NCBI GenBank assembly: GCA_002347095.1
Contig: DDWZ01000027.1
Coordinates: 23,892-87,891, forward strand
Direction: 5' to 3'
Source of the DNA: Desulfobulbaceae bacterium UBA2273
GTDB lineage: Bacteria; Desulfobacterota; Desulfobulbia; Desulfobulbales; Desulfurivibrionaceae
Length of the DNA stretch: 64,000 nucleotides
Part shown: piece by piece, positions 1-64,000 of the stretch
Numbering within the stretch: position 1 is the stretch's first letter
Layout: each line of letters opens with the position of its first letter
Notes under the pieces: model-generated
What the model saw: only the letters and a program-made list of their open reading frames with translations
Database searches by the model: none
Told to the model about the DNA's origin: nothing
Translations under genes and position numbers: made by a program

Positions 1-1
1 G

Positions 2-163
2 GTAGTGGCCCATCGCTTAGACCCATCCTTTCTTTTGCTGAACATGGTGGAGCGCGACACCGCCTGCTACGCCGCGCCAACAGGCGAAGGAGACCAATGC
101 GTTGTCACGGCGGTGGAGCCGATCCGCCCGCTGATCTCCAGCAAAAGCGAGGGGGTCTACTGA
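2..163 (+). CDS. C-terminal end of an unrecognised protein (5' end outside window)
   Basis: An open frame enters from the left edge and runs 53 codons to a TGA whose last base is the first base of the next gene's ATG (TGATG junction). The visible tail ends in SSKSEGVY. I do not recognise the family. The 1-nt overlap suggests translational coupling with the hydrolase that follows. Composition is GC-rich like the neighbouring core genes. Confidence 0.6.
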   Translation, partial: VVAHRLDPSFLLLNMVERDTACYAAPTGEGDQCVVTAVEPIRPLISSKSEGVY

Positions 164-846
164 TGGCTCCGGAGTATCATCGATTGGAGGTTTCCATCCC
201 AGGCCCGGAAGGCGTGCTTGAGGGAAATCTCTGGTACACCGAGGGCGAGCCCGGAGGGGAAGGCGTGCTGCTTTGCCCGCCCCACCCCCTGCTGGCCGGC
301 AACATGGAGAACAACGTGGTCCAGGCCGTGGCCGCCCGCTGCGCCGGGCTGGGTCTGCCGGTTCTGCTCTTCAACTACCGGGGGGTGGGCAAGAGCTTCA
401 AGCCGGAGCCGGACCTGCCGCTTTTTGAATACTGGCACCGCCTCGACCAGGAAGGCGCATTTTCTTCGGTGATCAGCGACACTCGGGCGGTCCTGGCCTT
501 TTGCCGCCGGTATTTCCAGCGGGTTCACCTGGTGGGCTACTCTTTCGGCGCCTTCATCGCCCTCAATCTCATCAGCGAACGAGCCGAAGGGCCCATCAGC
601 TTTACGGCCATCGCCCCGCCCCTTGCGGAACGCGACTTTACCCGACTCTCCGCCCTTTCCCTCCCCGGCCTGCTGATCACCGCGGCGGAGGATCTCCTCC
701 TCAAAGAACGGGCCGATCTGGTCCTGCCTCCCACCTGTCAGCGGATTATCCTTGAGGAGACGGATCATTTTTTCCTGGGGAGGGAAGAGGAGGTGGCCCG
801 GGCTGTCGGCGGATTTATTGCCGGTTCCGGCCTTTCCCTGAAATAA
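163..846 (+). CDS. alpha/beta hydrolase (CocE/NonD-like small hydrolase)
   Basis: A 227-residue soluble protein with the alpha/beta hydrolase signature: an early CPPHPLLAGNMENN segment typical of the short hydrolases that act on acyl or peptide substrates, a strand leading to NYRGVGKS, the nucleophile elbow GYSFG (Ser as nucleophile) and a late acidic/His region ending in ETDHFF. The substrate cannot be told. I start at 163 rather than at an in-frame ATG 66 nt upstream because GAGGGGG lies just before it and the start overlaps the previous stop by one base. No signal peptide, so probably cytoplasmic. Operonic with the partial gene upstream. Confidence 0.8.
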   Translation: MAPEYHRLEVSIPGPEGVLEGNLWYTEGEPGGEGVLLCPPHPLLAGNMENNVVQAVAARCAGLGLPVLLFNYRGVGKSFKPEPDLPLFEYWHRLDQEGAFSSVISDTRAVLAFCRRYFQRVHLVGYSFGAFIALNLISERAEGPISFTAIAPPLAERDFTRLSALSLPGLLITAAEDLLLKERADLVLPPTCQRIILEETDHFFLGREEEVARAVGGFIAGSGLSLK

Positions 847-848
847 CA

Positions 849-1043
849 ATCCCATTGTCACGCCGCCGAGCACCGGAGAGGCTGCCGAAAAAGGAGTTTG
901 CACTGTTTGAGGCGCAGCCGAGTTTGCAAACTCCCGGCAGCATCGAGGAGCACAGGGTATCCCGCCAACGGCGGGACAAGTGGCTGGGTGCCTTTTCTTT
1001 TTCGTTCTTTTTCTTTGGGCAAGCAAAGAAAAAGAACAAATGA
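849..1043. repeat. Interspersed hairpin-ended repeat, copy 1 (right half)
   Basis: Shares long near-identical stretches with 47715-47896: the block containing GCACCGGAGAGGCTGCCG, then GCAGCATCGAGGAGCACAGG, a CCCGCC/GGCGGG hairpin (961-975) and a terminal perfect 14-bp inverted repeat, arms 1004-1017 and 1024-1037, loop GGCAAG. The left half seen in the copies at 6.9 and 47.5 kb is missing. It has no convincing coding frame; the Phe/Lys-rich short frames are artefacts of the hairpin arms. Function unknown; it may be a nonautonomous mobile element or a structured RNA. Confidence 0.75.
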
Positions 1044-1090
1044 ATAAACTCTATTTCTCTGACTGCAGACGGTGTGCGGAGAACAGCAAT

Positions 1091-1125
1091 AAAAAAGGCC
1101 GACCCCGCAGGGCCAGCCTTTTTTC
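1091..1125. terminator. Bidirectional terminator-like hairpin
   Basis: An A6-GGC...GCC-T6 arrangement with an inner CCC/GGG pairing and loop CGCA. The A-run on one side and T-run on the other let it work in both directions. It lies about 65 nt past the end of the minus-strand CheZ-like gene, so that is its most likely client. Confidence 0.55.
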
Positions 1126-1191
1126 CATCTCATTTCTTCCCGATTTTCGCTACGCCGTTGCACCACGGCGAGGGTTCTTCCGCAACACCCC

Positions 1192-2799
1192 CTAAAAACC
1201 CAACCCCTTCAGGAGATCGTTCACCGCATCCTGATCAAGGGAGCCATCGCCGCCAACCTCCCCGGTGGTCATGGAGCTCAGATACTTGTCCACATCCTCC
1301 TGGGCGATCCGTTTGCTCTCCTCCACGGTAATCCCGGCGTTCTTCTCCTTCATCTTCAACTGGGAGCCGAAGGACACCACGATGGCCAGGAGCTGCACCT
1401 GGAAATCGGTGAGCAGCTTGATGATCTTCAGAATCTGCTGGCCGGAAAGATCCTGAAAACTCAAGGCCTCGGTAATCCGGGAAATATCGTCGGTGATGGA
1501 GGAGGCGACCTGGAAGGCATCCTCAATCTTCTTGAAGATATCATTCTGGTCTTCAATGGTCATCAAGCTCATGCCGGGGACATCCCCGGCACGCATCTGT
1601 GCCAGATTCTCCGTCAACTGCCCAGCCAGGTCAACACTTTCCGCCAGCATGCCCGCAACTTCGGCAACTCGCGGGTCAATCCCTTGCGCAGGAGCAGCCG
1701 GAGCGGACACAAGAGCTTCGACTGCAGGAGCAAGGACAGCCTCCTCAATCTCTTCAAAGGGCGGCACCTCCAGGGGCAGGCTTTGGTCCAGGAAGATCTC
1801 GGCCTGATTAAGGTCCATTTTCTTCAAAAGATTCTGGGTCTTCTGGTCGGAACAGGAAGCCAGCAGGGCGGACAGAACATCGCTCAGGGGCACGGTAAAG
1901 AAATTATCGCTGTCAGGGACGAGATCCTTGATCTTCTCTCCCAGGGCATCGACAAAACCATTGTGATCAAAGATCTCCCCGGCTTTTTTGCGGGCCGCGG
2001 TGATATGGGTTTTCACGGTCTCGTTGGTGCACAGCTCGTACATGGTCTGAAAAATCGTATCGAGGGCAAAAAGGTAGCGGGTCCGCGTCACCGTTTCCGG
2101 CGCAGCCTCAGCCAGGTCAAGCACCTCCCCCGCGGCAGCCTCCTCGCCCGCCCCGCCGCCTTCTTCTTGCAGGGCAACAATCAGGGCGTTGGCTTGGCCG
2201 ATCTTCTCCTGAAGGTTCTGCAGGGTTACGGCGGCGGATTGCACGCCCTCCTCGCCGGCCGCAACGGCGGCGGCCTGGAAAGCGCTATGGGTTTTAAGCG
2301 AAAGCAACAGATCTTTCACGCCATCGGTTTGATTCTGGACCTTTTCCACCTGATCCATGATCTCCATGGTGGCCCGTTCGGTCATGGAAACGATGTCGTG
2401 CAACTGGTTTTTGGCGTCCTCGATCTTTTCCCCGGCCTCATCGAGTTCCACCCGTTTCATGCGCCGGTCTTCCATGGGGATTTCCCCCATGGTCGAGCTG
2501 AGGCTTTTTGCCAGCTTCCCGATATCATTGAATATATCGGTTGAAACCTTTTTGTAGTAATCGTCATCCAAGGCCTCGCCGGCCACCCGGGCAAGGTCAA
2601 AATCTCCAGCTTCCGGCGTGGGCGCGGCAAGGGAGGGAACCGCCGGTTTTTCCTCGGCCAGGATATGCCGCACCACCTGGGTGGCCCCTGTTTCCGAACC
2701 GCCAAGGACGGTGATGTTATACACCACCGAATCCGTGGATATCCTGAAAAAACCGGCACTTATTTCAAGATTGACTTCCGACTTTCCCGCTGTGGACAT
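1192..2799 (-). CDS. cheZ: CheZ-like protein phosphatase
   Basis: A 535-residue protein, much longer than the ~214-residue E. coli CheZ. The C-terminal third carries the CheZ hallmark helix with a FQDLSGQQI motif (catalytic Gln expected in this helix), preceded by DDISRITEALS. The N-terminal two thirds are acidic, helix-rich and probably coiled, with Ala/Pro/Glu linkers. CheZ dephosphorylates CheY-P; the long N-terminal region may add a localisation or second sensor function (inference). Start chosen at 2799 because AGGAGG precedes it; an upstream in-frame start lacks a site. No che genes are adjacent. The very C-terminus (DAVNDLLKGLGF) resembles the short peptide tail that docks CheZ to CheY. 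Confidence 0.75.
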   Translation of the reverse strand: MSTAGKSEVNLEISAGFFRISTDSVVYNITVLGGSETGATQVVRHILAEEKPAVPSLAAPTPEAGDFDLARVAGEALDDDYYKKVSTDIFNDIGKLAKSLSSTMGEIPMEDRRMKRVELDEAGEKIEDAKNQLHDIVSMTERATMEIMDQVEKVQNQTDGVKDLLLSLKTHSAFQAAAVAAGEEGVQSAAVTLQNLQEKIGQANALIVALQEEGGGAGEEAAAGEVLDLAEAAPETVTRTRYLFALDTIFQTMYELCTNETVKTHITAARKKAGEIFDHNGFVDALGEKIKDLVPDSDNFFTVPLSDVLSALLASCSDQKTQNLLKKMDLNQAEIFLDQSLPLEVPPFEEIEEAVLAPAVEALVSAPAAPAQGIDPRVAEVAGMLAESVDLAGQLTENLAQMRAGDVPGMSLMTIEDQNDIFKKIEDAFQVASSITDDISRITEALSFQDLSGQQILKIIKLLTDFQVQLLAIVVSFGSQLKMKEKNAGITVEESKRIAQEDVDKYLSSMTTGEVGGDGSLDQDAVNDLLKGLGF

Positions 2800-2921
2800 G
2801 CTCAGCCTCCTGCTGCCGTTCGTTGCCTGCTTCCCTGCCTGCGCCACAAGGGGCGTACTCCTTTCCCATCGGCAACCTGTCAATTTTCTTAAATATTTTG
2901 CGAATCAAAAAAAATAGCCGC

Positions 2922-3296
2922 TCAGGACCTGACCCTGCCGGAAAAACAGACCCCGGTTTCATACTTGTCCGGCCTGGTCCGGCTGATAGCCACCCAGGAG
3001 ACCATGCCGACCGCGCGCAGCACCCCGACATCCTCCTCCTGCTTAGTGGCGAGCCATTTGCCGTCCGCCACCGCCTGCCAGCCGGGAAACTCCAGAACCA
3101 TCACCAGTTGACTGCCCAAAGACAGCGCGTCGTCCGTCAAAAAGCAGAGGCCGCCCCCGCTGATATCGAGCAATTGCCCATCCCGATAAGGGATATCGGA
3201 CAGGAGATCTTCGAGTCTGGTGAAACGGACAACCAGGTTTTTGGCAACCCGTTCCTCCCGACGCCGCTCCTCATCGGAATCCTCTTGCTTCATCAT
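2922..3296 (-). CDS. PilZ-domain protein (c-di-GMP receptor)
   Basis: A 124-residue protein consisting of little more than a PilZ domain. The N-terminal RRREER provides the RxxxR c-di-GMP-binding arm, and LLDISGGGLCF gives the DxSxxG motif on the barrel. Both halves of the binding site are intact, so binding of cyclic di-GMP is expected. It lies downstream of the isochorismatase-like gene on the same strand and upstream of the CheZ-like gene, so a motility or surface-behaviour role fits. Start at the ATG (3296) after a GGAAAGG site. Confidence 0.8.
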   Translation of the reverse strand: MMKQEDSDEERRREERVAKNLVVRFTRLEDLLSDIPYRDGQLLDISGGGLCFLTDDALSLGSQLVMVLEFPGWQAVADGKWLATKQEEDVGVLRAVGMVSWVAISRTRPDKYETGVCFSGRVRS

Positions 3297-3382
3297 GGCG
3301 TGCCCTTTCCTTTGCACTGCGATTCCCGATCAACCAAGGCCATTTATTGTGTTCTACCTGTTTTTTCCGGAAAGAAGCAAGA

Positions 3383-3946
3383 TCATTTGATAAAGGGCAA
3401 AATGGCCTTGAATGCCGGAGTCCCTGCCTTGTGCAGCCATTCATAGATGATCATCTCCGTATTGGCGACAATGCCGCCCACCTCGCTGATCCGGGCAAGG
3501 CCGGTCTGATAGTTTTTTTCCGCCCGTGAAGCCACCCCGTCGGCGGGCACCCACATCCGGTAGCCTTGGTGGAGGCCGCCCAGCACCGTCTGGTAGATGC
3601 AGATATGGGTTTCCACCCCGCAGGCCACGATGGTGTTGATCGTTTTTGGTAATTTTTTCGCTGCCTCGGCTATGGCGCCATTGTCGAAACAACCGAATTC
3701 CAGCTTGTCCAGCGGGACAACCCCGCCCAATTCCGCCTGAATTTCCGGAAGCATTGCGCCGATCCGCGCCGCATACTGGGTGGTGGCGAGCACCGGAACC
3801 TGGAGGATGTTGGCCGCCTTCATCAGCAGCACCGCGTTTTTCACCACTTCGTCCCTGGCCGGGATGGCCTGCATCATCCTCTCTTGGATATCCACCACCA
3901 ACAGGGCGCATTGTTCCGGCGCCAGACGGTACAGTTTTTCGCTCAT
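3383..3946 (-). CDS. Isochorismatase-family cysteine hydrolase
   Basis: 187 residues covering the full isochorismatase-like fold. The Asp-Lys-Cys catalytic set is visible: Asp in LLVVDIQE, Lys in LDKLEFGCF and Cys in ACGVETHICI. The family includes nicotinamidases, N-carbamoylsarcosine amidases and unknown hydrolases. The short form with the VETHIC motif is most like the YcaC/isochorismatase-hydrolase group of unknown substrate. Start at 3946 is supported by AAGGAGAAGGC. The -3 to -1 gene order with PilZ suggests but does not prove co-transcription. Confidence 0.85.
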   Translation of the reverse strand: MSEKLYRLAPEQCALLVVDIQERMMQAIPARDEVVKNAVLLMKAANILQVPVLATTQYAARIGAMLPEIQAELGGVVPLDKLEFGCFDNGAIAEAAKKLPKTINTIVACGVETHICIYQTVLGGLHQGYRMWVPADGVASRAEKNYQTGLARISEVGGIVANTEMIIYEWLHKAGTPAFKAILPFIK

Positions 3947-4078
3947 TGCCTTCTCCTTGTCTCTCGCAAAACCCACGTTGTATATTTCCTTGTACCTGGA
4001 AAAATGTATTGCAAAGAACCATTATTTATCGATACTTAGAAAAATTCTCAACAACTCTTCAGCGCACCCGCCGGAGAC

Positions 4079-4216
4079 TATTGCTCCGGTGGTTAAATAT
4101 CGAAAGAATTTTCGCGGCTGAAGCCGCTCCTACAGGTCGGAGTGTGAGGGTGTTGTAGGAGCGGCTTCAGCCGCGAGAGCTATCATCTACTTGCATATTT
4201 AACCACCGGAGCAATA
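4079..4216. repeat. Nested palindromic REP-like element upstream of asnS
   Basis: An outer perfect 22-bp inverted repeat (4079-4100 with 4195-4216) encloses a second perfect 22-bp inverted repeat (4113-4134 with 4154-4175). The inner arms contain GCGGCTTCAGCCGC and GTAGGAGC, wording familiar from REP sequences in pseudomonads and other proteobacteria. The right outer arm contains GGAG at 4208-4211, which is the probable ribosome binding site of asnS (ATG 4223). Folding of the element in mRNA could therefore mask that site. Confidence 0.85.
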
Positions 4217-4222
4217 TATCCC

Positions 4223-5611
4223 ATGAGCCATGTCCGCATCGCCCAAATCCTCAAAACGCAACCCCTCGGTCAATCCGTGGAAATCAAAGGCTGGATCCGC
4301 ACCCGCCGCGACAGCAAGGGTTTTTCCTTTCTCGAGGTCAATGACGGCTCATGCGTGGCCAACCTCCAGGTCATTGCCGAGGAGAGCCTGCCCCGGTATG
4401 CGGAAGATATCCTCCACCTCACCACCGGCTGCTCGGTGCGGATCAGCGGCCTGCTTGCCGCCTCGCCGGCCAAGGGCCAGGTGGTGGAACTCAAGGCGAC
4501 CGAGGTCGAGGTGTACGGCTGGGCCGACCCGGAAACCTATCCCCTGCAAAAGAAACGGCATTCCTTCGAGTTCTTGCGGGAGATCGCTCATCTGCGCCCG
4601 CGCACCAACAGCCTGGGCGCGGTGGCCCGGGTGCGCAGCGCCCTTTCCTTTGCGGTGCACCGGTTTTTTCAGGAGCAGGGCTTTCAATACATCCACACCC
4701 CGATCATCACCACCAGCGACTGCGAAGGCGCGGGCGAGATGTTCACCGTCACCACCCTGGACCTGAACAATGTGCCCCGCAAGAATGGGCACCCTGATTT
4801 TGGCGAGGATTTCTTCGGCCGCCAGGCGAGCCTCACGGTGAGCGGCCAGCTTGAAGCGGAGATCTACTGCCTGGCCCTGGGCAACGTCTACACCTTCGGC
4901 CCCACCTTCCGGGCGGAGAACTCCAACACCAGCAGGCATCTGGCCGAGTTCTGGATGGTCGAGCCGGAGATGGCCTTCTGCGACCTCAGCCAGGACATGC
5001 AGGTGGCGGAGGCGTTCATCAAATACCTGGTGCGCTATGTGCTGGACCATTGCCCGGAGGAGATCGCGCTTTTCAACAATTTCGTGGACAAGGGGCTCAA
5101 GGCCAGGCTGGCTGCGGTACTGGAGCAGGACTTTGCCCGCATCACCTACACCGAGGCCATCGACCGGCTCACGACCTGCGGCAAAGAGTTCAATTTCCCG
5201 GTGGCCTGGGGCGCGGATCTCCAGTCGGAACACGAACGCTACCTCTGCGAGGAACTCTTCAAACGGCCGCTGATCGTCAGCGACTACCCCAAGAGTATCA
5301 AGCCCTTCTACATGCGGGTCAATGACGACAACACCACCGTGGCCGCCATGGACATCCTGGTCCCTGGCATCGGCGAGATCATCGGCGGCAGCCAACGGGA
5401 AGAGCGCTACGACCGCCTGGTCAGTCGTCTTGCGGAGATGGGGTTCAACCAGGAAGATTATGACTGGTACCTGGACCTGCGGCGGTACGGCACCGTACCC
5501 CACGCCGGTTTCGGCCTGGGGTTCGAACGGTTGATCCAGTTTGTCAGCGGCATGGCCAATATCCGCGAGGTGATCCCCTTTCCGCGCACCCCGGGCTCGG
5601 CCGCCCTGTAG
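4223..5611 (+). CDS. asnS: Asparaginyl-tRNA synthetase
   Basis: 462 residues, the normal length for bacterial AsnRS. N-terminal OB-fold anticodon domain ([20 protein letters not shown]), then the class II catalytic core: motif 2 in [15 protein letters not shown] and motif 3 near the end in [12 protein letters not shown]. The ENSNTSRHL form separates AsnRS from AspRS. It charges tRNA-Asn with asparagine in the cytoplasm. Its 5' region is occupied by the nested palindrome above, with the likely Shine-Dalgarno inside the right arm. The methyltransferase gene follows after 9 nt and is probably co-transcribed. Confidence 0.95.
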
Positions 5612-5620
5612 GCCGAAAAC

Positions 5621-6415
5621 ATGTCCCAGGATCTCCAATCCGACCGCATCTACGGCCACGCCCGCTACACCGCCCTCTACGATCTGGAATTGGGAGATTT
5701 CTCCGCGGACCTTCCCTTTTATCGCAAACACCTGCCAAAACAACCCTGCGCCATTCTGGAGCTGGGCTGCGGCACCGGGAGGGTCAGCCGGGCTCTGGCC
5801 GCGGACGGCCACCAACTGACCGGCATCGACCTCTCCTTCCCCATGCTTGCCGTTGCCGGCCGCGCCGCATCAACCGTTACGCCGCGCTACGCCTGCATGG
5901 ACATGGCCGCCCTGGCCTTTCGCGCCGCCTTTGCGGCGGTCATTGCCCCGTACAACACCCTGAACCTGCTTACAAACCCCGAAACCTTGCGCTCCTGCCT
6001 GGACCAGGTCCGCCACCTTCTTGGCGAAGACGGCATCCTGCTGCTGCAACTCTATATCCCGGACCAAGACCTCCGCTCCCTGGCAGGCAAAAAACGCTTC
6101 CAGTTCCGGATCTTCGACTGCCAGGACGGCTCCAAGGTTATCAAGGAAATCCTGAAAAGCACCGCGCCGCACTCGGACGTAGTGGAAATCACGGAACGAT
6201 ACCGCCTGCGCTTCAGGAAAGAGTTGCCCAACGAAGACTGGGAGTATTCCTATCGCATTCTTGGCCACGATTTTGCGCGATGGCTGGAGATTTTCTCCGC
6301 GCAGGGTTTTCGCCTGGATGCGGCTTACGGCGACTACGATCTTGCCCCCTTTGTCCCCAAAGCGCATACCACCCTGCTGCTGGCCCTCAAAAAGGGCGCC
6401 TGTGGCCCCAAATAA
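5621..6415 (+). CDS. Class I SAM-dependent methyltransferase
   Basis: 264 residues with a Rossmann-type methyltransferase core: motif I ILELGCGTGRVS, post-I acidic end GIDLSFPML, and a later APYNTLNLL strand. The C-terminal part has strands usual for small-molecule methyltransferases. The acceptor is unknown. It lies 9 nt after asnS and ends just before a strong terminator, so the two probably form a bicistron. Confidence 0.85.
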   Translation: MSQDLQSDRIYGHARYTALYDLELGDFSADLPFYRKHLPKQPCAILELGCGTGRVSRALAADGHQLTGIDLSFPMLAVAGRAASTVTPRYACMDMAALAFRAAFAAVIAPYNTLNLLTNPETLRSCLDQVRHLLGEDGILLLQLYIPDQDLRSLAGKKRFQFRIFDCQDGSKVIKEILKSTAPHSDVVEITERYRLRFRKELPNEDWEYSYRILGHDFARWLEIFSAQGFRLDAAYGDYDLAPFVPKAHTTLLLALKKGACGPK

Positions 6416-6497
6416 TTTATTTGCTATTCCAAAACCTTTTTGGTATCAAAAAATCAGTAGGTATTGTGCAGTATTTTTTAGCTCTGTTAAAAAGTCT

Positions 6498-6533
6498 ACC
6501 GCACAAACCCGAGGATGGGTGTGCGGTGTTTTT
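6498..6533 (+). terminator. Rho-independent terminator of asnS operon
   Basis: Stem of ACCGCACAAACCC with TGGGTGTGCGGT (one looped-out/mismatched position), loop GAGGA, followed by GTTTTTG. Located 83 nt after the methyltransferase stop. Confidence 0.8.
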
Positions 6534-6598
6534 GTTTAACATGCCGAAAATGCTGCGAGTTTCAAGTTAGGGTTCCAAGCAAGGAACGGAGGATTATC

Positions 6599-6799
6599 AT
6601 GTTTGAAGGCACAGTGAAGTGGTTTAACGAAGCAAAGGGCTTTGGGTTTATCGCACAGGATAATGGCAAGGATGTTTTTGTGCATTACTCCGCAATCAAC
6701 AAGACCGGTTTCAAAACATTACAGGAAGGTGAACGCGTCCGCTTCGATATTGTAGACGGCCAGAAAGGCCCTGCCGCGGCCAACGTGGAACCGCTATAA
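6599..6799 (+). CDS. csp: Cold shock domain protein (CspA family)
   Basis: 66 residues, a single cold shock domain. RNP1 is KGFGFI and RNP2 is VFVHYSAI; the start [10 protein letters not shown] is typical. It binds single-stranded RNA/DNA as an RNA chaperone. Start chosen at 6599 with GGAGG nine bases upstream. It stands alone between two terminators, so it is monocistronic with its own ~65-nt leader after the upstream terminator. Confidence 0.95.
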
Positions 6800-6826
6800 C
6801 GTTCCACTCCAACATGTGACCACCCC

Positions 6827-6859
6827 AAGGGCTCTCGCGAAAGCGGGGGCCCTTTTTTT
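6827..6859 (+). terminator. Rho-independent terminator of csp
   Basis: GC-rich stem AAGGGC...GCCCTT with tetraloop GAAA and a T7 tract directly after, 28 nt past the csp stop. Confidence 0.85.
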
Positions 6860-6910
6860 GTGATCCATCCGGGAATTTCCAGGGAAGAAGTATCTTTTTG
6901 CTGTGTTCTC

Positions 6911-7136
6911 TTTCTTCTTTTGCGTGCCCAAAAGAAGAAACAAGAAAAAGGCACCCCAACCAGTCCTGGCCCTGCGGGCTTCCCTTACTTCTCGCCGAGG
7001 GCGGGACGCGGAAAAACTCGGGCTTCGCCCTCAAACAGTTCCCGCGTCTTTTCCGCCCCCGTCTGCGAGGCGCGGCAGGACAAAATGGGGGGAAATCCCA
7101 TTGGCACGCAGCCGAGCACCGGAGAGGCTGCCGGAA
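6911..7136. repeat. Interspersed hairpin-ended repeat, copy 2 (left half)
   Basis: Begins with a perfect 12-bp inverted repeat (6911-6922 with 6929-6940; arm TTTCTTCTTTTG, loop CGTGCC) and then matches 47520-47745 closely, including CCAGTCCTGGCCCTGCGGGC and CGCCCCCGTCTGCGAGGCGC. It breaks off at GGAGAGGCTGCCGG, before the part retained in copy 1. Copies 1 and 2 are thus complementary fragments of the full copy at 47.5 kb. Confidence 0.75.
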
Positions 7137-7318
7137 TGTGATATCCGGCCCCCCTCTTCGCGCCTGGCTGGCTCCATCAACAAATTGGATATTATGGAGT
7201 CTGTTTCTTCGGAATATTCGATTTGACTTTAAGCCTGCGCTTCGCTAGGTTCTGGAGTTCACACGTTCCATCCCCCTTTCAAGGAGAGCTGTTTTGAAAC
7301 GTATATTGCAACACATTT

Positions 7319-7376
7319 GAGCAATACTCCGGCGTAAGCCGGTCGGCCCGGTTCGGGCTGAACGATATTGCGGCTC
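7319..7376 (+). ncRNA. Possible structured leader (three-way junction) of the hdrA operon
   Basis: In the 373-nt gene-free stretch between the repeat copy and the hdrA-like start, two adjacent hairpins (CCGGC-GTAA-GCCGG at 7329-7342 and GCCCG-GTT-CGGGC at 7346-7358) are enclosed by a helix pairing GAG + CAATA (7319-7326) with TATTG + CTC (7366-7376). It sits ~140 nt before the start codon. It resembles no riboswitch class I can name; the pairing is seen by eye only. The remainder of 7141-7513 shows no gene. Confidence 0.3.
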
Positions 7377-7513
7377 CTCCTGCCTTTCGCACGGTCCAAG
7401 GCGTCAACACGGGTAAATTCCCCCTTGTTCGCTGACGTTGTCCGCCGCCGGTTGCAGAGAGCCGCGGCATTTCCCGGAATGGTTTTCCGGCAACGTACAG
7501 TGAAGGAGGAACT

Positions 7514-10500
7514 ATGCACGCTCCCGTTTCCAATCCGTCTGCTCTGCGGACGATCGGTTCGGTTCTGGTAGTGGGCGGCGGGGTGGCCGGTGTCCAGGCC
7601 GCCCTTGATCTCACCGAACTCGGATTCAAGGTCTATCTTGTCGAGAAAAGCGGCGCCATCGGCGGCGTCATGGCCAGGCTGGACAAGACCTTTCCCACCA
7701 ACGACTGCTCGCTCTGCATCCTGGCCCCCAAGCTGGTGGAGGCGGGCCGCGACCCCAACATCGCAATCCTGACCAAGTCTGAATTGATCGCCCTTACCGG
7801 CGAGCCGGGCAGCTTCACGGCAAAAATCCGGAAACAACCCCGCTACATCGACGAGGAGATCTGCACCGGTTGCGGTCAATGCACCATGTATTGCCTCAAG
7901 CAGATCGGCGATGATTACAACGAGAATCTGGCAATCACCAACGCGGCCCATATCGATTATGCCCAGGCCGTGCCCACCAGCTACCATATCGATGCCAAGG
8001 CCTGCCTCAAACTCAATTACGATACCTGCGGCCTCTGCGCCGTGGCCTGCCAGGCCGGGGCCATCCGCTTCGACCAGCAGGAAGAGATCGTGGATATTCC
8101 GGTGGGCGCGGTGGTCCTGGCGCCTGGCTTCGGCCGGGTGAGCGAGGAGGTGCTTGGCCGCTACGGCTGGGGCCGGTTTGCGGATGTGCTTTCCGCCTTT
8201 GAGCATGAGCGCTTGATGTGCGCCTCCGGCCCGACCGGCGGCGAGATCGTCCGGCCCTCCGACGAAAAACATCCCCGGAAGATCGCCTTTTTACAGTGCA
8301 TCGGCTCCCGCGATGAAAACTGCGGCAACAACTACTGTTCCTCGGTCTGCTGCATGTACGCGATCAAGCAGGCAACGCTGGCCCGCGAGCATGATCCGAA
8401 CTGCGAGATCACCCTTTTCTACATGGATATTCGCACCCACGGCAAGGGGTTTGACGCAGCCCGGGAGCGGGCCGTGGCCGAAGGCAACTTCCGGGTAATC
8501 TATGCCCGGCCGCCCAAGGTGGAGGATGTGTTCGACGGTGGGCTGCTGCTTACCTGGCATACGGAGGACGGCCAACATCAGTACGAGAAGTTCGATCTGG
8601 TCGTCCTTTCCCAGGGTCTGGAGGCGCCCGACGACGCGGAGCAGCTTGGTCGGGCGGCCGGCGTCGAGCTGAACCGCTATCTTTTTGCCCAAACCGGCAA
8701 CGATGCGCCCCTGGCCACCAGTCGGCCCGGCGTCTATGTGATCGGCGCCTTCCAGGGACCCAAGGACATCCCCGATTCGGTGACCCAGGCGGGCGGGGCC
8801 GCGGCCCTCTGTTCCGGGCAGCTCGCCGCAGGGCGCGGCACAGAGATGACCAGGGCCGAGTTTCCAGCGGAGCGCGATATCTCCGGCGAGGAGCCCCGGA
8901 TCGGCGTCTTTGTCTGCCATTGCGGGATCAATATCGCCGGGGTCGTGGATGTCCGGGCGGTGCGCGATTACGCCAGAGAGCTGCCAGGGGTGGTCTATGC
9001 CACCGACAACCTCTACTCCTGCTCCCAGGATACCCAACGACACCTGACGGAGATCATCAAAAAGCACAACCTGAACCGTATCGTGGTCTCCGCCTGCACC
9101 CCCAGGACCCATGAGCCGCTCTTCCAGGCCACCCTGCGGGAAGCGGGCCTGAACCGCGCCCTGTTCGAGATGGCCAATATCCGGGATCAATGTTCCTGGG
9201 TGCACATGCACGAACCGCAAAAGGCCACGGCCAAAGCCAAGGATCTGGTCCGCATGGCCGTGGCCAAGGCGGCCCATCTCGTGGCCTTGCCGGAGCAGCG
9301 GCTGCCGGTCACCCCGGCTGCGCTGGTCATCGGCGGCGGCCTGGCCGGATTGACCGCGGCCCTGGCCATTGCCGAGCAGGGATTTGCAACCACTCTGGTC
9401 GAGCAGGGGGGCACTCTGGGCGGCCGGGCGCTGTTGCTTACTGCGGATCGCTTTGGCGATGATCCCCGGAAAGCCATGCAAACCTTGATCAACAGGGTGA
9501 CGCGCCATCCGCGGATAACCGTGCGCACCAAGGCCACGGTGGCCAGCATCTCCGGCTATGTGGGCAACTTCACCACCACCATCGCCGGGGAGACAGGCAG
9601 CGAAGTGGTGCATCACGGCGTGGCGGTGATCGCCACCGGCGGCATGGCCTACGAGCCGCAACAGTACCTGTACCCCGATTCCGACCGGGTCATGACCCAA
9701 CTGGAACTGGAAAAACGTCTGGCTGCGGGCCACCCGCTTGGTGCCAAGATGAAACAGGTGGTCATAATCCAGTGCGTGGGCTCGCGGGGCGAGGATTTGG
9801 CCTACTGTAGCCGGGTTTGCTGCGGCCAGGCCCTGAAGAACGTCCTGCGCCTCAAGGCCCTTGCTCCCCATCTGGCCATCACCGTTTTGTATCGGGACAT
9901 GCGGGCCTATGGCTTTCTGGAAGACGATTATCGCAAGGCCCGGGAACTGGGGGTGATCTTCACCCGCTATGCTGCGGACAATCCGCCCCGGGTGCGGGCG
10001 GGGCGCGGCAAGGCAAGTCCGGTAAAGGTTACGGTTTTTGACCCGATTCTCGGGCAAGAGGTGGAGCGGGAAGCCGATCTGCTGGTCCTGTCGGTGGGCA
10101 TCGTACCGGAAGACCCGTCGCTTTTGGCAAGGATGCTCAAGGTGCCGGTCACCGCCGAGAAGTTTTATCTGGAGGCCCACGTCAAGCTGCGGCCGGTTGA
10201 TCTGGCGGTGGACGGGGTCTATGTCTGCGGCCTGGCCCATGGACCCAAGACCATGGACGAGACCATTGCCCAGGCCCAGGCGGCAGCGGGTCGGGCCTGT
10301 CAGCCCCTGGCCAAGGGTTCCATCTCGCCGGAACCCATTGTTTCCCATGTCGATCCGGATCTTTGCATCGGCTGCGGAGCCTGCGAATCCTTTTGTCCAT
10401 ACAAGGCCATCAAGATCGACAAAGAGGCGAAGCCCCGCAAGGCGCAAACTCTGACCGCTTCCTGTAAAGGGTGCGGGGTGTGCGCGGCCCGCTGTCCCAC

Positions 10501-10576
10501 CATGGCCATCGACATGGGCCGCTTCACCCTGGAAGGCATCCGGGCACAAATCGAGGCCTTTGGTAAAGGAGTTTAG
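7514..10576 (+). CDS. hdrA: Fused HdrA-type FAD/iron-sulfur oxidoreductase (tandem HdrA)
   Basis: A 1020-residue flavoprotein built from two HdrA-like halves. First Rossmann FAD site GGGVAGVQAA near residue 20; FPTNDCSLCIL, the HdrA Cys (Sec in some methanogens; here Cys65); inserted ferredoxin-type motif CTGCGQCTMYC; CHCGINIAGV in the middle. Second FAD site GGGLAGLTAA near residue 607; C-terminal two [4Fe-4S] sites (CIGCGACESFCP from Cys951, CKGCGVCAARCP). HdrA is the electron-bifurcating flavin subunit of heterodisulfide-reductase-type complexes. Followed by tRNA-Sec, an MvhD-like gene and an FDH fusion, so the enzyme probably links formate, a pyridine nucleotide or disulfide, and ferredoxin (inference). 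Start is an ATG preceded by AAGGAGGA. Confidence 0.9.
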   Translation: MHAPVSNPSALRTIGSVLVVGGGVAGVQAALDLTELGFKVYLVEKSGAIGGVMARLDKTFPTNDCSLCILAPKLVEAGRDPNIAILTKSELIALTGEPGSFTAKIRKQPRYIDEEICTGCGQCTMYCLKQIGDDYNENLAITNAAHIDYAQAVPTSYHIDAKACLKLNYDTCGLCAVACQAGAIRFDQQEEIVDIPVGAVVLAPGFGRVSEEVLGRYGWGRFADVLSAFEHERLMCASGPTGGEIVRPSDEKHPRKIAFLQCIGSRDENCGNNYCSSVCCMYAIKQATLAREHDPNCEITLFYMDIRTHGKGFDAARERAVAEGNFRVIYARPPKVEDVFDGGLLLTWHTEDGQHQYEKFDLVVLSQGLEAPDDAEQLGRAAGVELNRYLFAQTGNDAPLATSRPGVYVIGAFQGPKDIPDSVTQAGGAAALCSGQLAAGRGTEMTRAEFPAERDISGEEPRIGVFVCHCGINIAGVVDVRAVRDYARELPGVVYATDNLYSCSQDTQRHLTEIIKKHNLNRIVVSACTPRTHEPLFQATLREAGLNRALFEMANIRDQCSWVHMHEPQKATAKAKDLVRMAVAKAAHLVALPEQRLPVTPAALVIGGGLAGLTAALAIAEQGFATTLVEQGGTLGGRALLLTADRFGDDPRKAMQTLINRVTRHPRITVRTKATVASISGYVGNFTTTIAGETGSEVVHHGVAVIATGGMAYEPQQYLYPDSDRVMTQLELEKRLAAGHPLGAKMKQVVIIQCVGSRGEDLAYCSRVCCGQALKNVLRLKALAPHLAITVLYRDMRAYGFLEDDYRKARELGVIFTRYAADNPPRVRAGRGKASPVKVTVFDPILGQEVEREADLLVLSVGIVPEDPSLLARMLKVPVTAEKFYLEAHVKLRPVDLAVDGVYVCGLAHGPKTMDETIAQAQAAAGRACQPLAKGSISPEPIVSHVDPDLCIGCGACESFCPYKAIKIDKEAKPRKAQTLTASCKGCGVCAARCPTMAIDMGRFTLEGIRAQIEAFGKGV

Positions 10577-10611
10577 GAGCCGTTACGAAATACCCTGTAC
10601 TTTTTGCCTCA

Positions 10612-10713
10612 GAGACTGGAATCCCGTACTGGTGTGCGGCGCGGACTTCAAACCCGTGATGCCCTGTCGTCTTATAAACGAAGGGTTGTGGGTTCGATTC
10701 CCACTCCAGTCTC
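10612..10713 (+). tRNA. selC: tRNA-Sec (anticodon TCA)
   Basis: A ~102-nt cloverleaf with the features of a bacterial selenocysteine tRNA. Long acceptor stem (GAGACTGGA 10612-10620 with TCCAGTCTC 10705-10713), anticodon loop CTTCAAA with TCA at 10648-10650, a long variable arm (CCCT..TCGT with ACGA..AGGG), and a T arm GTGGG-TTCGATT-CCCAC. The exact first and last base and whether the terminal CA belongs to CCA are uncertain by 1-2 nt. It lies on the same strand between the hdrA-like and mvhD-like genes. No UGA-containing selenoprotein frame and no selA/selB/selD is visible in the window. Confidence 0.9.
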
Positions 10714-10781
10714 CATTGTCGGACCGCTAAAAAAATAAAAACACTTCTCTCATAAAGAAGCTTCCCGCATTGGAGTGCAAC

Positions 10782-11393
10782 ATGTCTCAAGCCTACAGCC
10801 CCAATATTCTCGGTTTTCTTTGCAACTGGTGCTGCTACACCGCCGCCGATTCGGCCGGGGTGGGCCGCTATCAGTATCCTCCCAACCTGCGGGTCATTCG
10901 GATCATGTGCACCGGCAGACTCGACCCCTCCTTTCCCCTGGAAGGGCTGGCCGCCGGAGCGGATGCGGTTTTTGTCGGCGGCTGCCATCCCGGCGAGTGC
11001 CACTATCAGGACGGCAACTACCACGCCCTGGTTTCCGCCGCCCTGGTACACGAAGCCCTGGCTCGGCTGGGAGTGAGCCGGGATCGTTTTCTCATCGAAT
11101 GGGCCTCGGCGGCCGAGGGGCCGAACTTCGTGAAAATCATCACCCGCTTTACCGAGCAGGCAGCCAAACTTGGGCCTTTGGGCAGCAGCGAAGGGCTTGA
11201 TCCCCTCGTCCTGCGGACACAGCTCAACCTGGTGGCTGAGGCGGCCAGGGGGCGCAAGCTCCGCACCGGCCTGCTCAATGCCTCCAAGGAGATGATGAAG
11301 GTCGGGGATTTCAAGCGCGAGACCATTGCCGACCTGGTGCATGACAAATGCGATAAAACCTTGACCGAGCTGATGGGAGAGTTTGCCCCATGA
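10782..11393 (+). CDS. mvhD: MvhD/FrhD-like hydrogenase delta subunit (Fe-S electron-transfer protein)
   Basis: 203 residues. The N-terminal half is the MvhD domain with its conserved cysteines: LCNWCCYTAADSAG, IMCTGR and VGGCHPGECHY. In methanogens MvhD carries a [2Fe-2S] cluster and hands electrons from hydrogenase or formate dehydrogenase to HdrA. Here it lies between hdrA and an FDH-like gene and its stop overlaps the FDH start by 4 nt (ATGA), so it most likely bridges those two proteins. The ATG at 10782 is preferred over a TTG 12 nt upstream because GGAG lies between them. Its coding sequence is separated from hdrA by tRNA-Sec. Confidence 0.88.
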   Translation: MSQAYSPNILGFLCNWCCYTAADSAGVGRYQYPPNLRVIRIMCTGRLDPSFPLEGLAAGADAVFVGGCHPGECHYQDGNYHALVSAALVHEALARLGVSRDRFLIEWASAAEGPNFVKIITRFTEQAAKLGPLGSSEGLDPLVLRTQLNLVAEAARGRKLRTGLLNASKEMMKVGDFKRETIADLVHDKCDKTLTELMGEFAP

Positions 11394-14300
11394 GTGATGT
11401 GCAGATAACGCTTACCATCAATGGGCGATCGGTCAGCGCCTTGGTGGGGACTACGATCATGGAGGCCGCGGCAACGGCTGGAGTGGAGATTCCCCATCTT
11501 TGCCATCTCCCCGGCCGCCCGGATGCAAATCGTCCCTGTCTTCTTTGCCTGGTGGAGGTGGACGGCAAGCAAGTCCGCGCCTGCCAAACCCTGGTTCGGG
11601 ACGGCATGGAGGTTGAAACCGAAAACCCGGCAATACTTGAACACCGCAAGGAGAGGCTGCAACAACTTGCCTCGGCCCATTACGGCGATTGCAAGGCGCC
11701 CTGTAATCTTACCTGCCCCGGCGGAATCAATGTGCAGGGCTATGTCAATCTCATCGGCCAAGGCCAGTACGAGGCGGCCCTGCGTCTGATCAAGGAAAAA
11801 AATCCCCTGCCCGGCATCGTCTGCCGGGTCTGTCCCCGTTTTTGCGAGACCCGTTGTCGGCGGGTGTTGCTCGACGAACCCATCGCCATCAACCATCTCA
11901 AGCGGTTTGTCGTCGAATATGGCCGGAAGAACGATTTGCCGGTTGAGCCGGTGCCGATGGCCACCGGCAAGAATGTGGCGGTGATCGGTGGCGGCCCGGC
12001 GGGATTGTCCGCCGCTTGTTTCTTGAGAAAACAGGGCCACAGCGTCACCGTCTTTGAGGCGGCGGCGGAACTGGGCGGCATGACCCGTTACGCTATCCCC
12101 TCCTTCAAGCTCCCCAAAAAGGAACTGGCCCTGGAGATTGAGACCATTCTGACCATGGGGGTGCATGTCCGCACCGGCAGAAAATGGGGCCGGGATTTTG
12201 GGCTCCGCGACTTACAGGATCAGGGGTTCAAGGCGATTTTCATCGCCATTGGCATGAATCGGCAAAAAGCACTCACCGTGCCGGGAGCAGAGCCGGTCTT
12301 GGACGGTCTTGTCTTTTTGCGTCAGGTGGCGACCGGGGGTATGCGGGATCTTACCGGGAAGGTTCTGATCATCGGGGGCAGTAAGGTGGCGGTGGAGGCG
12401 GCGCGATGCGCGGTCCGCCTTGGCGCGGCCGAGGTCACTGTGATCCATGACCGGTCCCGGACGGAAATGGCCGCCCATCAACGGGATATCGTCGAGGCGG
12501 AACAGGAAGGAGTGAAGTTTTTTCTGATGGCCGCCCCCCTTGCCATCCACAAGGGGGCGGATGGGCGCGTCGAGGTGGAGATGGCCAGAACCGTGCTTTC
12601 CGAGCCCGATGCCACAGGTTGCCGCAGGCCGGTGCCGGTTGCGGGCTCCTGTCTGACCTGGAGCGGGGAGACCGTGATCAACGCCCTGGGGCAGGAGGCG
12701 GATGGGAGTTTCCGCCGTTACGGGGAATTGGAAGCGCGGCTCGCCGTAACGCCCAGGCAGACGATCAAGTCCGAGCCCTCCACCATGCAGACCAATCTGC
12801 CCGGTATTTACGCAGGCGGCGAGGTGGCCAGTGGTCCGCGCTCGGTAATTCAGGCGGTGGATGCCGGGCGCAGGGCGGCGGAGGCGATCCACCGGCAGTT
12901 GAGCGGTGAGGATGCCCGGCTGAGCGATGGCCGTTTCAATTTCAGCCGGGGCAAAAAATTTGAAGAAATGGACATGCGCAACTTCAACGGCTTTCCGGTC
13001 CGCCTGAGCGAACAAATGCCGGTACGCTCCCCGGAGCGGCGGATCGGAGATTTTGCCGAGGTGGAACTAGGCTTTACCGAAGAGATGGCCGAGCGGGAAG
13101 CAAAGCGCTGTCTGGCCTGCGGTTGTTTGGGGCTGGCCAAATGCAGTCTGCGGCCGCTCTGCCGGGAGCACAAGGTAGTGAGTTCCAGCGCGCCGGAAAA
13201 GCGGCTCTATGCCCCGGACGACTCGCATCGTTTCATCGCCGTTGACGCGAACCGCTGCGTTGCTTGTTCCCGATGCGAGCGGGTCTGTGAGTTTGCGGCT
13301 ATTTCCGTTTCCTGCGAAGAGGAAAACGGGCAACTGCTCAACATCCAGCTTGCCATCGGGGACGATTGCGTCTCCTGCGGGGCCTGCGTCGATGCCTGCC
13401 CCACCGGGGCGTTGACCAAAAAGCAGCTTGGTCTGCCGCTTCTGCCCGGCGAAGCCGAGGAGGTGCGGAGCGTCTGCACTTACTGCGGCACCGGCTGTGA
13501 GATCGATCTCCAGGTCAAGCAAGGGGTGCTCCTTGAGGTCAAGGCCAGGCGCGACGCCCCGCCCAACCATGGCGATCTCTGCGTTAAAGGCCGTTTCGGC
13601 TTTGATTTCCACCGCCATCCCGAGCGGTTGACCCATCCCCTGGTCCGTGAGCGGTTGGACGAGCCGTTCCGTCGCGTCACCTGGGAGGAGGCCCTTGATT
13701 TCGCGGCACGCCGTTTTGCCCATATCCGGGATACCTTTGGCCCGGAGGCGCTCGGCGTCTTGTCTTCCTCCCGTTGCGAGAACGAGGTCAACTACCTGGC
13801 TCAGAAATTCTGCCGGTTGGCATTCAAGACCAACTCGGTGGACAACTGCGCCAGGGTCTGTCACGCCCCTTCGGTGAGCGGCCTGCGCATCGCCTTGGGT
13901 AGCGGGGCGGCCACCAACTCGCTGGCCGACATCGAGGGGGCGGAGGTTCTTCTGATCTGCGGCTCAAACACCAGCGAGGCCCATCCAGTGGTGGGCATAA
14001 AGGTACGGCGGGCGGTGCGCAATGGCGCAAAGCTCATCGTCATCGATCCCCGGCGCACCGAGATGGCGGCCATGGCCGATCTCTGGCTAAGGCTGGTGCC
14101 GGGAACCAACGTCCTGCTCCTGAACTCCCTGCTCCACGCTATTTTGGATGAGGGTCTAGAAAACCGAGAGTTCATCGTCAACCGGACCGAAAACCTGGAG
14201 GCGGTGCGGGCACAGGTGGCGGCCTACAGCCCCGAGACCATGGCGGCACGGACCGGGGTAGCCCCGGAGCTGGTGCGCGGAGCTGCCCGCCTGTACTGCG

Positions 14301-15487
14301 CCACGGAAAAGGGCATGATCCTCTATGGCCTGGGGGTCACCGAACACCGCCACGGCACCCAGGGCGTCATGGGGCTGGCCAATATCGCGCTCGTCTCCGG
14401 CAACGTGGGACGCCCCCATGCGGGCATCTGTCCCCTGCGAGGGCAGAACAATGTCCAGGGCTCCTGCGACATGGGCGCCTTGCCCTATGTGCTGCCAGGG
14501 TATCAGGACGTAGCGGATGTTACTGCCAGGGAACGGCTGAGCCAGGCTTGGGGCGCGGAGCTGCCCGCCAACCAAGGACTCACCGAGCCGGAGATGTACG
14601 AGGCCGCCAGGGATGGGCGTTTTAAGGGAATGTATTGCATCGGTTACGATCCGCTCCACACCCAGGCCGATGTCAACAACGTCAGGGGTGCCTATGCCGA
14701 GATGGAAATGGTGGTGGTGCAGGATATCTTTCTCACCCGGACGGCGGAAATGGCCCACGTGGTGCTGCCCGCCGCCTGTTTTTACGAAAAAGACGGCACC
14801 TTCACCAATGCCGAACGCCGCATCCGCCGAATCCGAAAAGCTGTTGAGCCGCCCGGCCAGGCCCTGCCGGACTGGCAGATCACCAGCCGCTTGGCCGGGG
14901 CCATGGGCTACCCCATGCGGTATGAAAATCCGGCCCGGATCATGGAGGAGATCGCCCGTTGCACGCCGATCCTGGGCGGGATTCGTTATGAACGGCTGGA
15001 AGGGGATGGACTGATCTGGCCCTGCCCCGATCCGGCCCACCCCGGCACCCCCATTCTCCACAGGGAAAGCTTCACCAGGGGCCGGGGAAAATTTTCGGCG
15101 CTGGGCAACGTGGAAACCCTGGAACAACCGGACGAAGGCTATCCGCTCATCCTGGTCACCGGCAGACGCCTCGCCCATTACAACAACGGCTCCATGACCA
15201 GGCGTTGCGCCGGGCTCCTTTGGCTTGAGCCGGAAGAAACGGTGGAGGTGCATCCGGACGACGCGGCCCGGCACGGGATCAGCGATGGCGTGCGGGTGAT
15301 GGTGGCTTCCCGCCGGGGCGCCATTGAGGTCGTGGCCAAGGTTACGGAGCGCAGCAGGCCGGGATCGGTGTTCATGGCCTTTCATCATGCCGACCCGCTG
15401 GTCAACCTGCTCACCAGCCCAGGTGTGGACGAAATCGCCAGCACCCCGGAGTACAAGGCCTGCGCCGTGCGGCTGACCCCGGCCTGA
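11390..15487 (+). CDS. Multidomain formate dehydrogenase-like fusion (2Fe2S + GltD-like FAD/NAD(P)H + ferredoxin + molybdopterin domain)
   Basis: 1365 residues. In order: [2Fe-2S] ferredoxin (Cys38, 50, 53, 65); GltD/NfnB-type Fe-S region (Cys101-156); FAD site GGGPAGLSAA near residue 200 and a nucleotide-binding motif IIGGSKVAVEAA near 325, as in glutamate synthase small subunit and NfnB; two [4Fe-4S] sites (CVACSRCERVC from 623, CVSCGACVDACP from 660); then a complete FdhA/NarB-type molybdopterin enzyme with the CTYCGTGC cluster (from 696), CVKGRFG, and the metal-ligand position in RVCHAPSVSGL, i.e. Cys824-His825 rather than selenocysteine. Expected to oxidise formate (or reduce CO2) and pass electrons through its own clusters to NAD(P) and via MvhD to HdrA (inference). 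Starts by ATGA overlap with mvhD. Substrate could be another small molecule. Confidence 0.85.
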   Translation: MSDVQITLTINGRSVSALVGTTIMEAAATAGVEIPHLCHLPGRPDANRPCLLCLVEVDGKQVRACQTLVRDGMEVETENPAILEHRKERLQQLASAHYGDCKAPCNLTCPGGINVQGYVNLIGQGQYEAALRLIKEKNPLPGIVCRVCPRFCETRCRRVLLDEPIAINHLKRFVVEYGRKNDLPVEPVPMATGKNVAVIGGGPAGLSAACFLRKQGHSVTVFEAAAELGGMTRYAIPSFKLPKKELALEIETILTMGVHVRTGRKWGRDFGLRDLQDQGFKAIFIAIGMNRQKALTVPGAEPVLDGLVFLRQVATGGMRDLTGKVLIIGGSKVAVEAARCAVRLGAAEVTVIHDRSRTEMAAHQRDIVEAEQEGVKFFLMAAPLAIHKGADGRVEVEMARTVLSEPDATGCRRPVPVAGSCLTWSGETVINALGQEADGSFRRYGELEARLAVTPRQTIKSEPSTMQTNLPGIYAGGEVASGPRSVIQAVDAGRRAAEAIHRQLSGEDARLSDGRFNFSRGKKFEEMDMRNFNGFPVRLSEQMPVRSPERRIGDFAEVELGFTEEMAEREAKRCLACGCLGLAKCSLRPLCREHKVVSSSAPEKRLYAPDDSHRFIAVDANRCVACSRCERVCEFAAISVSCEEENGQLLNIQLAIGDDCVSCGACVDACPTGALTKKQLGLPLLPGEAEEVRSVCTYCGTGCEIDLQVKQGVLLEVKARRDAPPNHGDLCVKGRFGFDFHRHPERLTHPLVRERLDEPFRRVTWEEALDFAARRFAHIRDTFGPEALGVLSSSRCENEVNYLAQKFCRLAFKTNSVDNCARVCHAPSVSGLRIALGSGAATNSLADIEGAEVLLICGSNTSEAHPVVGIKVRRAVRNGAKLIVIDPRRTEMAAMADLWLRLVPGTNVLLLNSLLHAILDEGLENREFIVNRTENLEAVRAQVAAYSPETMAARTGVAPELVRGAARLYCATEKGMILYGLGVTEHRHGTQGVMGLANIALVSGNVGRPHAGICPLRGQNNVQGSCDMGALPYVLPGYQDVADVTARERLSQAWGAELPANQGLTEPEMYEAARDGRFKGMYCIGYDPLHTQADVNNVRGAYAEMEMVVVQDIFLTRTAEMAHVVLPAACFYEKDGTFTNAERRIRRIRKAVEPPGQALPDWQITSRLAGAMGYPMRYENPARIMEEIARCTPILGGIRYERLEGDGLIWPCPDPAHPGTPILHRESFTRGRGKFSALGNVETLEQPDEGYPLILVTGRRLAHYNNGSMTRRCAGLLWLEPEETVEVHPDDAARHGISDGVRVMVASRRGAIEVVAKVTERSRPGSVFMAFHHADPLVNLLTSPGVDEIASTPEYKACAVRLTPA

Positions 15488-15624
15488 TCGGAGGCGGGAG
15501 GATGCCGAACCGCCATTCGGCGCGGAACAGATTGGCCCGGCCAAAAAACACGCACAACAGCCCGCTTCATCGTGAAACCGGCTGACATGAACCATCCCAG
15601 CACAACAACACAAGGAGAACTCCC

Positions 15625-15975
15625 ATGCTTGAAGTAACGGAATCAGCGATCAGTAATCTCAAGGACCATTTTGCAAAAAACAACATCGACTCGGCTATCC
15701 GGGTGGTCATGCAGAGCAGTTGCTCCGGTGTGGGCCTGGGCCTTGGCCTGGACGCAAAAAAGGACTCGGACCAGGTGTTTGAGGAAGGGGGATTCACCTT
15801 TCTCGTGGATGGCGGGATGTTCGCCACCACCGGGGCCATCAAGGTCGATTTCGTCAAATCCTCCTCGAGTTGTGGCTGCAGCGGTGGCGGCGGCTTCAGC
15901 GTCACCTCGGAAAAGAAACTGGGCGGTGGCGGCTGCGGCGGCGGTTCCTGCTCCACCGGCTCCTGCGGCTGCTGA
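15625..15975 (+). CDS. HesB/IscA-like protein with Cys-rich tail
   Basis: 116 residues. The front 85 residues follow the HesB-like fold (MLEVTESAISNLKDHF..., IRVVMQSSCSGVGLGLGLD, FLVDGGMF). In this anaerobe-specific subgroup the Cys in SSCSG is selenocysteine in some relatives; here it is an ordinary TGC. The C-terminus is a Gly/Cys-rich tail (CGCSGGGG, GGCGGGSCSTGSCGC) that could bind metal or an Fe-S cluster. The usual IscA C-x-C pattern is replaced by this tail. Good AAGGAGAA site. It heads the group with the Cys-rich peptide and perhaps the double-cubane reductase. Confidence 0.75.
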   Translation: MLEVTESAISNLKDHFAKNNIDSAIRVVMQSSCSGVGLGLGLDAKKDSDQVFEEGGFTFLVDGGMFATTGAIKVDFVKSSSSCGCSGGGGFSVTSEKKLGGGGCGGGSCSTGSCGC

Positions 15976-15990
15976 ACAGGGAGGTTTGTC

Positions 15991-16116
15991 ATGAAAAAAA
16001 ATCCGAACGAACCGCCAAGCTGTTCCTGTTCCTGCGGATGTCCTTCCGGCAAGTGGTTGCTGTATGTCATCGCGGCTGCGGTGGCCGGCTTTCTGGTTGT
16101 CAGGTTTCTGCTGTAG
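15991..16116 (+). CDS. 41-aa Cys-rich single-pass membrane peptide
   Basis: A short frame 15 nt after the HesB-like stop, with GGGAGG upstream. The first 20 residues hold CSCSCGC, followed by a Lys-Trp and a ~20-residue hydrophobic helix (WLLYVIAAAVAGFLVVRFLL) that ends the protein. The Cys cluster lies on the N-terminal side of the membrane helix. I do not recognise a family. The spacing, site and lack of internal anomalies support a real gene; it may anchor or receive metal or sulfur for the HesB-like protein (inference). Confidence 0.6.
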   Translation: MKKNPNEPPSCSCSCGCPSGKWLLYVIAAAVAGFLVVRFLL

Positions 16117-16134
16117 CCACAGCGGCCATACTCT

Positions 16135-16177
16135 GAAGCGCCATCCGCCGGGGGGAGACTCCGGCGAATGGCGCTTC
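16135..16177. other. Long hairpin between Cys-rich peptide and double-cubane reductase genes
   Basis: 17-bp stem with one wobble (16135-16151 with 16161-16177), GC-rich, no T tract after it. It ends 35 nt before the reductase start. It could act as a terminator on the upstream genes, an mRNA processing/stability element, or a leader structure. Confidence 0.6.
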
Positions 16178-16211
16178 CATGAACACAATAAAAACATTGA
16201 GGATCTATTCC

Positions 16212-17504
16212 ATGGCAACCGAGTTTGAAATCAAGCCCTACCCCGAGCTGTGGGCCAGCCTCGACATGGACGTGCCCCGCTTTGACAAGGCCCGCCTGAT
16301 GCTGGGCGAGGCATACGCGAAAACCTATCTCTCCCAGACCAAGCGGCCCGTCGGCATGGCCTATTTCGACAATATGGTGGCCGAGATCCACGGCGGCCGC
16401 ATCCAGGAGCTGCTGGCGGCCAAGGCGGAAGGCCGTCCGGTGATCGGCACCTTCTGCGTCTACATCCCCGAGGAGATCGTGCTGGCGGCGGGCGGGATCT
16501 GTGTCGGCTTATGCGGCGGCTCCCAGGGCTCGGTGCCGGATGCGGAAAAAATCCTGCCGCGCAATATCTGCCCCATGGTCAAATCCGCCTTCGGCTTCAA
16601 GGCGGGGAGGATCTGCCCCTATTTCCAGGCGGTGGATTTCGTCTACGGCGAGACCACCTGCGACGCCAAGAAAAAGACCTGGGAGCTCCTCGACACCATG
16701 GTGCCCACCTATGTCATGGAGATTCCCCAACTGAAAAGGCAGCGGGATCTCGATCTCTGGCTGGCCGAGGTCAAGGATTTCAAGACCAAGGTGGAGGAAG
16801 TGGCGGGCAAGACCATTACGGAAACGGATCTGGCCGCCGCCGTCAAGATCATGAACAACAAGCGCAAGGCGCTCCAGCGCCTCAACTCCCTGCGCCATCA
16901 CAACCCGGCCCCGATCTCCGGCAAGGACGGCCTGCTCATCGAACAGATCGCCTTCTACGACGAGCCGGTGCGCTTTACCGGAAAGGTCAACGCGCTCTGC
17001 GACGAGCTGGAGGAACGGATCAAGGCCGGGGTGGCGGTGCCAACGAAAAACGCCATCCGGGTGATGGTGGCCGGAACCCCCATGGCCCTGCCCAACTGGA
17101 AGATCCACAACCTGGTGGAGGGGGCGGGCGCGGTGATCGTCAACGAGGAATCGTGCATCGGCACCCGCTATTTCAAGGATCTCATCGACGAGAACGCCAC
17201 CACCATGGACAATATGCTCGTGGCACTCACCGACCGTTACAAGGAGATCGACTGCTCCTGCTTCACCCCCAATGACGAGCGGATCACCCAGGTGATCAAG
17301 GAGTTCCGTGACTCGCACGCCCAGGGCATCATCAACTACTCCCTCCAGTTTTGCCACACCTACAATATCGAGGAAATCCGCATCCGCCAAGCGTGTGAGC
17401 GGGAGAAAATCCCCTACCTGTTCATCGAATCGGATTATTCCGCCGAGGATGTCGGCCAGCTCCAGACCAGGATCGAGGCCTTCCTTGAGCAGATCGGGGA
17501 GTAA
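16212..17504 (+). CDS. Double-cubane-cluster reductase (HgdB/BcrC superfamily, YjiM-like)
   Basis: 430 residues of the 2-hydroxyacyl-CoA dehydratase D-component superfamily as a single, self-standing subunit. Cysteines sit where this group binds its cluster: GGICVGLCGG, RNICPMVKS, GRICPYF and GETTCDAKKK, plus INEESCIG-like and DCSCFTPND later. The single-subunit type with a dedicated activator corresponds to double-cubane cluster proteins ([8Fe-9S]), ATP-dependently reduced to very low potential. Physiological substrate unknown for most members. Start 16212 follows a GAGG site; an ATG 33 nt upstream has none. Two nt separate it from the activator gene. Confidence 0.85.
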   Translation: MATEFEIKPYPELWASLDMDVPRFDKARLMLGEAYAKTYLSQTKRPVGMAYFDNMVAEIHGGRIQELLAAKAEGRPVIGTFCVYIPEEIVLAAGGICVGLCGGSQGSVPDAEKILPRNICPMVKSAFGFKAGRICPYFQAVDFVYGETTCDAKKKTWELLDTMVPTYVMEIPQLKRQRDLDLWLAEVKDFKTKVEEVAGKTITETDLAAAVKIMNNKRKALQRLNSLRHHNPAPISGKDGLLIEQIAFYDEPVRFTGKVNALCDELEERIKAGVAVPTKNAIRVMVAGTPMALPNWKIHNLVEGAGAVIVNEESCIGTRYFKDLIDENATTMDNMLVALTDRYKEIDCSCFTPNDERITQVIKEFRDSHAQGIINYSLQFCHTYNIEEIRIRQACEREKIPYLFIESDYSAEDVGQLQTRIEAFLEQIGE

Positions 17505-17506
17505 CC

Positions 17507-18253
17507 ATGTACATCGGGGTTGATCTGGGCTCCCGGACCGTCAAGATGGCGGTCTGGGACGGGGAGCGGCTGGTGGAGCACCGGATTGAGCCGTCGGGTT
17601 TCGAGCCGCACCGCCAGGCGGAGAAGATGATTGCCGACTACCGCGCCAAGGTCGTGGTGGCCACCGGCTACGGCAGGCATCTGGCTGCCGAGCATTTTGC
17701 CGATGCGGTGATCACCGAGATCAAGGCGCACGCCTGCGGCATCTTTCATGAGTTTCCCGGCTGCGCCACCATCGTCGATGTGGGCGGCCAGGACTCCAAG
17801 GTGATCAGCCTGGATGCGGCAGGCCGGGTAAGCAATTTCCAGATGAACGACAAATGCGCCGCGGGCACCGGGCGGTTCCTGGAGATCATGGCCGCTTCCC
17901 TTGCATACACCCTGGAGGAGTTCGGTGCGGCGGCGCTTGCTACCGACCGGGAGGTGCAGATCAACTCCATGTGCACGGTATTCGCCGAGTCCGAGGTGAT
18001 CTCCATGAAGAACCGGGGCATTGCCCGGGAAGAGATCGCCAGGGCCGTGCACTCCTCGGTGGCCGACCGTCTGGCCGGGATGCTAGCCCGGCTCGGGCAT
18101 GGCGAGGTGGTCGCTTTTTCCGGCGGGGTGGCGCGAAACCCCTGCATGGTGGAGCTGCTCGAAAAAAGATTGCCAAGGGTGCGGGTGCGGGTGCCGGAGC
18201 TGCCCGACATCACCGGCGCCCTGGGTGCGGCCCTGCACGGGGCAGGGATGTGA
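17507..18253 (+). CDS. ASKHA-family ATPase activator of the double-cubane reductase (HgdC/YjiL-like)
   Basis: 248 residues with the ASKHA ATPase fold: N-terminal phosphate loop YIGVDLGSRTVKMAV, second loop IVDVGGQDSKVI, and the adenosine motif near AFSGGVARNPCM. Two Cys that bind the inter-subunit [4Fe-4S] cluster of the homodimer are present in NDKCAAGTG and INSMCTVFAES. It hydrolyses ATP to drive an electron into the partner's double-cubane cluster. Immediately downstream of that partner gene, so the pair is almost certainly one operon. Confidence 0.9.
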   Translation: MYIGVDLGSRTVKMAVWDGERLVEHRIEPSGFEPHRQAEKMIADYRAKVVVATGYGRHLAAEHFADAVITEIKAHACGIFHEFPGCATIVDVGGQDSKVISLDAAGRVSNFQMNDKCAAGTGRFLEIMAASLAYTLEEFGAAALATDREVQINSMCTVFAESEVISMKNRGIAREEIARAVHSSVADRLAGMLARLGHGEVVAFSGGVARNPCMVELLEKRLPRVRVRVPELPDITGALGAALHGAGM

Positions 18254-18255
18254 GC

Positions 18256-18780
18256 ATGGAAAAGATTCTCTTGGAGATTCATCAAACCCGGAGGTTTGCC
18301 AAACGGCTGGTGGCCATGGCCAAGGCCGGCAAAAATGAGCGCATCGTGGCCGAACGGGCACAAAGGATCATCGCCGATCTGCAGACCAATCCCCTGCACG
18401 AGGAGGCGGAATGCAAACGCACCCGCCATGGCGAGCTACGCCTCAATGATTGCCGCAAATACGATCTTTCCTGCGGATTCCGGCTCATCGCCCTGAAGAG
18501 GGAGAGGCGGCTGATCTTTGCCTACATCGGCAGCCACGACGACTGCCAGCGCTGGATTGAAAACAACCGGGACTATCAGGACGAAATCGACTCCATGCCC
18601 GTGCCTCCGGCAGGAGCGGAAAATCACCTCCAACCGGAACCGTTCGCCGAGGCAAAACCGGCGCCGGATGCGCCGGAAAAAGATGAATACGAAGAACAGT
18701 TGATGGCAAAAATCGATGAACGGCTGTTACGCGAAATCTTTGCGGGGCTCTATAAAAATGATGGAGCCCGGCAAGGGTGA
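18256..18780 (+). CDS. Unknown 174-aa protein, RelE/ParE-like N-terminal half
   Basis: Begins two nt after the activator's stop with ATG overlapping the same mRNA. Residues 1-100 are basic with a pattern recalling RelE/ParE-type folds: helices with FAKRLVAMA, then strands ...RLNDCRKYDLSCGFRLIAL and LIFAYIGSHDDCQRWIENNR. The C-terminal 70 residues are acidic and Pro-rich. No antitoxin gene is adjacent, and the tight coupling to the double-cubane genes argues for a role with them rather than a toxin-antitoxin unit. Family assignment is tentative. Confidence 0.6.
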   Translation: MEKILLEIHQTRRFAKRLVAMAKAGKNERIVAERAQRIIADLQTNPLHEEAECKRTRHGELRLNDCRKYDLSCGFRLIALKRERRLIFAYIGSHDDCQRWIENNRDYQDEIDSMPVPPAGAENHLQPEPFAEAKPAPDAPEKDEYEEQLMAKIDERLLREIFAGLYKNDGARQG

Positions 18781-19002
18781 GGAGCGACTCGTTGACGCCG
18801 AAGAAATGCACATTCTAACCTGACGCCATCTTTTCCCAAATTCCCGCCGAACCTTCCAGCTCCCGCCGCGCTCCTCTTTTTCCCGTAAAACCATCTCCCT
18901 GTTTGCACTGAACCGCTTTCCCCTATACAATACAAAAAAGCCTCCCGGCTTCCTCCATCGCAGGAGAAGACTGAAAAACCCGATCCACCCAGGTTCTGCG
19001 CC

Positions 19003-19635
19003 ATGTTCGATTTTTCAGAACACATAAAATTCATCATCTCCCTCTTGGCCATCGTCAACCCCATCGGCGCCATTCCCATCTATATCAGCCTCACCGACGG
19101 CTACAGTCTGGAAGACCGGGCCAGAATCGTCCGGATCACTCCGGTGGCCGTGGTGGCCATTCTCCTGACCACCTTGGTCAGCGGCGAGTTCATCCTCCGT
19201 TTTTTCGGGATTTCCATCGGCTCCTTCCGGGTGGGCGGCGGTATCCTCCTTCTGCTCATGGCCATCTCCATGCTCCAGGCCAGGACCAGCCGCGCCGCGC
19301 ACACCAGCGACGAGGCCGAGGAGACTTCAGACCGCGAAACCATCGCCGTGGTGCCCCTGGCCATCCCCCTGCTCTCCGGGCCGGGCGCCATCAGCACGGT
19401 TATCGTTTACGCCTACAAGGCAAAAGGACCTTTGGCCTATCTGATTACCAGCGCGGGCATTCTCCTCATCGGCTTGGCAATTTATCTTTCCCTGCTGGCC
19501 GCACCCCACATCGCCAAAAAACTCGGCAAAACCGGGATCAATATCATCACCCGGATCATGGGGCTTATTTTGGCGGCCATTTCCGTGGAATTCATCACCA
19601 CCGGGTTGAAGAACATCTTCCAGACCCTGACCTGA
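19003..19635 (+). CDS. MarC-family integral membrane protein
   Basis: 210 residues with about six hydrophobic helices and the MarC/UPF0056 opening IKFIISLLAIVNPIGAIPIYISLT. The inner-membrane family has no settled transport activity. The 222 nt before it (18781-19002) show no gene. Separated from the Usp gene by 118 nt. Confidence 0.88.
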   Translation: MFDFSEHIKFIISLLAIVNPIGAIPIYISLTDGYSLEDRARIVRITPVAVVAILLTTLVSGEFILRFFGISIGSFRVGGGILLLLMAISMLQARTSRAAHTSDEAEETSDRETIAVVPLAIPLLSGPGAISTVIVYAYKAKGPLAYLITSAGILLIGLAIYLSLLAAPHIAKKLGKTGINIITRIMGLILAAISVEFITTGLKNIFQTLT

Positions 19636-19753
19636 TCCTTAAGCCTTCCCCGGGCCCGGCGCCAGTCGAGCCCGGTACTTTTCCCCCATGACCGACCCGG
19701 CTCTTTCCGCGACAAAGGAAAGCCCCCCGGCCACAACCAGGAGAAACACGTTC

Positions 19754-20581
19754 ATGAAAGTCATTGCCGCGATGAACGGCCTTGTTTCCTCGGATGTCGC
19801 TACGCTCTATGCCCTGCGCTACGCCGCGCTCTTTGACTACACCCTCTGCCTGCTCCATGTGCTCAACCCCGCCGACCGAAGGGAGGAGGTGGAACTGAGC
19901 ATGGCAGAGGCCGAGGAGGCGGCCACCCATTACCGGGTCAAGACCGAACGGGTTTTCCTGACCGGGGAACCGACCCACGCCATCCGGGAATATCTTGCCG
20001 CAAACAGAACCGACACCCTCTTCTGCAGCACCAGGATTAGAACGAAAAAACGGTTTTTCCAGAACTCGCTCAGCGAAAAGTTGAGCCGGTTGTCCCTGCC
20101 CGCCAATCTGGCCGTGGTCCGGGTCGCCCATGTGAACGCGGTTTTCGTCACCGAGAACATCCTGCTTCCCATCCGGGAGGACCGGCTCTCCGCCCAAAAA
20201 TTCGCCTTTTTCAGCTCCCTGGCCAAGGCCTTTGGCGCGGCAACGGAGATCTACAGCATCCACCTCACGGACAGGCGCGGGCTGGCCGCCCTGGATACCC
20301 GCACCGCCAAGATGCTGTTCCAGAAGATCAACACCCGGTTGAGCCACTATGTCAACACCATGAAGCTCCTGGATCTTCCCCTGACCATCAAACACGCCCT
20401 GACCGGCAGAGAGATCGACCAAATCCTCCACCATCTCGCCCGCCATGATTTCCAGCTCATGATCATCGGCGGCCGGAGGGGTTCCCCGTTTCCCGGATTT
20501 TTCCGAGAAAACCCCATGGAACGGCTCTTTTGGCACACGCCGGTCAACACCATCGCCTTCTACGCCAGGGACAGAGAATGA
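19754..20581 (+). CDS. Tandem universal stress protein (UspA family)
   Basis: 275 residues, two Usp-like halves: first from MKVIAAMNGL, second from NAVFVTENILLPIRED. The second ends with MIIGGRRGSPFPG, related to the ATP-binding G-x2-G-x9-G loop but imperfect. Start chosen at 19754 after AGGAG; an ATG 66 nt upstream lacks a site. The stop overlaps the P-type ATPase start (ATGA), so the two are translationally coupled and the Usp protein may regulate or sense for the pump. Confidence 0.82.
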   Translation: MKVIAAMNGLVSSDVATLYALRYAALFDYTLCLLHVLNPADRREEVELSMAEAEEAATHYRVKTERVFLTGEPTHAIREYLAANRTDTLFCSTRIRTKKRFFQNSLSEKLSRLSLPANLAVVRVAHVNAVFVTENILLPIREDRLSAQKFAFFSSLAKAFGAATEIYSIHLTDRRGLAALDTRTAKMLFQKINTRLSHYVNTMKLLDLPLTIKHALTGREIDQILHHLARHDFQLMIIGGRRGSPFPGFFRENPMERLFWHTPVNTIAFYARDRE

Positions 20582-23283
20582 TGCAGCTCTTCGCCCTCAA
20601 CCAAAAGGAGCTCTTCCTCCGCCTGAAAACCTCGGAAAACGGCCTCTCCTCCGACCAGGTGGCGCGGCGGCTCGTGGAATTCGGCGCCAATGAACTGGCA
20701 ACCGCGGCGAAAAAAAATTATCTCCTTGCCTATCTGGTCCAGTACATCCATTTTTTCGCCATTGTCCTGGAGGTGGCCGCCATCCTCTCCTTTGTCGCCG
20801 ATCATTATGCCCCCAACGAGGGCAGCGATATCCTGGGCTATGCCATCCTCGCTGCGGTGATCATCAACGCCACCTTCACCTTCTGGCAGGAATACCGGGC
20901 GGACAAGGCCATGGAGGAGTTGCTCAAGCTGATGCCCACCAAGGTTTCCCTGCGCCGGGAGGGCAAGATCGTTGCAGCCATGGCGCACGGGATTGTCCCC
21001 GGCGACATCATGCTTCTGGAAGAAGGCGACAAGGTCGCGGCGGACGGCATTCTCCTGGAGGCAACCTCGCTCTTTCTCAACCTCTCCTCCCTCAACGGCG
21101 AATCAGCCCCAGTGGCCCGGGATCTCCTACCGGGCGAGGCAAAACGGGCTCTGGACGCCAAAAACATGGTCTTTGCCGGGACCACCGTTCTTTCCGGCAG
21201 CGGGGTCGCGGTGGCCAGCGCCACGGGCAATGCCACGGAGTTCGGCAAGATCGCCAGCCTGACCAAAAACGTGCGCAAGGCCATCACCCCCATGCAGCGG
21301 GAGATCATCCACATCACCCGCACCTTTACGATTATCGCCCTGGGCATGGGCTGCATCTTTTTCGCCCTTGGCCTGTTCTCCGGCAAGGGGATCATGACCG
21401 CCTCGATCTTCACCCTTGCCCTCATTGTCGCCAACGTGCCGGAAGGATTGCTGCCGACCATCAGCCTGTCGCTCTCCTTGGCCAGCCAGCGCATGGCCCG
21501 GCGCAATGCCTTGATCAAAAACCTCGACTCGGTGGAGACGCTGGGCAGCGTCACGGTCATCTGCACGGACAAAACCGGCACCCTGACCAAAAACGAGATG
21601 ACCCTCAAGCTGCTCTGGCTTGCGGGCGGTGAGGAGATCAGCATTTCAGGAGAAGGGTACCGCGAGCCGGGCGAATTTTCCTTTGACCAGCAGAATGAAA
21701 GCAGCGAGAACCGCCTCGTTGCCATGTTCATCGCAGGACTGCTCAACTGCCGGGCCAGCATCGACGAGGAGAGCCTGCGCGGCGACCCGACCGAGCTGGC
21801 CATTGTCGCAGCCGGTCGCAAAAAGGGGATTACAGCTCCGGAGATGAAAAAAGTGCAGGAAATCATCTTCACCAGCGAGCGCAAGATGATGTCCTCCGTG
21901 TATCAGGAGGGAGAGACAACCTGGCTCTTTGCCAAGGGCGCGGTGGAGACACTGCTCCCCAAATGCACAACCTTCCTGGCCAGTGACGGCACGGAGCACC
22001 CCCTCACCGAGGCGGACCGGCAGGCAGCCCTGACCCGGGCCGACACTTTCGAAAACCAGGCCTTTCGCGTCCTGCTCATTGCTCGCGGCAAAAAAGCGGC
22101 AGAAGAGGACCTGACCCTGCTGGGGCTCATTGCCATCATGGATTTGCCGCGCCATGGCGTGTCCGAAGCCGTGGCCTCCTGCAAAACCGCCGGCATACGG
22201 ACCATGATGATTACCGGCGACAACCCGCGCACCGCCGCAGCCATTGCCAACCAGATCGGCTTGACCCACGACCGGGTTATCACCGGCCCGGAGCTGGAAG
22301 AGATGAGGGATGAGCAACTGGAGGAAATCCTGGCTAAAGAAACCGTCCTCTTTGCCCGCATGGCCAGCAGCCAGAAACTGCGCATCGCCACGGCCCTGCA
22401 AAATGCAGGCGAGGTGGTGGCCATGACCGGCGACGGGGTCAACGATGCGCCTGCCCTCAAAAAAGCGGACATCGGCATCGCCATGGGGATCTCCGGCTCC
22501 GAGGTCGCCAAGGAGGCGGCGGACATGGTACTGCTCGATGACAACTTCTCCTCCATCGTCATCGCCATCGAGGAAGGGAGGACCGTCTATTTCAACGTCA
22601 AGAAGTTCGTCACCTATGTGCTCGCCTCCAACGCGCCGGAGATCGTGCCCTACATCCTGCAGTTCTTCCTAAAAATCCCCCTGCCGCTCTCGGTGATCCA
22701 GATCCTCTCCATCGATCTCGGCACGGACATCCTCCCGGGCGTGGCGCTGGGCAGCGAAAGGCCCGAAAAAAACATCATGAACCGGCCGCCGGTGAGCAGG
22801 AAAGAAAAGATCCTCGATCGGGAAGTTTTTCTGCGGGGCTATCTTTTATTAGGTGTTATCGAGGCAATGGCGGCCATGATCGCCTTTGCCTTCTTCCTGC
22901 AGCAGCATGGCTGGCAATACGGGACCGTGGTTCTTGCCGATCCGTTACTGCACCGGCAGGCCATGACCATGACCCTGCTGGGCGCCGTCACCTGCCAGAT
23001 CTTCAATGGCTGGACCATGCGGAGCTGGGAATTTTCCGCCTTCAGCCTCGGGTTTTTCTCCAACCGCCTGATGCTCTGGGCCATGGCGACCGAGCTGATT
23101 TGGGTCTGGGCTCTGCTCAATGTGGCCCCGGTGCAAAAGGTCTTCAACACCGCCCATGTCCCGCTCTCTGACCTCTGGATATTGCTGCCCTTTCCCGTGC
23201 TCCTTCTCCTGAGCCATGAAGGGTACAAATGGCTGCGCCGCCGCAAAAACAGCCAGGCAACCGCCCTGCCGGACGGCGGTTGA
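20578..23283 (+). CDS. P-type cation-transporting ATPase (type II, Na/K- or Ca-like)
   Basis: 901 residues. N-terminal cation ATPase domain, membrane helices, PEGLL motif in helix 4 (NVPEGLLPTISL), phosphorylation site CTDKTGTLTKN with Asp331, ATP-binding segments, TGDNPRTA and hinge MTGDGVNDAPALKKADIG, then four C-terminal helices. PEGLL instead of PEGLP and the surrounding MARRNALIKNLDSVETLG favour the type II Na+/K+-ATPase-like (IIC) group over metal pumps, but the ion is not decided. Overlaps the Usp gene by 4 nt; two consecutive ATGs at 20578 and 20581 are both possible starts. Confidence 0.9.
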   Translation: MMQLFALNQKELFLRLKTSENGLSSDQVARRLVEFGANELATAAKKNYLLAYLVQYIHFFAIVLEVAAILSFVADHYAPNEGSDILGYAILAAVIINATFTFWQEYRADKAMEELLKLMPTKVSLRREGKIVAAMAHGIVPGDIMLLEEGDKVAADGILLEATSLFLNLSSLNGESAPVARDLLPGEAKRALDAKNMVFAGTTVLSGSGVAVASATGNATEFGKIASLTKNVRKAITPMQREIIHITRTFTIIALGMGCIFFALGLFSGKGIMTASIFTLALIVANVPEGLLPTISLSLSLASQRMARRNALIKNLDSVETLGSVTVICTDKTGTLTKNEMTLKLLWLAGGEEISISGEGYREPGEFSFDQQNESSENRLVAMFIAGLLNCRASIDEESLRGDPTELAIVAAGRKKGITAPEMKKVQEIIFTSERKMMSSVYQEGETTWLFAKGAVETLLPKCTTFLASDGTEHPLTEADRQAALTRADTFENQAFRVLLIARGKKAAEEDLTLLGLIAIMDLPRHGVSEAVASCKTAGIRTMMITGDNPRTAAAIANQIGLTHDRVITGPELEEMRDEQLEEILAKETVLFARMASSQKLRIATALQNAGEVVAMTGDGVNDAPALKKADIGIAMGISGSEVAKEAADMVLLDDNFSSIVIAIEEGRTVYFNVKKFVTYVLASNAPEIVPYILQFFLKIPLPLSVIQILSIDLGTDILPGVALGSERPEKNIMNRPPVSRKEKILDREVFLRGYLLLGVIEAMAAMIAFAFFLQQHGWQYGTVVLADPLLHRQAMTMTLLGAVTCQIFNGWTMRSWEFSAFSLGFFSNRLMLWAMATELIWVWALLNVAPVQKVFNTAHVPLSDLWILLPFPVLLLLSHEGYKWLRRRKNSQATALPDGG

Positions 23284-23424
23284 GCCTCTTGCAGACGCCT
23301 ATGCCATTAGGCCCTGCTCATTTTTTTTCTTCGTAACCTTTTTGAAACATGCTACCATTGCCGAGATAACATAATCGGCTCGCCCGCCCATGCCTTTTCC
23401 CATCAATTGCAACGGAGCGCACAC

Positions 23425-24321
23425 TTGACCACCATTGATTTCAACGCCCAGCGCCTTGATCACGCCAAGCAGATCGTCAGCAAGATCAAGCTGCCGGCCC
23501 AGCCCACCATCGTCATCGAGATCAACAAGGAAATGCGCACCGAGCATCCCGATTTTCCGCGCATCGCCAATCTGGTGACCCAGGACGCCTCGATAAGCGC
23601 CAAGGTCATCAACGTCATCAACTCCCCGTTTTTCGGCCTGGCCAACAAGTGCGAATCCATTGTCAAGGCCCTCACCTACATGGGGCTGGAAAACTTCCGC
23701 AAGGTGGTTCTCACCGCCTGCCTGCAGGATGCCTTGGGCGGCGGCACCGCAACGGATAAAATCTTCTGGGATCATTCCCTGCACACCGCCGTGGCGGCGG
23801 AATCCCTGGCCAAAACCATGCGCGGCATCCTGACCGCCGAGGACATCACCCCGGACATGGCCTACATGGCCGGGTTGTTCCACGACTGCGCCATCCCGAT
23901 GCTGCTCAAACGCACGCCGCCATACCAGGCCTTCACCCATGCCGCCCTCAGCCACAAGCGCGACATTATCCAGGAGGAAGATGCGCTGGTCGGTTCGGAC
24001 CATTGCGTGGTGGGGGGGCTGCTGGCCAAGACCTGGTCGCTGCCCGAGGCGGTATGCAAGACCATCATCCACCACCACACCTCCAACCTCGCCGGGCAAG
24101 GAGCAGTGCCGGACAAGCTCATCGCCCTGATCAAGGTCGCCGACTTCATCGCCTACACCTTTGGCTATTCCATCGGCTTGATGGATCGAATCATCGACAA
24201 CGAATGGGATCCGGAGGAATGGAGCGAACTCAACGAGGGGGTGCTGCAGGAACTGCATCTGGGGCCGGACGACCTCATCGACATGAAGGATAATATCTTC
24301 GAGCAACTCTGCGCTCAGTGA
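23425..24321 (+). CDS. HDOD-domain signalling protein
   Basis: 298 residues with an HDOD domain: QPTIVIEINKEM, ASISAKVINVINSPFFGL, then HD-like WDHSLHTAVAAE, MAGLFHDCAIPML and a late HHHTSNLAG. HDOD proteins act in regulatory networks, often with c-di-GMP. The start is probably the TTG at 23425, preceded by CGGAG; another TTG lies 18 nt upstream. Its last ~17 codons (DDLIDMK...EQLCAQ) recur in degenerate form at 42.69 kb on the far side of the CRISPR island. Confidence 0.82.
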   Translation: MTTIDFNAQRLDHAKQIVSKIKLPAQPTIVIEINKEMRTEHPDFPRIANLVTQDASISAKVINVINSPFFGLANKCESIVKALTYMGLENFRKVVLTACLQDALGGGTATDKIFWDHSLHTAVAAESLAKTMRGILTAEDITPDMAYMAGLFHDCAIPMLLKRTPPYQAFTHAALSHKRDIIQEEDALVGSDHCVVGGLLAKTWSLPEAVCKTIIHHHTSNLAGQGAVPDKLIALIKVADFIAYTFGYSIGLMDRIIDNEWDPEEWSELNEGVLQELHLGPDDLIDMKDNIFEQLCAQ

Positions 24322-24322
24322 T

Positions 24323-24340
24323 CCCCGAGCGGGGCTTTAC
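24323..24340 (+). terminator. Weak terminator-like hairpin after HDOD gene
   Basis: CCCCG-AG-CGGGG followed by CTTTAC directly after the stop codon. Short loop and poor T tract make this tentative. Confidence 0.3.
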
Positions 24341-24872
24341 GGCCTCATCCACACCCCTGTGCGAGGGGCGACTGGGTGGAGCGCAGCAACTCCTCGCCGA
24401 TATATTCTTGAAAGACGAAACCTGGCAACCTTTGCATGCAGACGATCAAGGACAGCGATGATCACACGATCGTCAATCTTGTTGATGTTGCTGATAGGCC
24501 CCAACCATTTGACACTCTCCGTCAACTGCGCTATTTTATGCAAACGATGGTTCCGGTTGGGCCGCAGTCCTGATAACCGCCACCGGGCGCCAAGGTTGCT
24601 GCGGAAGCCTCACGGCCCCATCTCTTCTCCACAAAAGCTTTCCAGTACCCCTGTTTGTTGATGTAGTCGAACTTCATCGTCGACACCAGTGACCACGCTG
24701 CCTGCATCCCGTTCTTCGCTTGGGCCGTCACCAGTAACGCCCGGGCCTTGTCCAGTAGTCGCCCCAACTTGACCAGCCGCTACCGCAGCACCACCTTGCC
24801 TGTTCCTCTGTACTGCTCGGTTCAATCCACGAGAGACAATCGGGTGCCGATCTTGTTTTTGAGCAGACCCGC
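24341..24872. other. Gene-free stretch between HDOD gene and leader-distal end of the CRISPR array
   Basis: About 530 nt without a recognisable gene. Short minus-strand frames (24337-24543 and 24531-24767, the latter containing MKFDYINKQGYWKAFVEKRWG) could be remnants of a decayed coding region but match nothing I can name and are broken. It contains no further repeat units. Confidence 0.5.
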
Positions 24873-27800
24873 CAGTTCATCCCCACGGGTGTGGGGAACA
24901 TCCCTTCAATATTTGTCCAAATAGTTACCTCGACGGTTCATCCCCACGGGTGTGGGGAACATTTGTGCGGTTAATGCTTTCATGGTCGTTTCTCCGGTTC
25001 ATCCCCACGGGTGTGGGGAACATCTCGACGAAAACCAACGCAACAGCGTCCTGGTCGGTTCATCCCCACGGGTGTGGGGAACATAGTTGATGACCACGTT
25101 GTTATTCGCGTAATGGCGGTTCATCCCCACGGGTGTGGGGAACATTCCGAGCAATCGTCGTGTCGTATCCATGTTTACGGTTCATCCCCACGGGTGTGGG
25201 GAACATTACCCCCCCAGGTAGCGGAATCGGACGGTAACAGGTTCATCCCCACGGGTGTGGGGAACATTCCCTGTAAATATCGAAGAGCCCAAACAGGATC
25301 GGTTCATCCCCACGGGTGTGGGGAACATCGATATCGCTCCTCACCAACAAAGAAAACGGCCGGTTCATCCCCACGGGTGTGGGGAACATACAATAACCGC
25401 TACCAGATACCTCCACCATGGCGGTTCATCCCCACGGGTGTGGGGAACATGGTGTGCGGCTTCTTTGATGTATCAAGTGTCTCGGTTCATCCCCACGGGT
25501 GTGGGGAACATTTCCCATAATAATATTCCTTGGCGCAATAACTCGGTTCATCCCCACGGGTGTGGGGAACATGAGAACCGGACGGATAGAACGATTCATA
25601 CTGGCGGTTCATCCCCACGGGTGTGGGGAACATGAGAGCATCGCATGGCCAACGCCCGGTTCCGTAGGTTCATCCCCACGGGTGTGGGGAACATGTCTAT
25701 CAGCGTAACCGGCATCAACCCCATAACGGTTCATCCCCACGGGTGTGGGGAACATCCGTCAGTGTTAAGGCTTCCAGCTACATCCCCCGGTTCATCCCCA
25801 CGGGTGTGGGGAACATTAACCACAAGTAAGTATGGCACGTCAGAAATTCGGTTCATCCCCACGGGTGTGGGGAACATGGTCATCTTCAACGAGATCACCA
25901 CCGGCGCCCAGGTTCATCCCCACGGGTGTGGGGAACATTGTTCCCGGTGTATCTGTTGGTCCGTGGCAAACGGTTCATCCCCACGGGTGTGGGGAACATG
26001 TCAATTGAGGCTAACCGCGATATTCAGCTATCGGTTCATCCCCACGGGTGTGGGGAACATACGGTTCCGCTGTCGTAATCCTCTATAGTGATCGGTTCAT
26101 CCCCACGGGTGTGGGGAACATATTTCTTCCCCAAACTCACTTACCGATATTTGCGGTTCATCCCCACGGGTGTGGGGAACATTACATGAACAGACCATCA
26201 GTAAAAGAAGGCGACGGTTCATCCCCACGGGTGTGGGGAACATGCCTTGGCGTTAAGTGTTACCAAGCCCCCCCGCGGTTCATCCCCACGGGTGTGGGGA
26301 ACATGATACGCCCACACAAGCATGGATTTCTCCAGGCGGTTCATCCCCACGGGTGTGGGGAACATTGATATATCTGGCATTTTTCCCGTGACAATGCCGG
26401 TTCATCCCCACGGGTGTGGGGAACATTGTACTGCTGGAGATAGATATCATCAACCATAGCGGTTCATCCCCACGGGTGTGGGGAACATTGCTAATTGGTG
26501 GTTTGAGCTAGAAACTGAGCCGGTTCATCCCCACGGGTGTGGGGAACATTAAGTGTACCTGGGGTCTTTGGTTTGATGGGCCGGTTCATCCCCACGGGTG
26601 TGGGGAACATTCGCGGTAGGGCAGTGCGGCAATCTCACGGCGCGGTTCATCCCCACGGGTGTGGGGAACATACCGTAATCCTCCGCCATCACCGGCACAG
26701 TCACGGTTCATCCCCACGGGTGTGGGGAACATTTTAAAGCTCGTCGGGTTGGCTCCCATGTAGCCGGTTCATCCCCACGGGTGTGGGGAACATGCTATCA
26801 TCTTTGGCAACCTGGACAGGCGGCGCGGTTCATCCCCACGGGTGTGGGGAACATACTGATCCCGTCCTTGCCAGAGAGAGCAATGCCGGTTCATCCCCAC
26901 GGGTGTGGGGAACATTTGCCCCGAGCCCCACCCATGTCTGCCCCGTACGGTTCATCCCCACGGGTGTGGGGAACATTAGCGCCGAAATTCATCGACCGTT
27001 GGGAGGCGCGGTTCATCCCCACGGGTGTGGGGAACATCGGAGGACGAGCAGCGCCGGATCCTCAAGGAGCGGTTCATCCCCACGGGTGTGGGGAACATAT
27101 CGACGGGCACTCGCCCTGTTCATCGGGGAGCGGTTCATCCCCACGGGTGTGGGGAACATCACAGTATTAATCACGACAAAATCGCCCTGATCGGTTCATC
27201 CCCACGGGTGTGGGGAACATAGCAAGACCTTGACGAGTTCAGCGAGGAAGAGCGGTTCATCCCCACGGGTGTGGGGAACATTTTTTGGGGGACGCACCGG
27301 GGAGCATCCCAAACGGTTCATCCCCACGGGTGTGGGGAACATTCTGCCATTGGTCATCAGCAAAGCCGCCTCCGCGGTTCATCCCCACGGGTGTGGGGAA
27401 CATCCATTTTAACGCCCGAAGCCAGGCGACCGCGCCGGTTCATCCCCACGGGTGTGGGGAACATTTGATGGCCCACACCGTGCCGCCGATTGATGGCGGT
27501 TCATCCCCACGGGTGTGGGGAACATCATCAATGTCAACGCCCAGCTGGTCATACTCACGGTTCATCCCCACGGGTGTGGGGAACATTAGGTCGGTTGTAT
27601 CTGGATGAAGCACAACTCCGGTTCATCCCCACGGGTGTGGGGAACATGGCAGTTGGGAATTTAACCTGATACGAGGGGGCGGTTCATCCCCACGGGTGTG
27701 GGGAACATGGGTCGTGGCTATGGGTGTTGCCGGTTTCGTTCGGTTCATCCCCACGGGTGTGGGGAACATTTTTTCCATCGCTCCATCAGCCCGTTGGCCC

Positions 27801-30800
27801 GCGGTTCATCCCCACGGGTGTGGGGAACATGGGGATAAAGAATCCCTGGGGGGAGCGTTTCAGCGGTTCATCCCCACGGGTGTGGGGAACATCGTGCGTT
27901 GATGGTGTCTGCACCGGTGAGGGACGGTTCATCCCCACGGGTGTGGGGAACATTCCGGCATGTGATCTTTGATCCACTCGTAAGCCGGTTCATCCCCACG
28001 GGTGTGGGGAACATGCCGGGTTCCCCGGCGGGCAGTCCACGCCAAGCGGTTCATCCCCACGGGTGTGGGGAACATTCGTTCAAGGCCAGCGACTATGACA
28101 GCAACTCCGGTTCATCCCCACGGGTGTGGGGAACATGCAATCTCGACACCGATGAGGGCCAAGGTGGCCGGTTCATCCCCACGGGTGTGGGGAACATCCA
28201 CTTCATCGAAGAGTCTGACGTGGTGTTCTCGGTTCATCCCCACGGGTGTGGGGAACATCTCTGCCCCGCCCGACTCTGGCCCGCTCATTACGGTTCATCC
28301 CCACGGGTGTGGGGAACATTATGCACCCTGGGGCGTAGATTCAACCGAGGCCGGTTCATCCCCACGGGTGTGGGGAACATTTCACGTTTTTTATATTCGG
28401 ACTGTCAATATGCGGTTCATCCCCACGGGTGTGGGGAACATCTTTTGCCCTTTGGCCTGGAACGCTAAAGGGACGGTTCATCCCCACGGGTGTGGGGAAC
28501 ATGTTTTATTTGTTGGCGCGGAATCAATTATACACGGTTCATCCCCACGGGTGTGGGGAACATTTATGTTTATACCGTCGGGGCTTTTTATCGTTCGGTT
28601 CATCCCCACGGGTGTGGGGAACATTCGCCGGTTTTGGTGTTTTGGAAATTTCTGGACGGTTCATCCCCACGGGTGTGGGGAACATCAGGCGGATTCAGAC
28701 CGCCCCGGAAAGTACACCGGTTCATCCCCACGGGTGTGGGGAACATTACATCGACGATAAGCGAAAAAACACCCTCGCCGGTTCATCCCCACGGGTGTGG
28801 GGAACATTTTTCCTCGAATTTCATCACAAAACCCCCTGTCGGTTCATCCCCACGGGTGTGGGGAACATCCGGAGATTGAACCCTTTGAGATCCCGCCGAG
28901 CGGTTCATCCCCACGGGTGTGGGGAACATGTCCGCAACGGCCTGCTCACCATCCTGCCCAACGGTTCATCCCCACGGGTGTGGGGAACATATTGGCTGCG
29001 CGGTCTACATGGACCTCGACGTCGGTTCATCCCCACGGGTGTGGGGAACATGCCTTGATTGTCTCGTAGTGTTCGGCGGTCATCGGTTCATCCCCACGGG
29101 TGTGGGGAACATTGTGCCGTAAAGATGCGCGCCAGGACGCGGTTCGGTTCATCCCCACGGGTGTGGGGAACATCCGACCTACAAGATGCGGTTAAAATCC
29201 TCTGCCGGTTCATCCCCACGGGTGTGGGGAACATAGTTACGTCGCGCAGCGGCGGAGGCAGTAAGGCGGTTCATCCCCACGGGTGTGGGGAACATCTCTG
29301 CGACGATGGCCGGCCCCTCATATAGATCGGTTCATCCCCACGGGTGTGGGGAACATGACCCACTCTGTATGGACACGATCAACCAAAACGGTTCATCCCC
29401 ACGGGTGTGGGGAACATCTCTTCTTGCTTCCGGCAAAGATGTAGCCGACCGGTTCATCCCCACGGGTGTGGGGAACATCTACCGGAATACGAACCGGCTT
29501 GGTTGGCTCACGGTTCATCCCCACGGGTGTGGGGAACATGTGTGGAACACATGCTGGCCGCCCGGTTGATGGCGGTTCATCCCCACGGGTGTGGGGAACA
29601 TTGGGTACACGAGGACTGGGACGAGCGCAATACCGGTTCATCCCCACGGGTGTGGGGAACATAGCCCGGTTGACCACAGTGTGTCTTTAAGCAACGGTTC
29701 ATCCCCACGGGTGTGGGGAACATACCTGACAGATGCCACCCTGAGAGGGGACAACCGGTTCATCCCCACGGGTGTGGGGAACATAAGAGTGCGCTCGGAT
29801 TTCACTCCGCCGGCGACGGTTCATCCCCACGGGTGTGGGGAACATGAACGGGGAAAGGCAAAGGATTTTGACAGCGTCGGTTCATCCCCACGGGTGTGGG
29901 GAACATCGGTAGAGATTAAACGAACCATGGCCCGCGAGCGGTTCATCCCCACGGGTGTGGGGAACATTACTATCTGGTGGAGAAAAACGTATTGTCCGCC
30001 GGTTCATCCCCACGGGTGTGGGGAACATGCCACCCGTTCCCAATCCGGGAGCATCTCCACCGGTTCATCCCCACGGGTGTGGGGAACATTTGATCCGGCA
30101 TCACTCCAGCCGATTTTGGACCGGTTCATCCCCACGGGTGTGGGGAACATCAATAACCTGGAAATCATAGGCTGATTATGGACGGTTCATCCCCACGGGT
30201 GTGGGGAACATAGAGGCGCAAGGCCGTTTGTCTTTGCGTAGACCGGTTCATCCCCACGGGTGTGGGGAACATGACAGGATGCCGTCATAGTTTTTCTCCC
30301 GCGCCGGTTCATCCCCACGGGTGTGGGGAACATGCAATGTTTACCGCCACCCCGGCAACCATTATCGGTTCATCCCCACGGGTGTGGGGAACATGCAACT
30401 TGAGACTGAATGCGCGTTTCTGGGCTCGGTTCATCCCCACGGGTGTGGGGAACATCAGCGGGTCGAAGGTGGTGGTGAAGTCAGTGCCGGTTCATCCCCA
30501 CGGGTGTGGGGAACATATCCTCGGCGGCACTATCTACCTGGGCCGTCTCGGTTCATCCCCACGGGTGTGGGGAACATTCCTCCACGCCCACACGGACATG
30601 ACGGTGGGGCGGTTCATCCCCACGGGTGTGGGGAACATTGTTGTCGCGCCATAAAAGGAAACGGGGGAGGCGGTTCATCCCCACGGGTGTGGGGAACATT
30701 CCACGGGCTGATTACTTTTTGTCCTGAGTACCGGTTCATCCCCACGGGTGTGGGGAACATTTCGGCTTCGGTGAGGATCGGCATGGAGCGGACGGTTCAT

Positions 30801-31187
30801 CCCCACGGGTGTGGGGAACATACCACGAGCTAGAAGACGGAAGAGAAGTCGAGCGGTTCATCCCCACGGGTGTGGGGAACATTTTCTCCCGGTTTCGGCC
30901 TGATATTACGCTGCCGGTTCATCCCCACGGGTGTGGGGAACATGCGTTTCAGCTTCTCGGAATAAAGAATGTGAACGGTTCATCCCCACGGGTGTGGGGA
31001 ACATTCAACTGAATACGCCACAGCCGCGTACTACACCGGTTCATCCCCACGGGTGTGGGGAACATCGGTAGCCCCTTTCTCAAGGATGTCGTAGTACCGG
31101 TTCATCCCCACGGGTGTGGGGAACATGGTTGCGATAACGTCAAACTTCCCTTCCCCTACGGTTCATCCCCACGGGTGTGGGGAACAT
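24873..31187 (-). CRISPR. Type I-E CRISPR array, about 104 repeats
   Basis: A 29-nt repeat, on the plus strand starting CGGTTCATCC and ending GGGGAACAT, recurs every 61 nt, i.e. 32-nt spacers with a few of 33 nt (for example the one before 27864). The repeat contains a CCCCAC/GTGGGG stem and in reverse complement matches the E. coli I-E repeat pattern (..TTCCCC..GGGGAT.AACCG), so the array is transcribed on the minus strand from the cas2 side. First-to-last start distance (24873 to 31159) gives about 103 periods. All repeats look alike except the one at 24873, which begins CAGTT; this fits a decaying leader-distal end. Confidence 0.98.
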
Positions 31188-31269
31188 ACTTCCTCTATCC
31201 CTTTGAAAATCCGTTTAATTTTCAAAGAACAAAAAACTACCAACTTTTAGCCTGTTATTTATGATCGTT
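31188..31269 (-). promoter_or_regulatory. CRISPR leader
   Basis: 82 nt, AT-rich, between the last repeat and the cas2 stop, at the 5' end of the array transcript. It contains a perfect 10-bp inverted repeat (31201-31210 with 31218-31227; arm CTTTGAAAAT). Position and composition fit a I-E leader that directs spacer integration; no clear IHF site was confirmed by eye. Confidence 0.7.
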
Positions 31270-32473
<1,204 letters not shown>

Positions 32474-32476
32474 GGG

Positions 32477-33313
32477 CTACCCTTTTTTCTTTCTTGTGAG
32501 CCGTTTCCGGCTTTCCGGTTCAGCCAAATAGTTTTCAGGCGTCACCACCTTTCCCCCCGTTTCCTTCTCCAGATTTTCCCGCGCCTCGCCGGCAATCCGC
32601 CCACCCTTGCGGGCTACGATTTTGTTCTTGCCAAAGCCCTGGGCATCCTGCCTGCGGGCGATCTCGGTGGTGGCGGCCTCGCCAAGCATGGAAAAAATCA
32701 GCTCCAGGTCGGTCATGTGATCGCGCAGATTCTCCCGCTCCAGCCCCTTCAGGTTCTTGTATTCCGAAGGGGTGAGGCCAAAGGCGGCCTTGGAAATTTC
32801 AGAGGTCAGGATGGCATACTCAGGTTCCCCGTTGATCCCACGATTTTTCCATTCATCGGTCAGCTCGGCCCGAACAGCGATACCGCGCATCCGCTTTTCG
32901 ATCCAGGCGTCGGAATACCCCTTGGCCCGGTACAACGCCTTGGTCCGTTTGGTGGCCAGCTCCGGGTCCTCGATTTCCTGAACCCGCTCGTAACCGACCT
33001 TGGCCAGCCAGCGCTTGAATGGTTCGGCCTTAGGCGAGGGGATAGACTGGATGATACGAAAGATTCCCTCGGTGTTGGCGCAGTTCGTTGCCCGTTTTTT
33101 TCCGTCTGGGGCCACCATTTCAAGTGGGGTACAATTTGTACCCCAGTAGGACTCCAGCTCAGGATCACGCTGTCGCATCTTCTTGATGTACTGGCGAGGG
33201 TCGGCACTATCGGTCAATGCCTCGACAACATCAGCAACCGAAAACCACCACTCGTTGTTGTGCAAGGTCCGCCGGATTTCCTTGTTCTTGAAAACAACCA
33301 GTTTGTTGTGCAT
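32477..33313 (-). CDS. Bro-N / DinD-like protein embedded in the cas operon
   Basis: 278 residues. Residues ~1-115 form a Bro-N (P22 antirepressor/baculovirus BRO N-terminal) domain: IRRTLHNNEWWFSVADVVEAL, DPRQYIKKMRQRDPEL, FRIIQSIPSPKAEPFKRWLA. The remainder (RMRGIAVRAELTDEWKNRG, EYAILTSEISKAAFGLTPSEYKN, DHMTDLELIFSMLGEAATTEIA, GGRIAGEAREN) matches the DinD-like chromosomal BRO group, as far as I recall it. Not a canonical Cas protein. One nt separates its ATG from the cas6e stop, and 3 nt separate its stop from cas1. DinD of E. coli is SOS-induced and inhibits RecA; a similar role in spacer capture is only inference. The GAGG site lies in the cas6e end. Confidence 0.88.
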   Translation of the reverse strand: MHNKLVVFKNKEIRRTLHNNEWWFSVADVVEALTDSADPRQYIKKMRQRDPELESYWGTNCTPLEMVAPDGKKRATNCANTEGIFRIIQSIPSPKAEPFKRWLAKVGYERVQEIEDPELATKRTKALYRAKGYSDAWIEKRMRGIAVRAELTDEWKNRGINGEPEYAILTSEISKAAFGLTPSEYKNLKGLERENLRDHMTDLELIFSMLGEAATTEIARRQDAQGFGKNKIVARKGGRIAGEARENLEKETGGKVVTPENYLAEPESRKRLTRKKKG

Positions 33314-33314
33314 G

Positions 33315-33923
33315 TCAACACCTCGCCAGCGATAACAGCCCGCAACCGAAGGCTTTGCCGGGGCCGATACCGCTTTGCACCAAGCTTTCCAATTCTGCCG
33401 GATCTACAATTGACAAGAGGCCTTGGAAGCAGACCGGCTGAACTTTTCCGACTAACCTCTCGCTTGCCTTGCGGAAGTTCATGGGCGGTCGTTTTTCCAC
33501 TACAATCGATTCGATCTCTGCGACCCCGCTCAGTTTCCGGATCAGCCATGCCTGCAACTCTTCATCATGAAGCAACGGCACCCGGCACTTCTTGACTCCA
33601 CCTTCGGCATTCAGACGGCCACCTTCATCGTTGATGGTCTTGACCGGATTGGCCAGTAACTTGAACCTGAGCCGTTGCCCATGCTGCAAGGATAACGGAT
33701 AAAGCTTGCTACGGAGTAACTGCGCCTCCCGGACTGTCACGACAATCGGCTCACGAATGGACTGCATTAACACTTCGGCGTTCTGCTGCCCGGAATGCTC
33801 GACGCGAAAAAGAAAATCCCTCCCCGCATCGGATGCAGACGGAAACAGTTTCCACAAAGTTCTGTGGATTTCGTACGGGTTACGGCAAGCCGCCCCGCTG
33901 ATCATGACCTCACTCAGAAACAT
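33315..33923 (-). CDS. cas6e: Cas6e, crRNA-processing endoribonuclease
   Basis: 202 residues, two RAMP folds, with the C-terminal Gly-rich loop GIGPGKAFGCGLLSLA. Cuts pre-crRNA in each repeat and stays bound to the crRNA 3' hairpin. The conserved N-terminal His is present in NPYEIHRTLW. Start set at MFLSEVMISG (33923), giving a 14-nt overlap with cas5e; frames starting further upstream run over cas5e. Confidence 0.93.
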   Translation of the reverse strand: MFLSEVMISGAACRNPYEIHRTLWKLFPSASDAGRDFLFRVEHSGQQNAEVLMQSIREPIVVTVREAQLLRSKLYPLSLQHGQRLRFKLLANPVKTINDEGGRLNAEGGVKKCRVPLLHDEELQAWLIRKLSGVAEIESIVVEKRPPMNFRKASERLVGKVQPVCFQGLLSIVDPAELESLVQSGIGPGKAFGCGLLSLARC

Positions 33924-34590
33924 TGGGACCTCCATACACATAGACGTTACGGGTGGCAAATTGGCGGGGCTGCTGGACCAACGGCACGTCACGCAGGCGA
34001 ATCGTCCGCACCGCTCCCTGCTCTTCGCTGTAGATTGTCCCGCCTACTGGTTCAACCCTCCTTAGTGCTGCCTGAACATTTTCCGCCGCAATCCGGGCCG
34101 CAAAGAGTGGCCGGGCCAGTGGACAACTTCGCCTTCCCAGGTATGGCGTAAAGATTGGGGCCTTGACTGCCGGTTCGAGTTCATCAATTTTGATGGTTGC
34201 CGACAGCGTACTCCAGATCGCGACGGTGTAGGCAGCATCAAAGAGGTATTCCCGCCAGGTCTGAATCGTTTCATGGCTCTTCAACCCGGAGTAATCCACC
34301 CGCGCATCTTGCACCGTGTGATAATCAGTGACCTTGATCATCGGCAATGGGGTCTTGCTCCCGTTGCGTTTCACCAGGAATCGCTCTTCCTTGAGCACGG
34401 CAAAACAAACGCTGTCAGCCAATTGCTGAAGCCGCTGCCTGTTGTCACGGCGAATACCGAGACAGGCCCCAAGCAGGCCAAGAAGAGCGCTTCGGGTTGG
34501 GAAGTTACCGGATGGGCGTTTCCCCTCGAAGGTATGTTCACCCCACGACTGTATTGGACCCTGCAATTTGAGGATGAGATATTCTCTCAT
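33910..34590 (-). CDS. cas5e: Cas5e (CasD), Cascade subunit
   Basis: 226 residues, RAMP fold starting MREYLILKLQGPIQSWGEHTFEGKR with the family's PTRSALLGLLGACLG helix. It caps the 5' handle of crRNA in Cascade. Two nt after cas7e. Confidence 0.95.
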   Translation of the reverse strand: MREYLILKLQGPIQSWGEHTFEGKRPSGNFPTRSALLGLLGACLGIRRDNRQRLQQLADSVCFAVLKEERFLVKRNGSKTPLPMIKVTDYHTVQDARVDYSGLKSHETIQTWREYLFDAAYTVAIWSTLSATIKIDELEPAVKAPIFTPYLGRRSCPLARPLFAARIAAENVQAALRRVEPVGGTIYSEEQGAVRTIRLRDVPLVQQPRQFATRNVYVYGGPNVSE

Positions 34591-34592
34591 GT

Positions 34593-35837
34593 CTATCCCT
34601 CACCGTTGGAACGTACCCATGTCTTAAGCTCCTCAAGGGTTTTCTTGGGAAGAATATCCGAAGGGACTTCTGCCTGACCAAGGAGAAATTCGCCGCATCG
34701 CTCGGTTAACCCATAGCCGCTGTGGACTTGTTGCCAATAAGTATGAAGTGCATTGATTGACGGCTCCTTAAACCCGCTGCCGTTGTAACTCCGAATTGAT
34801 TTTTCAAAGGCATTGGCCAACGACACCGGAATATCGGAGAAAGAAACCATGGCAAGATCAGCCAAGTTATGCGCGGCAAAGGTCTGCTGCTTGGCAGAGG
34901 GGACCACTGTCGCCAGCATGTGGAGCAGGTGGACGGCTATCTCCAGCGCCCGTTCGCGGCTTGCTTTGGTTTCCGGCGATTTCATGTCCGGGAGCAAGCC
35001 AAGGTTCACCTGCAACTGTCGGAGATTCAAGCTGGCATAACGGTAAAAGACTCCACTGGAAAACTCCTGAGTGTCGAGATGACCGGAACCCAACTCCTGA
35101 AGATCATCCACGGCAGTGAACCAGTCGATATCCGAATCAACGCTATGGGTAGTCAATACATGGGCAACGGCAAGAGAGCCGTCAATAGTTGACATCAAGC
35201 CAGCCGTGGCCATGCGCCCGGACAATGCTACATCTACGGCTGACCCAATCGCCTTCAGCAAAGCTTCACGATTGGTTTCGAGCTGCTTATCGATTTTTTT
35301 CCCGAAAGCAGCATCAATAAAATTTTCAAGAGGTTTTTTCTTTTTCCCCTTCTGTTTCTCGAACACCTGCTTTGCCTTCTCCTCTTCCTCGGAGGACAAT
35401 CCTACATCCCTGACCTCCTTGACAATTTGGCAGATAACCTTGAACTCATCCGTTATCCAAGGGGCCACGGCAATTTTCTTGACTGTGCCCTTTTCGCTGT
35501 CGCCTTCTTCCTGAATATCATCATCTTCGTCTTCGCTTGATTTCGTTTTTGCAAATCGCTCAAGTGCTTCCTTGATGGTCTCCTCCTTGAACTCATCTCC
35601 GAGCTGTTCCAAAAATTCATCTTTCAGCAGTTCAAGATCTCGGCTACGAATGCTCGCCTCTCCGAGATGCTGCCGATAGTATTCGCTCTTGCGGATGGCA
35701 CGTTTGAGGCTCTGGCTAGAGATGCGGACCCGGCGCTCGCCGCCGAAAACGGCTGATTTCTGCATGTTCATGTCGTCCCGATTGAGACAGGAAGGGCTGT
35801 GGGAGATGAGGATGTGGAAATTGATGAAATTTTTCAT
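34593..35837 (-). CDS. cas7e: Cas7e (CasC/Cse4), Cascade backbone
   Basis: 414 residues. Begins INFHILISHSPSCLNRDDMN, then the conserved RRVRISSQSLKRAIR. Six copies form the Cascade backbone along the crRNA in E. coli. This version is longer than the E. coli one (363 aa) and has an acidic insertion (residues ~90-120, KTKSSEDEDDDIQEEGDSEKG) and a lysine-rich stretch (QKGKKKKP), an unusual loop. Confidence 0.95.
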   Translation of the reverse strand: MKNFINFHILISHSPSCLNRDDMNMQKSAVFGGERRVRISSQSLKRAIRKSEYYRQHLGEASIRSRDLELLKDEFLEQLGDEFKEETIKEALERFAKTKSSEDEDDDIQEEGDSEKGTVKKIAVAPWITDEFKVICQIVKEVRDVGLSSEEEEKAKQVFEKQKGKKKKPLENFIDAAFGKKIDKQLETNREALLKAIGSAVDVALSGRMATAGLMSTIDGSLAVAHVLTTHSVDSDIDWFTAVDDLQELGSGHLDTQEFSSGVFYRYASLNLRQLQVNLGLLPDMKSPETKASRERALEIAVHLLHMLATVVPSAKQQTFAAHNLADLAMVSFSDIPVSLANAFEKSIRSYNGSGFKEPSINALHTYWQQVHSGYGLTERCGEFLLGQAEVPSDILPKKTLEELKTWVRSNGEG

Positions 35838-35861
35838 ACGGGTGTGCTCCTTTATATGTTT

Positions 35862-36326
35862 TCAATCTGTCGGGTTGTTTAGGAAATACTGCTCAAGCAG
35901 GTCGCGCTTGCTCCGGTCATTCCAGTACCAGAGCGTCTCCGCTGCCTTCGGCCAGTTGACAATCGGCTCTACCATTTTGAGAATCCTGCGGAATTGCACC
36001 ATGTCATTGGGCGCGTTGCTGCGAATCACTTGAAAAAGGCGTTTCTCGCTCACCGCTGCCTGGCCACCGCCACGCTTTTTTGCCAGAACAGCGCCGAGGG
36101 AAATTAGCTGATCGGTATGGCCTTTGATGCAAGGAAGACAAAAAATTAACCGTTGAACGGCTTCCTTTTCCCACTCCTTACTGCCCATACCGCTGAAGAG
36201 CCGGTAGAAAGCCGGAATCTCCAGTAATTCAGCAGGGCTGTTCACCCGCCGCAACTCGGCTCGTGGGCCGGGCGCCAACTGTTTCCATTTCTGATACAGT
36301 CTCATGAAATCATCCGTTCGTTCCAT
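35862..36326 (-). CDS. casB: Cse2 (CasB), Cascade small subunit
   Basis: 154 residues, basic and helical, with LISLGAVLAKKRGGG and the RRILKMVEPIVNWPKA segment near the end typical of Cse2. A dimer lines the target-strand side of Cascade. The ATG at 36326 has GGAGG 7 nt upstream; a GTG at 36332 is too close to that site. Confidence 0.92.
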   Translation of the reverse strand: MERTDDFMRLYQKWKQLAPGPRAELRRVNSPAELLEIPAFYRLFSGMGSKEWEKEAVQRLIFCLPCIKGHTDQLISLGAVLAKKRGGGQAAVSEKRLFQVIRSNAPNDMVQFRRILKMVEPIVNWPKAAETLWYWNDRSKRDLLEQYFLNNPTD

Positions 36327-36328
36327 TG

Positions 36329-37843
36329 TCACTCCTCCCCATCCTGTTGCGGTTTAAGTGCTTTCAGGTGTTTTCGTAACGTATTGCGTGAAATTGCCAT
36401 GGTTCTAACCAACTCCGGATCGTTCAAGTAAGGACGGACCGAATTCTCGAAAAGTTCAATATCGAGCAACCGCAGCCTCTCTCCCATTGCCAACAGCACC
36501 GGCGCCGGGTTGGCAAAATCGATACTCGCTAAGCTATCGAGCACGGTATCTTCAGTACGGCGGTAAAATTGTTCTTTTGCCACCTCATGCACTGATACCC
36601 CCGCGCCCTTAACTTTTGACCCCTTGGCATCTTTAAATCCATTGGAGAATACGAACAACGCCTTGTTCAGTGCATCGCGGTAACCGATAGCCAACCCAAC
36701 AAGTTCATGTACAACACCGGTCTTGCTGCTCCAGCCGTCATTGAGAAATATTATTTCGTGGCGGCGCTCAATGATTGACGCTTGGTTGTTTCGATAACCA
36801 CCGATGTTCAACCTGAGGCTCTTTATGACTCCCTGAGCTTGCCGAACAACGGCGGAGGGCTCCTGTCCTTCATTCCTGCCATCAATCTGACGTTGAACGA
36901 CAAAACGGCTCAACTGCGTCCAGGCCGGGGCCGTAGTGGTGAAAGAGACGAATTTTTCTTCACGCACCCCATTCTTGACTTTGGCTATCCTCGCCCCGTG
37001 AGGATGTGGCCAAAGATCAGTTATTGTGTAGTTGAATTTGGCCTTGTTAAACCGATCACACAATCTCTTCGCGACAAAGCCACAGCAACTGCAGGATTGC
37101 TCACCATCGGAAGCAAGAAGTTCTATATGCGCCGGCTGCCAAAAAAGTCCCCGCAGCAAGCCGATTTTCTGGGCAGGTACAACTTCTCCAGCCTTGAGAG
37201 GTTCGATCCAGCTTGGCCGCTGTTTCTTAGTTTCCTGATGCCAAGGGAAGTTTTCAATTATCTTGTCTTCACTGAGAACATTGAGCCAGAGCGTTTGTCG
37301 GAGATGTTCCCCTTGTACCAACGTTGTGACCGGAGCACCCCCACGCAGACTCCCTTTGAACCCCCCGCCAAAACTGGGTGCATTACTAGCTTGGTTAAAC
37401 AATGCAATAGCCGCGCATCCTTCACAGAGACATGCGGCAAGCCCAGGCTCATTGACGAAGCAACTGTTGGTCGCTCCGGTCACCCCAGCCAGCAGCTTGT
37501 CCATGGGGGTAAATTCCTTGGCTTTAACTCCCCGCACCTGCATGAACGGGTAGTCTGGATGGTCGAGCCGGAACCAGTCCTGAAAGGGCGCACATCCGGA
37601 ATCAAATACCTCTGGTGACATGGGTGAAACTATCCGCTGCTTCAGCTCCCCAACATCTTTTGGGGTAAAAATTACCTGGGCCATACAGACGAGCATCTGC
37701 AAGGCCGCAAGCTCCATGTCGTCACGCGGCAGGCACAATTCCCAGTGGCCATCCTCGCACAGCAGCCGACTCAGCGTTATCTTCTCCGGTCGCCCTGCTG
37801 GCAGGAGGCGGACAGGTATCCAAGGTTCCGTCAACAGGTTCAT
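36329..37843 (-). CDS. casA: Cse1 (CasA), Cascade large subunit
   Basis: 504 residues with the opening MNLLTEPWIPVRL and the four-Cys zinc-like motifs CLCEGC and CSCCGF. It recognises PAM and recruits Cas3. Overlaps cas3 by 4 nt and ends 2 nt before the cse2 start. Confidence 0.95.
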   Translation of the reverse strand: MNLLTEPWIPVRLLPAGRPEKITLSRLLCEDGHWELCLPRDDMELAALQMLVCMAQVIFTPKDVGELKQRIVSPMSPEVFDSGCAPFQDWFRLDHPDYPFMQVRGVKAKEFTPMDKLLAGVTGATNSCFVNEPGLAACLCEGCAAIALFNQASNAPSFGGGFKGSLRGGAPVTTLVQGEHLRQTLWLNVLSEDKIIENFPWHQETKKQRPSWIEPLKAGEVVPAQKIGLLRGLFWQPAHIELLASDGEQSCSCCGFVAKRLCDRFNKAKFNYTITDLWPHPHGARIAKVKNGVREEKFVSFTTTAPAWTQLSRFVVQRQIDGRNEGQEPSAVVRQAQGVIKSLRLNIGGYRNNQASIIERRHEIIFLNDGWSSKTGVVHELVGLAIGYRDALNKALFVFSNGFKDAKGSKVKGAGVSVHEVAKEQFYRRTEDTVLDSLASIDFANPAPVLLAMGERLRLLDIELFENSVRPYLNDPELVRTMAISRNTLRKHLKALKPQQDGEE

Positions 37844-40488
37844 TTCATCCTCTCCAGTCCGGTATCTTGCCGATACCGAAGAATCTTGTTTTTCCCCTCC
37901 ATAACATAACCCTCCTCCTGTTTATGCATTTCCAGCCAATAGCGGCCTTCGTCATCCTTCTCCGTCAGTTCCCGCAACCAATAGCCCCAGCGAGCAGGGA
38001 CATTGATGCTGTTCATGGCCAACGCTTCAGCCCGGTGAAAATCATCCAGAACAGCTACCACTTCACCGTCGAGCAGCTGCCGCCCCTGATGGGAATCGAC
38101 AAACGGAATCACCGTCAGTCCCATCTCGCCCTCACGGGTAAGAGCAGTCACTGCCTCGTCGGTATCGGCAAAGGGATTCATCGCTGAATCGATTTGCTGT
38201 CTCGCCTTGCACCGTGAGACAAAGAGTTCGTCACAGAACATCCCATGAGCGTTCGTTATTGATTTCGGCTCATCCGGCCACGACTCTTCCTGATAGACCG
38301 CCTCGATCCACTCCCGATAGGCCACGGGGAAAACAATTTTCTCCTCAGGAGCAGCGGCAAGTCTTTGCTCCGTGCGCCAAAGCACACGGGTGTTTCCGTA
38401 GATCTTCCCGGTATAACCGTAGTCCCCATCCAAGGACAGCAGGACTGTGCAAAACGGTTCTGTAAAACCCTTCGGGCGAGTATCGCGTCTATGGCGGTGC
38501 AGCCTTCCCAACCGCTGAAAGAGTAAATCTACCGGACAAAGCTGAGTAACGATCCAGTCAAAATCGACATCGAGCGACTGCTCGACCACCTGCGTTGCCA
38601 CCAGTATCCTTCCTATATCGCGATTACCCAGGGGGCCAAAAAGATTGATGATCTTTCCTTCAATGGTCTGCCGATCCTTAAAACGAAACCGGGAGTGAAA
38701 GAGATCAACCGGGGCCGTTGTCGTTGCACGCAAAAGGCTGGCGACCCGCTGCGCGTCATTGACCAGATTGCAGATGACCGCCACCTGCGCCCCTCCATCT
38801 GCCGCCATGGCGATGCGCTGAAGGAGAGAATCGTCCAGCTCCAATTTGCTGGCCCGCAGACATTCAATCCCCACCTCGTTGCTCGCTTGTTGCTCATCTT
38901 TTCTGAGCGAAAAACATATCGGTTCAGCCGCGCCGACCCAGGTGATCAGTGGGTAGGGTGTGGCTTTGTTACCGTTGCCCCCACAGCCAGGCTGCCATAC
39001 TTCACAAAGTTGTTGTTTCTGGGCGGCTGGCAGAGTTGCCGACAAAAGTATGGCCGAGGCCCCAGCGCCACACTGCTGCCGCAACACCTCTTCGAGCAGG
39101 CCGTACATGTAAGCATCGTAGGCATGAACCTCATCAACAATCAAAACACTGCGGCCAACACCGAAACTCCGCACAAAGCGGTGTTTGACCGGCAACACGG
39201 AGATGAGCACCTGATCGATAGTGCAAACGCCGATCTGGCCGAAGAAGATCCGCTTGCGACTTTCCGCCAGCCATGAACTGCATTGCACCCAGCCGTCTGG
39301 CTCGCTGGTATCAGCCAGCCCCTTATATTTGAGTTGCGAGAAGTCCTTGTTGAAGCGAGCCGAGCCGTGGGCCAACAGCAGGTTTGGCGACTCATCAAAA
39401 AGTTTGCCCGCCAGTTTTTCCAAGCGCCCCAACATAGCATTCGCGGTGGCTTGAGTCGGCAAGGCAAATATTAGGGAATCAGCCAACCCGGTCGCCAGCA
39501 AACGCCAGGCATACGCAAGAGCAGCCTCGGTCTTGCCGGAACCGGTTGGTGCCTCAATAACGGTCAGGCCGGGTTCAAGCGGCAATTCGTTAATTCTGGC
39601 TTGCAAAGGACGCGGGTTGACCGAGGCCGGAAGTAAAGATCTTACCCCGTCGTAACTCCTGGCTGCTCCCTCAATACCCGATTGTTTAAAGACACGACGG
39701 GCATCCTGCGTAAACTTTCGCTCGAAATATTCCTTCAGCGGTTCCGGGATTTGCTGGAAGGTAAAATTGATTTCATCACACCGTGAGGCAAGCCAGTCAG
39801 CCACGGAACATAATCCGGCCATCATTGGTGATAAAACAGGAGGGAAGTCATTGATCGAGAGCGCTACCGGTTGGAGGTAGAGTTTTTCAAGCGCCGTCAA
39901 CCAATCACGGCGTGCTATTCGATCAACCTCGGCAAATCGACTATCGCAAATTGACGGCAACGCAGCATCGGCAACATATTCCGCCTTTTTTATATGCCCG
40001 TGGTGACCGGCTACTGCCTCGATCCAAGATTTGCACGTCAGCCATTGCGAAGGCTCACACTCATCTATGAAAAGGGTATTTGGGGGTTTATCGCAGCCTG
40101 AGATTGCAAAAAAATCCTGCTTGAACCATGACAATCCGTTTTCGCCGTGTCGGTAGCTCAGACAATCGAATTGCGACGGAAGTGGCAACCCACGTCCGGC
40201 AAGAGGGTGAAGTAATTGCCAAACGGCGGGAACCTTGTGCTGAAAACGAAGGTCAAACTTTCCGTAATCATGGAGAGTGGCAAAAAAGAGCACCCAGGCC
40301 CGCATCTGCTCTTCTGGATATTTGGCACCATCACAAAAGCTACGACGGATCGCCGGGCTGGCATTCCACCAGACTGCCACCACAGCCGCCACATCCAAGC
40401 AGTGATAGGGAAGGAGGTGATAACGGATCGGCTTGCCTTCTTCGGCCTTTTCCGCCTTCCCCCAATATTTATAGTAGGTGGCAACCAT
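37840..40488 (-). CDS. cas3: Cas3, HD nuclease-helicase
   Basis: 882 residues. N-terminal HD nuclease: His in LPYHCLDV, HD in TLHDYGKFD, and AGHHGHIKK. SF2 helicase follows: Walker A EAPTGSGKTEAAL, DEVH in VLIVDEVHAYD, SAT motif LLSATLP, and VATQVVEQSLDVDFDW (motif V). Unwinds and degrades target DNA after Cascade recruitment. First gene of the operon with ~470 nt upstream; GAGGG precedes the start. Confidence 0.96.
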   Translation of the reverse strand: MVATYYKYWGKAEKAEEGKPIRYHLLPYHCLDVAAVVAVWWNASPAIRRSFCDGAKYPEEQMRAWVLFFATLHDYGKFDLRFQHKVPAVWQLLHPLAGRGLPLPSQFDCLSYRHGENGLSWFKQDFFAISGCDKPPNTLFIDECEPSQWLTCKSWIEAVAGHHGHIKKAEYVADAALPSICDSRFAEVDRIARRDWLTALEKLYLQPVALSINDFPPVLSPMMAGLCSVADWLASRCDEINFTFQQIPEPLKEYFERKFTQDARRVFKQSGIEGAARSYDGVRSLLPASVNPRPLQARINELPLEPGLTVIEAPTGSGKTEAALAYAWRLLATGLADSLIFALPTQATANAMLGRLEKLAGKLFDESPNLLLAHGSARFNKDFSQLKYKGLADTSEPDGWVQCSSWLAESRKRIFFGQIGVCTIDQVLISVLPVKHRFVRSFGVGRSVLIVDEVHAYDAYMYGLLEEVLRQQCGAGASAILLSATLPAAQKQQLCEVWQPGCGGNGNKATPYPLITWVGAAEPICFSLRKDEQQASNEVGIECLRASKLELDDSLLQRIAMAADGGAQVAVICNLVNDAQRVASLLRATTTAPVDLFHSRFRFKDRQTIEGKIINLFGPLGNRDIGRILVATQVVEQSLDVDFDWIVTQLCPVDLLFQRLGRLHRHRRDTRPKGFTEPFCTVLLSLDGDYGYTGKIYGNTRVLWRTEQRLAAAPEEKIVFPVAYREWIEAVYQEESWPDEPKSITNAHGMFCDELFVSRCKARQQIDSAMNPFADTDEAVTALTREGEMGLTVIPFVDSHQGRQLLDGEVVAVLDDFHRAEALAMNSINVPARWGYWLRELTEKDDEGRYWLEMHKQEEGYVMEGKNKILRYRQDTGLERMK

Positions 40489-40742
40489 AGATGGCCCTCT
40501 TCTTTAAAGCACAAAATCCCTGTCAGGATTCACAGTATTGCACCCCGAAAGTTCCGGCAAGAAACAAAGGGATTCCCCGTAGTTTTTCCGTATCCCGAGG
40601 CCGGAAATTTCCCCGACCATGTGCAGAGCATACCACCCCACCTGGGACAAATGGTGTCCTAGATGGGCAAAAAAAATGAGACCAGCCGAGGGGAGTTACG
40701 AAAGGCGGGAGACAGCGGGAAACCCAGGGAGCCGAAAATATA

Positions 40743-40775
40743 CCTGATATGTCAGTGATCTTCTGACATATCAGG
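40743..40775. promoter_or_regulatory. Perfect 13-bp palindrome upstream of cas3
   Basis: CCTGATATGTCAG (40743-40755) and its exact complement at 40763-40775, loop TGATCTT. It lies 255 nt from cas3 and 184 nt before the lipoprotein gene on the other strand, in a divergent 470-nt gene-free region (40489-40958). No T tract follows. Candidate operator or shared terminator-like structure; which one is undetermined. Nothing else was identified in the gap. Confidence 0.6.
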
Positions 40776-40958
40776 AAACAGGGCCATTCCCCCTTCCGCC
40801 TTTCCTTAAGATTATCACTTCCGGCAAGCCAATGTTTCCGGCAGGATAAGAACTTATATTCATCCAAGGACATTCCTGGCACGCATTCTGCTCTACCATA
40901 GCGGGACAAAGAAGATTCAATGATCCAACCAGGTATTCAAGGACAAAAGGAGGACTCA

Positions 40959-41327
40959 ATGAGACAGGAATTACAGATCGGGAAAATGATGGTTGCCGTA
41001 GCCTTTGTGGCCACGGCACTTGTCTCGGGATGCGCAAAAAACGTCCCGCTACGGACGGAATCCACAACTTCTGGAATCCGTGCCGCCGAGGAAGCCGGGG
41101 CGACCAAAGTTCCGCAGGCCTCACTTCATTTGCAATTAGCAAGGGAAGAACTCGAACTTGCCAGGGGTCTGGCGGCAAAGGGCGAGAAGGAAGAGGCCGC
41201 GTCCATGCTGTTGCGGGCCGAAGCTGACGCAGAACTGGCTCTGGCGCTCTCCCACGAGGATGCCCAAAGGGTGGAGGCCCAGACAGCACTGGAGCGCGTT
41301 CGTCAACTCCGGAAAGACAACCAATGA
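40959..41327 (+). CDS. DUF4398-like outer-membrane lipoprotein
   Basis: 122 residues with a lipoprotein signal (VAFVATALVSGC lipobox, Cys at the cleavage site) and a helical Ala/Glu repeat HLQLAREELELARGLAAKGEKEEA typical of DUF4398. Start at 40959 is supported by AGGAGG. It lies 17 nt before the OmpA-like lipoprotein and shares this helical module with it. Confidence 0.82.
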   Translation: MRQELQIGKMMVAVAFVATALVSGCAKNVPLRTESTTSGIRAAEEAGATKVPQASLHLQLAREELELARGLAAKGEKEEAASMLLRAEADAELALALSHEDAQRVEAQTALERVRQLRKDNQ

Positions 41328-41344
41328 CCCCAAAGGAGACTTTT

Positions 41345-42286
41345 ATGAAAACACGACATTTTTTGATCCCAATTATCTCCGCCGCCCTGGTTGCCGGCTG
41401 CGCAACCGTGCCGCCCATTGAACTGACCAACGCCCGTTTTGCGTATCAACAGGCGAGCGAGGGAGATGCCAAACAACTGGTGCCGGCGGAATTACACAAG
41501 GCGAAGGAATCGCTCAATCTGGCGGAACAGTCATTTAAGGATGATTCAGACTCCCAAAAGACCAAGGATCTTGCATATGTGGCCCTGCGCAAATCCGAGC
41601 AGGCGATGGCTCTCGGGGCAACAGCCGCCAGCAAGGCAAGGGAGGAGAAAGCGGAAGCTGATTTTGCTCAGAAGCAGACCGCCATCGTCAAGCAGGGCAA
41701 GCAGGATTTGAGCGACGCCGAGAAACAGACCGCCGATGCGCGGGCTGAACTCGACAAACAGGCCGCGGTCCAGGCTGCCAAAGACCAAGCTGACGCCGAT
41801 TATCAGCGGCAGCAGGCCGAAATCGCCAAGGTAAAGCAGGATTTGAGCGACGCCGAGAAGCGAAACGCCGCCGCTCTGGCTGAACTCGCCGCCATTGCCG
41901 CAGTCAAGGAAGAGCAACGCGGTCTGGTCGTCACCCTCTCCGGTGGAGTCCTCTTTCGCTCCGCCGAGGCGACCTTAATGCCTTCGGCGCTGGCCAAGCT
42001 TGATCAGGTGGGCAATGCTCTGCAATCGGTCCGGACGCGTAACCTCCTTGTTGAAGGGCACACCGATTCCCAGGGGTCCGGTTCGTATAACCAGGGTCTC
42101 TCCCAGCGTCGGGCCAATGCGGTCCGCGATTACCTCGTCCGGAGAGGATACCCGGCCGATCGCATCCAGGCCCGCGGCATGGGTGAGGACACCCCCATCG
42201 CCAATAATAATTCTCCCGAGGGACGCGCCAACAACCGCCGGGTAGAGATTGTCATTGAGCGTGAATTCCCGGCATCCAACCCGTAG
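41345..42286 (+). CDS. OmpA-domain lipoprotein with DUF4398-type helical region
   Basis: 313 residues. Signal with lipobox LVAGC. Residues ~25-190 are helical and contain two related blocks (KQDLSDAEKQTADARAEL and KQDLSDAEKRNAAALAEL), an internal repeat. C-terminal OmpA-like peptidoglycan-binding domain with the NLLVEGHTDSQGS motif and RANNRRVEIVIE. Anchors the outer membrane to murein. Start 41345 after AAGGAG. Confidence 0.9.
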   Translation: MKTRHFLIPIISAALVAGCATVPPIELTNARFAYQQASEGDAKQLVPAELHKAKESLNLAEQSFKDDSDSQKTKDLAYVALRKSEQAMALGATAASKAREEKAEADFAQKQTAIVKQGKQDLSDAEKQTADARAELDKQAAVQAAKDQADADYQRQQAEIAKVKQDLSDAEKRNAAALAELAAIAAVKEEQRGLVVTLSGGVLFRSAEATLMPSALAKLDQVGNALQSVRTRNLLVEGHTDSQGSGSYNQGLSQRRANAVRDYLVRRGYPADRIQARGMGEDTPIANNNSPEGRANNRRVEIVIEREFPASNP

Positions 42287-42304
42287 GCTGGAAAATAATA
42301 TTTC

Positions 42305-42351
42305 AGAGGGAATGGGGGCATTCTTCGTCAAGAATATCCCCATTCCCTCTT
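42305..42351 (+). terminator. Strong terminator-like hairpin after the OmpA-like gene
   Basis: Stem AGAGGGAATGGGG with CCCCATTCCCTCT continued by ATTCTT/AAGAAT, 18 nt after the stop. Only a short T tract follows (TTGT). Confidence 0.75.
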
Positions 42352-42379
42352 GTGGACCGATCAAATAATCTGAGGGGAA

Positions 42380-42595
42380 TTATGAAAGGAGTAAAGAGAG
42401 GGGAATCGCCCAGAGTTTATCCCCCAGCCGGACCGGGGTGGTACCGTTATAGGCCAGGATACCGGCGGGACAATGGGGGGGCGGGCGACAAACGTCTTGA
42501 GGCTTGCCAGATCCTCTTTTTCCCAGCGGGCGGAACCCTTGACCTCTATGGCCAGACAACGGTTTTGGGCCTCGACAAAGTGCTGTTCTAGTCAT
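42380..42595 (-). pseudogene. C-terminal remnant of an AAA+ ATPase with DUF4143 (frameshifted)
   Basis: Read on the minus strand, one frame gives EAQNRCLAIEVKGSARW..KTFV, then a frame change near the run of C/G at about 42478 gives GILAYNGTTPVRLGDKLWAIPLSLL and a stop at 42380. This is the usual end of the DUF4143 family of AAA+ ATPases. Upstream parts of the gene are absent. It is decay debris at the edge of the CRISPR island, close to the duplicated HDOD fragment. Confidence 0.65.
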
Positions 42596-42684
42596 GACCC
42601 ATAACAATAATTCAATACGAAAATGACAGGTGTCGAAAAGGAGCCATGGAACAGCCGGGAAGAACAGATGGATTACAAAGTCAG

Positions 42685-42747
42685 CCGGACGGCCTCATCG
42701 ACATGAAAATACAGAGTTGCGAGCAGCTCTCCGCTCAGTGATCCCCG
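42685..42747 (+). repeat. Degenerate duplicate of the HDOD gene 3' end
   Basis: Matches 24265-24327 at about 51 of 63 positions by eye. In the reading frame it encodes DGLIDMK....EQLSAQ stop, against DDLIDMK....EQLCAQ in the HDOD gene. It begins at CCGGAC and runs through GCTCAGTGATCCCCG, the last part of which codes on the opposite strand for the final residues of dus. A short frame (42646-42741, 31 aa, with AAGGAG upstream) covers it but is likely residual. Confidence 0.75.
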
Positions 42748-43733
42748 GCAGGCGCCTCGCTCTTGGCCAAAAAGGCGCAGGCCCTTTCCCTTGCTTGCGC
42801 CAGGGAACTACTGGATTGCACAGCCGAGGCCAAATGATGCCCAAAGGGATAGTTCTTGGCAAAATAATGGGTGAACTCCTTGAGACGGCCCAAGCGCCGC
42901 TCCGGCAAAAAACTTTCCTCCAGCAGCTCGATGAAGCGCAGGTAGAGCGCCATTTTATTCAGCACCGGCACTTCCACGGCAAGGCCGTACACCTCGCGGG
43001 CAAGCTCGGCAAAGATCCAGGGGCTGATGGCCGCACCCCGGCCGATCATGAGGCCGTCCGCCCCTGATTGGGCCAGGCAGTTTTTGGCGTCCTCCACCGA
43101 AAAAATCCCGCCGTTGGCCACAACCGGGATATTCATCCAGCCTTTCACCTTGCCGACCCATGGCCAGCGCGGCTTGCGGACGAAGGGCTCGCCCCGCAGC
43201 CGGGCATGCACGTTCAGCAGATCGATCCCCTCTCCCTCCAGCATCCGGCAGAAATCGCGCAGCTTTTCCTCATCCAGGGTCTCGCCCAGCCGGATTTTGG
43301 CGGTAAGCGGCAGCTCGGTCTGCTTTCTGGCCGCCGCCACCAGAGCCCGCACCAGGGCGGGCTCGTCCATGAGGCGGCTGCCCGCCCCCATGCGGCGGAC
43401 GGTTGGGGCCGGGCAGCCCAGATTGAGATCGATGGCCTCTGCCTGCAATGCGTGCAGTTTGGCAATCGCAGGGGCGACCTCCTCCACCCGGCTGACCAGC
43501 AGTTGATACGAAAGGGGGATTTCCTGAGGGGCACGGACCAGATAGGGGGAGAGGGCCGCGTTTTCCATGGGCAGCCGCTTGGCGGAGAGCATCTCGGTGG
43601 ACAACAGGCCGATGCCGCCCTGCTCCAGAATGAGCCGCCGCAGGGCGGAATGGGTGAGTCCGGCCATGGGGGCCAGAAAGAGCGGGGGGGAAATTTCCAG
43701 ACCCTTCAGCCGGATGGATTGCACCTTATCCAT
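42735..43733 (-). CDS. dus: tRNA-dihydrouridine synthase
   Basis: 332 residues, FMN-dependent TIM barrel. Markers: LAPMAGLTHSALRRLI near the start, LNLGCPAPTVRRMGAGSRLM with the catalytic Cys, and VVANGGIFSVEDA and MIGRGA for FMN binding. Reduces uridines in tRNA D-loops. Start at 43733 (MDKVQSIRLKG); a longer frame to 43850 has no function. Its last codons lie inside the duplicated segment shared with the HDOD end, so the two genes may once have been neighbours. Confidence 0.92.
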   Translation of the reverse strand: MDKVQSIRLKGLEISPPLFLAPMAGLTHSALRRLILEQGGIGLLSTEMLSAKRLPMENAALSPYLVRAPQEIPLSYQLLVSRVEEVAPAIAKLHALQAEAIDLNLGCPAPTVRRMGAGSRLMDEPALVRALVAAARKQTELPLTAKIRLGETLDEEKLRDFCRMLEGEGIDLLNVHARLRGEPFVRKPRWPWVGKVKGWMNIPVVANGGIFSVEDAKNCLAQSGADGLMIGRGAAISPWIFAELAREVYGLAVEVPVLNKMALYLRFIELLEESFLPERRLGRLKEFTHYFAKNYPFGHHLASAVQSSSSLAQARERACAFLAKSEAPAGDH

Positions 43734-43776
43734 GGAGGGCTTTCCGGCACATTTTTTTAAAAAAACAGAACATGAT

Positions 43777-44316
43777 TTATTCCCGGCCCAGCAGTTTTTT
43801 GGCCAAAGCCCCGACCTTTGATTCCCGAGTGGTGAGAAAATCCAGATCAACCTTGCTCGCCAACTCCGGCCGCTGCGTAAGAATCAATTCCGCCGCGATC
43901 TCGGCCCCGCCCACGGTCAGTTCCTTACAGGTGGCGCCGTTCTTTTCCTTGCGCCGCCTGAGCAGCACCCGGCAGCAGGTGGCGGTGAAGCGGGCCCGGA
44001 AACGGTCGTGCATCTCCTTGGCAACCTTTTCAAACTCCTTGGCCTTCATTCCGCCGGGTTGCCGCGGCCCGAGAAAAAGGCTGATGGCCACCTCCGCCCC
44101 GGCCAACGCGCCGCAGGTGCAGCCGGCACCGCCCATGCCGTGGCAGAAACCGGAGCCCAGGCGCACGGCCATCTCAGGGCTGAGATCGCCGCGAAACCCC
44201 TGATTGATGACGACAATCACCGTTTCGGAGCAGCAGTAGCCCCGGGCTGAAAAAATGTTGGCCGCTCGTTGGCCGACCAGATCAACGATCCGTGCCGCAT
44301 TTTCCTGATTTTTCAT
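43777..44316 (-). CDS. C_GCAxxG_C_C family redox-type protein
   Basis: 179 residues. Contains the family motif near GCTCGALAGAEVA, plus the Cys pair GYCCSETV and later TCCRV and ATCKEL. Family members are anaerobe proteins with a conserved Cys set, suspected redox or metal-binding roles; reaction unknown. 43 nt upstream of dus on the same strand, so the two could be co-transcribed. Confidence 0.85.
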   Translation of the reverse strand: MKNQENAARIVDLVGQRAANIFSARGYCCSETVIVVINQGFRGDLSPEMAVRLGSGFCHGMGGAGCTCGALAGAEVAISLFLGPRQPGGMKAKEFEKVAKEMHDRFRARFTATCCRVLLRRRKEKNGATCKELTVGGAEIAAELILTQRPELASKVDLDFLTTRESKVGALAKKLLGRE

Positions 44317-44379
44317 ATGTTCTACCCATGACTAAAGATAAAAGGCGCGCAAAAGAACAAAATCTCCCAACTACAGGTG

Positions 44380-44454
44380 CTTCGACAGGCTCAGCACGAA
44401 CGGAAAGAGTCAATGAACTCAGGACAACTCCCGTTCGTGCTGAGCCTGCCGAAG
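44380..44454. repeat. Interspersed inverted repeat (CTTCGACAGGCTCAGCACGA type)
   Basis: 24-bp arms (44380-44403 and 44431-44454) with one mismatch. Wording is of a kind found scattered in many environmental proteobacterial genomes. Lies in the 417-nt gene-free region 44317-44733; further downstream at 44650-44690 is a CCCTCTCC/GGGGCGAGGG low-complexity block. Confidence 0.75.
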
Positions 44455-44530
44455 GGCTCTTTTTTACGCATCCACAAAAGATCCCAGATCCGAACCATCC
44501 CACCCTTTCCACAAACCACCCCATATACCA

Positions 44531-44573
44531 CAAAAGGGTGACCGGATCATCCACAATCCCGGTCACCCTTTTG
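44531..44573. terminator. Bidirectional terminator downstream of clpB
   Basis: Perfect 15-bp stem CAAAAGGGTGACCGG with its complement at 44559-44573 and a 13-nt loop. A- and T-rich stem ends let it serve either strand; 160 nt after the clpB stop on the minus strand. Confidence 0.65.
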
Positions 44574-44733
44574 CTTTGCGCCTGCTTCTTTTGCCTATTT
44601 TTCACTTCCGGCCAGTACTGTCCGGTTGTTCTTGTGCATTCGGCATCTTCCCCCTCTCCCTATCCCTCTCCCGCGAGGGGCGAGGGAACTTTTTTCTGCC
44701 TTTTGCCTTGCACCTTTAACCTTTAACCTATCT

Positions 44734-47322
44734 TCATCCCCTGCCGAAGGTAAGCCCTGCCTCGCCCCGATCCACCACGATGGTGTCGCCCTCACCAAAG
44801 GTGCCGTCCAGGATCTTCATGGCCAGCCCGTCCTGAACATACCGCTGGATGGCGCGTTTGAGCGGCCTTGCCCCGTAACTCGGGTCGTAGCCCACCTCGA
44901 TCAGGTACTCCTTGGCCGCGTCGGTCAGGCTGACGCTGAACTTCTGCTCGGCCAGCCGCTGGGTGAGCAGCCCCACCTGGATGTCGATGATCCGGGCAAG
45001 ATGTTCCTTGCCCAGGGAATGGAAGATGATGATCTCATCGATCCGGTTCAAGAACTCGGGCCGGAACTGGGCATGGAGGATGGCGTCGATCTGGGTCTGC
45101 ATCTCCGCTCTCCGGCTCTCGCCAAGCTCCATGATCAACTGGCTGCCCAGGTTCGAGGTCATGATCAGGATGGTATTCTTGAAATCCACGGTCCTGCCCT
45201 TGCCGTCGGTCAAGCGGCCGTCGTCCAGGATCTGCAGCAAGACGTTGAACACATCCGGGTGCGCCTTTTCGATCTCGTCAAAAAGGATGACCGAATAGGG
45301 CCTGCGCCGCACCGCCTCGGTGAGATAGCCGCCCTCCTCGTAGCCCACATAGCCCGGAGGCGCGCCGATCAGGCGGGAAACCGAATGCTTTTCCATGAAC
45401 TCGGACATATCGATCCGGATCATGGCCTTTTCCGTATCAAAGAGAAAATGGGCCAGACTCCGGGCCAGCTCGGTCTTGCCCACACCGGTGGGGCCTAAAA
45501 AGATAAAAGAGCCCAGGGGCCGGTTGGGGTCCTGGAGCCCGGCCCGGGCACGGCGCACCGCATTGGCCACGGCGGTGATCGCCTCCTGCTGCCCCACCAC
45601 CCGCCGGGCCAGCTCGGTATCGGCATGGACCAGCTTTTCCTTTTCCCCGGAGAGCAAGCGGTCCACCGGGATGCCGGTCCACTTGGCCACCACCTGGGCC
45701 ACATCCTCTTCATCCACCTCTTCCTTGAGCATCTTGCGATCCTGCTGGATCTCGGCAAGATGCGTATTTTCGGAGGTAAGCTGCTTTTCCAGCTCCACGA
45801 TCTTGCCGTAGCGGATCTCCGCCACCTTGCTGAGATCGCCCTGGCGCTCGGCCTGTTGCTCGGCCACCCGCGCTTCGTCGATATCGCTTTTGATCTTTCT
45901 GATCTTCTGGATGATATCCCGCTCCAACTGCCAATGGCCCTTCATGGCGGTCAGGCTCTCGTTCAACTCGGCAAGCTCCGCCTCGATCTTGGCCAGCCGC
46001 TCTTTCGAGCCCACATCACTTTCTTTTCTCAGGGCCTCGCGCTCGATCTCCAGCATGATCCGCTTACGATCCACCTCGTCGATCTCGGTGGGCATGGAAT
46101 CGATCTCGATCCGCAGACGGGAGGCTGCCTCGTCGATGAGGTCGATGGCCTTGTCCGGCAAAAAGCGGTCGGTGATGTAGCGGTTGGACAAGGTCGCCGC
46201 CGCAACGGTGGCCGAATCCTTGATCCGCACCCCATGGTGGACCTCGTATTTCTCCTTGATCCCGCGCAGGATGGCGATGGTGTCGTCCAAGGAGGGCTCC
46301 TGCACCAGAACCTGCTGGAAGCGGCGCTCAAAGGCGGCATCCTTTTCGATGTACTTGCGGTATTCGTTCAGGGTGGTGGCGCCGACGCAGTGCAGCTCGC
46401 CCCGGGCCAGGGCGGGCTTGAGCATGTTGGAGGCGTCCATGGCCCCTTCCGCGGCCCCGGCCCCGACCAAGGTGTGGATCTCGTCGATGAAGAGGATGAC
46501 CTCCCCTTCCCGTTTCTGCACCTCCTTGAGCACCGCCTTGAGCCGATCCTCGAACTCGCCCCGGTACTTGGCCCCGGCCACCAGCGCGCCCAAATCGAGG
46601 GACAACACCTGCTTGTTGCGCAGGGTTTCCGGCACATCGCCGTTGACGATGCGCTGGGCCAACCCCTCGACAATGGCGGTCTTACCCACCCCGGGCTCAC
46701 CGATCAAGACCGGGTTGTTCTTAGTCCTCCGGGAAAGGACCTGGATCACCCTCCGCACCTCGTCATCCCGGCCGATTACCGGGTCGAGCTTGCCTTGCCG
46801 GGCAACATCGGTGAGGTTGCGGGCATATTTCTCCAGGGCCTGGTACTTCTCCTCGGGGTTAGGGTCGGTGACCCGCTGGCTGCCACGGATGGCAACCAGG
46901 GCCTGCAAAAAGGCCTCACGGGTTACCCCTTTGCGCTTGAAGGCCTGGGCCGCCGGAGAGTCCTTGTCGTCGAGCACCGCGAGAATAAGATGCTCCAGGC
47001 TGACGTACTCGTCCTGCATCTCGCCTGCCACCTTGAAGGCCCGGTCCAGCAGGGCCTGAAACCGTTTTCCGGCATAGGCCTGGGTGTAGCCGCCGCCGCT
47101 CACCTGGGGCAGCTTGGTCAGCAGCGCATCCATCTCCTGCCTCAGCAGACCCGGGTCCACCCCCATCTTCTGCAGAATGGGCACCACCACCCCATCGGGC
47201 TGATCAAGAAGAACCCGCATGAGGTGCTCGGGCTGTATTTCCTGATGCCCCTTGCCCTGGGCCAGATTTTGGGCAGCCTGCACCGCTTCCTGCGATTTCA
47301 CCGTGAATTTATCAAACTGCAT
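44734..47322 (-). CDS. clpB: ClpB disaggregase
   Basis: 862 residues, full length. N-terminal Clp-N domain ([18 protein letters not shown]), NBD1 with [15 protein letters not shown] and [12 protein letters not shown], the coiled-coil middle domain (~residues 400-530, rich in E/K/R) that separates ClpB from ClpA, and NBD2 with [12 protein letters not shown] and [11 protein letters not shown]. Works with DnaK to dissolve aggregates. A sigma-70 like promoter sits 66 nt upstream; no CIRCE or clear heat-shock sigma box seen. Confidence 0.97.
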
Positions 47323-47387
47323 AGCCGTTGCTCCTTAAACAGAAGAAGATGATCAGCCAGGCACCCCCCCGGCCGTGTTCTGCAACT

Positions 47388-47416
47388 ACCGTAAGCTCGC
47401 CCCCAGCCGCTGTCAA
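47388..47416 (-). promoter_or_regulatory. Putative sigma-70 promoter of clpB
   Basis: On the minus strand, -35 TTGACA (47411-47416) and -10 TACGGT (47388-47393) separated by 17 nt, ~65 nt upstream of the clpB start. The -35 is a consensus match; the -10 is weak. Confidence 0.45.
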
Positions 47417-47519
47417 GGGGAGGTCCGTCAAACTTTTGACAGAGGCAATTGCGGCGGATTTGTTGGCTCCTTTGGTAATTCCTAAAGAAATGGGGGAAGG
47501 AGTCGTTCTGCAGTTTTTC

Positions 47520-47896
47520 TTTCTTCTTTTGCGTGCCCAAAAGAAGAAACAAGAAAAAGGCACCCCAGCCAGTCCTGGCCCTGCGGGCTTCCCTTGCTTC
47601 TCGACGAGGGCGGGACGCTAAAAAACTCGGGCTTCGCCCTCAAACAGTTTTAGCGTCTTTTTCCGCCCCCGTCTGCGAGGCGCGGCAGGACAAATGGGGG
47701 AGAAGAAGAAAATTCCCATTGGCACGCCGCCGAGCACCGGAGAGGCTGCCGAAAAGGGGATTTGCACTGTCTGAGCGCAGCGAGTTTGCAAAGCCCCGGC
47801 AGCATCGAGGAGCACAGGGCATCCCGCCTTCGGCGGGACAAGTGACACGGGGGCCCTTTCTTTGGTTCGTTTCTTTGGGCAAGCAAAGAAATGAAC
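47520..47896. repeat. Interspersed hairpin-ended repeat, full-length copy 3
   Basis: ~377 bp with a hairpin at each end. Left: 12-bp perfect inverted repeat 47520-47531 with 47538-47549 (loop CGTGCC); right: 13-bp inverted repeat 47865-47877 with 47884-47896 (loop GGCAAG, one mismatch). Interior holds an inverted CGTCTGCGAGGCGC region and a CCCGCC/GGCGGG hairpin. The two other copies (849-1043 and 6911-7136) match its right and left parts. No transposase. Sits in the gap 47323-48038 with no gene. Confidence 0.8.
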
Positions 47897-48038
47897 AAAC
47901 TGATTTTATTCCGTAGCCCCCAAAAGTTCCAAGGAACCCTTTTTTTACCCATCCACCCCACATACCCTTTGCCTTAACCAAGCCCTCGGGGATATATAAA
48001 GCTTGTCCCGTTTTTCAACTCTATCTTCAGGATAGCAC

Positions 48039-49286
48039 ATGCCAGATCTTGCCCTGATCATTTTTATTATAACCTATTTCGGCGTGGCCCTCGGCCGGAT
48101 TCCCGGCCTGATGCTGGACCGGACCGGCATCGCCCTGCTGGGGGCAATCGCCATGATCGCCAGCGGTATCGTGCCGCTCACCGAGGCCATGACCGCCATC
48201 GACCTGCCCACCATCATTCTGCTCTATTCGCTGATGGTGCTTTCCGCCCAGCTCCGGTTGGGCGGCTTCTACACCTGGGTGATCAACAGCACCACCGGGA
48301 TACTGGACCACCCCCGGCTTTTTCTCCTCACCAGCATGCTGACGGCGGCCCTGCTTTCCGCCCTGCTGGCCAATGACATTGTCTGCCTGGCCTTTACCCC
48401 GGTCCTCTGCCTCGTCCTGCTCAAAAAGGGGCTCAACCCCCTGCCCTTTCTCCTGGGCCTTGCCGCGGCGAGCAACATCGGCTCCGCCGCCACCATCATC
48501 GGCAACCCCCAGAACATGCTGATCGGCCAGGTCGGCCGGTTGCACTTCGGCAGCTTCCTGCTCTGGTGCGGACCGCCAACGCTCATCGCCCTGGCCGGCG
48601 CCTACGGTATTCTCTGCCGCACCTACACGGGCCGTTTTGCCATTGCCACGGCTCGCCAAACCGCGGAACAAACACCCGGTTGGCCCGAGCTCGATCGCTG
48701 GCAAAGCGGTAAGGGACTTCTGGCCATGCTGGCCCTGGTTGGGCTGTTCTTCACGCCCATCCCCAGGGAGCTTTCCGCCATCACCGTGGCCGGAATCCTG
48801 CTGTGCAGCCGGAAAATGCACTCCCGCCGGATCATGGAACTGGTGGACTGGCACCTGATCACCCTGTTCTGCGCCCTGTTCATCGTGGTCCACGGCATAA
48901 CCAGCCGCGAGATCCCCCGGCTGCTCATGGAGGCCATGGCCGGACACGGCTTGACCATCACCAACCTCTTTGCCCTCACCGGTATCTCCGCCCTGCTGAG
49001 CAATCTGGTCAGCAATGTGCCCGCCGCCATGTTCCTGGTGAAGTTCCTCGACCCAGGGGTGCCGGAGCAGTGGTACGTTCTGGCCCTGTCCAGCACCTTT
49101 GCCGGAAACCTGGTCATCATCGGCAGCATCGCCAATCTCATCGTCATCGAGCAGGCCAGGAAATTCCAGATCGAGATCAGCTTTAAGGAACACGCCAGGG
49201 TTGGCATCCCGATTACGCTTTTTTCTCTGCTCATCCTGGTTTTGCTGGTATACTTGCGGTACTCCCTCGTGCTCCTGCAGGGATAA
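48039..49286 (+). CDS. ArsB/NhaD-superfamily (SLC13-like) membrane transporter
   Basis: 415 residues, about 10-12 hydrophobic helices. The ANDIVCLAFTPVLCL and NIGSAATIIGNPQN segments and SNLVSNVPAAMFLV are the paired helix-hairpin signatures of the ion transporter superfamily (ArsB, NhaD, DASS). Whether the substrate is Na+/H+, arsenite, or an organic acid cannot be told. Start 48039; 41 nt before the MscS gene. Confidence 0.82.
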   Translation: MPDLALIIFIITYFGVALGRIPGLMLDRTGIALLGAIAMIASGIVPLTEAMTAIDLPTIILLYSLMVLSAQLRLGGFYTWVINSTTGILDHPRLFLLTSMLTAALLSALLANDIVCLAFTPVLCLVLLKKGLNPLPFLLGLAAASNIGSAATIIGNPQNMLIGQVGRLHFGSFLLWCGPPTLIALAGAYGILCRTYTGRFAIATARQTAEQTPGWPELDRWQSGKGLLAMLALVGLFFTPIPRELSAITVAGILLCSRKMHSRRIMELVDWHLITLFCALFIVVHGITSREIPRLLMEAMAGHGLTITNLFALTGISALLSNLVSNVPAAMFLVKFLDPGVPEQWYVLALSSTFAGNLVIIGSIANLIVIEQARKFQIEISFKEHARVGIPITLFSLLILVLLVYLRYSLVLLQG

Positions 49287-49327
49287 CATTCACACCCTTA
49301 CTCCTTTCTCCCACGGAACCATCTCGT

Positions 49328-50671
49328 ATGAAAAGCCTCTGGCTTTCCGCAATCCGCGAAAAAAAGCTTACAGTCGTTCACGACTGGCTGCTCCGGCATG
49401 TCCTGACCTACGACAACCTTGCCCAGGCGCTGCTTATCATCGCGGCCCTGCTCATCGCCTTTCTGGTCGGCAACAGAATCAACCGGAAATTTTCCACGCC
49501 CGAACTGCCGCAAAAACGTTTCGGCCAATTTCTCGTTGCCGTGCTGCCCTTGGCCACGCCTCTGCTCTGGCTTTTCCTGCAACTGGTTTCGCTGCTGGTC
49601 GCCGTGGAAGCCGAGTGGCCGCACAATCTGCTCACCATTGTCGTCCATCTGCTGGCTGCCTGGATTGTTATCCGGACCGCCTCCCTGTTTTTTAACAACA
49701 CCGCCTGGATCAGACTGATTGCCGTCCTCGCCTGGACCCTTGCCGCCCTCAATATCTTGGATCTGCTGAGACCGACCATCAGCCTGCTTGATCGCTTCGC
49801 CCTCAAGTTCGGCGGGCTGCGCATTTCGCTGCTCACCGTGTTCACAGGCTTCCTGACCCTGGCGCTGCTGCTGTGGGGAGCCCGCCTCCTCTCCCATCTG
49901 CTGGAAAAGCGCATCCGGGAGAACTCGACGCTTTCGCCTTCCATCCAGGTGCTGTTCATCAAGCTCTCCAAAATCACCCTCATCACCGCCGCCATCCTGG
50001 TAGGGTTGCGGATCGTCGGCCTCGACCTCACCGGCTTCACCATCTTCACCGGCGCGGTGGGCGTGGGCATCGGCTTCGGGTTGCAGAAGATCTTCTCCAA
50101 CCTGATCAGCGGCATCATCCTCCTGCTGGACAAATCCATCAAGCCCGGCGACGTGATCACCGTGGGCGAGACCTATGGCTGGGTCAACTCCCTGGGCGCC
50201 CGCTACACCTCGCTCATTGCTCCGGACGGCAAGGAGTTCCTGATCCCCAACGAGGATCTCATCACCCAGCAGGTGGAAAACTGGTCGTTCAGCAACAGCA
50301 CCGTCTGCCTGATTATTCCGGTGGGCATTTCCTACAACGCGGACGTGCGCAAGGCCATGGCCCTCTGCGAGGAGGCGGCCCGGCAGACGGCGCGGATCAT
50401 CCAGGATCCGCCGCCCCGGTGCCTCCTCGTCGCCTTTGGCGAGAGCTCCGTCGATCTGGAGCTGGGCGCCTGGATCAACGATCCGGCCAACGGGGTCAAG
50501 AATGTAAAGAGCGATGTTCTTTTGAAGATCTGGGAAACCTTCCAGAAAGAGGGCATGGAAATCCCCTTTCCGCAACGGGATGTCCACATCAGAACCATGC
50601 CGCCCGGCACAGAAGGCATGGCCGGGAAAGCGCCGGAGCCACCCCCTGCCGGCAATACCCTGCCCGGCTAA
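49328..50671 (+). CDS. MscS-family mechanosensitive channel (large form)
   Basis: 447 residues with about five membrane helices then the MscS core: pore helix TGAVGVGIGFGLQKIFSNLISGIILL, and the beta domain from LDKSIKPGDVITVG to the DVRKAMALC cytoplasmic cage. Releases solutes on hypo-osmotic shock. A second MscS lies at 53.5 kb on the other strand. Confidence 0.92.
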   Translation: MKSLWLSAIREKKLTVVHDWLLRHVLTYDNLAQALLIIAALLIAFLVGNRINRKFSTPELPQKRFGQFLVAVLPLATPLLWLFLQLVSLLVAVEAEWPHNLLTIVVHLLAAWIVIRTASLFFNNTAWIRLIAVLAWTLAALNILDLLRPTISLLDRFALKFGGLRISLLTVFTGFLTLALLLWGARLLSHLLEKRIRENSTLSPSIQVLFIKLSKITLITAAILVGLRIVGLDLTGFTIFTGAVGVGIGFGLQKIFSNLISGIILLLDKSIKPGDVITVGETYGWVNSLGARYTSLIAPDGKEFLIPNEDLITQQVENWSFSNSTVCLIIPVGISYNADVRKAMALCEEAARQTARIIQDPPPRCLLVAFGESSVDLELGAWINDPANGVKNVKSDVLLKIWETFQKEGMEIPFPQRDVHIRTMPPGTEGMAGKAPEPPPAGNTLPG

Positions 50672-50701
50672 GGGGTCGAGACACCATCACGGGAGAGTCC
50701 C

Positions 50702-51628
50702 ATGCACAAGAGTCTCAAAAATGCGCTGGTGGGAGCAATCGAGGCCGGCGGCACCAAATTCGTCTGCGCGGTGGGCACCTGCCCGCAGGACCTGGACCGG
50801 ATCGAGTTTCCGTCCGGAGATAGTCCCGAGCACGTCCTTGCCCAGGTCACGGACTGGCTTGGCGAGCAACAACGCCGGCGCGGGAAGCTCCAGGCCATTG
50901 GGATCGGCTCCTTCGGCCCAATCGATCTCCACCGGGATTCTCCGACCTACGGACAGATCACCTCGACCCCCAAATCCGGCTGGCGAAACACCGACATTCT
51001 CGGCGCGGTGCGCAGGGTATTCCCGGATATCCCCCTGGCCTTCGACACGGATGTGAACGGCGCCGCCCTCGGCGAATTTTACTGGGGCAACGGCGAAGGC
51101 CTGCACGATTTCATCTACATCACGATCGGCACGGGCATCGGCGGGGGAGTCATGGTGGGGGGGCAGCTCCTGCACGGACTTGTCCATTCCGAGATGGGAC
51201 ACCTGCGGCTGCCCCGCATTCCGGGCGATGCCTTTGCCGGGGTATGCCCGTTTCATGGCGACTGCTGGGAAGGATTGTGCTCCGGCCCGGCGCTTTTGGC
51301 GCGGGCGAAGATGGCGGCGGAAGCGATTCCGCCGGAGCATGAAGCCTGGGACAGGGAGACGCAGTACATTGCCTACGCCGTTGCCAATCTGGTGTGCGTG
51401 TTATCCCCCCAACGGGTGATCATCGGCGGCAGCGTCAGAAAGGGTGGGCAGCTTGGCCAGGACCGGTTTTTCCGGATGGTCCGCACGCGGGTGCGAATCG
51501 CCCTGAACGATTACCTCGTTTCCCCACCGCTGCAAGAGGATATCGACCGCTTCATCGTGCCGCCGCTTCTTGGGGATGACGCCGGCATCTGCGGAGCCAT
51601 CGCCCTGGCCCAACGAGAAATCGCCTAG
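50702..51628 (+). CDS. ROK-family sugar kinase (fructokinase/glucokinase-like)
   Basis: 308 residues. N-terminal phosphate loop GAIEAGGTKFVCAVG, IGTGIGGGVMVGG, and the zinc-binding ROK motif with His in VHSEMGHLRL and CPFHGDCWEG. The GxEAGGTK form is usual in fructokinase-like ROK proteins, fitting the sucrose-cleaving enzyme 3 kb away; the substrate is inferred. Starts 30 nt after the MscS gene. Confidence 0.85.
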   Translation: MHKSLKNALVGAIEAGGTKFVCAVGTCPQDLDRIEFPSGDSPEHVLAQVTDWLGEQQRRRGKLQAIGIGSFGPIDLHRDSPTYGQITSTPKSGWRNTDILGAVRRVFPDIPLAFDTDVNGAALGEFYWGNGEGLHDFIYITIGTGIGGGVMVGGQLLHGLVHSEMGHLRLPRIPGDAFAGVCPFHGDCWEGLCSGPALLARAKMAAEAIPPEHEAWDRETQYIAYAVANLVCVLSPQRVIIGGSVRKGGQLGQDRFFRMVRTRVRIALNDYLVSPPLQEDIDRFIVPPLLGDDAGICGAIALAQREIA

Positions 51629-51746
51629 CCTCTGCCGCACGCGGAGTGCGGAAAGACAGCGGCGTCAGGCAACCCCGGAAAAAACGGCTCTTGGGGAAAG
51701 ATTTTCATTCAGGCATTTTCGCAAAACCACACGATGAGGCGCATAA

Positions 51747-52952
51747 ATGGACGTTGCTTTCGTTTTTCTCATTGCCGGAATAATCATCATGGCGGGATTC
51801 TTCGGCAATGTTTTTTTCGAAAAAACCAAAATATCGGATGTCCTCCTGCTTCTCTGCATCGGCATTTTTCTCGGCCCCGTGCTCGGCCTTATAGAACCGC
51901 AGATCCTTGCGCCCTTCGCCGAATATTTCGGCACCCTCGCCCTCATCATCATCCTCTTCGAGGGCGGGATGGACATGGATATTGACAAGCTGCTCAAGGA
52001 GTTCGGCACAGCCTCGCTCCTGGTCCTCCTGTCCTTTACCATTTCGACCGTTTCCCTGGCCTGCTTTCTCCATTTTGTTCGGGGCTGGGATCTGCTGCTG
52101 AGCCTTCTCCTTGGCGCCATCCTCGGTTGCACCAGCGCCCCGGTGGTCATTCCCATCATCAACAAAATGGGGATCAAGGAGGAAACAAAGACCCTTCTTT
52201 CCATCGAATCGGCGCTCAGCGATGTTCTTGCCGTCATCTGCACCATATCCCTGATAGAAATCATCACCCTCGGCTACATCGGGATCAAAACCCCGTTTCG
52301 CACCATTTTCAGCTCATTTTCCATCGCCATTGTTTTGGGCCTTGTCGCGGGATTGTTCTGGCTGAAGATTCTCAATCACTTCAGCGCACGAAAATATGCA
52401 TACATGTTCACCCTGGCGGCGGTGCTCACAACCTTCGGCGCGGTCAGCTTCCTGGGGGGAAGCGGCGCCATGGCGATACTCGTTTTCGGGATAATCCTCG
52501 GCAACAGCCATGACTTCAGCAAATTCCTGAAAATCAAGAACACTTCCCTTGTGAACAGCACCATCAAATTCTTCCATGGGGAAATGACCTTTTTCATCAG
52601 GACCTTCTTTTTTGTCTACATCGGTATGATGGTTTCCTTTTCCTGGATCGACCTGGACTTCGTGCTGTGCAGTCTCGCCCTGCTCCTTATCATCGTTGTC
52701 GTAAGGTATATGAGCGTCGGGGTTACGGTTGCGCTCTACCCGGAAAAAAAGAACGACCGGGGCCTGATGATGTCCATGCTCCCCCGCGGGCTTGCTTCCG
52801 CGGTTCTGGCGACCTTGCCGGCATCAGCCAACATCAGGGGCAGCGAATACTTCACGGACCTGACCTTCGCCATCATTATCTTCACCAATCTCATCATGAC
52901 GGTGGGGGTCTTTGTTGCCGGCAAAAAGGAGCCAACAAAGGGTGGGCATTGA
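51747..52952 (+). CDS. CPA1-type cation:proton antiporter
   Basis: 401 residues, ~12 membrane helices, Na+/H+ exchanger domain: ILFEGGMDMDID in helix 4 and SAPVVIPIINKMGIKEETKTLLSIESALSDVLAV, where the NDALA-like pair is S-D (ALSD). Homeostasis of Na+ or K+ and pH is expected. The short spacing from the ROK kinase does not prove an operon. Confidence 0.88.
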   Translation: MDVAFVFLIAGIIIMAGFFGNVFFEKTKISDVLLLLCIGIFLGPVLGLIEPQILAPFAEYFGTLALIIILFEGGMDMDIDKLLKEFGTASLLVLLSFTISTVSLACFLHFVRGWDLLLSLLLGAILGCTSAPVVIPIINKMGIKEETKTLLSIESALSDVLAVICTISLIEIITLGYIGIKTPFRTIFSSFSIAIVLGLVAGLFWLKILNHFSARKYAYMFTLAAVLTTFGAVSFLGGSGAMAILVFGIILGNSHDFSKFLKIKNTSLVNSTIKFFHGEMTFFIRTFFFVYIGMMVSFSWIDLDFVLCSLALLLIIVVVRYMSVGVTVALYPEKKNDRGLMMSMLPRGLASAVLATLPASANIRGSEYFTDLTFAIIIFTNLIMTVGVFVAGKKEPTKGGH

Positions 52953-53018
52953 ACCCCAACGACTATGATCCCTCCCGGATTTTCCTAAAAAAAGGCTTTC
53001 CCGGAAATTCCCCCCACA

Positions 53019-53495
53019 TCATCCCTTGGTTCTTTCGAGCCGGTCTTCCAGTTCACCGATGTAGGCGCTGAGCGTGTTTCCCGACTCTTCTATCGCGGAG
53101 CGCAGATCCCGGTCGAGCTGAGCGAGCCTTGCCAGCATGGCCGCCCTCGTTTCAGCGTCCGCATCGGCCTGTTTTTTCAACGCCTCCTCCAGAAACCCGC
53201 GCAGTTCCGTGAACCGCGATGCCTCGGCCTGGTCGGCAAGCTCGTGGCAGGCCTGCAATTCCCGTGCGTTCCGGCGTGTGTCGAGCAGCAGCGAAGTCTG
53301 CAAATACACCACGAACACCAAGAACAGCACCACGAGAAAGACCGTCATCCCAAGCATGACCAGGCCGAGCGGCGCCTGAATGTTCGCGACCCCCAAGGAA
53401 AGCGTGGCCGGCGCCATGAAGGCGCTCCAGTTGAGCGCGGCAAAAGAAGCAATTGCAACCAGGACAATCAGCAAAAACAGTGTACGCACCTTCAT
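53019..53495 (-). CDS. LapA-like two-helix membrane protein with coiled tail
   Basis: 158 residues. Two N-terminal helices (LFLLIVLVAIASFAALNW and LGLVMLGMTVFLVVLFLVFVVYL), then an acidic/basic helical tail. Resembles the LapA/DUF1049 family. Start 53495 (MKVRTLF) after AGGAG; 19 nt after the MscS gene on the same strand, so probably co-transcribed. Confidence 0.7.
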   Translation of the reverse strand: MKVRTLFLLIVLVAIASFAALNWSAFMAPATLSLGVANIQAPLGLVMLGMTVFLVVLFLVFVVYLQTSLLLDTRRNARELQACHELADQAEASRFTELRGFLEEALKKQADADAETRAAMLARLAQLDRDLRSAIEESGNTLSAYIGELEDRLERTKG

Positions 53496-53514
53496 TGTGA
53501 CCACTCTCCTTTTT

Positions 53515-54492
53515 TTACGTTGTTGCCCAACTTGGCTCTCTCCGGGTATCCCCGGATTCAGGGGACGATACTTCTCCGCTGTTTTCCTCTCTCTTTTTGC
53601 GCTCAAGCAGATGCACCGCAAACGGCTTGCTTGCCTCGCCGAAGTAAACGGTCTGATGCGGAAAGGGAATCTCGATGCCCCTGGCGTCAAAAGCCTGCTT
53701 GACCCGGCGCAGAAACTCGCGGCCCACCGCCCATTGCTGGATGGGCACGGTTTTGATCCTGCCCTTGATAACCACGGCCGAATTATCCAGCTTGTCCACC
53801 CCGAAAATCTCGGGCTCCTCCAGGATCATCGGGCCGAAAACCGCATCCTGTTTCAGCTCCCGCCCGACCTCCTCCAGAATCGTGACCACCGCATCGGTGT
53901 TTTCCTTGTAGGCCACCCCGATATCGAAGACATAGGCGGACCATTCCTTGGTGAGATTGCTGAGGCTAGTGACCGCGCCATTGGGAAAGATATGCACCAC
54001 CCCGCCGAGATCCCGCAGGATGATGGTGCGAAAATTGATCTCTTCCACCAACCCGCCGGTGCCGTTGATGATCGCCACGTCCCCCACCCGGATCTGGTCT
54101 TCCAGGATGATGAAAAAACCGGAAATAACATCCCGGACCAGATTCTGGCCGCCGAACCCCACGGCCAGGCCGACGATTCCGGCGCTTGCCAGAATGGGAG
54201 CGATTTCCACCCCCACTTCCTTCAGAATCACCAGGCCGACAACCAGCCAGAGGACAACGATCCCCCCCTGCCGGACCAGGAGGATCAGGGTTTCGACCCG
54301 TTTCGTATACTCGGTCCGCGCTTCATGGGCGGCCTGGGCCCGCTCATCGAGGCGGTTTTTCAGCCTGCCCAGCAGCTTGTCGAGAAGCGAGCGGAAAAAC
54401 CAGGCGACAACCACGATGAACAGCAGCCGGAAACTGGTCTGGGCAAGGAGTTTCCAGTCAAAAATTCCCAGATATTCGTTGAGTAAATCCAT
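53515..54492 (-). CDS. MscS-family mechanosensitive channel (small form)
   Basis: 325 residues. Three membrane helices; pore helix ILASAGIVGLAVGFGGQNLVRDVISGFFIILED, beta domain with IRVGDVAIINGTGGLVEEI and C-terminal cage. A second, shorter MscS than at 49.3 kb. The ATG at 54492 is chosen over an upstream TTG. C-terminus has a long charged tail. Confidence 0.9.
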   Translation of the reverse strand: MDLLNEYLGIFDWKLLAQTSFRLLFIVVVAWFFRSLLDKLLGRLKNRLDERAQAAHEARTEYTKRVETLILLVRQGGIVVLWLVVGLVILKEVGVEIAPILASAGIVGLAVGFGGQNLVRDVISGFFIILEDQIRVGDVAIINGTGGLVEEINFRTIILRDLGGVVHIFPNGAVTSLSNLTKEWSAYVFDIGVAYKENTDAVVTILEEVGRELKQDAVFGPMILEEPEIFGVDKLDNSAVVIKGRIKTVPIQQWAVGREFLRRVKQAFDARGIEIPFPHQTVYFGEASKPFAVHLLERKKREENSGEVSSPESGDTRREPSWATT

Positions 54493-54576
54493 AACACCGT
54501 ATCCGTTGGTCCGTTTGCCCCGAAGCAAAGAAGCATCCGGACGGGTTTACAGGCGCTCATTGCGACCCTCCCCTTT

Positions 54577-56973
54577 TCAGGGTTGGGCAATCGCGGCTGA
54601 GCGCTCCTTGATGTAGAGATGATAGAGATGATTCCAGCATTGCCGCATGCGCGCCTTGGCATGTTCCGACTGGGAATACCGCCAAAACCCATGCACCTTG
54701 GCAAGCCTGGTTAACTGCCGGCAATAGAGTTCCCAGGTGAAATTGGTCTGGGCTCTTTTTAACCCGGCCTTGGCGATGGTTTGCCAGTATTTGGGATTTT
54801 CCGCACAGCCCACAAAAAAATCAGCCAGGGAAGCGGTCATTGCCTCAGGGTTGGTCGGGTTGACGAGAAAGCCCGACTTGCCGTGCTCGACGATCTCCAC
54901 CGGCCCGCCGAACATGGTGACGAAAACCGGCAAGCCCGAGTGCATGGCCTCCAGAATGGTCAGGCCGAAGGCCTCGAACAGGGCGGGCTGCACAAAAACC
55001 CCCCGGCGATCCGCCATGAGCCGATAGGCTTCGCCGGTGGCTTCCTTGCCCAGCAGCTTGCCGATCCAGCGGACGCTGGAGTGGAGGTCGTACTGCTCGA
55101 GCAGCCGGTGCATCTTGCGGATCTCCTCCGCCTCTTCTCCGTCCCGGGAACGCTCCGGGTCCAGGACGCTGGCAATGACAATCAGGTTGGCCCGCGCCCG
55201 CAGCTCCCGGTCCTTGCCGTAGGCCTCGACCAGGCCGGTCAGGTTCTTGATCCGGTCCAGCCGGGCAATGGAGAAGATGGGCGGCAGATCCGGACGGGCC
55301 AGACGCCCGAGGCAGTCCGCATCCTCCCGGCTGAACAGGAGGGAATCGAGCTCCCGGCTCAGGTTCTTTTCCCTTCTTTTCTGCTGGGTATGGGGAAAGA
55401 AGGTTCCCGGATCAACCCCGGGAGGAATGACGTTGAAGCGGGGATGAAACAGGTTGATGCCGCTGGTCACATTGAGCAGGCCGGGCATGGTGAAAAACTG
55501 GTACGACTCATATTGGCCGATGACCTGATCCGTGCCGATGATCTCCTGGGAGGTGCTGGAAATAATGAAGTCCGCACAGTTCATGACCATGAGATCCGCC
55601 ATGAACTGCACGGAAAAATGGTATTCCGCCTCGAAATTTTCCCAATGGAGATCGCTGAAGAGGTATTTGGATTTTTCCAAGGCATGGGCGATGTTGCCCT
55701 GGGTAACCCCCATGTTCCGGGAAAGCAGGGTGGCCACCAGATTGCCGTCCGAATAGTTGCCCACGAGAAGATCGGGCCTGCCGCCGAACTCCCGGCGCAG
55801 CTCCGCTTCGACATCGATGGCGAACTGATCCAGATACGGCCACACCGTAAAGCGGGAAAGCCAGTGGCCAAGCACCTCGTTGTTTGCTTTCTTGAAAGGG
55901 ACCCGCAGAATCCAGACGTTCTTGGTCTGGTGCACCTTTTCCAGCCGCTGGTTTGAAGTGGTGCCCTCGTTGTCCGGGATGAGCCTGGTGACAATGAGAA
56001 TCATCGGATCGATATCCAGACCGGCATGCCTCAGATCATCGGCAAGGAATCGCTCCAAGGCCTTGGCCTGGTCAAGAACATACACAACCTGCCCGCCGGT
56101 GTCCGGACGGCCGAGGACATTTTCCTGGGCAAACCAGCCGTGCGGCGAGATCAGGGCCACCTTGGAAACCATGGGGATTCTGGCCAGAAACTCCTCCAGG
56201 GTTTCCTCGTTGGGCTGCTCGAGAATATCCTGCAGCAGATTCATGGTCTCCAGAATCCGGGCCGGGCTGTTGCCCCAGCCGTCCAAAAATCCGAGGGGCC
56301 GCAGCTTGTTCTTCAACCGGACCATGTCGTCGCGGCCGCTGGTTCGCTCCACCGCATCCATCGCGTATTCCAGGGCTGTTTCCAGCTCCCCGACGTTGCG
56401 GATGACACCGCCGTCCAGCAGGAGCTGCACCCCGTGCAGTTGGTGGAGTTTGAGGAATTCATACAGGGCTTTTTGCCATTTTTCCGGCTGGCTGGCCAGG
56501 TTGGCGGAAAGGTAACGGTTGAGATGCCGGATGCCGTGCCCGATGGTATTCGGGTCCTTCAGGCTCGGCCCGTAATCGTAGAACGGCGCGAGACTCAACT
56601 CCATGGTTCTTTGCTGCGTTGGCAACCCCGGATTGACAAGCCGCTCCTTGACGGCGAGAAACTCCCGGGCGTTCAGGAGCGACAATGCCTCGCTCTCTTT
56701 TTTCATGACAAAAAACCTACAACTGGCTTTCCGGTGGCGGTAGACCACGATTCGCTCCTCCGGCAGACAGAGAATCTCCTGAACCTTGCGCAAAAACCGC
56801 CAGGAACCGGGGAGCGTTTCCGCCTTGCCCTGCTCCGTGCTCCAGGCCTCAAAAGCGAGCAGGACGTCGTTGCGGAGCAGGATGGAGGTTTCCGGTACGG
56901 GAATGGAAAAAATGAACTCCAGCAGAAAGGGCGCTTCCTGTTCATCGATGAAATTGCTCAGTGCATCAGCCAT
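54577..56973 (-). CDS. sus: Sucrose synthase
   Basis: 798 residues, GT-B fold glycosyltransferase (GT4). N-terminal regulatory domain, glucosyltransferase domain with SPHGWFAQENVLGRPDTGGQVVYVLDQ, YSDGNLVATLLSRNMGV, and near the end EAFGLTILEAMHSGLPVF, the nucleotide-sugar ExxxxxE site. Cleaves sucrose with UDP/ADP to fructose and NDP-glucose, or the reverse. GGAGG upstream of 56973; overlaps the phosphate synthase gene by 8 nt. Confidence 0.93.
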   Translation of the reverse strand: MADALSNFIDEQEAPFLLEFIFSIPVPETSILLRNDVLLAFEAWSTEQGKAETLPGSWRFLRKVQEILCLPEERIVVYRHRKASCRFFVMKKESEALSLLNAREFLAVKERLVNPGLPTQQRTMELSLAPFYDYGPSLKDPNTIGHGIRHLNRYLSANLASQPEKWQKALYEFLKLHQLHGVQLLLDGGVIRNVGELETALEYAMDAVERTSGRDDMVRLKNKLRPLGFLDGWGNSPARILETMNLLQDILEQPNEETLEEFLARIPMVSKVALISPHGWFAQENVLGRPDTGGQVVYVLDQAKALERFLADDLRHAGLDIDPMILIVTRLIPDNEGTTSNQRLEKVHQTKNVWILRVPFKKANNEVLGHWLSRFTVWPYLDQFAIDVEAELRREFGGRPDLLVGNYSDGNLVATLLSRNMGVTQGNIAHALEKSKYLFSDLHWENFEAEYHFSVQFMADLMVMNCADFIISSTSQEIIGTDQVIGQYESYQFFTMPGLLNVTSGINLFHPRFNVIPPGVDPGTFFPHTQQKRREKNLSRELDSLLFSREDADCLGRLARPDLPPIFSIARLDRIKNLTGLVEAYGKDRELRARANLIVIASVLDPERSRDGEEAEEIRKMHRLLEQYDLHSSVRWIGKLLGKEATGEAYRLMADRRGVFVQPALFEAFGLTILEAMHSGLPVFVTMFGGPVEIVEHGKSGFLVNPTNPEAMTASLADFFVGCAENPKYWQTIAKAGLKRAQTNFTWELYCRQLTRLAKVHGFWRYSQSEHAKARMRQCWNHLYHLYIKERSAAIAQP

Positions 56974-59155
56974 CGCTTTGTCCTCCGATAAAATCGTAAT
57001 GAAGCATCCCGTCGATGATTCCGGCCGCATATTCCTTCTTGCTGAAAAAGATCCGCCGCATTCCCCTGAGTTCCTCCAACTCCTTGCTGTAATTGGCCAC
57101 CACCAGGCCGTTGGTGTCCCCCCGGAGCATGGAGGCGTCGTTGCCGGAATCACCGCAGACCATGACAGCGGCCAGGGGGATATTCCATTTGTAGCTGAGA
57201 TAGCGGATCGCCTTGCCCTTGGAAGCCCGGTAGGGAAGGATATCGAGAAACTGGCCGTGGGAATAGACGAGATGGTAGCGGATTTTTTTGGTCTGGAGGG
57301 TCTGGTGCACCATGGCAAGCAATTCCGGGTCATCCTCCAGGTAGTAGCTGATTTTGAATGGTTTTTGCTTTTCCGGTTCCTGTATTTCCAGAAAATCCAG
57401 GGTCTTCAATCTTTCCCTGATCTCATCCGGCCGCCAGCGATAGGCGATATGACGGTGCCAGCCCTTGTCCGGGGCAAGGGTTGCGCCATAATAAATTTCC
57501 GTGCCCACCGAACAGATGAGGATATCCGGCCGATCCACCGCATGTTCTTCAAGGATATGCATGGTTTTTGCCAGACAGCGGCCCGTGGCCACGCCCCAGC
57601 AAATATTTCCGGCATTGGCCTTGAGCAGGGCAAGAAGCTCCTTCAGGGAATCGTCATCGCCGATCAGGGTATTGTCGATGTCGCTGATCAGCATGCGGTT
57701 TACCGCGGTGAGCCGTTTGCCGATGGCGGTTTTCCTGCCGCTCGCTTCGGATTGCTGGACAGCCGGCATCTCGGTGAGCACTTTTGCAATGGCCGCAAGG
57801 GAGCGCTCGCAATGCGAAGGCCAGGAATAATGGCGCTGCACCCGGTTGATGCCGTTTTGCGAATACCGCTGCCAGAGATCCTTGTCCACCAGGATGCTTT
57901 TGCAGGCGGAGGCAATTTCCCGGCTGTTGGTGGGGTCGATCAGAATCCCGTTGTCACAGTTGGCAATGATGTCGGTCGGCCCGCCATCCCGGGTGGCGAC
58001 AATGGGCAGGCCGCAGGAAGCGGCCTCGATCAGGGTCAGGCCGAAGGGCTCCACCAGGGCGGAATTGACAAAGACCCCGTAGCTGTCGGCACAGAGCCGG
58101 TACAACTCGGGAACTTCGATGGAAAAATCGTGCTTTTTGGGAATGGCCAGCTTGCCGTAGAGATCGTAGCGGTCCATGAGGAGCAGCATCTCGGTGAGCA
58201 CATTGCGCTCGTTCTCCTCCATCTCGGCGATGTTTTTCCGGATTCCGGCAAAGATCGCCAGGTTGGCGATGGCCTGCAGTTCCTTGTCTTCGCCGTAGGC
58301 CGTTACCAGCCCGGCAATATTTTTGCGCTGGTCCGGCCGGCAAAGGGCCAGGATAAAAGGCTTTTCCGGGGAAACCCAGAAACGGTGGAGTTCGCGGAGC
58401 AGCACCACCCTGGCCTGCCTGGTGATTTCATCCCCCGCATCCGCGTCCAACTGGGGGGCATAGTGGGGGTAGAAGGTTTCCACGTCGATGCCCGGCGGAT
58501 TCACCTGATACCGGCCCGCCTTGAAATTGGCGTACAGGGAATACTGCTTGTCGATTTCGTGGTTGGTGCTGACGAAAATCTGCTCGGCATCCTTGATGAT
58601 CCGGTCTTCCACCAGAATACGGTGGTCGATATGGTAGCGATGGTTGATTTCCTCGCCGGTCAACCCTTCTTCTAGCAGGGTCTTTTTCTTATGGGCTCCC
58701 ATGGAATGACCGGTGAAGATGAAGGGGGAGCCGAAGATCCGGGCCAATTCGCCGGCAACATAGCCCCCATCGGCGTAATGCCCGTGGAAAACATCGGGCA
58801 CCCGGCCGAAAGCTTTGATGAACTTGAGGGTCTTGTCCACCATCTCGTCAAGATGGGACCAGAGCAGTTCCTTGCGGATGTATTTCCGGCCGCCGCACTG
58901 GATACGGACGATTCTCGCCTTTTCAGAGAGCGGTTCGATGGGCCGGGAATAATCGGAGGAAACAGTTTTATCGGCAATCAGGCGGGTTACGAGATCCACC
59001 TGGGCAACCTCCGGATGGGCGGCCAGGGACCGGGCCAGCTCCAGCACATATTTCACCTGGCCGCCCGTATCCGCATCGCGTCCAAGCTCCGGCGAGGTTC
59101 CCCTGATCAAACCATGGATACTGAAAAGCTGGAGATACAATCCTGAAGAGTGCAT
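56966..59155 (-). CDS. sps: Sucrose-phosphate synthase fused to sucrose-phosphatase domain
   Basis: 729 residues. First ~460 form the GT4 glycosyltransferase: SIHGLIRG..GRDADTGGQVKYVLELAR, HGHYADGGYVAGELA, and EPFGLTLIEAASCGLPIVATRDGGPTD. Residues ~488-725 form a HAD-family phosphatase: LISDIDNTLIGDD (DxDxT-type), then KAIRYLSYKWNIP and VCGDSGNDASML. Makes sucrose 6-phosphate from UDP-glucose and fructose 6-phosphate and dephosphorylates it. Stop overlaps sus start. Plausible compatible-solute pathway with the MscS channels and antiporter nearby (inference). Confidence 0.92.
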   Translation of the reverse strand: MHSSGLYLQLFSIHGLIRGTSPELGRDADTGGQVKYVLELARSLAAHPEVAQVDLVTRLIADKTVSSDYSRPIEPLSEKARIVRIQCGGRKYIRKELLWSHLDEMVDKTLKFIKAFGRVPDVFHGHYADGGYVAGELARIFGSPFIFTGHSMGAHKKKTLLEEGLTGEEINHRYHIDHRILVEDRIIKDAEQIFVSTNHEIDKQYSLYANFKAGRYQVNPPGIDVETFYPHYAPQLDADAGDEITRQARVVLLRELHRFWVSPEKPFILALCRPDQRKNIAGLVTAYGEDKELQAIANLAIFAGIRKNIAEMEENERNVLTEMLLLMDRYDLYGKLAIPKKHDFSIEVPELYRLCADSYGVFVNSALVEPFGLTLIEAASCGLPIVATRDGGPTDIIANCDNGILIDPTNSREIASACKSILVDKDLWQRYSQNGINRVQRHYSWPSHCERSLAAIAKVLTEMPAVQQSEASGRKTAIGKRLTAVNRMLISDIDNTLIGDDDSLKELLALLKANAGNICWGVATGRCLAKTMHILEEHAVDRPDILICSVGTEIYYGATLAPDKGWHRHIAYRWRPDEIRERLKTLDFLEIQEPEKQKPFKISYYLEDDPELLAMVHQTLQTKKIRYHLVYSHGQFLDILPYRASKGKAIRYLSYKWNIPLAAVMVCGDSGNDASMLRGDTNGLVVANYSKELEELRGMRRIFFSKKEYAAGIIDGMLHYDFIGGQSDG

Positions 59156-59478
59156 GCGTTACCTCCCGGTCAAACATTTCGCAGCTATCCAGCAAAGGAA
59201 CATATCCTCCATTTTTCACGTTAGATTGGATAGCTGCATGAGTTGTTGCACAATGGACTCGTTGTGTCATGGAGCTTACAGGCTAACAGGAAAGAAAAAA
59301 AATTTCATGCAAGGGGGCAGGACAGGCGCGCGTTACTGCTTGATATTACATGGGAAATAAAAATAATTTTTTTTCCAACCACCCCTCTTTCGCCCACCTC
59401 TTTGGGCGTTATGCAGGGGCCGGAACGTTGGCCCCCACCAGAATTTCGGCAGGGGACCGTTCCGGCGCCGAGATGGGG
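59156..59478. other. 323-nt gap between sps and the MBL gene
   Basis: No gene visible. It must contain the sps/sus promoter on the minus strand, but I see no clear match to a -35/-10 pair and no terminator. Confidence 0.4.
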
Positions 59479-60888
59479 CTATACCTCAAAGGCCTGGTGG
59501 GGCTCCGGGATCTCCACCAACGGAAAGCCGAGTTCCGTGCGCAGGCTCTCGGCCAGGGCGTTGGCAGCCTCCTCCTCGCCGTGCACCACAAAGGTGCGGG
59601 TTGGTTTCTTGTGCATGGCCTTGGCCCAGGCCAGTAAACCATCCCGGTCGGCATGGCCGCTGAAGCCGGTCAGGGTTTCCACCTTGGCCCTCAGCGGAAA
59701 TTCCTCGCCAAAGATCCGCACCGTTTCCTGCCCTTCGACAATCCTGCGGCCCAGGGTATTGGGCGCCTGCCAGCCGGTGACCAGAATGGTGTTTTTCTTG
59801 TCGCCGATGCGGCTGCGCAGGTGATGCAGGATGCGCCCTGCCTCCATCATGCCGCTGGCGCTGATGATGATGGCTGGCTCCCGCAAAAAATTCAGCTCCT
59901 TGGAATCCTCCACGCTCTGGGTATACCGCAGGGTGTCAAAACCAAAGGGATTGCTGTGGTTGTCCTTCAATAAAAATTCCCGGATCTCGCTGTCGTAGGT
60001 CTCGGGGTGCAGCCGGAAAATATCCGTAACCCGGGTGGCCAGCGGGCTGTCCACATAGATGGGGACATTGGGGATGTCGCGCTTTAAGAACAGCCTGTGC
60101 AAGGCATAGACCAGTTGCTGGGTTCTTCCCACGGCAAAGGCGGGAATCAAGAGCGTCCCGCCCCGCCGGTAGGTCTCATTGACAATCCGCTCCAATTCCT
60201 TTTCCGACTCCGGGTACGGCGGATGCTGACGGTTGCCGTAGGTGGACTCCATGATGAGGATATCCGCGCCCTCGCTCAACACGGCCGGATCATTGATGAT
60301 CGGGATTCCGGCCCGGCCGATATCCCCGCTGAAAACAAGGCGGAGATCGCGATTCTTCTCTTGGTCGTGGATGTCGAGAATCACATTGGCGCTGCCCATC
60401 ATATGGCCGGCATCCACCAGGGTAAGATGCACGCCGGGCAGGATCTCCCGCTTGCGGTTATAGCTGATGCCGACGAACTGGTCCATGGCGACCACGGCAT
60501 CCTCCTTGGTGTAGAGGGGCTCAAACTCCTTCTGCTTATTCTTTTTGCGCAGCTTGTTGGCAAACTCCACATCCTGTTCCTGGATATGCGCGGCATCCAT
60601 GAGCATCACAGCGCAGAGGTCGCGGGTGGCCGAGGTGCAGATGATATCACCGGTAAACCCTTTTTTAACCAGACAGGGAATATTGCCGGAATGGTCGATG
60701 TGGGCATGGGAAAGAATCAGGCAGTCCAGATCCTTGCCCGCGCAAAATCCGGTGCGGTTGAGTTCAAAGGCCTCCTTGCGCTTGCCCTGAAACAGGCCGC
60801 AATCAAGAAGGATGCGCTTGCCGTTGACTTCGAGCAGATGCTGCGAACCGGTAACGGTTTTCGCCGCGCCGTGGAAGGTAATTTTCAT
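59479..60888 (-). CDS. MBL-fold/beta-CASP ribonuclease-like protein
   Basis: 469 residues. Metallo-beta-lactamase motif HAHIDHSGN, then DAAHIQEQD and DAGHMMGSAN, FSGDIGR, a beta-CASP domain (ADILIMESTYGNR, AFAVGRTQQLVYAL), ISASGMMEAGRI and the GFSGHADRDGLL His near the end. Probably an RNA-processing enzyme of the YsgF/RNase-type single-chain group. Start 60888 after GGGAG. Confidence 0.85.
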   Translation of the reverse strand: MKITFHGAAKTVTGSQHLLEVNGKRILLDCGLFQGKRKEAFELNRTGFCAGKDLDCLILSHAHIDHSGNIPCLVKKGFTGDIICTSATRDLCAVMLMDAAHIQEQDVEFANKLRKKNKQKEFEPLYTKEDAVVAMDQFVGISYNRKREILPGVHLTLVDAGHMMGSANVILDIHDQEKNRDLRLVFSGDIGRAGIPIINDPAVLSEGADILIMESTYGNRQHPPYPESEKELERIVNETYRRGGTLLIPAFAVGRTQQLVYALHRLFLKRDIPNVPIYVDSPLATRVTDIFRLHPETYDSEIREFLLKDNHSNPFGFDTLRYTQSVEDSKELNFLREPAIIISASGMMEAGRILHHLRSRIGDKKNTILVTGWQAPNTLGRRIVEGQETVRIFGEEFPLRAKVETLTGFSGHADRDGLLAWAKAMHKKPTRTFVVHGEEEAANALAESLRTELGFPLVEIPEPHQAFEV

Positions 60889-61185
60889 GGTTGTGCTCCC
60901 GTGTTGGTAGATGTGCTTTGATTTCAGCATACAAAACCGGTGGGGGAAACAGAAGAGAAGATTTGGCAAACATGGCCCTGGCGAGGCCCAGGCAGCGACC
61001 CATTCCGCCCGTCACCCGATCCTGATTTTCCCCCTACTGCCTGAAACGAATATAATTCTTGAATTGCTCCATGGTGTCAGGTAGACAGATAATACCCGGC
61101 TGAAATTAGCCGGAATTATATAGCTATTTAAGCAAAAAAATATATTCAGAAATTGCCCCGCCGGATCAATTAATGGGCCGAAAAT

Positions 61186-61232
61186 CTAGCAAAAACAAAC
61201 AATTCGAGCTAGCTCGATAATATTTTTGTTAG
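61186..61232. other. Stem-loop just upstream of the AT-rich gene
   Basis: CTAGCAAAAA (61186-61195) pairs with TTTTTGTTAG (61223-61232, one wobble) around an inner 12-nt palindrome CGAGCTAGCTCG. Its right end GTTAG lies 21 nt before the next start codon. Could be a worn attC-type site. The rest of the 364-nt gap 60889-61252 has no gene. Confidence 0.4.
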
Positions 61233-61252
61233 AAGTATACAGAGGAAATGGC

Positions 61253-61945
61253 ATGTCATCATACGAACTTGAAAAAAGAATCACATCTTGTTTTGTCGAT
61301 GTTACGCTTTTGCAGGAGATTGAAAAATATATTTTGAATCAGGGAGAAAGTCAGCGAAAAGATGATAGTCGAGTTAAATATAATGCAACTATTTACGATA
61401 AATTTGGAGAAGAACAAATTAATTTATTTGAAAACTTCCCAAGATCTACTCTGCCTAATGAGGCAAAAAGAATAAGGCTTGATTTACATGATTACGAAAC
61501 TGATTTTCGTATATCCGTGAGTTTCAGCAGGGAACATTTTTTTTCACGTATAACGATTAACGTTGTGGGAAATTCAGCAAGAGAAAAGGCTATAGGAATT
61601 TTAAACTCAATTGAATCAAGATTAGCTGAGCATAAAAATCTAAATTTCATTTTTCATTCATGGGTTCCATATTCAATGTTTGCCCCAGTGGGCATGTCCA
61701 TTGGGTGGATAATTCCTATTCTTGTAGGGAAGAAAATAGATGTATTCTCACTAGTTGGCTCATTCTTACTCATAATAATTGCAATATATTTTAGTTTGAA
61801 AATTGTAAATCCATACTCAGTGTTTGATACCAATAGGAATAGGCAAATTCGTTCTTTCGTAAAGTGGATTTTGAATGGCCTAGCAGGTGTTTTTTTGTTT
61901 GGTCTGCTTGCCTCTGCTGTAAGAAAATATATTGTTGGCTTCTAA
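61253..61945 (+). CDS. Hypothetical two-TM protein, AT-rich
   Basis: 230 residues. A soluble N-terminal half (~140 aa) with strands and a RISVSFSREHFFSRITINV segment, then two pairs of hydrophobic helices near residues 145-190 and 210-228. No family recognised. Start at the ATG after AGAGGAAATGGC. Base and codon use are far more AT-rich than the ~60 kb before, indicating acquisition. Its stop TAA is the start of an attC-like site. Confidence 0.7.
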   Translation: MSSYELEKRITSCFVDVTLLQEIEKYILNQGESQRKDDSRVKYNATIYDKFGEEQINLFENFPRSTLPNEAKRIRLDLHDYETDFRISVSFSREHFFSRITINVVGNSAREKAIGILNSIESRLAEHKNLNFIFHSWVPYSMFAPVGMSIGWIIPILVGKKIDVFSLVGSFLLIIIAIYFSLKIVNPYSVFDTNRNRQIRSFVKWILNGLAGVFLFGLLASAVRKYIVGF

Positions 61946-62003
61946 CAACCGCATCAACTCTGACTGGCAAATTCGCTGCGCTACTTTGCCAGCAGGTTAT
62001 GCG
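61941..62003 (+). mobile_element. attC-like recombination site
   Basis: About 63 bp starting TCTAACAACCGCATCAA and ending GGTTATGCG, with an 8-bp inverted pair CTGGCAAA (61964-61971) and TTTGCCAG (61985-61992). The TAACAA box directly at a stop codon, the inverted arms and the GTTATGC core match the plan of integron attC sites, but the core box differs from RYYYAAC/GTTRRRY in one position each. No integrase gene is in the window. Confidence 0.5.
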
Positions 62004-62160
62004 TAACGTTCCGGAGTTCCGTGGACAGTATATGAAACTATTGTCGTGGAAGCACATGGGGTCGGGCCAAGGCAACCAATTGATTTAGTGAAGAAAAAAC
62101 ATGAAAAACGGGCCATATTCTGCCTTAATGGCACCATTCTAAGGGACAAAAGTGGCTTTT

Positions 62161-62271
62161 AAGTTCGTAGGTCGGGTAGAGGAACGAAACCCGACGTTTA
62201 CACGACAACATCATCCACAGCTCAACTGAAAATTGTTGGGTTTCGCAGGGCTCTACCCAACCTACGAACTT
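62161..62271. repeat. REP-like inverted repeat
   Basis: ~20-bp arms (AAGTTCGTAGGTCGGGTAGAG with its near-complement CTCTACCC.ACCTACGAACTT; one mismatch) enclosing a second GAAACCCGAC / GTTGGGTTTC pair. Wording of this kind is common between genes in proteobacteria. Located in the 469-nt gene-free stretch 61946-62414. Confidence 0.8.
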
Positions 62272-62414
62272 GGTGCTGGAGCGGCGGAATTCGAATGTTC
62301 CCCGGTCGTTCACTACCTGCAAAGAGGCAATAGGAGGGGTGACCCGACGTGCGGGCCAGAGGCCTCAACGTCGGATTGCCCAATTTTCTTGTAACGCAGA
62401 ACGGAGGTGCTGAC

Positions 62415-62603
62415 ATGTTTGATTGTATGGTCAATTACTTGGTCAAACAATGGGGTGCGTGGCTGCTCTGGCTCATCATAGCGCTCGTCGTAGGATATCT
62501 CGCCGGAGGCTGGTGGGGAATTCTCTGCGGTTTTGGCGTGTGGGTGCTGAGCGCACTCGGTTTTGCGGCTTGGAATTGCTCAAAGCAGGGCCCCACGCAC
62601 TAA
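62415..62603 (+). CDS. 62-aa two-helix membrane peptide
   Basis: MFDCMVNYLVKQWG, then two hydrophobic helices WLLWLIIALVVGYLAGG and ILCGFGVWVLSALGFAAW, and a short polar tail. GGAGG 8 nt upstream supports the start. No family recognised. Lies between two palindromic elements. Confidence 0.65.
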   Translation: MFDCMVNYLVKQWGAWLLWLIIALVVGYLAGGWWGILCGFGVWVLSALGFAAWNCSKQGPTH

Positions 62604-62610
62604 TTTATAT

Positions 62611-62662
62611 CCGGGGACATAATGCCTATTTCTCTTAAAAACAACCTGTATTATGTCCCCGG
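62611..62662. repeat. Inverted repeat (CCGGGGACATAAT type)
   Basis: Perfect 13-bp arms 62611-62623 and 62650-62662 with a 26-nt spacer. This arm wording is found flanking IS200/REP-associated transposase genes in many genomes; no such gene is here. Begins 7 nt after the small peptide's stop. Confidence 0.75.
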
Positions 62663-62694
62663 AATAGCCATTCGAACTATCCAGGCAAAAATCA

Positions 62695-63978
62695 ATGTTG
62701 GCAGCTAACGAGCCAGAAAAATTTATAATTACTTGTGTTCACGGTACTTGGGGGCGCGGGTTCTTTCAGCGTATGGGATACCATTCTGAAAGAAAATTAA
62801 AGAACAATTGTTCTGTGCAAAGACACTGGTTCGAGACTGGTTCTGACTTCCAAATTAATCTCTCTGAAGCGTTGTCGGTTAAAGGTTTGCAAGCAGAGTT
62901 TGACTATTTTGAGTGGTCCGGAGAAAACTCTATCCTTCAGCGAAATACTGCGGCGAAAGCACTCGCTGAGCTTCTGCGTAGCCAAGCTAATCGCTTTCCA
63001 GGACGGAAAAAAGTTGTCATCGCACACAGCCACGGCGGGAACGTCATGTTGCGAGCGATAAGCCTACTAGAAGATGTTAGCGAGAAATATTATTTGATTA
63101 CACTTGCGACACCTTTCGTCCAGATCACTAAAGGGAAGATCCCTGCGTTTGCTTCTCTAGCGACAGAGTTCGCACTCAACGCTTTGTTCCTTATTGTCGG
63201 AAGTCTCGGATTAATTGTTGGCACGTTTTTGCTCATTCTGAGCATTGTAAAAGAGTTTTCTTTAAGTTCTGGCTTGGCAATAGCTTTTGCATTCCTAGCA
63301 GCATCTGTGGCGATGTTCGGCTCAAAGAAAAGAGAGAAAATTTCGCGATGGTTTACCGGCGTGATGCCAGCAGATTCAGAATTGACTTCTGAAGTGCAAG
63401 AAGTATGTAGTACGTCAGCTTTTCCAGCAAAGTCGTTACTGTTGCGCCCCCTCTTGGTTTTGAGGGGAATCAACGACGAAGCAACATTTGCCCTAACTAC
63501 TGGTGCTATTGGAGCCCGACTTTCCCGCATCGTAGTTGGCATTCTGGATAACCTCGTCGCCGTTACATTACTAGGGACACTCTTTGTCTTTTTTGCAATT
63601 ATTGTGCTCGGGGTGATAGCGGATTCCCTAGGCGTAGAGTGGAGCTTAATTACATGGCTATTTTATTTACTAGTAGGAATGGGGGGTATGATTTTCGTTG
63701 GATTTCCGTTACTCATTACACTCACCATACTCCTCAGCAATTTGTTTAAGAGTGTTTTTGGCAGAGAACTTCTCCATGGTAGTGTGGCTCTTGAAGTAAT
63801 ATCCAATTCAACACCAGATTGGATTGGCAATGTTGATATCATAACGCTCACGAATACACAGCACACTACTACATCACTTCGGCATTTCCTTTATGCACAT
63901 CCACATGTAAGTTGCACAATTGCGGATTGGCTGTTTGCAAGAGACAAAGGTATTAGCCCAGACGCTTTTAACGTTTAG
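62695..63978 (+). CDS. Membrane alpha/beta hydrolase
   Basis: 427 residues. N-terminal lipase-like part: VHGTWGRGFF (oxyanion-type His-Gly), then nucleophile elbow VVIAHSHGGNVML (Ser in S-H-G-G). From residue ~150 two blocks of membrane helices (ALFLIVGSLGLIVGTFLLIL.., AVTLLGTLFVFFAIIVLGV.., LFYLLVGMGGMIFVGFPLL), with a soluble region between. A late region HHV-like motif ends the protein. Function unknown; could be a lipid- or membrane-attacking effector. AT-rich like its neighbour. Weak Shine-Dalgarno. Confidence 0.7.
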   Translation: MLAANEPEKFIITCVHGTWGRGFFQRMGYHSERKLKNNCSVQRHWFETGSDFQINLSEALSVKGLQAEFDYFEWSGENSILQRNTAAKALAELLRSQANRFPGRKKVVIAHSHGGNVMLRAISLLEDVSEKYYLITLATPFVQITKGKIPAFASLATEFALNALFLIVGSLGLIVGTFLLILSIVKEFSLSSGLAIAFAFLAASVAMFGSKKREKISRWFTGVMPADSELTSEVQEVCSTSAFPAKSLLLRPLLVLRGINDEATFALTTGAIGARLSRIVVGILDNLVAVTLLGTLFVFFAIIVLGVIADSLGVEWSLITWLFYLLVGMGGMIFVGFPLLITLTILLSNLFKSVFGRELLHGSVALEVISNSTPDWIGNVDIITLTNTQHTTTSLRHFLYAHPHVSCTIADWLFARDKGISPDAFNV

Positions 63979-64000
63979 TGAATACTCCACCGCCTAAAAG

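What the first reader, a model, noticed from the sequence alone, without database searches (positions are those of the whole stretch)
32477..33313. Bro-N/DinD-like gene built into a type I-E cas operon
A full-length, intact gene that is not a known Cas protein lies between cas6e and cas1 with 1-nt and 3-nt junctions, and both it and cas1 take their ribosome sites from the gene before. That argues for stable incorporation rather than chance insertion. Its family is related to phage antirepressors and to E. coli DinD, an SOS-linked RecA inhibitor, so a role in spacer capture, control of cas expression or protection from SOS during adaptation is possible. This is inference.
Basis: partly seen in the sequence, partly recalled or inferred. 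Interest (0 to 1): 0.85.

Follow-up and report, generated by a model that had tools for sequence, protein, structure and literature searches.

The report
DNA-break-type protein built into CRISPR operons
A gene for a DNA-binding protein related to bacterial DNA-damage proteins sits inside this CRISPR immune operon just before the spacer-capture gene cas1, and the same gene turns up in the same kind of place in CRISPR operons of several types and several bacterial groups, so it is probably a working accessory part rather than a stray insert.

Summary
Confirmed: an intact 278-codon Bro-N gene (32477-33313, minus strand) lies between cas6e and cas1e of a complete type I-E operon, junctions 1 and 3 nt. 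It is recurrent. Of the 80 closest relatives in named genomes, 33 lie in cas loci (11 I-E, 20 I-C, 1 I-G, 1 I-D), all codirectional, 27 of them beside the adaptation genes. In 297 genomes of the phylum, 12 of 43 matches (window included) lie within 10 kb of a cas1; 0.2-0.55 expected. All 39 CRISPR-linked rows of a 95-row tree fall in one branch of 44; I-E and I-C homes are mixed at random within it. The family is PADLOC candidate PDC-S13, which includes E. coli DinD. The fold resembles DdrC, a Deinococcus DNA-damage protein. Residues 35-79 look like an exchangeable recognition segment on a conserved backbone. RhuM, Fic, YhcG and four-helix proteins use the same slot, and one copy sits in a type I RM operon. 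A role in spacer capture is plausible, not shown; no SOS operator was found.

The parts
32477..33313 (-). Bro-N / DinD-C protein gene (PADLOC PDC-S13), 278 aa, between cas6e and cas1e
33077..33211 (-). variable, apparently exchangeable segment of the Bro-N domain (residues 35-79)
32534..32998 (-). helical C-terminal domain (residues 106-260), similar to E. coli DinD by sequence and to DdrC by fold
31550..32473 (-). cas1e
   Evidence: TIGR03638 E 4e-114
31270..31569 (-). cas2e (start taken at the ATG before LVIVVENAP)
   Evidence: TIGR01873
33315..33944 (-). cas6e (start approximate)
   Evidence: TIGR01907
33910..34590 (-). cas5e
34593..35837 (-). cas7e
35862..36332 (-). cse2
36329..37843 (-). 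cse1
37840..40488 (-). cas3
24874..31187 (.). CRISPR array, 104 repeats, 61-62 nt period

Best explanation
The gene belongs to a lineage of the Bro-N/DinD-C family (PDC-S13) that has become a resident accessory of type I CRISPR-Cas operons, kept under selection and passed between I-E, I-C, I-G and I-D loci, usually beside the adaptation genes. The protein is a two-domain, presumably DNA-binding protein with a fold like that of DdrC. I infer that it binds broken or single-stranded DNA: the conserved helical C-terminal domain does the general work (holding or shielding DNA ends, hindering RecA-type repair or nucleases), and the swappable Bro-N segment tunes what it recognises. Made together with Cas1-Cas2, it would act on the DNA ends that Cas3, restriction or phage replication produce, either keeping cut invader DNA from being repaired or preserving ends as spacer material. 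Shown by computation: family, fold match, recurrence, lineage, selection, segment variability. Inferred: DNA-end binding and the effect on defence or adaptation.
Confidence: 0.45

Rival explanations
1. Embedded independent defence gene: a stand-alone anti-phage protein that gains expression and co-transfer by sitting inside immune operons, without working on Cas proteins.
For: The same slot holds RhuM, Fic, YhcG and four-helix-bundle genes; PDC families were proposed by embedding (passages of PMC10855318 and PMC12988326); one copy sits between hsdM and hsdS (L166); genes embedded in a V. cholerae type I RM cluster protect on their own (PMC11411939, passages).
Against: A nearly CRISPR-only branch that moves between CRISPR types is more than free riding on any defence operon predicts.
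Confidence: 0.33
2. Guard or back-up effector, PrrC-like: the protein is held silent by the Cas complex and acts on the cell or phage when the complex is blocked, for example by an anti-CRISPR.
For: Interchangeable neighbours include Fic and a RhuM-Fic protein; RhuM and Doc/Fic were proposed as toxins beside RM genes (PMC3710099, passages); variable segment on a fixed backbone.
Against: No toxin family matched; the nearest solved fold is a DNA-damage protein.
Confidence: 0.12
3. Transcription regulator of the cas operon (antirepressor-like).
For: Bro-N domain; phage antirepressor families match the N-terminal part; among viral models the best fold matches include phage Bro-N, KilA-N and repressor-domain proteins (38 below 1e-3, best 1.9e-8); the N-domain is also like the DNA-binding domains of Mbp1 and Dachshund.
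Against: The gene lies mid-operon; segment 35-79 changes between L002 and L021 although the cas genes before it stay 73-97% alike in DNA, which does not suit a fixed operator. No operator search beyond CTGT-N8-ACAG was made.
Confidence: 0.07
4. Stray phage antirepressor left in the operon.
For: PHROG_15286 exists; a pattern scan of 2.9 million viral contigs found 8 relatives, 46-70% identical.
Against: Only 4 of 50,697 phage records hold a match, best 52%; recurrence, branch and purifying selection as above.
Confidence: 0.03

Closest known systems
PADLOC candidate family PDC-S13
   Same: Profile match over residues 3-273, PDLC04920 E 4.9e-122; PDC families were proposed by embedding in immune operons, according to papers that cite Payne et al. 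2024 (passages)
   Different: The CRISPR branch, its place at the adaptation genes, the exchangeable segment and the DdrC fold were not met in my searches; the preprint itself is not held, so it may report part of this
Escherichia coli DinD
   Same: C-terminal domain similar by profile, similar length (274 aa)
   Different: DinD's N-terminal half matches the RhuM-type PDC-S05 (5e-29); in MG1655 dinD is not among defence genes; RecA inhibition by DinD is recalled, not read
Deinococcus radiodurans DdrC
   Same: Both domains match in the same order by fold
   Different: No similarity found by sequence profile; relative position of the domains differs; DdrC belongs to the radiation/desiccation regulon (PMC8533742 passages)
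T1RM-embedded genes tgvAB of Vibrio cholerae
   Same: Accessory genes inside an immune operon
   Different: Other proteins, inside a type I RM cluster, shown to protect against phages with modified DNA (PMC11411939 passages)

Membership tests
Bro-N domain family (PF02498) | N-terminal Bro-N domain above the gathering score | tested here: met
   55.5 bits against 25.6, residues 12-105
PDC-S13 (PADLOC) | nearly full-length match to a PDC-S13 profile | tested here: met
   PDLC04920, residues 3-273 of 278, E 4.9e-122
DinD | homologous C-terminal domain | tested here: met
   PDLC04920 on DinD 122-250, E 2.2e-16; PDLC04919 on ours 148-277, E 2.8e-6
DinD | same N-terminal domain | tested here: inconclusive
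   the DinD-type profile PDLC04919 covers only 148-277 of ours; DinD's N-half matches PDC-S05; folds not compared
DinD | DNA-damage-inducible expression | tested here: inconclusive
   no E. coli-type LexA site beyond chance in this genome; the organism's own LexA operator is not known
DinD | inhibits RecA strand exchange (recalled) | not testable with these tools
   needs biochemistry
DdrC | DdrC fold, C-terminal domain | tested here: met
DdrC | DdrC fold, N-terminal domain | tested here: inconclusive
DdrC | sequence family | tested here: inconclusive
   profile of 59 relatives does not find DdrC among PDB sequences
Cas protein (core) | present in most operons of the subtype | tested here: not met
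   3 of 19 I-E operons besides the window; 3 of the 26 first-ranked I-C places with a full-length gene within 10 kb
Phage antirepressor | regular residence in phage genomes | tested here: inconclusive
   rare: 4 of 50,697 phage records, 8 loci in a pattern scan of viral contigs

The most novel reading that the evidence does not exclude
A DdrC-like DNA-break protein that has become a dedicated accessory of CRISPR adaptation: it captures or shields free DNA ends for Cas1-Cas2 (or Cas4-Cas1) in unrelated type I systems, with a recognition segment exchanged like the target-recognition domains of restriction enzymes so that each operon samples different DNA or evades different phage inhibitors.
Probability: 0.25. 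Interest if true: 0.87.

Novelty: new variant of a known kind. Interest (0 to 1): 0.68.

Why it matters
Few accessory factors of spacer acquisition are known outside Cas4 and a few fused enzymes (recalled). A lineage kept in CRISPR loci, shared by I-E, I-C, I-G and I-D, whose fold points to DNA-break binding, offers a direct test of how DNA ends are chosen or kept for adaptation. It would also give the DinD and DdrC proteins a common setting in anti-phage immunity.

Tried and rejected
Rejected: single-strain oddity (33 of 80 named loci); stray phage gene; SOS operator before cas3 (19 sites against 18 for the reversed control; none at recA C13:79342 or at the only LexA-like place C2:118727). 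Left open: regulator of cas, guard effector. Led nowhere: NCBIfam (no match for this protein); PDB by sequence; plasmids (10 of 72,556 records, best 54%). Paper searches, listings only unless said: PDC-S13 (0 papers), DinD+CRISPR+Bro-N (0), Bro-N+CRISPR+cas1 (2 papers), two or more of DdrC, Bro-N, DinD, winged helix (13 papers, 8 listed, none plainly about this), DinD or antirepressor with CRISPR and cas operon (6 papers; in PMC4422320 the 'dinD' match is a footnote word, passages). Fold matches absent are not read as exclusions.

Weak points. The tree is a quick LG+G4 tree on 181 columns with 13 of 92 branches starred. CRISPR labels were refined between after more flanks were seen; both results are given. 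Five of the 80 named loci are not in the tree (L023, L035, L036, L043, L063: gene broken or not called; L023 is CRISPR-linked). Duplicates of one genome (L160, L152, L167, L168) were left out. The 80 named loci are the best matches to this protein and over-represent its own branch; the phylum sample is less biased but includes the window, and its second cas1 list was cut at 150 rows. 45 rows were merged to 43 matches, of which 34 are longer than 700 nt. The I-C sample is not the plain top of the list: of the first 26 places 20 were fetched, and of the six left out (G246, G017, G119, G145, G201, G165) three carry the gene within 10 kb; within the 20 fetched there is one 75-residue Bro-N piece (L183). 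The neighbour tallies (89 proteins from loci then thought non-CRISPR; one fragment row dropped) showed restriction-modification parts but also ordinary genes; six of those loci (L016, L040, L061, L066, L162, L163) proved CRISPR-linked later. tblastn labels used one or two references per cas family, so distant cas types may be missed. Exchange of segment 35-79 is inferred from mosaic identities; no formal recombination test was run. Residues 5-34 (64%) and the C-terminal tail vary as well.

Full report
What is there. The window holds a complete type I-E locus on the minus strand: cas3, cse1, cse2, cas7e, cas5e, cas6e, the 278-aa Bro-N gene, cas1e, cas2e and a 104-repeat array. The Bro-N gene is intact, its junctions are 1 and 3 nt as reported, and the genome has one match. 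Between the window and L005 (95% identical protein) dN/dS is 0.034 for this gene and 0.011 for cas1.

What family. Pfam sees Bro-N in residues 12-105. PADLOC sees PDC-S13 over residues 3-273, PHROGs a family without known function and, more weakly, antirepressors in the N-terminal part. E. coli DinD is itself a PDC-S13 member and shares the C-terminal domain, while its N-terminal half resembles the RhuM-type PDC-S05. The family is large: all 8000 candidates scored were relatives at E 0.001, and only these were scored.

Recurrence. One scan of named genomes gave 80 loci (534 relatives, best 80 kept). In 33 of 80 cas genes are present: 11 I-E, 20 I-C, 1 I-G, 1 I-D (representatives confirmed by profiles). 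In all 33 the gene runs in the direction of the cas genes. In 17 it stands directly before cas1 (in L046 before a 66-residue cas1 stub), in 4 directly before cas4, in 6 another embedded gene lies between it and cas1 or cas4, and in 6 it stands at the 5' end before cas3 or cas5. Hosts of cas-linked copies include Thermodesulfobacteriota, Myxococcota-labelled 'Deltaproteobacteria', Nitrospirota and one Bacteroidota. In 297 genomes of the window's phylum 33 have a match (43 matches after merging two split genes); 12 of 43 lie within 10 kb and 7 of 43 within 2 kb of a cas1, the window and one cas1-stub locus included, against 0.2-0.55 and 0.04-0.11 expected.

A CRISPR lineage. On a tree of the backbone (95 rows) CRISPR-linked copies need 8 changes of label (shuffles 19-32), or 4 with refined labels (shuffles 23-36; 2 against 10-16 within delta-type hosts). 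All 39 CRISPR rows lie in one branch of 44, support 89; the five others there are L019, L029, L052, L166 and L171, and none of the 51 rows outside is CRISPR-linked. I-E against I-C within the lineage is random (11 changes, shuffle mean 11.6). So the lineage moves between CRISPR types but seldom out of CRISPR. One route is visible: window and L005 share DNA from the Bro-N ATG through cas1, cas2 and array, but carry effector genes only about 30% alike and in another order.

The slot is shared. Of 20 loci taken by cas1e similarity (out of 36 places, window left out), 19 are I-E operons and one (L160) is the stub. Before cas1 in the 19: Bro-N in 3, RhuM, four-helix bundle, Fic and YhcG in one each, an unassigned ORF or gap in 2, no assigned gene in 10. 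Of the 26 first-ranked I-C places, 20 were fetched: RhuM in 2, a four-helix protein in 2, a 75-residue Bro-N piece in 1; of the six not fetched three have a full-length Bro-N gene within 10 kb. Some I-C operons hold three or four such genes (L027, L058, L061). RhuM and YhcG of the slot match PDC profiles, Fic matches SoFic and PDC-S04. In L166 the Bro-N gene lies between hsdM and hsdS. Embedding of accessory genes in immune operons is therefore a known kind of thing.

How it may work. DdrC binds DNA without sequence choice, shields it from nucleases, anneals and circularises it (PMC5436757 abstract); DinD is recalled as a RecA inhibitor. The simplest common reading is a protein for broken DNA. 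Both homes of the family, CRISPR and restriction systems, cut DNA. In the CRISPR lineage the place beside cas1/cas4 suggests action on ends used for adaptation, but action on cut invader DNA in general explains the data as well. The chief rival is an independent embedded defence gene; the lineage weighs against it, the shared slot for it.

Verdict. The finding is real and recurrent. The kind (embedded PDC genes) is known; the CRISPR lineage across types, its adaptation-side place, the exchangeable segment and the DdrC-like fold were not found described in the searches made, with the main preprint unread.

Noticed in passing
L046:10001-11042 and L160 (same contig): Bro-N gene followed by only the first 66 codons of cas1e, with no I-E effector genes; distant cas1- and cas4-like matches (21-25%) and a nucleotidyltransferase-like one lie 6-9 kb upstream. 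It looks like a decayed I-E locus in which the Bro-N gene stayed intact.
   Followed up: partly
L015:4184-5179: Protein in the cas1 slot with a RhuM N-terminal part and a Fic C-terminal part: the recognition half may be combined with other effector halves.
   Followed up: no
L027, L058, L061: Type I-C operons with several embedded genes (Fic, RhuM, YhcG, four-helix, Bro-N), among them at the cas7/cas4 and cas4/cas1 junctions.
   Followed up: partly
L181:5761-6585: E. coli DinD matches positions 6-267 of a 717-position type I HsdS profile, hinting at DinD-HsdS fusions.
   Followed up: no
40520-40535: Perfect CTGT-N8-ACAG palindrome 31 nt before cas3; genome-wide counts say chance.
   Followed up: yes
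L154:1073-1636: A 187-aa gene between Bro-N and cas1e that looks like a nucleotidyltransferase by eye; no PADLOC or Pfam match.
   Followed up: no
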